A stretch of DNA of 64,000 nt, taken from positions 30,236,358 through 30,300,357 of the forward strand of contig OY987244.1 in assembly GCA_963920765.1 (NCBI GenBank), written 5' to 3'. The notes under the pieces are model-generated. The model saw nothing but the letters and a program-made list of their open reading frames with translations, was not told where the DNA came from and made no database searches. The DNA is from Ulota crispa. Lineage: Eukaryota; Streptophyta; Bryopsida; Orthotrichales; Orthotrichaceae. The position numbers and the translations under genes were made by a program. This document shows positions 1 to 64,000 of the stretch, in pieces (within the stretch, counting starts at the first letter, position 1; every line of letters starts with the position of its first letter).

Positions 1-1178
1 CGAGGCCCAGTCGTATGATAAGTGCAGGTCTGCCTTGGGCATCTCTTCCATGCCAGTACACAAGATGTTCCCACCGCTTCAATTCAGGTGCAGAGAATAT
101 ATGATGCCTTTCTCGCCATTGCACCGTTTTCTTCACCCTTGCAATGAAATTGGAAACGTTCCCATTGGCAGCTACAAGAAACCTTCCCAGTTCATCAGCA
201 TCCATCCTGTGGGCCGCCCAGTCCAACCCAACCCGATCCAACACACCCTCAAGCACTTCCTTCAGATGTTGCCATGCAGTTGTATCAGGCGCAATACGTC
301 AAGAAGCAAGAAGTTCTTGAAAGCAAGGAAATAACAGAGCCTGTCATAGTCAGTCGTTGTAGACGACCAATATATTATGTAACCCGGATTCTGAAGTCCT
401 GAACACTAGTCATCATTCATTATTTCTCTACCAAGTCACGTCTTTCGTATTCAGAAGGTATCCACCTTTCAGGCAGGGTGATGCCTTTGTCCTCCAACTC
501 TTCTTTTAGAAGAAGCAGCGTTAAAGCTCTTTGATCTGTTGGTTGAATCGGCTCCTCGCTATCTTCACTGTCAGAGTGATCACGATGAGCTGAATCATCC
601 AATGCAGCAAATATATCCTCGCCTGTTGCATTTCGTATCTCCTCAATTGCACTTGTTACAGCAGTTGCTATTGACAAGAAAACAAGAGGCTTCGAGAAGC
701 TCTGTCAAGCGACCAATATTCTGCTCAGAAAGCTGAAATTAGGAGCTCGAAACGTACAAGCTTGAGACAAAGAAGAGCACTATCAGCAGGGAGCGAAAAA
801 GTAGAGAAAAACCTGAGTGGCTTGCGCAATGTGCTGGAAAGGGGAAAAGCGCTGCAGCCAGTTGAAAGGTGGAGCTTGGATGGTGAAGATGCCTTGCAAA
901 CCCAACCACAGAGGTCGACATCTCGCTTGCGAAATTCGTCGGACAGCTTCCAATGCCGCCACTTTGGCACCGAACAAAAGCAACTGGCCTGCTGCATTTG
1001 CAAAGTTCACATGCTTCAAAGACTTCACTGGAGAAATGGACTTCCTCCACAGTGCTTGAGGCAAACTTGACCTAGTGCCCCTGGTCATTACCGTCGGTTC
1101 TTCATCCTCAATTGCACTGTAACTCTCCTCCATCTCGCTGCTCATCTCTTCTGCTCTCAATTTAGCTTCAGAGGACAT
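1..1178 (-). CDS. SEC14/CRAL-TRIO lipid-transfer-like protein, 5' part (runs off left edge)
   Basis: Minus-strand gene. Exon 1 is 1178-813 (122 codons) with donor CAG|GT. Exon 2 starts at 701 after an AG and stays in phase (reads SFSKPLVFLSIATA). Its proposed end is 432 (donor TTG|GTAGAG), before a stop at 420. Exon 3 is about 259 down to 1, continuing past the window. The acidic, Ser-rich N-terminus leads into a segment with LLLFGAKVAALEAVRRIS and FLSIATAVTSAI, possibly membrane-associated. Exon 3 contains DADELGRFLVAANGNV, then VKKTVQWRER, then YWHGRDAQGRPALIIRLGL, which matches the CRAL-TRIO N-terminal helix and the start of the SEC14 lipid-binding domain. SEC14 proteins bind or transfer phosphatidylinositol and phosphatidylcholine at membranes. 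The exon 2-3 junction is the weak point. Without it, this is two adjacent genes: a 215-residue protein ending at 420 and a separate SEC14 gene. Confidence 0.72.
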
Positions 1179-1707
1179 CGCTAATCACTAAAGCAAATGT
1201 TTTTGACCCTATCATCCAAGTCTGAACTTCATCATTCCATGACAATGTCGATACTCGCGAAGCCGATAACCTAAAATCTGCAACCACCACAGCACCGAAG
1301 CCATGAGAATTCTCGGAAAAGTGGACACCAGGGGTTTAGGGTTACGGAATGCGGACAAACGCGTCTCAGTACAGTAAAAAGCAATCTCCTCACCCTATTT
1401 CTTCTCATTGTCCAATTCTTTAGTTTAATTCGCGCACCGGCTGTACTGATTAATGAAAGTTAATAACAGAGTTAGTACTTTCATACGAAACAAGTAATGC
1501 ATGCATCGCGTTCTCACTCACACTACCACTCCCCGCAACCACTTGAATCCAAATTCCACTCCAAAGCACTCCAAGAGCAACACATTGTAACGCCAACATT
1601 AAATCCTCCCGCCAAATGCGAACAAGGCTCCACTCCAGGCAACAAACGAACCATCTACATGCGATCGCCAACGCAGGCACAGATCCTCTCGATCCACACT
1701 CCTCCGG

Positions 1708-1907
1708 GACATTCAAAGTTTCAACACCTGATTATACAATCCGATATATAAAATCTGTAATTATAGCAAAATTCTTTCAAACTAATCACAAGAATGCAAA
1801 AGCGCGACATTCAAAGTTTCAAAACCTGATTAGACAATCCGATATATAAATTCGGTAATTACAGCATATTCTTTCAAACAGAACTAATCACATGAATGCG
1901 AAAGCAA
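1708..1907. repeat. Direct tandem duplication, unit about 95-105 bp
   Basis: Two adjacent units (about 1708-1802 and 1803-1907) share GACATTCAAAGTTTCAA, then CAATCCGATATATAAA, then a common TTCTTTCAAAC...CTAATCAC tail, with scattered substitutions. It lies upstream of the SEC14-like gene. No coding content. Confidence 0.8.
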
Positions 1908-3544
1908 AACTTACTAACCTTAGCTCATCTTCGAGGATCACATCGTTACAACGCCATCGTTGCCAACCACCACCGCTGCACAATCAATCTCACAATTAAA
2001 AACCTCGTCTCTTCCTTGCAACTAAACCAGATCCTCACGGAGAGGTTTATGAGGACAAGTGCTTGATACAGTTGCTCTTTTGTTGCGATTACTGTGAAAT
2101 CTGTTGCAATGGAGAATCGCACATCCAGAAACAGAACTCAAGTGTGAGGTACTGTGACATGTCGAACCAAAAGGATGGATGTCGAATGTCCAACCACGTG
2201 TAAAACTACTCCTTTGTAGCCGGACGAGCTTCACGAGTAAGCTTAAGGAAGTGCGGACGTTCGTCAGCTCGAGGAGTTGCTTACAGAGAAATGCCCGATG
2301 AGCGATGACGAGGTAATTGAAACCTCCAAACTCCAACCAACGAGGACGACGAAAGCTCGAGAGGGCTTTGAGCAGGAATTTAGGGTTTGTTTGGTGTTTG
2401 CTTAACTTAGACGATTTCGGGTTTTCCTGTTTTTGACATATTATCATTCATCGACGACTCATCACCTTTTCCCTCCAAAATTGAAGAGATCACTTGTGGT
2501 GACCAAGATTTGAGGTCACTTTTGGAGGTGGGGTCAAATTTTGTCCTTTGGACAAAGCACTTCCTCTCACTCCATATGAGGTAAAGACAAAAATCAAGTT
2601 AATTAAGAATAGAAAAAACAAAAGTGATCCTCCACCCGATGTCCGGTGCCTGGTGTGAATGCATTCACCGGACAGACAAAACCATGATGACATGGCAATT
2701 TCCCTTCCATAATCCACCATATGAAACACTAGAGAGGGGCTTTTGTCATGTGGCGTCGGACATCCTGGTCTGAACCGGGCCTTATTAATTCTTGAGCGCA
2801 CATGCCATTTTCACCAAAATCAGGATTTTGGGAGACCTACAACTTTGATGCATCTTATCTCAGTCAATCAGATGATTCACAAATAATGACCATTGAAAAT
2901 AGTGGAAAACCTACTTAAGAAATGGCTTGCAAATTTTGGATACAAATGATCATGGGAGATGTGAGATTACAACATTTGATAAAGCAACATGCAATGACAA
3001 AATCTCATTTTTTGGTAGGTAGATGCTATTTGATGATTTTTGCAAAATTTTATAAGCCCTTGATTCATCTTAAATTTTGTGGGTAGCAAGATTAGATGTG
3101 AACACACACTTGCATATTATTGAAGGTTTTATTTCTTTGTAAGTTGAATTTTAGTGCTTCAATTTGCTGCTGCACGAAAAACAATGACCAACACCATTGG
3201 TGAGGGTTGCCTTGACAAGGATTTAGTACATGCTTGAACCCTTGCTTGTGAATTTCCCGCTACCAAAAAGCCCATGCAAGGAAGCTTGCAATGAGTGTTG
3301 ATCAGTTGTAGCTTGTAAGACATTGCTCGACACCACGCCTTGTATGGTGTTTCACCCAATTACAACTCTTGAGGCACTTCTATAACATTTGGTTTGGCTT
3401 GCCATTACTCCACTTGCATGGACCACTTGAATACTTTGATAATTGTAATTTATACCAAGGTAAAAAAATTAGATCCAATATCTCAAACATGCAACTGAAA
3501 TCTTGTGAGGACATTTTTGATCCCCAAAAGCTTTCAAGGGTTAA

Positions 3545-3768
3545 CCCCTAAACATCCTATAGAATAGTAGATATGTTGTTATATAATTGACATATGCTAT
3601 CAACAAGAAGTTTTAATTTAGGATCCTAAGTAGTTCACTAAAATTGCATTGACCTATGTTTCAACTTCTTTGTTGATCTTAAATTAGTAAAGGTGTGGAT
3701 CCATTCTAAATACAAGAAAATTACCTTGTATGGTATTGGTTGCAAAGGCACTTTCATAAATTTAGGGG
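3545..3768. mobile_element. TTAA-flanked miniature element (piggyBac-type ends), 224 bp
   Basis: TTAA at 3541-3544 and 3769-3772 flank an element that starts CCCCTAAACATCC and ends TTTAGGGG. Non-coding. TTAA duplication plus CCC-starting ends is the hallmark of the piggyBac superfamily. Confidence 0.7.
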
Positions 3769-4737
3769 TTAAAGCTCATGACATGAATTTGATGAACAAA
3801 ACGTTTCATGACAGTGTCATATAAGATCAACTTGCCTTATTTTCCACACCTAAACTTCCTAATAGCACATCTAATTATTGCTTCAATTCTATGATAGCAT
3901 CATATTCCTATGAGTGAATATTTTTTTAAACCATATGTATTGTTGCACTAACAATCATATCTGCTAATATCAAAGGATGTTGATTTACAAACTTGAAAAC
4001 ATAGAGGGATTATGTATAAGAAAAACTTAGGTTTTCAATGTTAAGACTTTTGTTGATATTTTGTTATACAAATTTATGCTATTGTGTGTTCATGAGTACA
4101 CGTACTGATTTAGATCATGATGTACAATCATAACTAAAAATTTATCTATAGTTTAGTAGAACTTCAACCTAGAGTTTTCATTCTACTTTGAGAACTTGGG
4201 GTCAACATCTTTATTACATTGGGACTAGAGAAGTGCAATGGTAATAAAGATATTACAAAATCATGTATGGAAGTGAGAGGGGACAACAAAATTGCAACTT
4301 ACAAATGGTGTTCCAACATGATTCTTGCAAAAACAACATATTTTTGGGGATTTGAATTTTTCAAAATCAATAAGCACAAGTCACCATAGTGATTCAAATG
4401 AAAGCTAACCCTTGATAAATAATCCTTAATACTCCATAAACATTTAATACTTCATTTTGAAAATCCACTAGAAAGTAAGGTGGAAGCACCCATTGTCACC
4501 AATGTTCCATACCCAATCATTAAGGTGTGCTATTTCCACCATGAGCAAGGATAGGTGCTTTGGAATGCTTTTTTATGTCCATTTCAAGGTTGGAGCCACT
4601 CAAATCATGCCACATGTCCCAAAGTGAGGTAAGAAGTAACGAGCTAAAAGTAGTTTGGCTATTGGTGGGATTGCATACACCTAAACATTGGCCATGGGCC
4701 TGGAACACTTTTTGTATAGGGCAATGCCTGAAGAGGA

Positions 4738-4812
4738 GGGCATTGCGGGAAAAAAAGTTCCGACAAGGAGGGCAGAGCCCAATGAAGAGGCATTTTTTTT
4801 CCCGCAATGCCC
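4738..4812. repeat. Short hairpin, about 19-bp arms
   Basis: GGGCATTGCGGGAAAAAAA (4738-4756) is repeated inverted at 4793-4812, with a loop of about 36 bases. It could fold in RNA, but no host gene or element is recognised around it. Confidence 0.75.
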
Positions 4813-5234
4813 AACGACAAAGGTGTTGCCCGACGTAAATCATGAGCAGGAAAGGATGAAATATCAAGGATGAGAGGTGAGGTCGGATGAAAATTTTGTA
4901 ATGCCCGATTACGTAGGAAGATCCTTAGAATTGAGCATTATGGTGCAGAAGCCTCACAGGAACTAAACGACAAGTTTCCTAGGAGTGGTTTACGACTCCC
5001 CAATTCACAATAATTTCAATTTTGCACATAAAATTATGACAATTTTGCAATCTTAATATTTCTTATTTTCTTACAAGAGAAAAATATTTTTCACCTCAAA
5101 CTCTTTGTAGGTTGTTGCAAAATCTCTTGAGTTATCAGGTATGGGTGCTTCCACCTTATTTTGTACCTATCAATTTCCCAACAAGAGTGCTCCTTTTCTC
5201 CTTTTTTTGGGGTTTGGAAATAGGGACACTTACC

Positions 5235-5526
5235 GTAGCGCAGCGTAGTTCGTGGCGGACACCTCGATTATCCGTCCACGTATACTGACCATTCTTGATG
5301 AAGTGCAATTAGAGAGGTCCCGCTTCCTTCGTAGCGATATTCCGCTTGGCTCCTCCGAAGCCCAAAATTCCAACGAATAGGCGACAAGCTTCACCTTGAC
5401 GCCTCCACCAGTTCCGCTTCCTCGCAATATTCCTCGAACCTCTCCCCGCTGTTTCGATTTCTCACTTCGAAGCCGAAAGCTAGAGCAAGAACTCCACTGC
5501 CAAATGTTATTTAGACCGAGATTCAT
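5235..5526 (-). other. Possible divergent first exon opposite MGMT
   Basis: A GC-richer, minus-strand open stretch starts with ATG at 5526, close to the MGMT start at 5569. It stays open to a consensus donor (CTACG|GTAAGT near 5235). The translation (basic, Gly-rich) resembles no family I know and no downstream exon was found. It may be a divergent non-coding transcript, a 5' leader exon, or part of the MGMT promoter. Confidence 0.25.
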
Positions 5527-5568
5527 TCACGTATGTCAGGCAAGGACGAGATTTAACTTAAGTACCGT

Positions 5569-6973
5569 ATGTTAACAGCTCGTTTCAATTCGCTGTCCCA
5601 GTGCAAGACTTTGTTACTCGGCGCTTCGGTGAGGGAAGAAATGGTTGGTGCAGCAGCTATGGCGCTCTCGTACGTGGTTGTGGACACGCCCATGGGACCG
5701 TTCACACTCGGAGCGTCTGAATCCGCTATTCACGAGGCGTTTTTCGGAAAACCTGCAGCTAGTGTTAGCCTTGTGGCTCCTGCTAAGCAACCTGTTCTGG
5801 CTATGGTGCGTAAAAATTCTCCTCCTCATCTGTCGTTTTCTTCGTCCTTTCATGTTCAGTTGAAATGATCTTTGCTTATCAAAGCAGCTTTTGCCAGTTT
5901 CTTTTAGCATCTTACTTATCAAAATTCTACAAGTTCAAAGAGACAGACTTCGACGATCATGGTAGGATACGTTTCTTCGTTGAGACGGATTTTTGAAAAT
6001 CGTTCATCAAACGGAACCACAGATCTTATTATGTCGTAATCGTCTAATTCAATGAAGCATTTTCCGTAGTGTTAAATGTTAGGGAAGTTTACATAGATAC
6101 CCTTGCTTTTACAGAAATATCACAAGTACCCTTGGACCAAAAAAATTAGGCGTTTGTTTTGTTGTGCATGCCATGTCCCTTCTTCCTGTTGTGCGCACAT
6201 TGTTTCTTTTTATTTCATTATCCCTTCTTCCACATTGGTTATGAAGGAAGTACAAGCACAATAAATAATTGCCTAAACATTATGGTCCAAGGGTATTTGT
6301 GTACTTTCTCAAAAAACAAGGGTATCTATGTAAATATTGCAAACTTCAGGGGTATCTATGTAAATATTGCAAACTTCAGTGGTATCCATGAAATTTTCCC
6401 TTTATGTTATGGTGTCTGTTGAAGTTGTAGCCTGATTGGAATACATAGGGTTTCGTTCGTGATTTTTTTACGTAGTTTGCACACTCTCCATTGCTTTCCA
6501 AACAAAATTGCAGTTCGATCATGTTGTGATAATCTATTCTCCACTCGAGCATTTTCCGTAGATCATTTTGGTTCATTTTGGCATTCTGTGAATTATAATC
6601 TGAGTAGCGCGTTCTCGTGTGTGTTGTCCAGCAGGCGAAAGAGCAAGTTGAGCAGTACTTCGCAGGGAAGAGGAGCGCTTTCTCTCTACCAATTGCACCC
6701 CAGGGTACTCCGTTCCAGAGAAAGGCTTGGGCGGCTTTGGAAAAGATTCCGTACGGCAAGGCCATAAGTTACTCGGAGCAGGCCGAGCTCATGGGAGAGC
6801 CGGGTAAGGCACGAGCAGTGGGCATGGCGAATGGGCGTAACCCCGTGTGCGTCATTGTTCCTTGCCACCGCGTTATTGGCAAGGACGGCAGCCTCACTGG
6901 TTATGGATTCGGAGTCGACATCAAAAAGAGCTTACTGGACTTGGAAGCAACGTCATCTCTTGCTACCGTATGA
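5569..6973 (+). CDS. MGMT: Methylated-DNA--protein-cysteine methyltransferase (O6-alkylguanine-DNA alkyltransferase)
   Basis: Exons 5569-5805 (79 codons, donor ATG|GTGCGT) and 6632-6973, both phase 0, give 192 residues. The suicide protein moves the alkyl group from O6-methylguanine to its own cysteine. Visible: GTPFQRKAWAALEKIPYGK of the DNA-binding domain, the RAVG arginine finger (R140), the active site VPCHRVIG (C157), and the Ogt-type tail DGSLTGYGFG. Residues 1-24 lack acidic residues until the end and look like an organelle presequence; M25 (5641) would start a nuclear/cytosolic form. The intron acceptor is a tandem NAGNAG (CAGCAG, 6629-6634), so Gln80 may be included or skipped. The intron holds a family A foldback (6082-6400). 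The single-domain length fits the family. Confidence 0.94.
6082..6400. mobile_element. Family A foldback MITE in MGMT intron
   Basis: It ends GGTATCCATGAAATTTTCCC and contains the family core GGCGTTTGTTTTGTTGTGCA. The terminal GGTATC...TGCAAACTTCAG block is duplicated at the right end. The left end is shortened compared with other copies. No coding. Confidence 0.8.
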
Positions 6974-7026
6974 TTACCAGATTTCAGCAGCCTCAAAAAG
7001 TTGGAAAGCTGGAGTATTTCATTTGC

Positions 7027-7262
7027 ACTAAGGTAGACATACCTGTTCTCGTGTGGCACTCATATCTGCACCCTACTTTTGAGGTGTTCATTGTCCACTC
7101 TTGAACCCAAAGTGGAATAGTGAAAGCTACTTGAACAAGCAAATGCTAAGCTGCTTTGGGAGGGTTAAGATTGGGACCATGCAGTGTCATTATAGGAACA
7201 CATACAAGTAGTTTCAATGTTAGTCTAGAGTTGTTTTTAGAGACCCTATGAGCTGCAACTTT
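7027..7262. repeat. Dispersed repeat G, copy 1
   Basis: It begins AAGGTAGACATACC and includes CACCCTACTTTTGAGGTGTTC and GGGAGGGTTAAGATTGGGAC. It matches 19268-19705 along its length, except that the second copy carries a 201-bp foldback. It lies in or just after the MGMT 3' UTR. Class unknown. Confidence 0.75.
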
Positions 7263-7834
7263 ACCCTGTAATATAAAATATTCTACAATACCTTTTTCAC
7301 AAAAATGACATTCTATGTAGCTTGTTGAAAGGCCTGTTGAAAGGCCCTATGGATTTTTTTCCTGACTTTTCCAGGAATTAGGCTAACAGAATTTCACGCC
7401 ATTAGCTAAAAGCGCGTCTGATAGTACTGTTAGCATATAAAAAGAGTTGAGAGGAATATTAGCATCATTTTTGCTGGAACTAAGATGAGACAGGCAATCG
7501 AAGTTTTTACTCGCAAGCTGTTCCAACTGAGCAACCTGCTCTGTATTGAAAATGGCAGTGTGTCATTGTTACTCACATTCTCGTGAACACCATAGCTAGA
7601 CAAATCCTAAATCTAATCGAAGTCATAGATCGATGCTTAAGCAAAAGGATAACGGAGCCTGACACAGATAAATGCAATTGTTGTAACATGCGGGAAATGG
7701 TCCGCTGCACTATTTTTTGTATAATTTACATGTTGATCAACAAAACAGAGTTTCTAGGATCCAACAATACTACCGAACTACATGAGCTACACAAGTACAC
7801 ATGCAACATTGAAAAGCAATGTTGTATTGACAAT

Positions 7835-8743
<909 letters not shown>

Positions 8744-8998
8744 GAGGAGGAAGTGTGAAATGTTCTGGAAAGAAAGGAAGTGCGGTGCAAGAACACCGAC
8801 CACTTTTTTGTAAAACTTGAGGAGGCGAGGCGATGTGAGCCAAGTGGAGATGGGGGAGGAGAAAAGAGCGATGGGGATTGCTTGGGAGTAGATCGGAATG
8901 GGCAGTGAGAGAGTGCTGCAACGTGGGCGTGAAGGTAAGGGATTGAAGGGGAAGGGAGAAGGGCGGGCCAATTGCGATGGCACACCGACTTCGGTTTT

Positions 8999-9007
8999 TA
9001 GGGTTTA
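8999..9007 (-). promoter_or_regulatory. Telo-box-like motif upstream of the SDR gene
   Basis: AAACCCTAA on the minus strand, within the presumed promoter. Telo-boxes are common in promoters of plant housekeeping genes; function here is inferred. Confidence 0.4.
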
Positions 9008-9660
9008 GTCCTTCTTGACCCGCTCTCTGTCACCGTCTGTTACCTTCTGTCACCTTCTCGCACCTTCTTGAAGCAGCTTCTAAGGTAGGAGCACCCAATT
9101 GCAACACCAGCCGTTCTCCGCCATCTAAAATTAAACCTAAAGTAGAAAGGTTTGCATCCAATCAAAATACGAATTCACCTAGATAAGACACAAATGCACT
9201 CAAATCAGATATGCAAGTTAACAGAAGGGAATAGAAATTGTGTAGGTGGCAATCTTTGATTGGGTGTAACATGCACATGACATGGTCTTGTTGTTGTTGC
9301 TTTTTAAGGGGTTTAGTGTTTACAATAGGTAAGTCTAGGGAGTTGTTTTCAACAATTCAATAATTTATTCATATGATCTTAGAAAATTTCAAAAACAATT
9401 TTCCTTGCATTTGTATCCATTTCTTATCAAGCCCATGCCATCAAATTCTCAGAAGACCCTCCCAATTACTACATCTGAGGTAAGTGTCGCATTTGGGTGC
9501 TTCTACTTTATGGCTGGGCTTTCTTGTACATTAGTTACTTCAATTACTGTGCTCCACACTAAGGTACTGTAGTATGCTCGTAAACCGTCCATCTAAGGGT
9601 TGAAACTGAATTTCGGGGAGGTGAAACTTCTTAAGATAATTTTCAGTAAATTTTCCTTAA

Positions 9661-10274
9661 CCCCTAAACGCCCATATTGTCATATTTGTTAATTTGGGAA
9701 AAATCATACATTTTGGAACTTTTAGAATTTTGATATGAAGGTTTTAGGTGGCCTCCTAAAACCTACACATGTCCTCACCTGAGAGGAGGAATTTGCAAGG
9801 GAAAAAACCTTACTGGCTCAAACTCAATTTGATACCTTTGAATCTGGTTTAAAGTAACTTTTTGGGTTTCAAGTGGAATACAAAGTGGGACACCTATTTT
9901 TCCCAAATTAATGAATATGGTGTTCCATGAGAACGTTTTTTGTCCTAAGGCCCTGAAAAAACATTTAGTACAATAAAAAAAAGACATTTTTTATCTTCTT
10001 CTTTTTTCCAAAGTGATCGTAAACACATGATTCATCATAGAAGGCAAATAACAATCTTATCAAATATGCTCATATTTTTAGGTAACCTAGATTGTGAGAA
10101 AATTCAAAATCATGGTGTTAGGTCCCAAGCTGCCCTTATTGCAATTTTTATGAGGTCGGCATGCACTATTGACTTTTGAAACTTTTAAAAGCAATACTAT
10201 TGGTGCCCATCTATCAAAGCACTGTTGAAGCTATAGTGTGGATAGGCCACAAGCACCCAACAAATGTTTAAGGG
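9661..10274. mobile_element. Element D (TTAA-flanked, piggyBac-type ends) inside E
   Basis: TTAA at 9657-9660 and 10275-10278; ends CCCCTAAACG and GTTTAAGGG. Removing the B insertion (9676-9928) leaves 361 bp, the same length as the uninterrupted D copy at 18636-18996. The matching empty site in the other E copy is CCTTGAAAGAC at 37397-37405, so TTAA was the target (now TTGA there). Confidence 0.85.
9676..9925. mobile_element. Family B MITE nested in D
   Basis: Ends GTCATATTTGTTAATTTGGG and CCCAAATTAATGAATATGG are inverted relative to each other. CAT/CCAT repeats at the borders (9671-9675 and 9925-9928) look like a target duplication. Interior CCTCACCTGAGAGGAGGAAT is typical of the family. 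Confidence 0.8.
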
Positions 10275-10574
10275 TTAAAAGACAAGAGAAATTGGCATCT
10301 ATCCCAAGTTTTTTCATATTTTATGGAGCTTTGTGGAATTAGTTATGAAATTTTGAAGTGGAAAGGTCATAGGTCTCTAAAACCGCCCACCTCTTCAAAT
10401 GTACGTCCCATGCACATTGTTGAAAAGCTATGAATAAGAGCATGTACTAGTAGAGTACATTTGGGAAGGTGAGCGGTTTTAGAGCATGAGCGGAATATGA
10501 GCAGAATACCTTAGTAACATTAACTTGCACTAATTCAAGAGTTAAGTGAATTTGCAAGGACCATGAATAAAATA

Positions 10575-10710
10575 AGGTAGGAGGTTATAAAAGCGTGCAT
10601 GCTCTAAAGTGGTGCACCTCCTCAAATGTACTCATTTTATACATATTGTCTTTCGTAGCCTTTCAACAATGTACATGGGACGTACATGTGAGGAGGTGGG
10701 TGGTTTTTGA
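10575..10710. repeat. Fragment of element E
   Basis: Carries AAGGTAGGAGG and CACCTCCTCAAATGTACT followed by an inverted ACATGTGAGGAGGTGGGTGG, as in E. Ends are lost. Confidence 0.55.
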
Positions 10711-10714
10711 GCCC

Positions 10715-11299
10715 TATGGCATGTGATGATTTAGTGTTTGTTATTGTTACTTCAACACTAGTTACTCCTCTTCCAAATCTATGATCACAATTTCACAAAT
10801 GAGCCTGAAACAACTACCTCCTAATACAGAAAATAATTTAAGGCCCAATTATTGACCAAAATTCATTATGAAGGAAAATTCAATTGTGAACAAATTCTAA
10901 TTTGTATAGCAAAAACATTCCAAGTGAAATTAGTGCAAACAAGCATTTCAGTTTTTTTAAATGATGAAATTTCAATAAAAGGGCCTCATCGCCAAAGGAA
11001 GTGCCCAAGGAAAATCTTCATTTTATTCTCAACTTGTTACCCATTTTTCCAATATGACAACTTGTCATAGGCTTTAAGTAACACTATTCATGACACTTTT
11101 TGGCACACAAGAAGCGTACTTGCAGTTTAGTTTTCACCAAAGACAATGAGAATGTAATATGAAGGACATTGAAATCAAATTTTAAAACTAACTTCATTTT
11201 ACAGCTTCTCCAAAAAAAAAACAAAACACAAAACCAAATCTTTACCCTAAGCAAAGTTTCAAAATTTCCTAAACACCCAAATTTGGTGCCTCAGGCATA
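10715..11299. other. AT-rich intergenic, no gene
   Basis: No conserved coding. A solitary element end (GGCATATAGGGG then TTAA at 11306-11309) resembles the inverted left end of the element at 11919, but its partner end was not found. Confidence 0.5.
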
Positions 11300-11918
11300 T
11301 AGGGGTTAATAGTCCTCCAAAAGTTTGCCAAAGTTAATTTTCTCTATGGAACCGACCAATCATTTGCTCCTGCTAGTACCCAAAAGCTCTTACTTCGTTT
11401 TGTCAGAATCCAGTATATATGATTACAAAAGTTTTGTGCTTTCATTTTTTTCAATTTCCATGATGTGTCTTAGTGGCATAGTTCACGTAAAAATATACGG
11501 ACTTTGTGAAAAGATTTTTGATTGAAAATATTTACTTAACGCAAAAGGCATTGAAGAAAGTTGAAAATCTCTCCATGAGTGGAACTGCCCATGAAAAGTA
11601 TCAAAATGCTATACCGTGAGCAGGGGTGCATGAGCCGTGCGCCTACATATTTTGTCCAAATATTAAATTTCACCTCTTATTGCGCACACAAGGCCCTATA
11701 AATGTGGAAGGCAACCTAAATATACTAATTAGTGTGTATTAAATATTGTGTTTAAGTTGCCTTGATAATTAGGTTGTCTTATCTAATAAGTTATGACTCA
11801 TCACTTAGCCACTAGGAGGTGCATGCAACTCTTCAGATACTTGAATTTTTCATGATTTGTGACTTGGACGCAACTAGTTCGTTTTTTTGCAGGTTGCTAA
11901 GCTTGCCAGGCCTTTTAA

Positions 11919-12565
11919 CCCCTAAATGCCCAAGGCACCACATTTTGGTGCCGACAGTATTTTGAAGTTGAATAAAACTTAACTAAGTTTCTATTTTTAG
12001 TATTTAATAGTTTAGATTTATTCTTTTTGAAGTTTAGCTTTGGCATCAAAAACCTGATTTTGAAAATTATTGATTGTGAATTTTCTATTCAAGATTTTGT
12101 GCAAGGGTGTTCATTGCAATCTTGAATTTTTTAGTGTTGAGAGCTCATGAAAATGAGCCATAAATACACAAGATCTTGGAGAAAAATTCACACTAGAATT
12201 CATTTTTAAAAATTGTAAAAGAGATTTTGAAACATTGTAAATGGATTGGAGTTATACATGTTACGTCCTTTAATCTCATATTTTTTTGGTCACCAGCATT
12301 TTAGATTTGACATGTGAAAAGAGGATTGAAAGACTTGAAGTCATTTTTGCAGTTTTAAAACCCTCTTGATCAAACATAGTAATTTTTCAATTCATAAGTG
12401 ATATTGTTGTATTTTCTTTTCCTATGTGATGTTTAACATATCTAGTATGAGTTTGTACGCTTACAATTCAAAAAGAACTAATACAACTTATCAAAATTTT
12501 GGCTTTTTTTGTTCAATTTAGAGAAAATTCCTAAAAGCTCAAAAAAGACCTTCAACATTTAGGGA
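11919..12565. mobile_element. TTAA-flanked element (piggyBac-type ends), 647 bp
   Basis: TTAA at 11915-11918 and 12566-12569; ends CCCCTAAATGCCC and ACATTTAGGGA. AT-rich, no transposase frame. Confidence 0.65.
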
Positions 12566-13456
12566 TTAAGAACTGTTTGTTGCAATAAATTTTGATGAAA
12601 ATTACTGTAACATCAATAAATATTTATGTAGTGTAAAATGCCAATAAATTAGTGTGGTGCAACCTAAACGCAACATTCAATGCAGTTATTATAACCCCCA
12701 CTTCTCTCTTTTCATTGCCACAAGCGCATGGAAGCTTGCTTTGAGAAGAGAAAAAGCTGAAAATTGACGTGTTTTGCAGGATTGATAATCTTTTTGTTCA
12801 ACGGCAAAGACCAGCAGTCTTTTCATTCAATTGTACGTCACCACACACAAAATAGCCATGACCAAGTCTGCAGCCCCTGTTGAGGACCAAATTCAATGTA
12901 GGACAAGACCACATTCAGTGTATCTGCAACGAACCGCTTTTTGTTTTGATATCGACTTTGGATAAAATATCACAAATTCAAATGTTTACAACATGTAAAA
13001 CTTTATCAGCAGGGGGGCGTTACAAACCACTCCAACATAATGTTCATTCAATCTAATCATTGCATAATTAAACCTCCTTACTCTATATATATACTAAGTA
13101 ACGTTAACCATATTCTACCTCCTTAGGCTTTTTGTCTCACATTTAGAGACTTGAGCTATTAGAGTCATTTGGACTTATGACTCATCCCCAGTTTAGAAAT
13201 GCTACTGGGACAAATCTATAAAACGTCAACACAATTAATCTAATGTACAACAGAATGGTAGCAATGGATACCTAATTTCAAGTTGTTCTACTCAATTAAG
13301 AACATCTATTCTTTTTGGTAAAAAAATGAGGACTATGGTTTATAGTCGAAGACGTACGCCTGATCAAAAGTGCCCCTCCTGGATTTAAAATTCACAACAC
13401 CCACATGCCAAATGTCAGACTTTATTTGGAAGAAGAATTTTCAATTTCGTTAACAA

Positions 13457-16400
13457 TTACTGTACCATGAAAATTAGAATGCCAGACACATACCCGTCTT
13501 TGCTAGTAAAAACAGGAATGGTGTTGTAAACCAAAAAGTCCTCCTCTTGCTTGATGGAAGTTGGTTTGTGAGATGACTTCCTTGTCTCTCTGCAAATTCA
13601 AAAGAGTTCACTACTCATCATGACAATTGCTTGTTGGTCAATTACAATGAAAATCCATTTTAAAAAACATGTTGACGAAAATACAGTATTGAAATAAGAG
13701 AAAACCAAGATAATGAAAATGGAGTAATGCGGATTAAGAAGAAGAAAAAACAGGGGGTGTTATAAGCAATGCACGTACGCAATGAAGTAGTTGGCAACAC
13801 TTTGGGTTAACTGAACGGCGTCAGCAGTGTGAGGAATCATGTCTAAGCCCCATTCAAATGCATTTTTCTGCCAACACAAACCAATATTCAACCATCCATA
13901 GCTGCAAGTAACTTTGGGGTAAAGTACTTGACAATTCTTTTTGAAGAAATATGAAACATGTAACATGAGTGTTGTTAAAATGATAAAACAAATATCTACC
14001 ACTTGCGTAATTTAAGGATATATTCAACTAAGAGCCTTGTATTAATTCGTACCACTTGCATAACTTGAGAATTTATTCAAGTAAAAAGCCTTCCTCGTGT
14101 TAATTCTTACCTCGGGATGCCATTGCACACCTAAAATGGGATAGTCACGCGCCTCCACAGTTGAAACATATAGCTATAACATCAGAATAAGATTACATAA
14201 GCACCATATTAGCCATATGATTTTCTAGGAGTAACTTAAAAATTTCTTTTTTAGGTCAATACTTTTGACTATGGCATAGTTTGAATGTGTGACAAGTGTG
14301 CTTTAGGGTAAGTACGTAGCATTCCAAGGCAACATTAGGTCCCAACCTTGGAGATTCCCACCAAATTTTATAAACAACACTTGGATAAGGACAACCTTTG
14401 AAAGAGAAACATTTAGATAGTGTCAAGGTCCCTTCTTCTTTGAAGCGTTTTAGGCCCATTTAAATGGAGTATTTGTTTACAATCGATGCTTGGATACAAT
14501 TACCTTTTCTTTTTCTTGCGCAAGGCATTGACATTATCCAAGCATCATTATAGTCCAAACAAATCCACTTAGCCAAGCCATCTACCTTAGGGTGATCTTC
14601 AAAGGGGTGCAATGATTTATCAAAGCCATTCTGCACAAATCCTCAATGCTATCAAGACAAATGCACAACTTGCTCATATGGACTCCTCTACAAGAAGAAT
14701 GTACACAATGATTACATGGTCTACCACCAATCATGAATCATGTGTTCATTGCACATTCTTCATAAAGGAGATTCAATATGAGCTTGCACTAGTGTATATA
14801 GAATATTTCAAAAAAGTTGCTTTAGAGAGTAAAAAGGATTTTAAGTTCTATATATTCTTCAAAGATGCATACATTGAACAAGACATACTCTGTCATCGCA
14901 CATTCAAGGTATATCCTACATTTCTTTTGTCAACAAATGATTGAAAAACTTTACCTTGTTGTTCAGATCTGGGGTGACTGTAAGAACTCGGAAAAAATCT
15001 TTCAATTCCGGTGTAGAATGCCATTTTTCTGGAGACACCCCCCAACGGTGGTTTTGCATTGCAAGTTTCTGAGTGTGAAGCTCGTCAATGATATTTGATG
15101 GGATCCTGAACATCAGTGATAAGAGGAAAAACAACAATCAGTTAACCAAAACGGACTAGATAACCTTTGAGAACCGGGAGACCTAAGACCAGTACAAGAC
15201 ATAATGCGAAATTGTAAATATAGCAAAAAAATCTCACATTTAACAGAGAGTTGTAAGTTATAACCAAAAAAAAAAATACAATTTTTTTAACACTACGGAA
15301 ATAAAAGTTTTGGAGCAATTGCAGAGATTCAACCTACCATTCAAACAAGCTATGGCTCTTGGCCTCTTCGTCAACAAAAAGCAGAGGACCAGGGGCGTTC
15401 TTGGCCTCAAATGGTTCCAGAATATAATGGTCCTGCACATGACCCCATACCAGCATCACATTCTTCACTTTTTACTCATCAAATCTTAACAGGAGCCAAC
15501 TTGAATTCTGAGGAATGCTAAATTATGAGCAGGGATCCATGAGCCGTGAGCCTAGATTTTTTTTCAAAATAAAAAACTTTACCTATAAATGTGTACATAG
15601 GGTCCTTATAAATGTGCATTATAAATGTACATTTCTTGAAAAACTTGCTTTTTTAAAGGTTTTCCATTGATTTTGAGCTCAAAATTGGTTCCTGCTCACT
15701 AAATCTTGGCTCACCGCTCATGAGTTCGCTGTTTTACACTCAAAAAAATAGAGTCATCCCTTGCATTCCTAACAAGATACACACATTTTTATAATAATAA
15801 ATGTTTGGGACTGAAATCAACCACAACTTTGTTACCAAAGAGAGTTCTCCCACAAATCATAGCAGAATTCTCTTCATGAAGCCATCTAAGAGTTTTCTTT
15901 AAAAAGGATACTAAAGAGCATATTAGGATGACAATCAGTCCACTTTTCAAGAGTGAGCGTCAAATGGAGTAAAGGATGGAATAAAAGGCATTCAGCAACA
16001 ATTACAAGTTTTTGAGAAAAAAAATTAGTGTAAACTTCGTAATTAGGGTTTTGTGAAGGATTTGTGTTGCATACCTTGGACACGAAGACACTCAGAAGCT
16101 CAAATCCAAGACAAACGCCATACACAGGAAAGTAGTCACCACGCTCGTTGGCTTCAACAGCCCACTGCCACCAAAAAAAAAAACCCCCAGTATACACTAT
16201 TAAACTCCGAATAAGCCACTCACTTTTCTTAAACAAAAATGCAAAGCTACTTGACCAAAGTTCAACTACTATTTTTGAAAAGCCTTTCAAAACAGGAGCA
16301 GGAGTGCCTACGGTGAAGAGCTTCAACGCAGTCAAGTAAAAAGGGTTATCCTCCGTCAAGCTGCTGCCACCTCCCGGATACAGAATCCCATTAATTGCAG

Positions 16401-17611
16401 CAAATTTCTGAACCAAAAAGAAAAGAAAACCTAAAAGGTCAGAAAAAACTCTTGCCTCCTGGTCAGATTGGTACCCTAAAAAAGAAAAGGGAAAAGTTCA
16501 TGGATGCCCCTGAAGTTTGCAATATTTTCACAGATACCCCACCCCTGATTTATTTCACAAATATCACAAATACCCTAAACCCCAAAAAAAATTAGGCGTT
16601 TGTTTTGTTGTTGTGCATGCCACTTCCCTTCTTCTTTTGTGCGCATGCATAACAAGAAAGAAAGTACTATGCCCACAAAGGAAGAAGGAAGTGACACGCA
16701 CAACAAAACAAACCCCTAAATTTTTTTGGTCCAAGGGTGTTTGTAATATTTTGTATCTGTGATAGTATTGCAAACTTCAAGGGTATCCATGAAATTCTCC
16801 CTTGTGCATGTCACTTCCTTCTCCCTTTGTGTGCACACTACAGTGTTTTTTCTAAGTGACAGAGACCCATGCGCTATCCTCTTTACATTGGTGGATTTCT
16901 GGAGAGAAGAAACCTCACTGGGTAAAATCGGTCAGATCTGGCGAAATTTCAGCAGGAAAAAAAACGCTGGCACACTAATTCTTTCCTGTTATGCGCACAC
17001 AAAGGATGAAGGGAAGTAGCATGCACAACAAAACAAAACCCTAATTATTATTTTTGGTCCAAGGGTATTTGTAATAATTCTGGAAAAAGCAGGGATATCT
17101 ACGAAAACATTGCAAACTCCATGAAATTTTTCCAAACAAAAAAACAGAAAAGAGATTTTTTTATTTAAATTTTTGAGACCCTGACCTGTCGAAGAATCTC
17201 CTCTGGTTCGTTGTAGATGAGCGGCACAACGCGAGCACCTCCCGCTTCCACGAATTTCACGTACGAGGCAGCGATGTAGGACGTGGTGTAGTTGGGCGGC
17301 AAAGGCTTTGAATCCACGGAGTTCCAGTCGCTCGTGAGCGCGTATTGCATTCCGTCCCCTGGCTGCGACAAAATCCCCACCAGAGGTCGGTGGTTCACAG
17401 CTCCTGATCCACCATAGCTGCCTCTACTGCTACCACTACTGCGACTATTGCGACTATTGTGACTACTGCTGCGACTAGTGCGTCGTTGTGAGGGCAACTT
17501 GATGTGTGCTCCGGCGACGCATTGTACCGCAAGCACCAGGCACAGCAAAACCCAAACCCGACCCATCTTCACACCCAAGCAGAGTTGAGCGCTAGCCTTT
17601 GTCTTTACCAC
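13457..17611 (-). CDS. GGH: Gamma-glutamyl hydrolase (folate gamma-glutamyl peptidase)
   Basis: Eight exons: 17611-17186, 16407-16312, 16164-16075, 15432-15338, 15105-14955, 14173-14111, 13867-13779, 13589-13457; all GT-AG with closing phases, 380 residues. The enzyme (class I glutamine amidotransferase fold, family C26) trims gamma-linked glutamates from folylpolyglutamates, in plants mainly in the vacuole. A hydrophobic signal (GRVWVLLCLVLAVQCVAGA) is present; M16 (17566) gives a more standard signal peptide than M1. An unusual Ser/Arg-rich linker (about residues 43-70) precedes the conserved RPLVGILSQPGD. Also present: YIAASYVKFVEAGGARVVP, INGILYPGGG, nucleophile GVCLGFE (C192), MQNHRWGVSP, and VQWHPEKNAFEWG with catalytic H305. 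Introns contain two family A copies and one family F element. Confidence 0.96.
15517..15737. mobile_element. Family F foldback element in GGH intron 3
   Basis: Left part has GATCCATGAGCCGTGAGCC, right part has GGCTCACCGCTCATGAG in inverted order. The same ends occur, reversed and interrupted by family A, at about 38953-39545, and a fragment at about 11600-11710. Confidence 0.6.
16484..16802. mobile_element. Family A foldback MITE in GGH intron 1
   Basis: GTTCATGGATGCCCCTGAAG at left and GGGTATCCATGAAATTCTCC at right. The interior is itself palindromic: GTTTGTTTTGTTGTTGTGCA and CACAAAGGAAGAAGG pairing with their inverted copies. Confidence 0.85.
16803..17135. mobile_element. Second family A copy abutting the first, with extra interior
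   Basis: It starts within the family (CTTGTGCATGTCACTTCC) and ends TGCAAACTCCATGAAATTTTTCC. About 120 bp at 16855-16975 is not found in other copies. The left terminus is missing, so the two copies look fused or recombined. Confidence 0.7.
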
Positions 17612-17756
17612 TCCGGCTCTGGCCCTTTTTCCTTCAATCAGCTCTGGCAGTCAGTGTTGCTCGTTGAGAGCCATGATTCTGCACACGAGCATCTCGTGAT
17701 GAGGAAGAGAGCTACAAAGATTCACTCTCAAGACTCAAGAGCTTTTGGTTGCCTTC

Positions 17757-17765
17757 GTTATATAT
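17757..17765 (-). promoter_or_regulatory. TATA box of GGH
   Basis: TATATAA on the minus strand, about 147 bp upstream of the first ATG, followed by a plausible leader. Confidence 0.55.
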
Positions 17766-17999
17766 TGTCCCTCACACGCGAGACTCTCGCTTCCAAAGAT
17801 TCTGCACTCTTAAACGCACTGTGACAACGTGCTACAGCTATTGTAGCAGCAGCACTTGGCACTTGGGAGTTCGGAGGTGAAGTTTGGCAGGCAGCTGTGA
17901 AGAGTCTCTCTCTCTCAGTTGCATCGACGTGTGAATGGAGGCTCCGGGGAGTAACTTAACGAACTTGGGACTTGGGACTGGGGGCAATCGAGGTCCGGG

Positions 18000-18630
18000 A
18001 AGAACCGACCGCTAGTTAGCGGATTGAAATGAGAAAAAACAGTTTGCAATTTACAAACTTCGGGTCTTTAAAAAAATAGTATGAAATAGAGAAAATAACC
18101 GAAAGAGCTCCTTGATAAACCGGTTCAAACCGAAAAATCTCAAATATTTCCCGGACCCTGGTGCTGACAACACATGAAAGGTGTTGAGCATCGTCGACAC
18201 GCTCATCCGGAAGGGTTGTCAGGAGCACGTCGATCCTCGAATGACGACAGAGATTCCCAGATCGACGGTGGCGAGGCCAGTCCATGGGCGCAAAGCGAGG
18301 GCGTGTGGGAGGCACTTTTTCCCTATGGATGGATTGCTTGTGGCAATGTTTGTGAGAGATTACGTTACCGTCAGCCCCACACGCCTAAAAAGGCATTTGT
18401 GGTTGCCGTCGCTGTCACGGCCCTTGATGATGCCAGGGCCACACACACAGGCCAAAACAGCCGGTTTGGAACGGATGAACTTCATCCTCTCTTTTTTTCT
18501 TCTGGAGTTTTGTAGCTAGATTCGAAGTTGCCTTACAACATCACCACCCATCCTACAAAATGCAAGCCGATTTGCAAGCCTGTCAATCTAGTTTGCACGC
18601 CATGGAAGAACGGTCGTCTCTCCCACAACC
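18000..18630. other. Intergenic, relatively GC-rich, no recognised gene
   Basis: Open frames on both strands at 18016-18519 look like composition effects and match no family. A short piece near 18432-18465 (GGGCCACACA...AAAACA) recurs at about 36371-36400, so a degraded repeat is likely. Confidence 0.4.
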
Positions 18631-18635
18631 TTTAA

Positions 18636-18996
18636 CCCTTAAATGTTTGCTGCGTGGTCGTGGCTTGCCCACACTATAGCTTCAACAATGTTTTGGTTGA
18701 TGAGCACCAAGAGTATTGCTTCTAAAAGTTACAAAAGTCAATAGTGCATGCTGACCTAATGAAGATTGCAATAAGGGCAGCTTGGGACCTAATACCATGA
18801 TTTTGAATTTTTTCACAATTTGGGTTACCTAAAAATATGAGAATATTTGATAAGATTGTTATTTGCCTTCTATGATGGATCATGTGTTTACGGTCACTTT
18901 AGAAAAAACAAACAAATGAAAAACGAGTTTTTTCTATTGTACAAAATGTTTTTTCAGGGCCATAGGACGAAAAACATCCTCATGGACGTTTAGGGG
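18636..18996. mobile_element. Element D, uninterrupted copy, 361 bp
   Basis: TTAA at 18632-18635 and 18997-19000; ends CCCTTAAATGTTTG and CGTTTAGGGG. Inverted relative to the 9661 copy, with shared interior GGGACCTAATACCATGATTT and TTTTTCAGGGCCATAGGACG. Confidence 0.82.
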
Positions 18997-19267
18997 TTAA
19001 GAGTATCACCACTTGTCCTCTAAAATAGATGGCTTGTTGCCACCTGCTTGCAGAATTGCCCCACCAATCTTGCATAATGGATGAATTTGTTAAGAGGCCA
19101 AGCCAAAAGCCTTTGGTGGCTTGCAAAATTGGGCTCTTTTGCAAGCCAAAGGTCGACTTGCAAACTGGCTTGCAAATTACATGAGATAAGCATTTTTTGC
19201 ACTTTTCTAGCAAACATGGACTTTATCCGTGAATGTGGGCGTAGTCAAATGGGTGGAGATGGTCACT

Positions 19268-19705
19268 TTAAGGTAGACATACCCATTCCCGAGCGGCACT
19301 TAATTCCGCACCCTACTTTTGAGGTGTTCACCGTCCACTCTCAAACCCATAGTGGAGTAAGGTGAGTACACCCAATGCCGACTCCTGCACCTAATGCCGT
19401 CACATGTACAGCGCAAAAACGTTTAAAATTTGAAATCTAGACCTGTCATAGATATCTTAGATAAGATAACTATGACCAACCTAGATTTCAAATTTTAAAT
19501 GTTTTTGCATTGTATATATGACGGCATTAGGTGCAAGAGTTGGCATTGGTGTACTCACCTTACTTAACGCTGCTTGCACAAGCAGGTCTTGCCCATGTCA
19601 GTTGCTAGTTTGGGAGGGTTGGGATTGGGACTGTCAAGTGCCATCAAAAGAGCACGTCCAAGAAATTTCAAGGTTAATCTATAGGGACCCTATGAGTTGC
19701 ATTTC
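19268..19705. repeat. Dispersed repeat G, copy 2, carrying a foldback insertion
   Basis: Matches 7027-7262 (AAGGTAGACATACC; CACCCTACTTTTGAGGTGTTC; GACCCTATGAG at the end) with a 201-bp element inserted at a TA. Confidence 0.75.
19360..19560. mobile_element. TA-flanked foldback MITE, 201 bp
   Basis: Flanked by TA (19358-19359, 19561-19562). Terminal repeat AGGTGAGTACACCCAATGCC is inverted at the right, and the arms continue through CACCTAATGCCGTCA and ATTTGAAATCTAG. Repeat G at 7027 lacks this block. TA duplication fits a mariner/Stowaway-type element. Confidence 0.85.
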
Positions 19706-19712
19706 CCTTTAA

Positions 19713-20395
19713 CCCCTAAAGGACCAAATGTCCTCTCGGGGGACAAATGGGATTTCAAGCATGTACTTACAACTAAAAAACTCTGTATGATTTTTTGAAA
19801 TTTTTATGGAAGATGGGGAATTCAAAGATCTATGTGGGCATCTAATTTTTACTTCATTTTGACATTTATTGAACAAGTTAAAAATGATTTTTTGGAAAAA
19901 AATCCAAATCAGGCAACCCAAAAAATTCTTCAAAAATTGCATTTAAAACAAAAAAAAAATGAAATAAGTTCTTTAGACTTATATATAGGTGGGGAGCTTT
20001 GAATTATTCAATTTTCATTGATGAGATGAAAGTTATGAGAAGTTTTTGTTTGTGGGTAGGTGTGATTTTGAGAGAAACCATTCCTACCCGCAAACAAAAA
20101 CTTCTCATAATTTTCATCTTATTAATGAAAATTGAATGATTCAAAGCTCCCCACCTATATGTAAGTCTAAAGAACCTATTTCATATTTTTATTTGTTTTA
20201 AATGCAATTTTTAAAGAATTTTTTGGGTTGCTTAATTTGGACCTTTTTCTGAGAATTCATTTTTTAACTCCTCCAATAAATGTCAGAATGAAGTAAAAAT
20301 TAGATGCCCACATAGATCATTGAATTCCCCATCTTCCATAAAAACTTCAAAAAATCATACAAAGTAATTTAATTGTAAGTACATGGCAAAATCAA
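19713..20395. mobile_element. Element C arranged head-to-head as a large palindrome
   Basis: Left end TTAA|CCCCTAAAGGACC at 19709. The sequence from about 19735 to 20045 is repeated inverted at about 20085-20395 (CACCTATA...GTAAGTCTAAAGAAC pairs with its reverse). The right copy lacks the terminal CCCCTAAAG end. Non-coding. Confidence 0.75.
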
Positions 20396-20899
20396 ATTTT
20401 CTTAAAAAGTAAATAGGGGCTAGAAAATTTACTTGATTGTGCATGATCTCCAAAGAATACATTGAGTGACCCCATGGTTTTATCACTCTTTAGATATACC
20501 AATTTTATGAATAGTTTTTTATTTTTACTTTTTCAAAATAGTTTCTTTACATAAATAAAATTCATAAATTAATAAAAAACTTGATATTACGTTTTTCTTA
20601 TTAATTACTTAAATACCTTCTGAAAAAAATGAGAGGAAAATAGAGCTTTATTAGAAAAGAATTTCAAAAAACACCTGAAAACTTATCACATTTTAGCAAA
20701 ACTTGATAGTCACTTTCCAAAATTATAATTAGCCAACTTCTAATTACTTTTAGAAACGGTTGAGCCAGGTTACAAGTGCTTTTTTTAAGAAAAAGAACAA
20801 AACAAATAAAAAAACCATTCTCAGAATGTAAATTGTTTTATGGGAAATCACAGGTTTCTAGTTTATCAGTAGTAACATAGTTACTAATTTATTTTACTA

Positions 20900-21760
20900 C
20901 TCCCTCTGTCCCATTATAAAGCTCCAAAAAACTTCTCCATGAGGGATTAATTGTACTTTTAGTCATTATGCTATTGACAAATGCTTTCTAGAATCAATAT
21001 ACCACCTACCAAATATTTGCAAAATTTCAAGTTTTTATATCGCCATTTAGACACCCAAATTTCATGCAAAAAATATCATATTTGTGCATAGTTTGTGAAG
21101 GCTACCAGCTCCTCATTATTTTAGTCTTTGTACTCATGACACATGCATTCTAGAATCAATGAATATACCATTTACCAAATGTGTGCAATGCCATATTAAG
21201 TAATTTGGGTCACAACGGTCATTTTGGGACTTTTGAAAATTTGGGGAAATTGGGGTGATCACCCCAACCCGAGCTCCAGCAGTACATGTGTCCTCACCTG
21301 AGAGGAGGAATTTGTGAGGGAAAAAATCTTAGTGGCTTAGACTAAACCTAATACTTTTGAATTTGGTTTGAGGTGACTATTTTGGATTGAGGTGGAGTTT
21401 TAGTCTTTGTGCTAGTAAGACAGGCATTCTAGAATCAATATACCATCTACCAAATGTGTGAAAAATCTCTAGCTTGGATGTTGCCATTTGGGCACCCAAA
21501 TTCCATACAAAATGTATCATATTTGTGCATGATGCTAGCTCCTCATTATTGATGATTTAAACATTAGTAGCAATAGCGGTACCTAATATGGGCAAGGCCA
21601 AGCATGCTAAGAGAAGAATGCTCATTAATTTCTTAACTTGCCCCCATGAGATCATTGAACATGGCAAACCCTTTCTCTAATATTTAAAATCAGCAAAAGG
21701 GAGCTTTATAGTGGTACAAGAAATGTGTCTGATTTGGAGCTTTTAGGGGGACAGAGGAAG
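20900..21760. mobile_element. Stowaway-like element, 861 bp, with nested B fragment
   Basis: TA at 20898-20899 and 21761-21762; ends CTCCCTCTGTCCC and GGGGACAGAGGAAG. The interior holds direct repeats of about 170 bp that share ATTCTAGAATCAAT. A family B fragment interrupts one of them. Confidence 0.85.
21187..21392. mobile_element. Family B fragment inside the Stowaway-like element
   Basis: Left end GCCATATTAAGTAATTTGGG, then CCTCACCTGAGAGGAGGAAT. The right terminal repeat is absent. Confidence 0.7.
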
Positions 21761-21762
21761 TA

Positions 21763-22880
21763 ATATATATGGATATACAGTTGTGCCTAGAAGGTAACGA
21801 AAATTCATCTATTATTATGTGCACTCACCTGCACAAACATTTATAGTCGTCAATCTTTCAATCAAAGGCTTGACTACGTGGGTTTGGATTTAGTCAATTC
21901 AATTCCTGTTTGGAGATAAAACTCTAAACAAATTAACAACAACACAGGATGGACTTGGTTCCTTATGCTTAAAACGCTGTTCGCATGGCAACAACAAAGA
22001 CAGAAGTCCTAGATCGGTGACGAATACTTGACAATTGTTGAGCGTCCTAATACAGGAAATTGACAACAATCTTAGCAAATGCTGAGACTTGACAGATAAT
22101 GCGGGTACAACAAGAAATGTATGGACAATGGACAATGAACTCACTTGGCAGTGTTGCAACAATTGAAGAATGCAACAGCAAGATTGGCGATCTCTCTTCC
22201 TGGAATGCACGTTAGAAATCCTCAATCTCTCGCAAGTAAACGCCAACCTCCAATAGGAACTGTAGCCAAAACTCAAGGCCCCATTGTTAGGTAGTTCCTA
22301 TCAACCAAGAACAATACAAAACACTGCACGCCAAAATTGTAAATGAAATTTTCCTCCAGATTTAGTAATTACGTATCAGCAGATAGTTCTCAAATCTTTT
22401 TGTATTTCCCGCTTTGCATTTGGAGCAAATATTGCGCAAGCACCGCTCTTATTGTCACCTCCACATAGGCTCGGCAATAAAACTATGTGTTAGTATTAGT
22501 ACTTAACCAGATAAAATCACCCAACACCGCTCCTTTCTCTCCTATAAGACTCAGTGCAAACATGCCTTAACTCAAACCTTAAGGAGCACCCTGCAAGTGT
22601 CAGTGTACAAGATGAACTGACTGTTAGTGTGTTGGCAGCCGGTAGAAATTGAAAAAAAACAAGTTGAAACTTGAAACTACTTGATAAAGAATTGGCCATT
22701 TCCTTCAAATTACCTAATTGTAGTATATTACAATTGAAGTATAGAAATTCTACAAGAAATAACCAATGCATGCTAGTGAAAATCTAGTTGAAATTGGGAA
22801 ATACCATATTCAGCTAGTGAAGCTAAAATTTCTTCCCAAACATTGACCAATGCACCACAGCAATAACCAAGTCTCGTATT
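21763..22880. other. Intergenic, no supported gene
   Basis: The open frames at 21899-22276 and 22517-22771 (minus) show no domain. Slightly less AT-rich than its surroundings, so an unrecognised exon cannot be excluded. Confidence 0.4.
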
Positions 22881-22884
22881 TTAA

Positions 22885-23013
22885 TCCATGGATGATAATA
22901 AAACACTATTTAGGATGAAAAAATGCCACTTCTCATCTCATTCTTTTTTCAAAAAAGTGATCATGGAAACATGGTTTATCATGGAAGGCAAAAAGATAAC
23001 CTCATTGAATGCA

Positions 23014-23057
<44 letters not shown>

Positions 23058-23239
23058 TAGTCCAAATTGTGAGAAGATTCACAAATATGGTGTTAGATTC
23101 TATGCTACCATTTTGACAATTTTCATGAAGGCAGCATGCAATGTTCACTTATGCAACTTTTGAAGCAATATTAAAATATGTGGGCAATTGCCAGACCATT
23201 GAAGTGGGCAGTTTTAGTGACCAACTTGGTGTTTAAGGG
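22885..23239. mobile_element. Element D, third copy, with (AT)n expansion
   Basis: TTAA at 22881-22884 and 23240-23243, 355 bp. Interior AAGTGATCATGGAAACATGG and GGTGTTAGATTCTATGCTACC match D, and the right end is GTTTAAGGG. The left end has lost CCCCTAAACG. An (AT)n run at about 23018-23055 replaces the ATATTT tract of other copies. Confidence 0.65.
23018..23055. repeat. (AT)n microsatellite
   Basis: Perfect alternating AT run of nearly 40 bases inside a D element. Confidence 0.95.
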
Positions 23240-24392
23240 TTAAAACTATACAAGATGTTTGTGCAAAAACTTAGGGCATCACTACTCTAGCACTCTAAAG
23301 GCTCACTAATATGTTACTATCTTTGCTTGGTGTAAGATTAGAGCTTGTGATTATTATCACTGGAAGTGCATATATTTTTTTGAATAAACACATTAACATA
23401 CGGATTTGAAAATTGGACATTAAAAATAGAGCTAATTGGAAGCAAGCTAAAAGTCAAAAATTATAATGTATCACAATAAATCATGCTTATAAAAAAAATC
23501 ATAATTGTAGCACACCAAATTAAATTTTAAAGTTTGCTTGATTACAAAATACAAGTGAAGACAATAGTGTATAGTATGAAGGACCAATCAAGGGTGAATT
23601 AAAAATATATATACATATCTATAAAGATTGTAGTTTTGGTTATATCACAAAATTTGGAATTGCAAAACAAACAATGTGGGATTTTGAAATACTTTACCGT
23701 AAAATGTTAGAAAGTGACTCAATGGGATTTGTCAAAGGTGGGGTAGTCATTGTTGTGGCAATGACATGTATCATATGCATAAGCATTTTAATTTCAACTT
23801 GTGAAACAATTTCAGCATGTATAGGAATAGTTTAGTCAATTTCTTTAAAAAGCTTTTAGGTGTTGGACCATTCAAAGAAATCAAAATATTGTAGTGATGA
23901 GTTTAGTAGCAATTCAACAATTTAACCTAATTTCTTTTTACTATCCTCAAGATCATGTACATATTTACACAAAAGTTACAAACCATAGTCAACAGCCATA
24001 AATCCTAATAAAGAGCTTTTACATTTATTAAGACCATATGAAAACATTAAAAAATAAAAAAGCTTGCTTTTCAGTTTTCTTTTAAATTTCTTTTCCATTA
24101 AAACAATTTATACAAATAGTTACTTTCTACTAAGGAAATTCATGACTTCTATCAACATTAATGTTTTACTTTTACTTTTGCTTTGTACTGAGGATGTTTC
24201 AAAAGTAAAAATTAACCTCTATATATAAACATCTATGCAAACATATCCATCTCGAATGTTTTAAGAAATTCTTGGAAACTGATTTTTTGAAGGTTTTTGA
24301 TTTTTATAACTTTGAATTAATAGTTTCTTTGTTTTGTAAAACACATATTTCAAAATATATTAACTTTTGTGCAGGTATGTTATAAGTCTTCA

Positions 24393-25315
24393 ATGGAGAC
24401 AACTAACAATATTCAAATAGTTATTGATCCTGCTTCATCTGAAGAAATTCCGAGTGAGGATAAACCTGAGCTTAAGGTTTCAGAGAGCCCCAAAAGTAGT
24501 GAAACTCCCATTTGCAGGTAAAAACATCACATATTTTGCCACGTACTTGAAATATCCAAACCAGATGACCTTGAATATAGTTGGAATTTATGTTGCATTT
24601 TTTAGGTTTCTAGCACCAAAAAACTAATCTCCAGTTTGAAATTCAGAATTTCAGTGTCATGAAAGAATTTTTTATAAAAAATAATTAATTAATCAATATA
24701 TATTTTATTTGAAAATTTGGAAAAAAACAATAGTTGCAAAAAGTCATATAAAACATCTGTTTTGTGTTTTGAGTTTTTCTTTTTTCCTTTTTTTTTTTTG
24801 GGAAAGGTAGTTTTAAAGGTTTTTTTTCATTGTGGTAAACAACAAGATTTGCATGGAGCAACAATTGGAAGACTCAAATCCTATATTGTCACTAGGGTGT
24901 TGTTGTAACAAAGATCTTGGTCATGCTCATAAAATGTGCATCATCAAATGGTTTGGTCAAAAACGTCTTCTTTCTATTATAAAAGATGATGGCTTACCCA
25001 ATGAAAGTTGTGAAATTTGCAAGTAAGTGTTGACATATTTTTTGAATGTCTAAGCTAGCATTAAATGTTTTGAAATTCAAAAAAAGCATACACCAAGTTT
25101 TGTCACCTTTTTGAAGTTTTTGATATTTATGAGAAAAAATAGACATGTTCTTGTATTTTGATGAGTATTATGCAATCACTCAATTGTGGCATGGCTTTTG
25201 TAGGGCAAGTTTATCCAATCCTATCTTGTTGATGATCAAGAGAGAAACAAAAATTCATAGAATACAACTCATTCCAAATGAAATAATAGATATTGTATGG
25301 GCACTCTCAATCTAA
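24393..25315 (+). CDS. RINGv (RING-CH, C4HC3) E3 ubiquitin ligase-like protein; one junction out of frame
   Basis: Exon A 24393-24517 (METTNNIQIV..., acidic/Ser-rich, ends SETPIC plus AG). Exon B is about 24847-25022, reading ICMEQQLEDSN, ILSLGCCCNKD, HAHKMCIIKWFGQ and ESCEIC. Exon C 25204-25315 (ASLSNPILLM... to WALSI, stop). The B-C intron is canonical (AA|GTAAGT...TAG|G) and in phase. Cysteines C-x2-C, C-x-C, His, C, C-x2-C give the complete RINGv zinc signature, and KWF after the His is typical of plant members. RINGv domains recruit E2 enzymes, often at membranes; no membrane segment is visible here. The A-B join is off by one base. An in-frame CRIC needs a GT-AA or TA-AG intron, so this may be a young pseudogene or use a non-canonical splice site. 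An acceptor-like CAG before the ATG (24374) suggests a 5' UTR intron. Confidence 0.62.
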
Positions 25316-26122
25316 GTTGGACACATACCTTTCATCATTTAGTTCAAGTGTTTAACAAATGTGAATCAATCAATGTAAAAAATATGATAATTGTGTAGGA
25401 TACTCTAGAATGTCATTTAGGAACACTTGCAATAAGGTAATAATAGTATGATAATTCTAGTATATGTCACTTTAGATAAGGTTATAATAGAGAGGTTTGC
25501 ATGTGTTTAATTTTGATTTGTTTTTTGATTGGATGACTAATGATGACTTCTTATTGTGTTGTATAGATTGTAAATGCAAATGGAACAAGACAATCCTTGC
25601 AACAAAACATATTTTATCCTCTCTCCAACTATAGAGGTTTTGCATGCGAGTTTGCATGCTTGAAATTAATAGGTTTCATAGCTTTGTTCATAATTATAGG
25701 CTTCGTAATGATTTTCCGGGTAATGTTAATCTCACTTTTGAGCAAGAGGCATAGATAAGGTTGTTGGAGAATGATGACTATACTTGTGTAGTCTATGCAC
25801 ACACAATATTTACAATTGTGCTAGCAAACAATTGCAATCAATAGCACTTAGTGTAATGGAGTGAAGAAAACAAAGGTTTGTGAATTGTTCATATCAACTT
25901 TTGTATATAGCATACATCTCTAATTTGGGGTTGATCATTATTTGATATTTTACACTTTGTTGCATTGTTGAAAGTAATCAATGTTGAAATCACTATACAT
26001 ACTTTTTTAAATTATATGGCCTACTTTTTAAGCTTTGCTTATGTTGAAAATCAACTTAGAAATAGAACTCTCATGCGTAGTATTATACACGTCTAGTTAT
26101 CTTGAAATGATTTTTAGTTGTT
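25316..26122. other. AT-rich, no gene
   Basis: Probable 3' region of the RINGv gene followed by featureless AT-rich DNA. Confidence 0.4.
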
Positions 26123-26126
26123 TTAA

Positions 26127-27050
26127 CCCCTAAAGCACTAAGCTCAAATTTTCACCAAAACTTCTCCAAAACTGCCATTTCTAGTACAAGTATCAAATTT
26201 TAGAAAGAATTTTTTTGACAAATGTAACCATAAGATCTTGTACTAAACTGGTATAAAAAGATGTGAAAAAAAAATCAAGAGTTCTCACCCTGTAAGTTGT
26301 TAGATATTTAAGTTTGAATTAACAAAAAGTCATTTTTTGTCTTTGCAAAAATCCAGGCAGCTACACTTCACAAGGTCATATTTGTATGAAAAAAACTCCA
26401 AAATGGTTGTGACTTTTTGGATTTATTCTTCAAAGCAAGTTAAGTACACACTTGAAAATGTTCAAATCATTTGGAATTGCAAAACACATGGAAAAACAAT
26501 AGTAAGTAATAAGAAGTAGAGAATGATTCAAACCACTTAATTGTTACAAACTGAATTATGGAAATGAAAATTCCAATCCCAATGGTTATAACGTTGTGAT
26601 AAATAATCTACATCCTTTGGTTTTGTTTTGTTTTCTAAAACATTGAAAATTGAGTAAGTTAACGAACTTCAAAGTTTATTTTAGAGTAGAGAACCCATAA
26701 TTGTCCGCAAACAAAATCTCCTCATAACTTTCATCTCATTGCTAAAAATGGAATGATTCAGAGCTTTCTATGTATATTTAAATCTGAAGAACCGGTTTCA
26801 AAAAAACAAATCCTAAAAATGTAATTTTTAAGGAATTCTTTTGACGGCCCGTCAAGCAAAGAAAACAACATATCATGCAATAACTTTTGAATCATGAAGT
26901 CAAAAGTTATGAAAATTGTTGAGCCTTAAAGCTACTCCTTGAACACACCATGTGTGAAAATTTCAAAGAAAAAAAAGGTGAAAATCCTATTGATATTGAG
27001 CTGCCCAAAATTGCTATGTAGCCAAAAAAGGGTGTTGAGGGCTTTAGGGG
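26127..27050. mobile_element. Element C, 924 bp, TTAA-flanked
   Basis: TTAA at 26123-26126 and 27051-27054; ends CCCCTAAAGC and GCTTTAGGGG are perfect inverted repeats. Interior TCATAACTTTCATCTCATT and GGGCAG-like block are shared with the other C copies. No transposase. Confidence 0.85.
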
Positions 27051-27054
27051 TTAA

Positions 27055-29075
27055 AAATAAAATGAAGCCAAGTATTATAAAATGAACCTTCAAGAATCAA
27101 GATAAATTGTCTAATCCATCAACTTCAAAATAAAATTACTCCACTATTTTGACTTCAAATATTACTCATTTTGTTTTCAATACTATAGTATGGTAGTGAA
27201 AGGCCTCGTGAAAGGGACAAGGTAATTTATTAATTTCTTTAATTTTGATAAACAAGAGTAAATTTACATATAAGTCTCATTTTGATTTTCTTAGTTCATT
27301 TAGTTTTTCAAAACCAAAAAATATAAAAGATAAATAATTTGCTAAAACAAATGTCCTTCAAAATCAACATTTTTGAATTTGATTTCAAGATTGTTTAGCA
27401 ATTACGTCTTTTCTTTCATGAAGTACTTTTCCTTTGTTTACTTTCCAGAAAGACTCTATATTTTTGTTTCTAAACTTTAATATCAAATTTCTAATTCAAG
27501 GGATTTCACCTTCAGACAGTCATAAAACTTGTGGTCCTTATGCAAATTTTTAGTACTGAAATTGAAATTCTACACATATAGTTTAGTTGGGCACCAACAT
27601 TATTCTGTATCCTGTAAACTAATTATATGTACTTTCTATCCATGCATTCATTTTGTGCAAGAGCACTAAGCTTTCCATACGTGAGATAGAAATGTCAAGA
27701 CCCTCTGATTAACTTTCCAAGGACAAGAAAAGATTTAAAAATCCATTAATTACACCAAAAATTATCATTTTTAAGTCTTTTAAATTGTCAAAAAAAAAAG
27801 CGAGTAAAATATTGGCGTATCAAATATGGAAATTTAACATTGTAATTTGTTGAAAACATATTCATTGTCTTCTTGGTATTGTTACTCAAATGCTAGCAAC
27901 TAGTTTATATCCACTATTGTTAATCCCTCGCGGGTGCAGTGAGAGGTAGCAGTAGAAATTACATGTGCGCAAATGATAGGGTGCCTAAAAAACATTTGAG
28001 AAAAAATTTATAATTTGGTTTTTTATACTATAGGGTACAAAAACATCATGAGATGTCTTCAAACTACTATAGCGTATAAAAAAATAGGTCCAATTAGAAA
28101 AAAATTAAACTTAAGATACCCCTTTTTATTCTTTATTTTGGCTAAAAGTTGTAAATCTTGCTGCCTTGTGTGTGGCATATTCAAAGTGTTCAATAATTTT
28201 ATAGACTTTACTAATTTCTACAATAGACTTTGGATGGCTTTAGGTGGTTGTCATTTAATCTTGGAAATTGGCAGTTCCTACTCCAAGCCCTCTGTTTGTT
28301 GTTTGTTGTTCAAGGTTCAAGGTCCAACTTGGGATTTTGGAATTGCTCACTCTATCTTTTCCACTGTCTCCATTTTTTGGCAGCTATTCAAAATCTATTT
28401 CTTGCATACTATTTGACATACGCTAAAGACATCTACAACACCTTGAAGCAAACACAAGTACCGCATGTTTTTGCCAATTAAAGAGTTTGCATAATATAAA
28501 TTATATTTGACAATTTCTTGTTGTGCACCACAATTTAGTGAAGTATATTATTTTGCATATTGTAAAGACATGTACAGTACATTGAATCAAACAATGTAGG
28601 TTAAAGTAAAGTTAATATCAAAAATTGATCTCTATATCATTCATATTAATCATGTAAAAAGGACCTAAACCTAAAGTTCAATTTATATGATATTCAATAA
28701 TATGATACCTTCCTAGTAATAGAGCATCATTGACAATTTTTATGGAAGGTACAATAGTAGTATTGAGTACACTTTTTTGTAAAGGTATAGTTGAAACTTG
28801 AATATAGTCATTAGTAGGGGAAAAAAAGTTTGAAAGAAGTTTAATGTCTAAAAAAAATTGTAGTAGAATTTTTTTTTTTTAATCTAATTTACCATATCAT
28901 TTATTCAAATCAATTCAAAATTATAAATAATGCAAGCCCCTTCTTTAATAATGCAAAGTAGAAAATTACATAATGATAGGGTGTTTAAAAAATAAATAAA
29001 AAACTAATACCCCCTAAAAAATACTTGGTGTTTGCACCTATCTCCTTATTTTTTTACACACTGACCCCCCCAAGG
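27055..29075. other. AT-rich intergenic, no supported gene
   Basis: A 133-codon plus frame at 28015-28416 overlaps another frame at 28230-28481. Both are hydrophobic, low-complexity and unrecognised. TTAATCCCTC near 27919 resembles an element end. Confidence 0.4.
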
Positions 29076-29079
29076 TTAA

Positions 29080-29152
29080 TCCCTCACCACCCAAGGAGAC
29101 AAAACACATCCTTTCTTCTTATGTATTTTGAGATGCACTAGGCAATGAGGGG
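29080..29152. mobile_element. Tiny TTAA-flanked element, 73 bp
   Basis: TTAA at 29076-29079 and 29153-29156; ends TCCCTCACC and AATGAGGGG. Confidence 0.6.
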
Positions 29153-29156
29153 TTAA

Positions 29157-29243
29157 CCCTTGAGCGCCTAGATTTTCAAAACAAGACAGGATCGCGGACT
29201 GTTTTGGTTGTGGACCGTTTTGGTCTGCTTAGGCGCTCAAGGG
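29157..29243. mobile_element. Tiny TTAA-flanked element, 87 bp, sharing a TTAA with its neighbour
   Basis: TTAA at 29153-29156 and 29244-29247; ends CCCTTGAGCGCCTA and TAGGCGCTCAAGGG, a near-perfect 14-bp inverted repeat. Confidence 0.75.
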
Positions 29244-29508
29244 TTAAGTCCACATAGCTACGTATTAGTTTCTCATTAAAAACAACTATTGTAACATAAG
29301 AAGGCTACAAAAGATATTGCTTGATCAACTAATTTCAAGATAATTTGATTTCAACAATCAAAAAGATTCTTTTAATAGTTATTGAATTTCCTATGTAAGT
29401 TATAAACATATGAATGTGTTATATATAAGCTTGATGGTAAATGGTCCTAACAATTTTTTTGCTTGAAGGTGGCTTCTATTGTTGAGGTTCATCCTAACTT
29501 TTTTAAGG

Positions 29509-29980
29509 TCTTGATACTACCACCCCCTTTTTTGATATTGCCACCCCCTTTTTGATATTGCCACCCCCCTTTTTGACATTGCCACCCCCCTTTTTTGATA
29601 TTGCCACCCCCCTTCCTGATACTGCCACCCCCCTCTTCTCTAGCATTGTTCAATTCTTAGTTGTTTTTGGGGACAATCAAAAAAATATATAGAACTAAAT
29701 ATATATCAAACCAAGTGATTTTTTGTTGGTGTTTTTCGTAATGATAAACTGTAGTCAAATTTTTTGATAAGAAAAGATAATAGAGTGTTTTCTTTTCTTA
29801 TCAAAAAATTTGATTGTAGTTTATCATTTTGAAAAACACCAACAAAAAATTAGTTGGTTTGATGTGTATTTAATTCTAAATAAATAAATAGTCCCCAAAA
29901 ATGACTAACAATTGAACAATGTTGTAAAAGAGGGGGGTGGCATAATCAAAAAGGGGGGTGGCAATATCAAGACCATTTTT
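29509..29980. mobile_element. Foldback element with minisatellite ends
   Basis: The left end is about six tandem units like GATATTGCCACCCCCCTTTT. The right end carries about two inverted units (GGGGGGTGGCAATATC). The inner arms pair too: AACACCAACAAAAAATTAG near 29838 with its inverse near 29725, and TTTTTTGATAAGAAAAGATA near 29762 with its inverse about 30 bases on. No coding. Confidence 0.8.
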
Positions 29981-30538
29981 TTAATGTACTTGTTACTAAC
30001 ATTTCAAAGTAGAGATGTGTCACACTCTTGGTCCTTGCATTTTAGTCTTGAGCCTCCTAATGTCATGTACTTAGTTTTATTTGTTGATTCATCACATGCC
30101 ATGACTTTTTAATATTGCACGTGGCAAACATAATTAATTTTAGTTCCTATTCTAATCCTTGTTCTAAGCTCATTCTAGAATTAGTAGCAATCCATTTCCA
30201 CAATATAATTAGGCATGTAACTTGAGGATATGGCAACAAACTTCCATTGATTTCAAATTCCTATTAATGGCCTCATCACTAGCATTAGTAGTCCTTCCAT
30301 GATGCTCAACTCTCAACTAGGTCCTTTTAATATTCACATAGGAACTCATTTGTTATTATTTGCTCAAACAAATTATGATTCCTTGAAACTTGATAATAGT
30401 TGCTTAACATAAGACAAATACCACCCTATTAATGTCAAAGAAGTGCACAAGAGCACTTCACAATACAATGAATATGACAATAAGATTTCAATTCCAAAAT
30501 CAATATTCATAAGTGGATAGTTGCAAGAATGACTTGCC

Positions 30539-31260
30539 AATTTTGTTTCAAACACCATTAAAATTGGTAGTACTAGGTAGTACTATGAGCTTTTGAAATA
30601 AAATTTTAAAAAATGAAATAAAATATGGAAAATTTGTAAAGCACTTAAAATAGCATACTTGTGAAAATTCAAAACAAGAAAAAATTTATTCTAAAAGTTA
30701 TGCACAAAAATAGAGGGACAGAAATTACCAATAAAAAGTCAATTTCCTTTCTGCTTTTTAGAAAATAGTAAAAGAAATCAATAAAATAAAATAAAAAATG
30801 GACATTTTTGATCTCTCTCATTAGATTGAACTAATGCAAGCGCTTTTTGGAGGAAGGTTTTTGTCTTTCACCAATGGAGGGAGAAAGGATGCCCACTTTG
30901 AGACAATGTGCATGGAAGAGTTTTTTGAGTTTTGTAAAACCGATCTTTACATCCATGTAATGCTTCCTAATGGACAACTTCCTTGATTTGTGGCATGAGA
31001 TTTGCTTTTTTCAATCAAAAATAGTACTAAAAACCACCAAAACTGCCAAGGTAGACATGCAATTGGGGTCCACTTAAAAATAGAAATATAATTTTTTTTA
31101 AATAAAAAAATAAAAGAATGTCAAAAACTTTCATGTTCACCTTACTCTGAAATTTTAAGTCAAAATGACTAAATTTGCAAAAGATAGGACCCAAAAACCA
31201 CCTGCAAGAGGTGAAAGGGATAGAAAGCAGGATTGGTCATTCTTGCAATCACCCAAATCA
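30539..31260. repeat. Dispersed repeat H, copy 1
   Basis: Starts TTTTGTTTCAAACACC, includes AGTACTATGAGCTTTTGAAA and TTATGCACAAAAATAGAGGGA, ends near CAAGAGGTGAAAGGGA. It matches about 44017-44700 colinearly. Class unknown; no terminal repeats seen. Confidence 0.75.
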
Positions 31261-31644
31261 TCTACATCCACCATGGCTCTATGTGGACATGCTAAGGGAG
31301 TCACCTCTTCTCAATTTCTCATATTACTCTTGGTAAAGTTTAATAGCTCTTCTTCTCTTGGTATTTAAATAAGATTAAAGAAATTTTGACACTGAAAATC
31401 ACCCACTTGTCTCCCATTGCAAGGCAATGACACCTCCAAAACAATCCTCAGCTTTCATTTATTATTAAATTTTAAACTAGGAGCTTCATTGAAGCAAAAA
31501 TGTCATTTTTGTAATTCACTTTTTCATTAGATTTCAATGCACTATTCATTTGTATATTTTTAATAAGCTGTTGCACAAGTCATGACCTCCTAAAACTTGG
31601 ATTGTGTAAGAAGGAAATTTGTTTTAGACTGTCTCATCTTTGCT

Positions 31645-31804
31645 TAGCCGTAATCTTTAGCTCATACTCCCTCTGTCCCGTTATAAACCTCCAAAAAGCT
31701 TCTCGATGAGGGATTAACTGTAATTAGCCGTAATCTTTAGCTCATACTCCCTCTGTCCCGTTATAAACCTCCAAAAAGCTTCTCGATGAGGGATTAACTG
31801 TATT
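31645..31804. repeat. Exact 80-bp tandem duplication over a Stowaway-like end
   Basis: Units 31645-31724 and 31725-31804 start TAGCCGTAATCTTTAGCTCA and are identical apart from the final bases. The unit spans host flank plus the element's left end. Confidence 0.93.
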
Positions 31805-32328
31805 TTTAGTCATTATGTTAGTGACAAATGCATTCTAGAATCAATATCCCGCCTAACAAATATCTGTAAAATCTCAAGTTTTTATGTTGCCTTTTAGACA
31901 CCCAAATTCCATGTAAAAAGTACCATTTTTGTGCATTGTTTGTGAAAAATGCCGGCTCCTCATTGTTTTAGTTTTTGTAATGATGACACATGCATTCTAG
32001 AATCAATATACCATTTACCAAATGTGTGCAAAATCTCCAGCTTTGATGTTGCCGTTTGGTCACCCAAATTCCATGCAAAAAGTACTATATCTATACATGT
32101 TGCTAGCTCCTCATTATAAATGATTTAAGGATTAGTACCAACAATGGTACCTCATATGGGCAAGGCCAATCTTGTCAGGAGAGGAATGCTCTCTAATTGC
32201 TTAAGTTGCCCCCATGAGATCATTGGACATGACAAACGCTTTCTCAACAATTGAAATTAGCAAAAGGGAGCTTTTTAGTGGGACAAGAACTATGCTTGAT
32301 TTGGAGGTTTATATTGGGACAAAGGGAG
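31747..32328. mobile_element. Stowaway-like element, uninterrupted copy
   Basis: TA at 31745-31746 and 32329-32330; ends CTCCCTCTGTCCCGTTATAA and its inverse TTATATTGGGACAAAGGGAG. Two internal repeats of about 170 bp share CATTCTAGAATCAATA. A second copy of the left end starts at 31667. Confidence 0.87.
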
Positions 32329-32396
32329 TAATTGTTTTCTTCTTGATCCTTAATTATACAAGATTCTTATGCTTTTAGATTTGTGACTACACTTAA

Positions 32397-32635
32397 CCCC
32401 TAAAGGATGTTGCCTACCAAATCTATTGTTTGTATTTGTACAAGAATCATTTAGTACTTAAAGAAATGACTATATGACAAATGTTAAAAATTCCCCAAAA
32501 AATCCTAGTTAACAAGTAGTGTATCTATGACTTGCTTTGAAACTTACAACTCCAATAAGGTTCATGTGCTATCCAAATACCCCATCCGTATACAACTTGG
32601 GAGTCCGTATACAAAACAACAACATCTTTTAGGGG
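32397..32635. mobile_element. TTAA-flanked miniature element, 239 bp
   Basis: TTAA at 32393-32396 and 32636-32639; ends CCCCTAAAGGATGTTG and CAACATCTTTTAGGGG match at 15 of 16 positions. Confidence 0.85.
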
Positions 32636-33488
32636 TTAAACATGTTGTGTTTATGACAAAATTTGTCCTATTTATGGCAATGTTTGTTTCTCAACCCTAT
32701 CACAATCCTCAAGTGAGCAACCAAAATAGTGGCAACTTCGATAAGCTATAACTTGTGATTCACAACTTAAATCCTCACCTTTTGTGGATCCATACACTTA
32801 CGATTTTATTAACTTACAACAACATCAAGCTTGCCATCCTTTTTGTTCTATGCTCCTGAGAGTTTAGTGCTCAAAACTTCTTCCAATCTTTGTACCGAGT
32901 CTTTCACAAGGCTAGAGAAGTCATTTCTAATGTCTTTATTCTTCAGGCTACCTTATCATGGGCAAATTCAATTTGGAAAAAATGTCACGTGGCAATTTAA
33001 GAGCAATACAGTCCACTTTGGAATTTTGTAACTAATTCAAAATTAATTTGGAAACGTTATAAGAAAGTGGATTAAATATGGATTTTACTTATCTTTCAAA
33101 GAAATTATTCAAAAATAATTTTGAATTCAAAAAGCCCTCTTCAAACCTAGTTACGATAACTAAAAAGAAATGCCATGTAAAACTATTTAAATTACGAAAA
33201 ATGTCTAAACAATTTTAATTATTTCTCGTTAAATCTTGTAGAAACCTTTCACTATCATTTTCAACTCAAGTTTTGTATGAGTTGGCAAACTCCTTGGCAT
33301 TTATATGGTAAAACAGTGTGCCAAGTTCAATACATACCAAGGATGTAATGAAATAAGAAATTTAGGTTCCCAAGCCAGCAATCAAATGACATTGGATAAT
33401 TCAAACCAATGTAAATTTTAGTTCTAAGGTAATGAACTAGTAAGTAAATAATTACAGAGAAAATAAAGCAAAAAGCTTTTGGAGTTAA

Positions 33489-34024
33489 CCCCTAAAGGCC
33501 CAAGGGGTAAGGGCAAAACACATACGTGTTATAAAATGGTACTTTTTGTAACTTTGATGAAGTTTGCTTCAAAAGAGAAAATAAGAATCATAATTTTTGG
33601 TAATTACCCATATGGTCAAACGTTCCAAAAAAGTTTTGAATTTTTATGTAATGAATTTAGAAGCATTTATCATTTAATATTCACCAAAATTACAAATTTT
33701 ACTCATAGATTTCAAAATTTGGTATGATTGGTTAAAAATAAACAATCTATCCTAAACTTCAAAAATAAAATTTTTTGAAAGGAGAGAACATCATTATTTT
33801 CCCAAAATAGTAAATTTTACAACACCAACACATATTGAAGTGTTTGTTTTTGAAAAATTATCCTTGGTGGAGTTTAACTTGGATTGACATGATTCAAGTT
33901 AAGTTGAAAGTAGACTTGATTTTCTATTACAAAAGGAAATGTTTTTTTGAAAAAAAATTCATCTCAGGCAGCCTGAAAAAAACGGGCAGCAACCCAAAAA
34001 TGGATGATTGGGCGCTTAGGAGGA
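33489..34024. mobile_element. Possible TTAA-type element, right end degraded
   Basis: Left TTAA|CCCCTAAAGGCCC at 33485. A weak right end (GGCGCTTAGGAGGA...) and a GGCAGCC-type block near 33968 recall element C. Confidence 0.4.
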
Positions 34025-34225
34025 CGTAACTTATGACCATAACAAAGAAGTGCATTTGTCAAAAAAGAGGATAATTTCTAGAGGAAGAATCCAAAAAAGC
34101 CCACAAATCTTGTTCATGCTAGTGCTTACAAAGTCACTTTATGGATAATCCACCATATCCAAAGACAAGCATAATGCATAAATTTTGCAAAAAGCTAACT
34201 ATTATAAAAAATAAAAATAAAAATA

Positions 34226-34249
34226 TATTATTATTATTATTATTATTTA
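34226..34249. repeat. (TTA)n microsatellite
   Basis: Seven or so ATT/TTA units in a row. Confidence 0.85.
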
Positions 34250-34351
34250 TTGATGTCATATTTATCTAGTTATGAACTGTGCAAAATTCAAATTTAACAA
34301 TCTTGCGAGGTATAGAGAAATTCAAAAAAATACATAATTGTTACCACTATT

Positions 34352-34592
34352 ACGGTAATGTGCTCCAATTAGGTGTGGTGTTTTAATTAGGTGCACTTTT
34401 AGGAATGGTAGAGAGTCCTTCAAATATCTATTATTGTCATTGATGAGTTAGGTGGGCTTAGCAAGTTAACCTAATTTGCTAAACCCACCTAACTCATTAA
34501 TGACAATAATAGATATTTGAAGGAACAATGTTAGCCATTCCTAAAAGTGCACTAAATTAGAACATTGCACCCAATTAGAGTACATTACCTTA
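34352..34592. mobile_element. Foldback MITE, about 240 bp
   Basis: Arms pair across the whole length: ACGGTAATGTGCTCCAATTA with its imperfect inverse at the right end, and ATATCTATTATTGTCATT with ATGACAATAATAGATAT. Loop near 34460. Confidence 0.85.
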
Positions 34593-37079
34593 CATGGTAG
34601 TTTTCATTTGAAGCGTGCTTGAATTGTGGCTCTGACACTTTTATTTATTGCTATGATGGTTGGTAAAGCCCTAATTTATTTGCCATTAATTCTCTAAAGT
34701 CTAAACTACTGACTTGCCCATGATGTTGTGGTAAAGATGCCTAGAGCATCCCATGTTGCAATGGCAAAGATGCTTGGAGCATTCATAAATTGCAATTATT
34801 TTTGGCATAGTTTTTAATTCCAAACCTTGTAACGCGTCCTCTTAAACTCAATCCAATGGACATGAGAATTATATAACGAGTTGATTCTCCATGAAAGGGC
34901 CGGGTTGAACCATATGGCGTGTCATTCCACTGACCAATGCGTGGACATGCTCTTAGTATGCGTGGAGAGATCCTGCAATTAAGGATAAATCAATGCTCAA
35001 ACCTTGATTTCTTTTCGGATGCCATTAAATGCAAAGATCTCTCGAAAAATTTAAACCTCCAAAATCCATGTTTACATGCGTAGCCCATATGTGGTTTAAC
35101 ACAAAAAATTGGAAAGAAATGATTTTTTTTTGCAAATATCATGCCTTTCCCTTTTAAATTTTTTTGTCAATATATAATTGCCATATCTGCAAAACATGGG
35201 TTTCATTTTCCTCAATAGCAAACTTTACACTTCCATTTTCATGAAATAGTTCATTTTTGCAAACCTTAAATAACATGCTATGTATCCTATACATGCTCAA
35301 TACCACACAAGTTTAATGATTGGACATGTCTAATGATCACGCAATTTATGTTTATTGAACAGTTCAAGAAGATTTTGAGCTCCAACTAAAATCTCACATT
35401 ATACATTTACAACCAATTTTTCAATCAACACACATTCATTTTTGTCTACATTTATCCACTGGTTATATTTTTATAAAACATGTCCCAATTTTCATAGGCA
35501 AATTCAAATTTCAACATTTTTTTTGCCAATTCATTAGTTGACTTTCTATCGTTTATTGGATTGCTCATACTTTAACAATTTAAACCCAAATTACACACCA
35601 ATAAACTAAAACATGTGCACTTACTTTTTTTAAGATATGACCAGTCATTGGTGTATTTGATATGTATCTGATTTTTAACATGTGCACAATATGTACCAAT
35701 AAGAAAGTCGTCAAAACACATTCACCCCAACTCCATTTGGTTGACATAACACCTTTTCCCTTGCAAATTGGTTTGTGACATGAAACTTTTAACAAGTCTA
35801 CCAACACCTTGTTTATAGGGTCAAGATGGAGAAGTTCTACTTTTTCATTTGCCAACAAATGTAAGTATTTAGAAACTTACCATCAAAAGATTGAATTTCA
35901 AAAATTTTGAATTCACATTTAAATCCACAAACCCTGCTAAAGGGATACAAAAAGGGACCAAGTAGAGCGTTTGATAGCTTTTTGCCATCCTATGATGTTG
36001 AGTACCTCAAAAAAAAATCAAATAGTTATAATTTAATAAAACCTTACAATGGTCCTATTGCAAAGAATTGGCCTCCCATTTTGGAGGAGCCAACTTTTAA
36101 GGTTTGAGTTTTGTCAAATTTTATTTTTTAACTCTTAAAATATGTTTTAAAAATTTAACCTTGACTCCTAATGTAAAGACTTTGAGTCTATTTTCAAAAA
36201 ATTAACCAATGGAGGACACCATTGGGAGTGTCAAACGGTAGAAACCAGCCTTGACTCTTAGCATAAAGCTGCCCTTAATTCTCTCATCAATTTGCATGAG
36301 AACAGGAAGAGTTTTAGCAAAGTTTAGTTTCCACCCTACCTTTGCACCCTTGCCTAGTACAAGTATTGATGCTGGGGCCACACATGCAAAAACAACCCAT
36401 TTGAAACAGATAAAGAAGTAACTTGTATTTTTGGAAAATTTGGGAACAATCATTTTTTCAAGATTTCCTATTTTTCAAGATTTCCTATATTGTTATGCTA
36501 AAAATAACCTCTCCACCATTCTAGGGCAAGAGGTTTGATACGCCGGTTTGAGATCACTCAAAACCGACGGTTTTTAATAGACCAAAATAATGAAATTTAA
36601 AATCAAAGAATCTATTAAATTGAACACCGCCCCCTGTTTTGTGAAAACGCTGGTTTATTTCTGTGTGGCCCGGCCTTGAAACAAGCCTTGTTATTAGCAT
36701 ACCCAACCCTTTCACAAAATAACTCAACAGTAATTGAACTGAAGCCCAAAAAACAAAGTACTGCAATTCAGATGAACCTTAATCCACAATATTTCACTTA
36801 AAAAATAAAATTTTGGCGTCTCTGTTATACACCAGAGATGTCTTAAAATCTGGACATATCCCGTGCCTGTTTCACTGCAAGAGTTCCCCAAGGAAGAACT
36901 TGTATAAACCGGGGGCTTAGACTCCCATCTACTCTGAATTAAAACTACACAGCAATTTGTTCATTTCTATTCACAACTTGAGAGCCATGGGATGTTGTGG
37001 GAAATTTTCCCGTATCCTAGAACTACAAAAAAAATCAAAGTAACAAATAATAATTAATTAACTATATTTAAACTCAGGG
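34593..37079. other. AT-rich intergenic, no supported gene
   Basis: Short open frames (35580-35858, 36202-36453, 36554-36766, minus) show no domain. A small hairpin (AAAACCG...CGGTTTT) lies near 36543-36575. Confidence 0.4.
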
Positions 37080-40000
37080 TTAAATAAGAGAATCCGCCTC
37101 TCCCTTCTTGAGAACAGATGAAACGCCCAAAGGCGAGTTGTCCACAGGATGGTTGGCGTTGTCTCTTGGGGGAAGAATACAGCACTCCGCGAATTCACGA
37201 CCGTTGAATGTGTACGAATATGGCAAGGCTGTCAGGATCTGCAATGGCCAAGACCAATTTGAAACTTTAGAAAAAAAACACAAAATCCTTGTAAAGACCA
37301 TGACTAAGGTAGGAAGCTCATAAAACCGACCATCTATGGGGCTGAGAATGAATTTTGGGGAGGTGAAACTTTTTGAAATATTTTTCAGTAAATTTTCCTT
37401 GAAAGACCAGAGGAAATGGCATTTAACCCAAGTTGTTTCATATTTTTGGAGTTTTGTGAAATTAGTTATGAAATTTTGAAGTTGAAGTGGCATAGGGCTC
37501 TAAAACCGTCCACCTCCTCAAATGTACTCTCCTTGTACGTTGTTGAAGCCTATAAAAAACAACATGTACAAAAGGCGTATATTTGAGAAGGTGGACGGTT
37601 TCAGAGCCTCCTACCTTAGTTCTGAACTCTCTCAGTAACCCATTTACCAAGCAGGTAGAGGATACTAAAAACATCAAAAATCTGACCCACTTTGTAATTG
37701 CATAAGAAACTTATTTAGTGATAATTTCTTTGTTGATCTCAACAGATTTTGCACTGGATTCAAGGATTCTCTCCACAGCTCTACACTGATCTCACAAAGA
37801 CTACATTCCTGTTTGTTACTTAACCCCCTCAGAGTGACTCGTTAGAGGGAGAGTGTAGATTTTGAGCTTTCAAGGCCTTGTAAAGAACTTGAACAGAAAA
37901 TCTTCATTTTTTCAAACTTTTCATTTCCTCTAATTAAAACACGAATTGATTCACAACCTTGTAGAAAAATGATTGTGCATCTAGTGAGTACGCATATGAT
38001 ATTACTGAATAGTACACATAAGGAAACTTTTACATTACACTTGAATGAATGAAATCTAGTGAACACAACAGTGGCAACAAACTTGTAAATCTGTTTTGTA
38101 ATCCAAATATTGAACAATGGCACTCTTTAGGATGAAAATTCTGAAAGTGACGCAAACGGCACCCTCAAGCTTGTTAACCCTTTAACAGTCATGCTCTTAG
38201 GATGTATGACTAGCAGTATTTCTAACTTTTTTTGGGTGGACAACTTCAAGACCATGCCAAACCAAATTCTAAGACAAGGATTACAATTCCAACCGTACCA
38301 ATGTATGCATTGGATTGACTATGTTACGCATCAAATTTTAAGATTAATCTATCATCCACTTTCAAAGATATTTTTTGATTTGCTTTGCGGATTTTAGTAA
38401 ATACTTTGTGGATAAATGTACATCAACCCAAATGTGACATATGAGCCGTTAAAAAGGTTAACAAGACAGGATAGGATTTGGTTAATACCTGCAGCCGAAG
38501 CATTTCTAGGTCTGAGTAACCAGCAAGATGGGAGATGAGGCAGCGCAGGACATTGCCATGTGCCACAAGGAACACGTTGCAACCTTCTTGCAGGAGCGGT
38601 TCAATAGTTGCTTTAAAAAAGCCAACGGACCTTGTGTACGTGTCCTACGTGGACAAACATTTTCCACGTCACAATCAGTGGAGCTCAGTTAAAGGTAAGC
38701 ATCGGCATGGAAACAACGGCATGTTTAGTGTCTGCAAAGCAAGAGAGGAGGCTCTAGTATTGGTCTCACTTGTAAGCTCTCTCCATTGGGAGGCCTCGTA
38801 TCATAGCTTCGTCGCCACTTTGTCACCGTCTCCTCTCCAAACTCTGCCACAGCTGCTGCTTTGTTCAAACCCTGCAATGGGAGACATCCTGTTGCCTTCA
38901 GAGCATAATGGCTGTCCTAACAATCTTGAATGGACAACCTCGCTGTTTTGAGAGCGTAAAACAATGAGTCATGGGTGGTGAGCCAAGATTCCGTGAACAG
39001 GAAAGAACCAATTCTTAACTCAATGGAAAAACCAAAGGGAAGATTTCGTGGATACCCCTAAAGTTTGCGATATTTTCATAGATACCCCTAAAGTTTGCGA
39101 TATTTTCATAGATACCCCTGCTTTTTCAGAAATTTCACAAATACCCTTGGACCATAATTTTTAGGCATTTATTTGTTGTGCTTGTACTTCCTTCATGACC
39201 AATGTTGAAGAAGGGAATGTAATGAAACAAGAAAGGAGCAACATGTACAAAAAGGAGGAAGAAGGGAAGTGGCATGCACAACAAAACAAACGCCTGAAAT
39301 TTTTGGTCCAAGGGTATTTGTGAAAGTTCTGAAAAAGCAGGGTTATCTATGAAATTATTGCAAACTTCAAAGGTATCCATGAAATTTTTCCAAAACCAGA
39401 AAGGCAAAACCAAAAAGGCAGTAAGTTTTTCAATAGATGAAAGTTTAAAATGCACAATTATAGGGCCCTTTGTACAGGTTATAGGTGAAATTTAGTAATC
39501 TGGCAAAAAATCTAGGCTCACGGCTTACGGTATAGCATTCCCCATTCATGAATGACCTATACACCATCCTCCAGAGCTTTATTATTGTTTGTGTGCAAAG
39601 ATACTTCATTGGTCCTGCTAAGTCTCCATCCATTTGCATGTTTCCAATTCCTCTCCACTATTTTCATTAGTCTTACCTAACTTAGTAAAAAAATAAGGTT
39701 TTTTTTATGTTTGTCATGAAAAGTGTGTCACCGAAATTTTGTGACTGGTCAATGTGACCACAAACACACTTAACACCTCCCCTCTCACAAACAATTACAA
39801 TACAAAATAGAAATGTATTATGGTGCAGCATTGCACTGTGAACAAAGCTGCAAGATTCTACTAGGTTTCTACCAGCAGGTTTTGCAATTTGCTCCCTCAT
39901 AGCATTACATAAGCTAATATGGTAGTACTTCCCAAAACAATGGACTTCCAACTGATTCAAAAATACTATGAACTTAGCCTTGTTGAGATAAGAAAATGAA

Positions 40001-42146
40001 TGATGAGAGATGTTGTTTCCATAACAAGCTTATGCTTTCAAGTTACCACGGCTTTCAGAAAATACACAAAATGGTATCTTTGGACATACCGACCGAATGG
40101 GCACAGAATAGAAACCAACCTGGAGATCTCCGTAGCAGCGTTCGTTGAGAGCAGGATCCGCATAGAGCGGCACCATTCGACAGGAGGCCGTATCCAGAGC
40201 CTTGGCGGCTGCATCACGTAACCGAATCCGGTTGGCATCTCCTGTTTTGCCCTTCCCATAGAATCCTCCCCGCACCAACACGGGCACTCGCTTGAACTTG
40301 CTCTGCTCGCACAAGAGTGACGAATGAGGAAAACCACACTTGAAAAAACATAACAATTGCATCAAAAGAAGGTGTAGTTTGCATAATGTATGCAAATCCA
40401 GTTAGAACTCAAAGCTGACCTAGAAACCAACACAAGTTCTCATGTAAAGGACGTATGCATTATCAACATCCAATATATACATTCATCATGCAAGAACTCA
40501 GAATTTAGGGTTCACATTTGGGTATGTATCATAGTTAGGAAATCTTTACAAACTAGGTAATGGCTAAGATGTGAGTCAATACGGTTTGTAATTGGGGTGC
40601 TCTCAAGTTGCAGAGCAACAAGTGAGGTAGCAACTCAGTTACAAACAAAATTGGCTCACAACTAACACAAGCTCTCATATAAAGGACGTATGCATTATCA
40701 ACATCCAATATATACATTCATCATGCAAGAACTCCGAATTTTGGGTTCACATTTGGGTATGTATCATAGTTAGGAAATCTTTACAAACTAGGTAATGGCC
40801 AAAGTTTGTAATTAAGGTGCTCCTGAGTTGCAGAGCAAAAAGAGAGGTAGCAGCTCAATTACATACCAAATTGGCTCACAACTGACCAACAAGATGAGTT
40901 GAGACACGTATCATGTAAATTTGGACAAGAAATGACTATTTGTGAGCTCACAAATGATGCACCATAAGAAGAACATCACTTATGATGGATAATGTGGATC
41001 CAAGCAAACTATGTGGTCCAAATTTGTGCTGTTGGCTGTTACGTTACTAGTCTCGTTATTGGTCTCGATTTGAAGACACACAAGACCTCCCTTACGAGAT
41101 GGTTTTGAAGGACTTAAAAAAGAAATTTCAAATTTTCATACCTGAGTCATTGCAATGAGGGCCGTTTGCTTGGCTCGGACGAGCCTGCTGGTGAACACGA
41201 TGTCGAAGTCGATCTCACTTACCGCTCTCCCACCTGCCATTGCCTCCATCACTCCTTTCTCCGTCAAGGGAATGTCAACGTCCCTGTCACATGAAATTAG
41301 GGTTCCATGATTTTAGGGTTTCCAAGAACTTCACAATCTCGAAAGCAAATCATTGATATCCTGCTCTGCTTTTTTAACAAACGAAAATTCATGGATACCC
41401 CTGAAGTTTGCAATATATACACAGATACCCCTGCTTTTTCAGAAATTACACAAATACCCTTGACCAAATTTTCAGCCATTTGTTTTGTTGTGCATGCCAC
41501 TTCCCTTCTTCCTCCTTTGTGCACACGTTGCTTCTTTTTGTTTCATTATATTCCCTTCTTCAACATTGATCATGAAGGAAGTACAAGCACAACAAATAAA
41601 TGCCTAATAATTATGGTTCAAGCCTTCAAGGGTATTTGTGCAATTTCTGAAAAAGCAGGGGTATCTATGCAAATATTGCAAACTTCAGGGATATCCATGA
41701 AATTTTCCCTTTTAACAATTCCATCCCAAGGCGGAGTCATCGAGGCGGAGTCATCAAGGCTACATGTAAAACTGAAAAAAGCATATCACGTACCCTGTGA
41801 ACAGCTTCAAGTCATTCCACATGCTTTCACCTGCGCCACCACCAAAAAAGAGAAGAGAGTAAAGAAAACAGAGCAAAAATTCTTTTCAGAAAGGCAAGAA
41901 TTAATCCGACCCGATAAAGATTATTCTTATGAGAGTCAGAAACGCACCGTGACGCATCAAAATAAGCTGAGATTGCACACTGGAGCTAACGTGGGAGGAA
42001 GAGAGGGACGGCATAGCCACGCGTTGCTGCTGCTGCTTGTCGGGAGGCATGGTCACTGCCAGCGTGGTCGTACTGCAACTCCGCCCTCCGCCATGGCTGC
42101 TGCTCAGAGTGGCCATCACGGCCATTTGCACACGGCAAGCTGCCAT
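37080..42146 (-). CDS. Cofactor-dependent phosphoglycerate mutase (histidine phosphatase superfamily), probably plastidial
   Basis: Seven exons: 42146-41948, 41830-41794, 41283-41142, 40302-40120, 38871-38770, 38644-38489, 37238-37080; phases close, 325 residues. The family interconverts 3- and 2-phosphoglycerate through a phosphohistidine. Motifs: LMRHGES (H66 nucleophile), [48 protein letters not shown] (E180), [22 protein letters not shown] (H250). The first 60 residues are rich in Ser, Thr and Gln with few acids, a transit-peptide pattern. Several Met at 1, 8, 11, 33 and 45 are possible starts. Exon 4 could begin 14 codons earlier at another AG; exon 6's acceptor (CGTAG|G) has a weak pyrimidine tract. 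An insert after the VPV strand ([16 protein letters not shown]) is longer than in bacterial GpmA. The C-terminus (about 275-325) is divergent. Confidence 0.92.
37305..37622. mobile_element. Element E, uninterrupted copy in the last PGAM intron
   Basis: Ends CTAAGGTAGGAAGCTC and its inverse GAGCCTCCTACCTTAG; the outer TA may be the duplication. It holds the empty site for the D insertion seen at 9657 (37397-37405). Confidence 0.82.
38178..38457. mobile_element. TTAA-flanked miniature element, 280 bp, in PGAM intron
   Basis: TTAA at 38174-38177 and 38458-38461; ends CCCTTTAACAG and CCGTTAAAAAGG. Confidence 0.6.
38953..39545. mobile_element. Family F element interrupted by family A, in PGAM intron 4
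   Basis: Left GGTGAGCCAAGATTCCGTGA and right AATCTAGGCTCACGGCTTAC are the two F ends, reversed relative to 15517. The family A block lies between. Confidence 0.65.
39039..39393. mobile_element. Family A foldback MITE (nested in F) in PGAM intron 4
   Basis: Starts GAAGATTTCGTGGATACCCC and ends GGTATCCATGAAATTTTTCC. The subterminal unit CCCCTAAAGTTTGCGATATT is tandemly doubled at left. Confidence 0.87.
40431..40893. repeat. Tandem duplication (unit about 245 bp) in PGAM intron 3
   Basis: Units from about 40431 and 40676 share AAGGACGTATGCATTATCAA and ATCATAGTTAGGAAATCTTT with few differences. Recent by its high similarity. Confidence 0.88.
41384..41711. mobile_element. Family A foldback MITE in PGAM intron 2
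   Basis: Ends AAAATTCATGGATACCCCTG and CAGGGATATCCATGAAATTTT; same inner palindrome. It produces a long spurious open frame on the plus strand. Confidence 0.87.
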
Positions 42147-43074
42147 GTCAAGAATTGCACGGCCTTGGAGATTGTAGCTTTCGATGCAGTAACTGATGGA
42201 CCTCTCGCAAAACAGAGAAACAGGAAAAATCTCTTGAAATTAAGCGGAGTAGCTTTACACGAGGAATGGGTTCTGTATACGCAAAGCTAATTCTCGAAGA
42301 TTGTTGGGTTGGGTCATCGGCTCATCGCTTGAGATCCTCCTGCAACTTTGTGATCCTTTGCATTGCAAGGCGGTAGTCTCGTCAATTGCTGAATATCTCG
42401 AGCGGACGAACTCGACGGAAACGGAACGAGATCGCTGGACGGAGCCAGTCCGTCCAGACAACCTTATCCAGTTCTATGGTTTGGTGGCCTTTAGCCGTAC
42501 ATGGGCAGAACACGTACGCTCCCATACACGTCAGTACATTGACGATTTAATTAGTAATTGAGAGAATTACATGGGAAGTTTGGAAAAGCTAAACTGGGTT
42601 GCAACCATTCATTTTATAAAATGGGCTTGGCCATCTTTGTTCCTTGCAAGCATCATTTGTTTTTTGGTATTACAATTATGAAAATGGAATTGATATATGT
42701 ATCACATCCTTTTTATTATTTTACCACACCTACTATGTATAGCCAATATTATGATATCATAGAAGGTGTGGACCACTGACAAAACATCACTAAATTGAAA
42801 ATACAACTTGACATATAAGGGTAATGGCACGATCAAGGTACCTTGAGTAGGACCATGCAGATTGTCCAAAAAGGACCCAAAAATTGCCTAAAACCCTCAT
42901 TTTGAACACGTATTTGTACACACAATATGAGTTATTAACATTTTAGCAATTTTGACTTTATGTGCACCTAGAAACAAGTAAGTGTGTATGTTTTTGTCAC
43001 TTGAAATGTAAAATTGAAATTCTTAAATGTTTTATATTTGGTGTGGATAAACTCACTCTAAATTGTTGTTTAAA
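42147..43074. other. PGAM upstream region, no further gene
   Basis: Moderately GC-rich to about 42540 (probable leader and promoter of PGAM), then AT-rich. No clear TATA box chosen. Confidence 0.4.
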
Positions 43075-43492
43075 TAAGGGAATGGATATGTGCACATCAA
43101 GGGGTTGATATTTGCACACCATCCTAGGAGGTAAATTATAGATTTCTACTATCAAAAATCTGAATTTGAGAATTTTGAATTCAAATTTGGACTCTAAGAT
43201 CATGTTTTAGTCTAAAACCATAATAAATGTTGCAATTGAACAACACCCACTGAAAAAGCTCAGCTAGGGGGACAATTATTACTTTTACTTTTGTTTGTAA
43301 AAAAAATAAGCTTTTTCATTTAGTGTTGTTCAATTGCAACTTTTTTTATGGTTCTAGACTAAAGCATGGTCTCCAAGTCCAAATTTGAACTCAAAATTCT
43401 CAAATTCAGCTTTTTGATAGTCAAAATCTAAAATTTACTCCAAGGGGGTGTGCAAATATCAACCCTCGGTGTGCACATATCAATTCCCTTAA
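43075..43492. mobile_element. Foldback element, about 418 bp
   Basis: Left AAGGGAATGGATATGTGCAC and GGTTGATATTTGCACACC pair with GTGCACATATCAATTCCCTT and GGTGTGCAAATATCAACC at right. Inner arms continue (ATGTTGCAATTGAACAACAC). Loop near 43290. Confidence 0.87.
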
Positions 43493-44016
43493 ATAATCCA
43501 TAACAATTAGCTTTAGTACTTTATGGGCTAATACACTTTAAATATATGGACCACCCATGTTGGTACAACTATAATCCCATTTCCTAAATCCTATCAAACA
43601 AATTTGTTGTCCAAATGAGTCCACTTCACTTCATTTTGTTGAAATGAGACAGTTCTATAATTTCTCACCAAAATACTCATTTGTACATGATGATATCCTT
43701 CACTTTTGAAAACATTTTTGTTTTTTTGCTAATCTACAAGTATAAGCAATTTCTTGTCAAAATGTAAATATCATAATATTTTCTAGTAGGACTTAATAAA
43801 TAGGAGAAGTATCATAGGTAAGGCCAAATTGCATTTAAGGAGTCCTTTTGGCCATCACCCATGAGTTGTAACTTGTAACTTCAACTTTGATTTTAAACTC
43901 TAAATCTTGTAAAAAAATCTAAATTATGCTAAGTATAATTTAGATGTTTTAATCAATACTCTGAACAGGTTTCTGAGCTAAAAAACAAAGTTGATCTAGG
44001 TAATTGCAAGAAACAC

Positions 44017-44700
44017 TTCACAGTTTTGTCTCAAACACCCTTAAAACTGGTAGTACTAGACTATTAGGTATAGTAGGTAGTACTATGAGCTTTTGAAATA
44101 ATTTTTTAAAAAATAGAATAAAACATGGATAATTTGTAAACCACTTAAAATAGCATACTTATGAAAATTTAGACCTAGAAAAAATTTATTCTAAAAGTTA
44201 TGCACAAAAATAGAGGGACAAAAATTACCCACAAAAAGACAATTTTCTTTTTGCTTTTTAGAAAATAGTCAAAAAATTCAAAAAAGTAAAATAAAAAATG
44301 ATCATTTTTGCTCTATTCAAGATGCTTGTATTGATGGAATTGCTTTTTTGGGGAAGTTTGTTTTCTTTCTCCAATCATTGACCAAAGGATGCTCACTTTG
44401 AGAGCATGTGGAAGGCAAAGAATTCACAATTTCCAAAAACCCATCAATGCATCCGTGTAATGCTCTATGATGAACAACTTCCCTAATTTGTGGCATGAGA
44501 TTTGCTTTTTTGGACCCAAAATAGTACTAAAAACCCCCAAAATGGCCAAGGTAGACACCTATTTGGGGGCTGTTCAAAAATAGTAAAATAGTTTTAAAAA
44601 CTTCTGAAATTGTAGCTCAAAAGAACTTTTTGAGAAAAAGTTACAAGCCAAAATGCACCCACAAGAGGTGAAGGGGACAAAAAATAGTACAAGTGTTTCT
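44017..44700. repeat. Dispersed repeat H, copy 2
   Basis: Colinear with 30539-31260, including TAGTACTATGAGCTTTTGAA, GTTATGCACAAAAATAGAGG and CAAGAGGTGAAGGGGACA. Confidence 0.75.
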
Positions 44701-44794
44701 CTTCCAAACCTTTCAAACAATTTTTATTTTATTTTAGTGAAGAGCAATTCCTTGATGATCATAACAAGAAGCAAGATCCAGAAAACACTAACTT

Positions 44795-45081
44795 AGCGTC
44801 ATATTCATTAAATTGGGAAATCTAGATTCCCAAGCTATACTTCACCTTAAATCCAACGTTTCTCCTTAAACCGTTTAAACGTCAAATTTGAAAGTACCAG
44901 ATTTGGTCTGAGCCACTGAGATTTTGCCCCTTGCAAAAATCCTCCTTTTGGACACATGTACCAAACAATACGTTGCTGAAACCTAGAGCTTGGTTCAAGG
45001 TCTTGGTTCAAAGTGATCACCTTAAGCCTAGTTTATTCCAAAAATGGGCGTTTCTTCCCAAATTATCGAATATGGCGTTTA
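44795..45081. mobile_element. Family B MITE
   Basis: Ends GCGTCATATTCATTAAATTG and its approximate inverse AATTATCGAATATGGCGTTT. Interior GTCTGAGCCACTGAGATTTT is shared with other copies. Confidence 0.75.
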
Positions 45082-45357
45082 AGGCCAGAGTATACACAAG
45101 GTACGGTTTTCTTTAGGGATTTCAATCAAAGCAGTCACCAACGCCTAACTAGTAGGATCAAGGGTCCTGCTCCATATTGTACACTTTTTGGAACCAGAAA
45201 GATTTAGTCCAATAAACTTTATATAAGAGCATCAACAATATTGGGCAGCTCCTTTGCCGAAAACTAACAACGCTATAAATGACACAGATGCAGATCTCAA
45301 CTTTCAAGGCAACTGTACCATCGTTGTAAATGCCAGTTAAATAGAGGAACTTGATGG

Positions 45358-45745
45358 AACACGATATTCATTAAATTGGGAAAAAACAGACATTTTGGGA
45401 ATTCTGGTCCTTTTTATTAGGTGTGCATTTGATTGTTTTCCAATGAAATGAAATATATATTTTCCAAAACTACGCTCTTTCTTACCCAACAAGTCGAGAA
45501 TTTTTCAAAAATACTCTCTTTATTATCCAAAAAGCTACAAATTTTTCAGAAATACGCTCTTTATTACCAAAAAGCTAAGAATGAGACTTATTTGTTCACA
45601 AAATAACAATATTTCTGAAATTTTGTACACAAAGTTCATGAACTACGTATAAGTTGACCTCCTTAAACGTTTCAGTTGACTTGAGAGGTTTTAGGTGAAA
45701 TACAGTTTGAGAATTTTTTTTCCCAATTTAATGAATATCGTGTTA
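45358..45745. mobile_element. Family B MITE with near-perfect ends, 388 bp
   Basis: Left AACACGATATTCATTAAATT and right AATTTAATGAATATCGTGTT are exact inverses, continuing into the poly-A/T-flanked GGG/CCC. Interior differs from most copies and has three TACGCTCTTTATTA-like repeats. Confidence 0.9.
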
Positions 45746-45959
45746 CGGCTACTTAGGTTCAAAAACTGGACTCCTCGAATAAGCCAGCTTTATCTTCTAC
45801 AAGCACAGGCAAAGAACAAAAACAATGACAGGGGCCAGGCAAGTAGAACCCAAAATTCCTAGGAGACTAAGAGATTCCTTCTACAACTGGTATATGCTAT
45901 AGAAAGGAGACTCTGAGTGGCTGTTAACTAACTAGGGGGACAAAAGCTTTGAGTACTAA

Positions 45960-46237
45960 GAACGTGTTATTCGTTAAATTGGGAAAAACATAGGTACCAT
46001 TTTGCATTTCACCTGAAACCTAAAAAGTTACTTTAAATCAGATTCAAAGGTATCAAATTCAGTCTGAGCCACTAAGATTTCTTCCCTTGCAAGTTCCTCT
46101 TCTTAGGTGAGGGCACATATCAAAAAAAAAACGCTATAAGATATAATTTAGGTTGTAAGATATAATTTAGGTGATCACCTGAATTCTTGAAAATCCCAAA
46201 ATGTACTGCTTTTCCCAATTTAACAAATAACGCGTTC
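45960..46237. mobile_element. Family B MITE, 278 bp
   Basis: Ends GAACGTGTTATTCGTTAAAT and ATTTAACAAATAACGCGTTC. A short TAAGATATAATTTAGGT tandem pair lies at 46136-46170. Confidence 0.85.
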
Positions 46238-46405
46238 AAGGTAACCACTCAGCCACTATGCACAAAATGCGTTGAACTCTTGTACTACATTACTATAATT
46301 TCTATCGTACTACCTCTTTCACACTTGTAGATTATAAATTTAAACCGATCCATCTCTGCTACGTGACAAACAAGAATCATACAGCTGCATGCAAACGATC
46401 CATTT

Positions 46406-49400
46406 TTAGGCAATCCTAATGTCTTTGTTGTAGCAGGTTTTTCCGGCCCCTTGAATTTCGGCTTCAGAGTAGCTGCTAGGCCGAAAGTTGGTAATGACAT
46501 GCAGCTGTTCCTCCTCCTTTACATTTTGATGTATGAACAGCAACGCTAGATCGTAAGCTCTTCCAGCTTCCTGCTCGGTCGCATACGTCCCCAGAGCATA
46601 ATCGCCCTTCCTCTGATCGGAGTACATACGATTAATGCTTGCTGAGTAGGTAACGTGATTCTTTGTCACAAACATTCGCACGCCCTTCATAGAACTCAAA
46701 CCTTTGGCGAACCTGTTGAACAATTACAACAAGAACGTAAGCAGAGGAGCTTAAATGTGTTCTAGCGTTGTTTCTAACATTCTAGGGAAATTTCATGGAT
46801 ACCCCTGAAGTTTGCAATGTTTTCATAGATACCCTGCTTTTTCAGAAATATCATTAATACATTGGATAAAAAAAAATGGGCATTTATTTTGTTGTGCATG
46901 TCACCTCCCTTCTTCCTTTGTGTGCGCGCATAACAAGAAAGAAATAAGTAGTGTGCACACAAAGGGAGAAGGAAGTGACAAGCGTAACAAAACAAACACC
47001 TAAAATTTTTGGTTCAAGGGTATTAGTGATATTTCTAAAAAAGCGGAAGTATCTATGAAAATATTGCAAAATTCAGGGGTATCCATGAAATTATCTCTTG
47101 TTTCTATTCTAAGAGGATGAATGAAAAGTAGAACTAAAGTATTGTCTAATAGACTATAAAAGAATGGATGACAATAGATTACTAAGTCTGATCGTACATG
47201 TGCTGAGAGCATGTAACATGATATTCATTAAAATGGGAAACACATGTGTAAAAATTTTGTATTTCACCTGAATCCAAAATAGCCACCTTAATTGAATTAA
47301 GGAGGTCACCACTAGAAGAAAACTGCCAAAAAACCACGTTCCACTTAACAAATAATGTGAAGTTGATTGTGTTGAGTTCTCCGTTTCCAGCGTAATTTTG
47401 CATTGGAAACAGAGAACTCAACACAATCAACTTCACATTTTTTGTTAAGTGAAACGTGATTTTCCGGCAGTTTTCTACTAGTGCACTTGAATCCTGCTTA
47501 ATGGACTTCTGTCCAAAATTCTAGACTTTCTGTCCAAAAAGAGCATATTTCAGGATGACATATCTCATTTCATTGGAAAACAGTTAACGGATTCCCAATT
47601 CAATGAATATGGCATTTTTGGAAGAAAAACGCCAGAAGTCCCAATTTGTAAGAGTTTTCACTTTTTAATGAATATGACGTTGTGTGTACCTTTTGTCCGA
47701 TCGTCTGAAACGCCATACGAAGTCTCGAAAGCTCCAATCCTTGTGCGCCTCCATGTAGCTCGTGTGCCTGGACTCTGGAAAGTTTAGTATGTTTAGTGTT
47801 GGCGTCACCCCTTTGGTATCTCGGAGTTTCAGTGCTGTCCTGTCTCGGGCGTCCTTGGCCTCGTCCTTGGTGTCGTAGACGCCCAGGAAGATCTGGAAGC
47901 CGGGCCTCTGGTGTCCTGGGATGAGGACTCTGGGTAGCCTAAAGTTGGCCTCCCATCCATTGGTTTTCTTGTTGAAATGGACCCCGATGTCCCAGTGTGG
48001 ATCATGTGCAGGAGGGCTCTCAACCATAATTGCAGATACTTCTATGCTTGTGGACTTACCATTGTTCCCAAGCAGCAGGGTACTTCTGGGTGGCTCTGTT
48101 TGGTCGTCATTCAGCTTCCGTTTGCCTCTTATTTCTTCTCGAGCCACAGTCAGGTCTGACAGAGAATGCACCTCCTTTAGCTGGTGGTCTTCACCCAAGC
48201 CAATGTTTGTGGTGTCCAACAATGTTGCTGCTGAAACCCTAGGCTGGTCAAATACTAGTCTCTGAGAAGTTGAAGCATCGAACAATCAGACAAGTTAAGA
48301 GTTAAGACACCAGTAAGAAAATGCAACATCTGTCATTGAACAAGTTAAAACTGCATGTCGTAGAATGCCCAGGAAATCAATTCACCAAGTGATGAGGAAC
48401 AGTCAGCAACATGCACGATAGAATTATTGATAAATTACAAACTTGACTACGTGTACTAAAAAGAATAGACATATTCGTAGATTTGTTAGTAGAAGACGGG
48501 GGAGGGACTGGATTGGGCACGGGTAAACTACCTAGATGATACAATGATTTGAATCAACCTTTCTTGCACCTGCAAATATGTCGACCGAGTTTGTTTGAAA
48601 TGTTTGCTGTTGACTAAAACCCTGGTTTGATTCGATTCATTCAGTTCCAGGTTGAAGGGCTGTTTCACTTATGCACATCAATGCAAGGATTGAGGATAGT
48701 TAGGATGATTTGCAATCCCCAAACCCACTAATCAGAGAGCCATTTCTTCGGTCCAGGATTGAAGCTGAACAGCCACTAGCCACCTACTGAGTACATGCAT
48801 GGTTCTATAGCAGTAATAGGGACACCCGAGACTGATACCAAAGGCTTTGAGTGTCACTTATAAGTTATAACGACGTTCAATTGAAGTAAATGGCAGCATA
48901 AATAAAACAATTTGCATCAATCATTCTTTGATCTTAGGGAATAGTTATAGGCCCGAGTCATAGTAAACATTGCCATATTCATTAAATTGGAAAAACCAAA
49001 TTCCTAACTGGTACTTCACCTTAAACCTGGAACTCGGTTTAAGGTGGGAGGTGGTCACCTTAAACCTACTCATATAAATTTCTCACATGTAACAATGTTC
49101 TTTATGTGATCTTTTTCTAAGATCTCATACAAATAAAGCTTCTATGGATGATTAGCAGCATGGTAGTCCATCGTGCTTGCGATCACTCAGTCCAGTGGAT
49201 TAACTTAAATATATGTGATTAGCACACCCTTGCGTAAGCATGGGCTAACAAAAAAGCAATGCAAACCCAGATGCTTTGTCTTTCGCGGCCGCCTCTCTCC
49301 AAAAGTACATATGCATGCCCAACAGTCTGAGTCAACATAACCACGTACCTTGCAAAACTTGCCTTTCAACTTGTCTGTCCAATGAACCTGGCAGCTTTGG

Positions 49401-49591
49401 CACATCTTGTCACTCGTCACTCGCAACTTGTGGACTGAGCTGGCCATGATGTCGAAGCGCTCGTTTCCACAATTGCAGAAAAGGCAGGACACGGCCTTCG
49501 ACTTCTTATGGTGTGGCTGATTAGATATCGAAAGCCACAGAGGCATTTGCTTCTCGCTTAAACCCATCTTGTGTTTATCAATTCCAGCCAT
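46406..49591 (-). CDS. Two-AP2-domain transcription factor with N-terminal Cys-pair (zinc finger-like) region
   Basis: Exons 49591-49349 (81 codons), 48261-47690, 46712-46406; phases 0 and 2 close, 373 residues. Residues 36-67 hold C36-x2-C39-x-C41 and C64-x2-C67, a possible zinc site. Residues about 173-241 form a first AP2/ERF-like domain: IGVHFNKKTNGWEANFR, then IFLGVYDTKDEAKDARDRTA. Residues about 281-350 form a second: KGVRMFVTKNHVTYSASINR, YALGTYATEQEAGRAYDLA, then ITNF. AP2 domains bind DNA through a three-stranded sheet carried in these segments. Both are divergent from canonical AP2/ANT repeats (no RGV-WEARI pattern), so target preference cannot be given. An AG just before the ATG (49608) implies a 5' UTR intron, and a probable leader exon lies at about 50389-50495. 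Intron 2 carries family A and B elements and a CACTA miniature. Confidence 0.86.
46785..47096. mobile_element. Family A foldback MITE in AP2-gene intron 2
   Basis: Ends GGGAAATTTCATGGATACCC and GGGGTATCCATGAAATTATC; inner palindrome around GTGTGCGCGCATAACAAGAAAG. Confidence 0.87.
47213..47617. mobile_element. Family B MITE interrupted by a CACTA miniature
   Basis: Left CATGATATTCATTAAAATGG and right CCCAATTCAATGAATATGGC. The CACTA element sits at 47310-47483. A further B-like end (TTTTAATGAATATGACGTTG) lies at about 47662-47680. Confidence 0.75.
47310..47483. mobile_element. CACTA-type miniature hairpin, 174 bp
   Basis: Ends CACTAGAAGAAAACTGCC and the inverse of CACTAGTAGAAAACTGCC, flanked by a perfect 3-bp duplication CAC (47307-47309, 47484-47486). 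Arms of about 75 bp pair nearly perfectly (GTGAAGTTGATTGTGTTGAG) with a loop of only about 20 bases. Confidence 0.92.
48973..49075. mobile_element. Family B fragment in AP2-gene intron 1
   Basis: Left end GCCATATTCATTAAATTGGA and interior GGTTTAAGGTG...GTCACCTTAAACC; right end missing. Confidence 0.65.
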
Positions 49592-49859
49592 CCTAAAGTT
49601 CTGCGAAATACTTTATGCATCAGCAAACGCTTGTAACCATGAGATGTTTACATGACCGTAGTCATCACACAAGGAGGAAGGCAATATAGATCCAACCACA
49701 GTTGTGCAAAGTCAGCCTCAGTCTGAACATTAAGCACGTTCCGTCCACCAAGACTCGTGGAAATGCAGAACTTTGTAGGCCAGGACTAAAATACTGCTCC
49801 TATGAAGAGCTTCTCTACAAGTACGGGACAATCACGCACATTACCAGAAGATCTCAGTA

Positions 49860-49950
49860 CCAAAAGATTAAGCACCCAACGATTGGTTTGGAATTAGAGG
49901 TTTCAAACCAAAAGATAAAGCATACGTCGATCGGTTTGCAATTAGAGGTT
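49860..49950. repeat. Two-unit tandem repeat, about 46 bp
   Basis: ACCAAAAGAT...GGTTTG(G/C)AATTAGAGGTT occurs twice in a row, in the presumed 5' UTR intron of the AP2 gene. Confidence 0.75.
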
Positions 49951-50388
49951 ACAGAAGTTAATATCATGGACTACAAAAGTGAAACTGCAAATCAGCTAAC
50001 TCAAGCACAAGGTACGACCTTGCTTTATGACTCCCTATGGCCTAATATGCAACTGATATGACATCATCAGGACAAAGCCCTTCTTTCGGAAGACTAAAAG
50101 TTCGCGTAAAAAGTAACAATTCCTCCAACGGTCAAGTTAAGCTCCACTACAAACAAACAGATTGTAACATAAACCAATGCACCTTATGACGAGATTCGAG
50201 TGTCCAGAACGTGGAAGACTCTGATGCATGTAAGGAATTGTTAGTTAAAGGGTTCGACTCATAGCCATTAGGGCATACAGATAGGTGATCTGTGTAGCTA
50301 ATGTGACGAGCTGCAGGCACACATACCGAGGAACAAGCTTCTAAAAGTAAAACAAAGTAAGCTTAACCTGGATCGAAAAGTACTCACA

Positions 50389-50530
50389 TGAAAAGACTTC
50401 TGCCTCCGATCACAACAAGACCAAAACTTGGAGATGGGCTGACTACCAAGGTGCACACAGGGCTCCTATGTCGCCAGACAGTGTTGAGCAAGTGAATTGA
50501 GACGCTGAGAGATGGCCTTTTAAAGAGGCC
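50389..50530 (-). promoter_or_regulatory. Probable promoter and leader exon of the AP2 gene
   Basis: TATA-like TTTAAAAGG near 50518-50528 on the minus strand. A leader follows to a consensus donor (CAT|GTGAGT near 50389), joining by an intron to the AG just before the ATG at 49591. Confidence 0.4.
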
Positions 50531-50595
50531 AGGAACTCCCAACAACCTTGAGAGACTACTTACTGCTGGGTGTGGACCCCGCTGACTTAGACCCT

Positions 50596-50760
50596 ACTAC
50601 AGAGGCCATGCCCTTCAGCCGAGGCCAACCCTACTACCAAGGCTAAACCCACCAAGGCTAAACCCTTCAGCCGAGGCCAACCCTATTACCAAGGCTAAAC
50701 CCACCGAGGTTAAATCCTTCAGCCGATGCCAGGTTGAACCTTACAACCAAGGCTAGGTTA
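50596..50760. repeat. Minisatellite, nested units
   Basis: Variants of ACCAAGGCTAAACCC alternate with TTCAGCCGAGGCCAACCCTA in a higher-order unit of about 51 bp, two and a half times. GC-rich against AT-rich flanks. A decayed trail of GGCTA(G/A) words runs on to about 51300. Confidence 0.85.
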
Positions 50761-50890
50761 AATTTGTATTTTCACACTTGGTAATAGGAGGGGTATTAGT
50801 AATATGGATGCAGTCTAAAAGAGTGTGTCCAAATGCATCTAATTTTTCTATGTTACTACCACTTTTAACACCAAGTGTGAACACATCCTA

Positions 50891-51161
50891 GAACACCATA
50901 TTAGGTAAATTGGGAAAAAGGGTACATTTTGGGACTTTTAAAATTTGCGGTGAAGGTTATAGGTGATCACCTACAACTGAGCTTAGCGTTTTTTTTTTGT
51001 ACACATGCCCTCACCTGGGAGGAGGAATTTGCGAGGGAAAAAATCTTAGTGGCTCAAGTTGAATCTGATACCTTTGAATTTGGTTTTGAATGACTTCTCT
51101 GGATCTAGGTGATGTACAAATTGGGACCCCTTGTTTTCCCAATTTACCTAATATGGTGTTC
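50891..51161. mobile_element. Family B MITE, best-preserved copy, 271 bp
   Basis: Left GAACACCATATTAGGTAAAT and right ATTTACCTAATATGGTGTTC are exact inverses and continue eight more bases (TGGGAAAA/TTTTCCCA). Flanked by TA (or CTA) on both sides. Interior CCTCACCTGGGAGGAGGAAT. Confidence 0.93.
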
Positions 51162-51744
51162 TAGTCCCTACCTAGGTTAGGCTACACACAACTAATAAGG
51201 CTATGTTAGGCTCTTTAACCATAGACAAGTTACACGTGACTATCAAGATTCAATGAGACTAGGCTACATCCAAGTGATCCAACTACCAAGGCTAGGAGCC
51301 TAGGATAGATTCTTTTGTTAACTTTAGGTTATTGAATTATTGTTAATCACTATTTAGGTTCAAAACAATTGTAAATGTTCTAAATGACCATAATTGAGTC
51401 ATTGTATAGTTTTTTAGGGCATTTGCAGATATAATGAACCAATCTTGTAGGACACGTTTTCCTTCTGGTGAGTCCTTTATGAGAGGAAATAGAAATTCTA
51501 TCAAAGTGGATGACTAATTCCATCATTGAGGCATTATTGATTATTGAGGCGAAGTCAAAATGTGGATTTAAAACCATATCATGTGATAAAAATGAAAAAT
51601 AATAATTTGATTCTTTCATTTTCAGGTCAAAAACCCTAAAAACGGTCATAAAATTACAAGAAGACAAACATGTCCACCCATCTTGTCTTTTTCGTCCACC
51701 CAACTCTCCCATCCGATAGCCAAAAGTTGCTGATGTAACAACCA

Positions 51745-52425
51745 TGCTATATGTAAACGTGGGAAGCTTTGAATCATTCAATTTTGATTAACAAGTAGGA
51801 AGTTTAATGTGCGGGTAGGTGTGGGATCCCAAAGCTCCATTACTTTTGAATTTTGCCCCTTGTAAATTTTGGTGCTTTACTATTTTGAGCTCTTTGTGTA
51901 TTTGTTTTTTTAACTTTTTTTTTCCAAGTTGTAGTAAACTAAGATTCCTTGGTTTTCACTATTTGGATCAAAGTATTTCAGATTTCTCAATTTTACACAA
52001 ATCCTCCAAGTTTGCCTAGTGTATATGCAAATTTCATGGCCTTACGGCATTGCAAGATTTTACGAATTATGATTCACACCTCCAATTCATTTGAAAGTTC
52101 TCCCACACTTACCTAACTTGGTCTTTCACATGGAAATTTTAAACCTCAACTTTGCATGAAGCACTTTTTTTGATATAGGAGAGGTCAAAGGCTTCTAAAA
52201 TTTTTGGACAACTAGGAAAATCTTTTTTTCACTTCAAATGTCAGTATCTCACTCCTTTACATTTAGAATCAATTGATTTTTTCCCACAAGTACCTCCCAT
52301 AGTCTAAGACAAGATCTTATAGTTGGATTTCCAAAAAAACAAATTTTCCTACATTTTTACTCATTCCTCCAAAAGTGACGATTTTCAGTGATTTCACAGA
52401 GTAAAGGGCTTGATCCTTTAGGGGG
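51745..52425. mobile_element. Element C, left-truncated copy
   Basis: Starts inside C (GGAAGCTTTGAATCATTCAA) and ends CCTTTAGGGGG followed by CTAA in place of TTAA. Confidence 0.7.
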
Positions 52426-52650
52426 CTAAATCACTTTATACAATTAATTAGGTTTGGAAACATTTTCAAAAATTTACAAAGAAATTATCATTATTGTTGA
52501 CCAAGACTTGCTATAGAATTTGCTAGCCAATTCCAATTTTTTTGAATGTAGAGGATCATAGCCTTTCATTCGATAAAACTTTGAAAAGGAATGCTTTTGT
52601 CATCAGCACAAAAGACATGTTTTAAGAAGAATTTTGTACCTAGTACTCTT

Positions 52651-53713
52651 AACGTCATATTCATTAAATTGGGAATTTTGTAACATTTTGGGTTTAAGGT
52701 GATCACCTTAACTTCTAAAGGCTTAAGCCCTTTCTTTCAATGAAAGTCCTTGTTAACTGTCACTTTGGGGGGAATGAGTAAAAAAGTAGGAAATAAAGTT
52801 TGTTTTGCAAATCCAACTGGAAGATCTTGCCTTAAACTAGAAGAGGTACTTGTGGGAAAAAATCAAGTCATTCTAGATGGAGAGGAGCAAGATATTTACA
52901 TCTGAAGTAGAAAAAAAAGGTTTTTTTTGTACTATCCAAAAAATTCAAAGGCCTTTGACCACCTTTACATGAAAAAAATTACTCTACACAAAGTTGAAGT
53001 TTATTTTTTCCATGTAGAAGACCAAGTTAGGTATGTGTAGGAGAATTTTCAAATCAATTGGAACTACACAACACATGGGAAAAGTTAGTAAGTAAAAAGA
53101 AGTAGAGAATGAGTCAAAACACTAAATTGTTAAGAATTTAATAATGGAAATGACAAATGCAAATCCCAACAGTTGTAATGTTGTAATAAACAATCTACTT
53201 CTTAGGTTTAGTTTTTTTTCCAAAATATTGAAAATTGTGGAAAATAAAGGACTTTAAAGTTTATTTTAGAGTAGAGAATCCATAACTGCCCACAAACTAA
53301 AACATCTCATAACTTTTATCTCATCAATTGAAGTTGAATGATTCAAAGCTTCCCACATATGAAAAAATCTAAAGAACCAATTTCAGATTTCTATTTTTAG
53401 AAAATTCAATTTTTTAAGAAGTTTTTGGGCTATCTGGATTGCCCTCCCTCCCCGAGTAGCAAAAATTCTTGCATAACTTCTTTGTCAAATGTCAAAAGGA
53501 AGAAAATATTAGATGTCCGCGTAGGTTTTGGGATTCCCCACCTTCAATAAAAGTTTAAAAAATTTACAAAAACTACATTAGCTATAGGTACATGCCCGAA
53601 ATCCATTTGTCCCTTGGGGGGATAGCTGGGCCTTTAGGGATTAAACCAAGCATTAGGTTAAGGTAAAGTACAACTTGGGAATTTGGTTTTCCCAATTGAA
53701 TGAATATGGCATT
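52651..53713. mobile_element. Family B element split by element C
   Basis: Left AACGTCATATTCATTAAATT to 52707; right half from 53645, ending CCCAATTGAATGAATATGGC. The two halves rejoin across the C insertion at TTAA. Confidence 0.8.
52712..53640. mobile_element. Element C, 929 bp, TTAA-flanked, nested in B
   Basis: TTAA at 52708-52711 and 53641-53644; ends CTTCTAAAGGC and GCCTTTAGGGA. Reverse orientation relative to 56906; the shared interior includes a block of CCCCTCC/GGGGGG. Confidence 0.85.
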
Positions 53714-53737
53714 TTTTATAGTTGTAGGTTAAGAAGC

Positions 53738-53890
53738 TATTAAAACCATATCAAGTAAAGTGGGAAAAAATTACAATTTTGGGGCTTTTGGATTTTGTGT
53801 TTTTTGAAGTGCATTCACTCATTTAGTAAATCTTCTTCAAAAAATAAAATATCCAAAAGTCCCAAAATTGCATTTTTTCCCAATTCTCTT
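53738..53890. mobile_element. Degenerate family B-like foldback
   Basis: ACCATATCAAGTAAAGTGGG left, and AAAAGTCCCAAAATTGCATT pairing with AATTTTGGGGCTTTT. Confidence 0.5.
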
Positions 53891-53961
53891 TTTGTATGAA
53901 TGTCATGAAATTAGTGAACTTATTTATTTAAAGGATAATTATTATATGGAATTTTTTCAAA

Positions 53962-54081
53962 CACTACAAGAAAACATGACCCTTAGTTTGGACATCTTGA
54001 TTAGGACATTTTAAACATAGCAATGTTGATTAGGACATGTTTGATTAGGATCACTTGATTAAGAGCCATTTTCTACTAGTG
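53962..54081. mobile_element. CACTA-type miniature, 120 bp
   Basis: Ends CACTACAAGAAAA and the inverse of CACTAGTAGAAAA, flanked by AAA on both sides (53959-53961, 54082-54084). Interior TTGATTAGGACAT repeated. Confidence 0.85.
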
Positions 54082-54567
54082 AAATGGCTGTATGTTTATG
54101 TATTGCTACAATGAAGAATGCAAACCAAATTGGGGCATCATCAATTGCACATCATTCTCTTTTTCCACAAAATCAGTGTCAAAATGAGATTGAGAAATGA
54201 GAAAGAATTAAGGGCAATTCCTTTCTAAGAAGACAAACATTTTAAAATTGTATTTGGTTGGAATTTGGAATGTAGAATTTGTTGGAAATTATCAATAATC
54301 TATAGAATTTTTTTTTGAATGACCACAAGTTCATAATGATCATATAAGAGCTTTTTAAAACAAAAATTAGAAAAAGAAGGCTTTTATAAATTGGTTCAAT
54401 TGGCAGAATTTTCATTTTATAAATTGAAGAACATGCTTCCATTTGGAGGACATGTTTTCATTGCAAACACAATATTCCTTAATTTGGAGAAAATTGTAAT
54501 TTTGGATTTTGGATTATTCTTGAAAGAATTTTTGATGTATACTCTAATGAGAACGTAAAAACTCAAA

Positions 54568-54836
54568 CAAACACCTTATTTGTTAAATTGGGAAAAAGAA
54601 TATACTTTGGGACTTTTGAATTTTGCATTTGTGAGAGAGTATTTTGGCAATTTAAAGTGAGATTTATGATAGTTCTTTCAAGATCCTACAACATTGATGT
54701 AAAATCTTGAAGAAATCATCATAAGATTCACTCTTAATCACCAAAATACTCTCCCAAATGCAAAATTTAGAAGTCCAAAGATATATCCTCTTGTCCCACA
54801 TCAAAGAATTCTCAAATTAATGAATACTGCATTTGC
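54568..54836. mobile_element. Family B-like foldback
   Basis: CCTTATTTGTTAAATTGGGA at left, TCAAATTAATGAATACTGCA at right. Inner arms AATTTTGCATTTGTGAGAGA and TACTCTCCCAAATGCAAAAT pair. Confidence 0.65.
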
Positions 54837-55503
54837 AACTTTGTATGAACTTTTTATCAAACTATTTGATTTGATGTAATATTGTATATTTGTGTTCTTT
54901 TTGTCATGAACTTCCAAAAATATGATTTTTATTAGCACACCATTTTAAGACATGCTAAATTGCTAATAGCCATATTTAACTAAATATTATGGATTTTGCA
55001 AAATTCATAAGTTATAATCCAGAAATTGTTGTGTTTTGCAAAGTAGTGCAATTAGTAAGGACTAAGGACAAAGGTCTAAAGATCATGCAAAACATAAAAA
55101 GATAATTATAAATAAATGAAAAGTGTGTTTTCAATAAAAAGGCATGCACTATTTTGGAGTAAGTTATTTGCAAATACAAGAAAATTTCCAAATGTTTACA
55201 CTGTAGACTCTTAGAGACGTAAAAAGTCCTTACGCATATGAATAGTTCAAACTTAACTTAATCTTTATTATGAAAATTTGGCTAATATTTTCTCAACCTT
55301 GCAAACAATATTCTATCATTTCTTTATAAGTGGATTAAGTCTTAATTGTTGAGTAAAGTTGACACAAAAATTGGATTAGTATATTGGAAAATGTCCATTT
55401 GACATTTAGAGAAACATTGCTGACATCTAATTTTGCTTAATTTAGCATGAAACTTTTGTTTTCTATCCCAAATAAATTTGCAATGTATCCTTTTTTTTTT
55501 TAA

Positions 55504-55862
55504 CGCCTAAAGGACCATTGTCCCTTTGGGGGACAAATGGGAATTTGGGCATGTACTTATGGCTAAAATACTTTGCGCAGTTTTCTGAAACTTTTATTCA
55601 AGGTGAGAAATTCAAAGATCTATGTGGGAATGTAATTTTTTCTTCCTTCCAACATTTACTGAAGAAGTTAAAAATGAAAATCTATAAAATGATGCTCCTT
55701 GGGCAGCCAAAAACTTTTTTAAAAATTTCATTTTTTTCAAATAAAAATCTGAAATAGGTTCTTTAGACTTATATAGACATGGGGAGCTTTGAATCATTCA
55801 ATTTTGATATATGAGATGAAAGTTATGAGAAGTTTAGTTTGGAGGTAGGTGTGGTCTCTTAC
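55504..55862. mobile_element. Element C, right-truncated
   Basis: TTAA|CGCCTAAAGGACCATTGTCC at left, then the standard C interior to about TAGGTGTGG. No right end. Confidence 0.7.
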
Positions 55863-56905
55863 AATACAATGCATAATTTGCGAAAGAGTTAGACTTTAGC
55901 ATTGAAATAAATTTATTGATGAAATGCATGTAATAATTATTTTAATGTTTTATATTGATGGAAATAAACTTGAATTGTCTATACAATTCTTTCCAAATCC
56001 AATTTTTTTGCATACAAGAAGGCTCGCTCATTCACTAGTTTACTAAAAGTTCCACATATAATACACATTGGAAAAAATATGAACCCTCCACAAGGCCCTT
56101 AGGAATGGTCTCTCTTAACATTTATTGGGCCTAGATTGGGTACATTAAAATTGTGTATGAAGTGTCTCTACCTCGTATGACTTTTTTATTGTACATCACA
56201 AAAATTGTGAATAGAAAATGGCAATCTAGCACTATGTCACAATGTTTTAATTACTCTCCTACTATTGTACACAATCATAACTAACGTTACCCTCACAAGT
56301 ACTAGGTTAAAGATTTTAATATAGAGAAAAAGGACTATGGTAATATGTACATGTAATTGTGACGCCTAATGAAAATTGGACATGCCAATGTGAGCCATGA
56401 TTGTAGTCAAAGGCATAGTAGGGTGTAAGGAATTTTTGTTGCTCTAAAGTACAAATTAAAACAATGAAGGAGACCCCTTGAGAGGGGTTCTTAGGGGCCT
56501 TGTGGAGGGCTCATAATTTTTCTAATGATTTTTTTTCATTTTAGTCTTTTTAATCTAGTTGCTACCATTGACTTTGATATTTAAGAAATGACTTTCATCT
56601 TCTAACAACACCATTGATGTAGCATTGTTAGCCAATTTGTGCAAAAATTTGCTTTACTTGGAGAATATTTCTTAATAAAGCTATTTCATTTATCTATCAA
56701 ACTAGACAACTATTGATGTTGCCATTTAAGTTTGAAAATTTGTGCAATTTTTAGAATTTACACAATCTTTGTTCAATTATATGTTATTTTATTTTTATCA
56801 AGATTGATACACCCACGGTGTGCTTTCACTTTAATACAAATTCACAAATGATGAAACCATCAAATTCTCATCATTTTCATCATTTTTTATGATTATATAT
56901 GTTAA

Positions 56906-57835
56906 CCTCTAAAGGACTGTTGTCCCTTTGGGGGACAGGTGGGAGTTTGGGCATGTACCTTTGGCTAAACTACTTTGTGTGATTTTCTGAAACTTTTATT
57001 GAAGGTGGGGAATTCAAAGATCTACGCGGGAATCTAATTTTTTCCTCATTTTGACAATTATTGAAGAAGTTACGCAATAATTTCTGAAATTTTGGGGAGG
57101 ATTGCCCGCTCGGGCAGCCCAAAAACTTCTTTGGAAATGATTTTATTTTTAAATTAAAATTTGAAATTGGTTCTTTAGATATTTTTTTATAGGTGATCAG
57201 CTTTGAATCATTCAATTTCAATCAATGAGATGAAAGTTATGAGGAGTTTTTGTTTGTGGGCAGTTATGGATTCTCTACTCTAAAATAAACTTTGAAGTCC
57301 TTTATTTTACTCAATTTTCATTATTTTGGAAAAAAATTAAACTTAAGGAAGTAGATTGTTTATCACAACATTTTGACCATTAGGATTTGCATTTTTCATT
57401 TCCACAATTAAACTCTTAACAATTTAGTGATTTGACTCATTCTCTACTTCTTTTTACTTATTGATTTTTCCCATGTGTTGTGTATTTTCAATTGATTTGA
57501 AAATTCTCCCACACATAGCTAACTTGATCTCCTACGTGAAAAATAAAGCGCAAAGTTGCGAAGAGCAATAAATTTCATGTTAGAATGGTCAAAGGCTTTT
57601 GAAATTTTGGTGCAGCATGAAAAAAAAATTTATTTTCACTTTAGATGTAAATATCTCACTCATGTCCATCTAGAATGACCTGATTTTTTTTTCCACAAGT
57701 ACCTAATCTAGTCTAGGACAAGATCCTACAGTTGGATTTTCCAAATTTTCAAAGAAAATTACCTTCTTACTAACCCCTCCAAAAGTGGCAATTTTGAGTG
57801 ATTTTCAATGAAAAAATGGCTCAGTCCTTTAGGGG
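56906..57835. mobile_element. Element C, complete copy, 930 bp
   Basis: TTAA at 56902-56905 and 57836-57839; ends CCTCTAAAGGACTG and CAGTCCTTTAGGGG. The longest frame (83 codons, minus, 57221-56970) is not a transposase, so the element is non-autonomous. Confidence 0.88.
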
Positions 57836-58457
57836 TTAAATAGTATAAAGATTTGAACTTAAAGTAGGTTCACCACTAATACCTCAATAACTACTAACCA
57901 TTGCATTAAAAAAATTATATAATTTAAAATATAAGCTTGTTACTAATGATGATATTGCAATAAAGTAGAACCAATTGTGCATTACACTACATTTGTTTAA
58001 AAAAAAAGCTTGAATGTTTCAAAACTTATAGCTATAATTTCAATATTGTAATTGGAAATTTATAATCCAAAACACAAAGAAATTTCAACCACCTCAACAT
58101 TTTAGCTAGTTTTTCTTTTAAGATGTAAATGTGTTGTTTCAATTCTCAATGCATGAAACCTTTTGACATCTAGTGAATCAAGATGTAGAAAGTCTTTTAA
58201 TAATTCATTCTTATTTTCAATATTTTGCAATGTATTTAAATGTTCATAATGTGTTGAAGATTTGAATCCACGTGTCTTTCAAATTCTCTACAATTATACT
58301 AATTATTGTGATTAATTCTCCTTATTTTTTAACCACATTATGATTTATGAATTATGAGTACATCACTCATAAAATTTAACTTTCAAATATCCAATAATGT
58401 GCAAGATTGCCAATGGAACTCTACTCAATATGGAAATTTTACAAAAAGATGCCAACC

Positions 58458-58625
58458 AAATGATGTAATATTTCATTAATTTGGGAAAAAAATTAATTTT
58501 GAGACTTTGGATTTTATGCCTTTAAAGAATAAAGTTATAAAGAGTATTCAATGAATTCTTTTATAAGGATGTAAAATGAAAATACCCATCTTGGGTTTTT
58601 TCAAAATTAACAAATAATATTTTGT
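58458..58625. mobile_element. Degenerate family B-like element
   Basis: ATATTTCATTAATTTGGGAA at left and an AATTAACAAATAATATTTTG right end. Confidence 0.45.
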
Positions 58626-59137
58626 TCATTCATCTTAAACCATGCATGGCATTTGGACATTCACCAAATTTTCTTCATTTTCACCACAACTCACAAGTTC
58701 ACAATAAGGATTTATTCAATTCAAACTTAAATTGTTGTGCATTTGTGCTCAACGAATCTTTAATATAATTGTTAATATTGAAAAACCTTATTCAAACTAG
58801 TTTGAATAATTTTATTTTGGTTTCATTAAATTTTTAAAACACAACAAATCTTCACTTTTATTTTGACATCTACAATTGGTTTAGCATCAAGCCATCAACT
58901 AGAAGAAATATTCTTGCCTGCAATGAATTGATGACTGCAAATGAAGAATGCATTTGAGAAAGTAATATAATTTTTGCAACTTGGATCTTATGTTTCATAT
59001 TAGTAAATGATTTCATTAAAAAAATGAACACAAATATGTACTTTTGAGTATTTCATTGTGATGAAATTAAAAAATCATGAATCGCTAATACACACTTCAC
59101 TGCAACCACATATTGAAATGAAATCAGGTATAAATGC

Positions 59138-59350
59138 AATATCAATTAGTTTAGATAAAAATTACAATTTTGGAAACTTTTGAATTTTATGATTTTAAGA
59201 GATTTTTGGTGATTTAAAGTAAATTTTATGATAATTCAAGACCTTACATCAATAATAAAACGTGATGAAACATTTTTCCAAAACTCATTTTAAATCACCA
59301 AAACATTCTCATAAATGAAAAATTCCATATCTCCAAAATTAGTTTAAAAA
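59138..59350. mobile_element. Degenerate B-like foldback
   Basis: Interior arms (TTTTTGGTGATTTAAAGTAA versus TTTAAATCACCAAAAC) resemble the copy at 54568; terminal repeats eroded. Confidence 0.45.
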
Positions 59351-62300
59351 AAAAATTATATGATGTACAACGCACTTTAACATAAACTCCTAACAAACAA
59401 CATTTGGTTATTCTTAGTCAAGTGGGCACTTCTTGAAAGTCACAAGACAGTATAGCATCATTTCAAAACATAACTAACAAGAAAAAAGTTAATGCTGATT
59501 GTTGATAGTAAGAAAGCAAGGATTATAATATAGAAATATTTTCTAGATGAATTTATTCCAAATTGTTACGTTCATAATTACCATAAACTTCTATGCTACC
59601 TACAATCCACAATACTACAACATCTACAACATGTTTGCATCAAAAAGCACAACATGATGAATGCAATGAACATATATATTATACTAGCATCAATATTCAC
59701 AAAAAAATTTAACATCCTATGCATGTCAACAAAATTTTGTGTCAAAGGTACCACATACGATGTTCAAGCAAACCCTATAGAAAAAGATTATTACCATAAA
59801 ACAAAGAAAAGAATCCAAACAACTAGGAATATAGCTTGCAACCAAATTACCATCAAGACTGTCATTGGTTCATCTTTTTTTCAAACTCAATTAAATGCAA
59901 ATTGAACATTCAACTCCATTATATTGTACTGCCGGAATGTTTGTCTTTTCCATTGGATGGAAAGACGACAAATTCAAAGAGAAACAATCATGTCTTTGTT
60001 ATAGTAGCATTGGTAGTTGTGACCACTCCTGTTACATGGTCATTGTTGGGTAAACTATGAAGGACCCTTAATAAACACCAATGTTTGCAAATTGAAATAC
60101 ACTAATATTTGACAATATACAAACAAAGTAATATAAGAATATAAAAATACGCTTAGTATTAAAATTTAATTAACTTATATTCTCAAAACACAAAAACAAA
60201 ATTAACCAATTTTTGTTAAAAACTTTATCTCTTTACAAAAAAAATTTTCAATAATGTTTTATTTCAATGGCATACCAAATGATATCTTCAAGTTTTCAAC
60301 AGAATTGGATTCTTTAACTTTTTCTATGAAAGTCAAGTTTATCAGGTCTAACTTCCACTTTTTTACAAATTTTGCTAATTTAACCATCATATCTCATCAT
60401 GCCGAATTGAGGGATGTATGATAAAATCCCGCACCAATTTCTTGTTTGTATTTGAAAACCAATATCAAACGTCTTTATGATTTAAAAACATATTTTTGTA
60501 TATTTGAGATGATTTTTTTTTTAATTCTCCTACAATCTGTGCTTTTTTAACCTCCTAGATTTAGGATGAAATATCATTTATATGTCACTTTGGTTTTTGA
60601 GATTGAATACATGTCTTTAATTTTTTCAAGATTTTTCTAATTATTAATCTGAATTTCTAGTTTTGCATCTCCAGCATCCGCATATTTTTGTCTGTAAAGC
60701 TCACAAAATAAAGATCTAAGGCTTCCTAACATTGTTTTTACAATTGCAACGTAAATCCTTAAAATACTTTGTAGTTTCATTTTGTCTCATAATAATTTGT
60801 ATTTTACGATGTCGAGTTGAGAGGAGTGCGCCTTCTAAACACACAATGTGTCTTACTGCAATTGTGTGTTATTGACCAAAAACCGTTGTTGTTTTGATCT
60901 TCACTCTTCAAATCTTCAATCTTCAGTCTTTTTTTTATCTATCCTGTGGCTAGCTCTAGAGGTATAAGGGTCAAAATATGAATAAGAGCCCATTAGATAC
61001 GGAACAAGTAGATCAAAACAACATACACGAGCTACAGTCCGTATGGCGGGATCCTAAATCAAATTCGCGATCTGTTGGCCAAAACTCCAGTTTGTGAGAA
61101 TAGAGCAAGTCTCGATCATGTAGGTGAACAATTTCACTTTATCACCATGACAATAAATGGGATTAAGTTTTGTTTAATCCAAACTATCTGCAACAAGGTT
61201 TATAAAACAAAATAGAAATGAATTGACAAACAAGTCTTCAAAATCAGCTAAGAATAATAAAGCCACATTCCATACATACATAAAAAATAAACTCAAAACG
61301 TTCCTTTTGAAATTTTCATATCTTCAAATCTTCAAGTCTTTATGTCTTCAAATCTTCATGTTTTAAAAAGATTAATGGAAAAAATCACAAATAACAAGTT
61401 CTAGAAAAGCTGCAACCTTTTAACTAGTATTACAAATGACTCATAGATTCAAATGCTAAGTGTAATAGCAATTTTAAAAGCTCTTCTAACCTTTTAATAT
61501 TTTTTCAAATTTCAATTCAATTTAAGCAACAATTCAAAAGTTATGCGGATTCAAAGTAGAGGCTTTTATTCTTCTTTGCAAATTAAAAATTCCCTCTATA
61601 AATCTTTATAACTTTTGTTCTATACATCATCTATAAAAATATAATATCAATTTAAAAAAATGATACCATTGGCTACAATTCCTAAAATTTTCATTTCAAA
61701 ATAAAACTCTGTTAAAAAATTCTAGCCAATCAAAGTGTGGGTCTCAATTTTTTAAAGAACATCCAAATCTCAACTTCCACTTACTATAATTTCTTTATTA
61801 AGACTCCAAATGGAATTATTAAAGACAATTTAGAAAGCTATGACAACAAACTATCATCTTTTAAAATTTGAAAAGAAAATTTCATATTCTCCAAAAGTTG
61901 TAGCTCTTCAAAGTTTTAGCCTTCTCATAATAAAATGGCAGTCACCTCCAATCTTTTACACCTCCAATCTTTTACACCTCCATAACTTTCTCCTTCAAGT
62001 TGCAAATTTTGAAATTAAGAACTTTTTAAAAAGCTTAGACTAAAATAAACACCTCATTTGAATTTTATTACAAATTGATATACAAATCATAAACTATGAC
62101 TTATCAAATTCTCAGCACTTTTTCATAGTTTGATTTTTTGACTTCAAAATTCAAACACTCATAACTTTTACATCAAAACTTCAAATCAAACTTGCAAATT
62201 TATTTTGAAAAGAAATCACATAAGGAACAGCTTTTTCAAATTTCAATTCAAATCATACATACACAAAAAATTCTCTCTAATCAAAGTTTTGGGATTTCTT

Positions 62301-62570
62301 CCTTCTTCCCACTAACACTTATACACTAACTTCTAACATACTAAAGAATCTCTCTTCCTTAATTTCGACCTTATCTAAGGTAGAGAAGTGGGGTACATTA
62401 GCTCATGTTCCTCTCCATCCTAATTCTACTATAAATGTCAAATATTTTTTCTTTTCATATCTTTCCCATTCATTTTTAAATTCTTAGTATTTTTTTGTTT
62501 TAACAAAAACAAAATATATGAGTCTTTCAAAACATCTAGATAAACATATAGAAAAAATCAAATTACAAAA
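59351..62570. other. AT-rich intergenic, no gene or clear element
   Basis: Short frames only (59654-59905, 59836-60060, 61840-62043), none with a domain. Repetitive CTTCAAATCTTCA words cluster at 60905-60930 and 61318-61370. Confidence 0.45.
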
Positions 62571-62571
62571 T

Positions 62572-62860
62572 AGACACCACCGTAAAGTGGTCGCGTGCTA
62601 TTGCAAGCATATAACAACGTCAAACGCTTGTTTTCAGTTGCCAAATTGTAGACTTGGTTGGCTGGAGAAGCGATTGTTTCTGACTGCCTGCCGGTCCAAG
62701 TTCAAATCTCATTGGACTCGTTGAGCGGTGATGGTGGCTTACTGCTTGGCAGTTAGTAATGCAGGAAATTAGCTTAACCAATCCACTACCTACCCTCCTG
62801 AGCTGTGCATGAAATAAGACGGCGTAGCGCATTGAAATCTATGATTGCTGCGTTGTCATA
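62572..62860 (+). repeat. Possible tRNA-derived SINE
   Basis: A GC-richer island in AT-rich DNA. GGTTGGCTGGAGAAGCG (about 62657) resembles an A box or D-arm, and CAAGTTCAAATCTCATTGG (about 62697) resembles a B box or T-arm at tRNA-like spacing, followed by an unrelated tail. No poly(A) or target duplication was identified. Confidence 0.35.
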
Positions 62861-63021
62861 AAACTGTGATTCTTACCACAATCACCATTTTTGCCTCGAC
62901 TGTTGATTTATTGAAATTAACACAAACATAAATAAATAATGAGTATCTACATAATAAAGGGATTTCCATCATAACAACGGTCTTCTACGGATGTCTAATA
63001 AAATGTATGAAAAACTAAAAT

Positions 63022-63496
63022 TTAAAATATTACTAAATAAACTGAATATCTCAAAGCCCTGATAAATTCAAAAGATATAATTTTAAAACAATTACAAAAA
63101 ATCATTACTATATATTCAATATTAAATTTTAAAGAAGATTTTTTGGTTTTTTTTCCCTGTACCATTGTATCAACTTCTTCCATGGCTTCATTTTCTATTT
63201 CAAAGTTGTTTGTTTCATTGATATCCTCAATCAAGTCTTCTATTGCAAGTTTAGGTTTGCATGGATGATTTTGTTAAGATCATTCTCCTTCTTTCTCTTT
63301 TCTCTATAATGACATACATGTCATCTTCAGCTTTTTTACTTTCTCCTTCCATCAATACATCAGTTTTTTCTTCTGTATGCAATGTATCCTTGACTTGTTT
63401 AGACTTTTTTTTTCGTTTTCTTTGTATAGTAATCATGTTATAGGAATCCTCAACTAAGATAGCACCATTGCATTTTTCTTTATGTTTGCTACTCAA
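63022..63496 (-). other. Lys/Glu-rich open stretch, possible coding remnant
   Basis: Two minus-strand frames run one after another: 63496-63251 (IQRKRKKKSKQVKDTLHTEE..., KRERRRM) and one ending 63022, open from about 63265 (LAIEDLIEDINETNNFEIEN). Charged, low-complexity, no domain. They could be exons of a gene beyond the right edge or chance frames. Confidence 0.25.
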
Positions 63497-64000
63497 AGCT
63501 CTTCATACTTTGTCAAAGGAGTGTCTTCACTTCTAACTTAAATAAAAGATCATGTTTTCTTTTTTTCAAGACTTTAGCAATCATTCTCACTAAAGAGGAC
63601 TGCTCCTTTACTTACCACCTTTCCTAGTTTAGATCCTCAAATGAGATCTCAAGTACCTTCAGTACTTGCTGAAACTCAAAAATATTTTTTACCATTTTCT
63701 TAGTCTATAGGCTGATTGCCAAACCAAATTATACACATCAATGTATTAAACTACCAAAAACATAATGCACTAGGGCAATCTCTATTTTGCATTATTATAA
63801 GAAAAATAAAATCAGAACAAATATAAAAAAGGAAATCAAATGTCATAAAAATCCAAATGCTAAAACACTACATAAACTAACCAGGTGCTTTATGTTGACA
63901 GTCTGAGGAATGGCTCTCAACATCTTGTTGACAATAAGCCCTAAAAATTGAAATGTTCCCAAGCTAAGCATATAAATTTCACATGTCTATCCTTCTAAAT

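Follow-up and report, generated by a model that had tools for sequence, protein, structure and literature searches.

Miniature inverted-repeat elements (MITEs) of the piggyBac type duplicate TTAA, and the same four bases are also duplicated by the superfamilies Kolobok and Sola3. In the published cycle, excision by the piggyBac transposase leaves TTAA overhangs on the element, and the enzyme then joins the element into an unpaired TTAA (PMC7351741); in animals TTAA and CCCTT are described as the commonest signs of piggyBac elements (PMC10813416). PiggyBac is listed among seven MITE superfamilies of angiosperms (PMC10004981), and a fern table gives 1230 PiggyBac copies with an entry of 0.00% (PMC6890710). 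For bryophytes, no report of piggyBac elements could be recognised by title or start of abstract among the matches listed, a search in which subscription journals are thinly covered; in a moss paper (PMC10619864), "piggybacking" is used in another sense.

Here, we describe a nest of three short elements, E, D and B, in a window of 64,000 nucleotides from Ulota crispa (contig OY987244.1, 30,236,358 to 30,300,357). D is best read as belonging to a known kind, the piggyBac-type MITEs, here in a green plant. It is like the piggyBac superfamily (PF13843; T. ni transposase 6x67) in its TTAA on both sides and its CCC-initial termini, and transposases of this superfamily occur in the same genome, but D itself codes for nothing and its host is a green plant. 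With the piggyBac-type MITEs of angiosperms it shares a short length, terminal repeats and the duplication of TTAA, and it differs from the angiosperm case in that transposase genes plus element ends are present in the same genome. The features, in window coordinates, are as follows.

9562..10511, plus strand: element E, the host of D; a MITE with termini AGGTA../..TACCT and a length of about 310 bp where nothing interrupts it
9657..10278, plus strand: element D in the nest, TTAA included, interrupted by B, with CCCCTAAACGCCC and CCCTTAAACATTT as its termini
9657-9660 and 10275-10278: left and right TTAA sites of D in the nest
9672..9675, no strand: CCAT duplicated by B (4 bp), left copy
9676..9924, plus strand: element B, 249 bp, within D, family termini AACACCATATT, left end in the nest ATTGTCATATT
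9925..9928, no strand: CCAT duplicated by B (4 bp), right copy
18632..19000, minus strand: uninterrupted copy of D, TTAA to TTAA, with 361 bp between the TTAAs (18636-18996)
37305..37618, plus strand: uninterrupted copy of E, TA to TA, the slot reading TTGA

The initial annotation had proposed three layers, E over D over B, and both the coordinates and an alignment with 37305-37622 bear this out. The nest copy of E is bordered by TA at 9560-9561 and 10512-10513, as read directly from the sequence, and it contains a single break, between TTTTCC and AAGAC, after which the alignment resumes directly behind the TTAA, exactly where it had been said to. An uninterrupted E copy does lie at the place given for it, 37305-37622, except that its right limit is 37618 when measured from TA to TA. 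Once B and one CCAT, 253 bp together, are taken out, the TTAAs of the nest copy of D are 361 bp apart, which is indeed the length of the copy at 18636-18996, and the two copies are 88% identical over the aligned stretch. Sequence searches of the genome returned at least 51 matches for D, 77 for E and 50 for B, numbers that are lower bounds, with 40 candidates scored per search; because the three families have such high copy numbers chance is excluded, and the nest is confirmed as real. The order of insertion, E, then D, then B, which had originally been read from sequence alone, is given by the nesting. Divergences from the family consensus, with each nest copy counted in its own consensus, amount to 15% for E, 7% for D and 7% for B; they agree with this order and fit E as the oldest without separating D from B, and B is placed later than D because of the nesting.

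The explanation that we favour, with a probability of about 0.88, is that D is a non-autonomous piggyBac-type MITE which was mobilised into a TTAA within an older E, with B arriving later. A piggyBac transposase made elsewhere in the genome would cut out a copy of D, and the excised copy would be joined into a TTAA inside E; D would thus be bordered by TTAA on both sides because it was joined into a TTAA. A different MITE, B, would later have landed in D, duplicating four bases of no fixed sequence. That D was moved by a transposase of the piggyBac superfamily is probable, and in outcome D agrees with the published piggyBac cycle. The E slot reads TTGA in most copies, and for this reason we infer the TTAA target of the nest event: the E copy concerned would have mutated from TTGA to TTAA before D was inserted.

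Duplication of a TTAA target by D is seen both in its end counts and in paralogous empty sites. Using fuzzy end probes that did not require TTAA, this tetranucleotide was found outside 28 of 31 left ends and 24 of 27 right ends genome-wide, as expected if D copies in general are bounded by it, and among exact 22-base ends of D 30 of 38 had an exact TTAA (about 28 expected at 7% divergence per base). A separate scan of 44 D matches (31 with both ends, 25 of them unique) worked with a pattern that itself required TTAA and was therefore given no weight as evidence on the target. The fetched copies have CCC-initial terminal repeats, CCCCTAAACGCCC and CCCTTAAACGTCC, and the element has the properties of a MITE, namely a length of 361 bp, inverted ends, many copies (at least 40 scored places) and no room for a transposase. 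In the window, 20 ends of the form TTAACCCYTNA were observed versus a mean of 0.66 and a maximum of 3 in 50 first-order Markov sequences. Facing pairs of such ends at 3541-3772, 26123-27054, 29153-29247 and 32393-32639, with a spacing of 95 to 932 bp, are possibly other TTAA-type MITEs. At another place (L034:1501-2250), two elements of the D family stand back to back with one TTAA in common.

Paralogous empty sites were found for the nest and for loci L007, L005, L043 and L044. That of L043 lies in the window itself (53641-53713), with one TTAA and 94.5% identity over 73 bases, two of the three L043 rows being off by one base. TTAA is read in 9 of 17 rows for L005 and in one of five for L044, the rest of the latter differing by one or two letters, and the single relative of L032 reads ATAA. 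Some of these rows are one place reached via overlapping loci (L002/L019/window, L004/L021 and L049/window), and the rows of L034, being neighbouring D copies, are uninformative. Empty sites with a single TTAA rule out that the TTAA is a part of D and not a duplication. The E copy at 37305 had been taken as an empty site proving TTAA targeting; it reads TTGA and therefore fixes the insertion point, but does not establish which four letters were targeted.

In the sequence alignments, six copies of E are interrupted at this slot, each by an element of a different length.

Window nest: 369 bp, B removed
L007: insert of 375 bp
L104+L111: insert of 911 bp, four-letter sites included
L105: insert of 390 bp, four-letter sites included
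L106: insert of 350 bp, four-letter sites included
L107+L112: insert of 653 bp, four-letter sites included

TTAA is found at 11 of the 12 sides of these slots, the lone TTGA being the right side of L105, and the right side of L104+L111 runs TTAA-GACAAG, two bases short of E. When the left flank of E with a TTNACCC end behind it was used as a search pattern, 28 places matched, versus 1 in the control; their slot letters are TTAA in 17, TTGA in 8 and TTCA in 3. The count of six is a lower bound, comprising the window and L007, which were already known, and the four places confirmed as E among seven that were read (L104-L110). L108, which matches E over 29 bases only, was left out, and L109 and L110, the sole TTGA places followed by CCC, gave no match to E; six further places, with TTGA and no CCC, are probably uninterrupted E variants. 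In the E copy of L104, a second TTAA-type end occurs (L104:61) where the consensus of E reads CTAA, one letter off TTAA.

Six insertions have thus accumulated in a slot that mostly reads TTGA. Among 987 uninterrupted E copies whose flanks match exactly, the 100 listed, all from contig 1, have TTGA in 91, TTCA in 6 and TTAA in 3 cases; of 38 rows of slot relatives, 32 read TTGA, 2 TTAA (both in L066) and 4 otherwise. The slot may then have been hit repeatedly as a near-cognate TTGA, with the elements rewriting it by their own TTAA overhang, which we consider rather unlikely. L105, whose two sides differ (TTAA and TTGA), would suit such a process, as would the four-nucleotide TTAA overhang carried by piggyBac (PMC7351741) and the roughly 2% of integrations that take place at other sites (PMC6651600, citing Li et al. 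2013). However, these noncanonical sites are given as mostly CTAA/TTAG and ATAA/TTAT (PMC6651600), and independent repair of both sides should leave TTGA at about half of the sides, whereas nearly all are TTAA; one altered base in 48 side bases is within what decay gives. About 32 TTAA-state slots have exact flanks, a number extrapolated as 2 plus 3% of 987, and 2 of them are filled; about 0.6 would be expected at a rough TTAA occupancy of 2% in the window (P = 0.14), so that there is no clear excess and the near-cognate reading is not forced. If it were true, old insertions would only look like TTAA targets, and L105 would be a half-converted case. One old repeat offering the same four bases to six elements amounts to a natural record of how targets are chosen on an evolutionary timescale, and the strictness for TTAA becomes testable with sister accessions.

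Since TTAA by itself cannot separate piggyBac from Kolobok or Sola3, D could also stem from another TTAA-duplicating superfamily, though we regard this as quite improbable. CCC-initial ends are the norm for piggyBac in animals, according to PMC10813416, and piggyBac transposases are abundant in this genome, with 120 matches to PF13843, some being fragments of one copy; the same profile had no match in 14 control genomes, a weak control as this set need not include eukaryotes. At L101, an open frame of 476 amino acids matches PF13843 at 8e-60 and the solved structure of a piggyBac transposase, 6x67, at 4e-20. The latter alignment takes in the DE and CDN motifs and two of the three catalytic positions, and the third catalytic aspartate lies beyond it. 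Two piggyBac copies (C3 and C10) align over 5029 columns with 90% identity; the aligned part begins with TTAACCCCTCATCGCC in one and TTCACCCCTCATTGCC in the second, and closes with GGCAATGAAGGGTTAA in both. This long element, of about 5.0 kb compared to 2472 bp for a "well-defined" piggyBac (PMC10813416), bears a transposase and, like D, has one CCCCT.. end and one CCCTT.. end, and the pattern common to both is CCCYTNANNG, in which the fourth base is C on one side and T on the other. Both the transposases and the ends of the long element back the assignment of D to piggyBac that had been made at the outset.

Ends of the TTAACCCYTNANNG type were present in four of 11 transposase loci (L009, L018, L014 with TTAACCCTTCACCGCC and L101 with TTAACCCTTTAGCGACC) and absent from seven, the loci L009-L018 spanning only 1,500 bases past the domain. 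None of the transposase loci scanned held an autonomous element with the exact ends of D, the ends being similar and not equal, and D showed no similarity beyond chance to ten transposase loci out of the 120 matches. Similar short ends are numerous: one end pattern has 3541 matches in the genome, and its reversed control has none. These thousands of ends, together with the transposase genes, document a piggyBac-type load in a green plant.

It is highly improbable that E and D form one composite copied as a unit, such that the repeated nest would go back to a single event. The E copies of the nest and L007 do fall in one clade of four with a support of 1.0, but the same clade includes L039 and L042, which are empty and read TTGA. 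Moreover, the E parts of the nest and L007 are 83% identical while their D parts are only 70% identical, and the L007 element forms its own subfamily, distinct from that of the nest D, 39 of its 40 scored places being other copies with 82-89% identity. For L007, this identity gap and the separate subfamily rule the composite out, and the four further slot insertions differ in length, the sole basis on which they were judged. A first tree of E, in which L007 and the nest were sisters with a support of 1.0, was discarded because closer E copies were added, giving the clade of four.

Even less tenable, with hardly any probability left to it, is a Tc1/mariner-like D that duplicates the 2 bp TA, has the termini ACCC..GGGT and sits in T-TA-A by chance. 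TTAACCC..GGGTTAA is identical under the TA and TTAA models, and E itself has TA ends, but a TA model leaves the outer T and A free. Of 58 D ends, however, 56 have T at position -4, with no fixed base farther out, and this fixed outer T rules the TA model out.

The other two families of the nest follow different rules. Stowaway elements, which are Tc1/mariner-like MITEs, have the ends CTCCCTCC. E resembles them in having TA on both sides and no longer duplication, and differs in its own ends, AGGTAGGAGGC; the Stowaway ends were looked for in E and not found. Of 29 E copies, 28 have TA at both borders (the left side of L073 is GA), where TA was part of the search word with three mismatches allowed and one of 30 loci, having no end pair, was dropped. 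In these 29 copies, no repeat longer than TA was found in the flanks except single chance matches, as in Tc1/mariner-like MITEs. B makes a 4-bp duplication of varying sequence, and in an alignment of 21 rows read by eye, 20 of them complete on both sides, the repeats were perfect in 14 of the 20. Among 98 TTAACCCYTAAR ends, five adjoin an E-type end, with GGTAG following the TTAA (L005, L029, L045, L046 and L111), and TA elements and TTAA elements therefore share sites, either by E going into the TA of a TTAA or by D going into a TTAA at the border of E.

Other genes were also noticed. Light-harvesting proteins had 56 matches in the genome, and of the ten top-scoring chlorophyll a/b-binding matches, eight form a gene cluster spanning about 0.4 Mb on contig 4 (G000:C4:21391382-21771811). 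An LHCII protein scored 447 bits with 8htu and 7xqp, structures from the moss Physcomitrium, compared to 429.6 bits with 8c29, and 9vfj_2 came out higher through summing over its repeated domains. Together with the At5g02240 relative named below, these matches indicate a green plant that is probably a bryophyte. In the window, an open frame on the minus strand at 7835-8737 matches Arabidopsis At5g02240 (1xq6, 2.1e-112).
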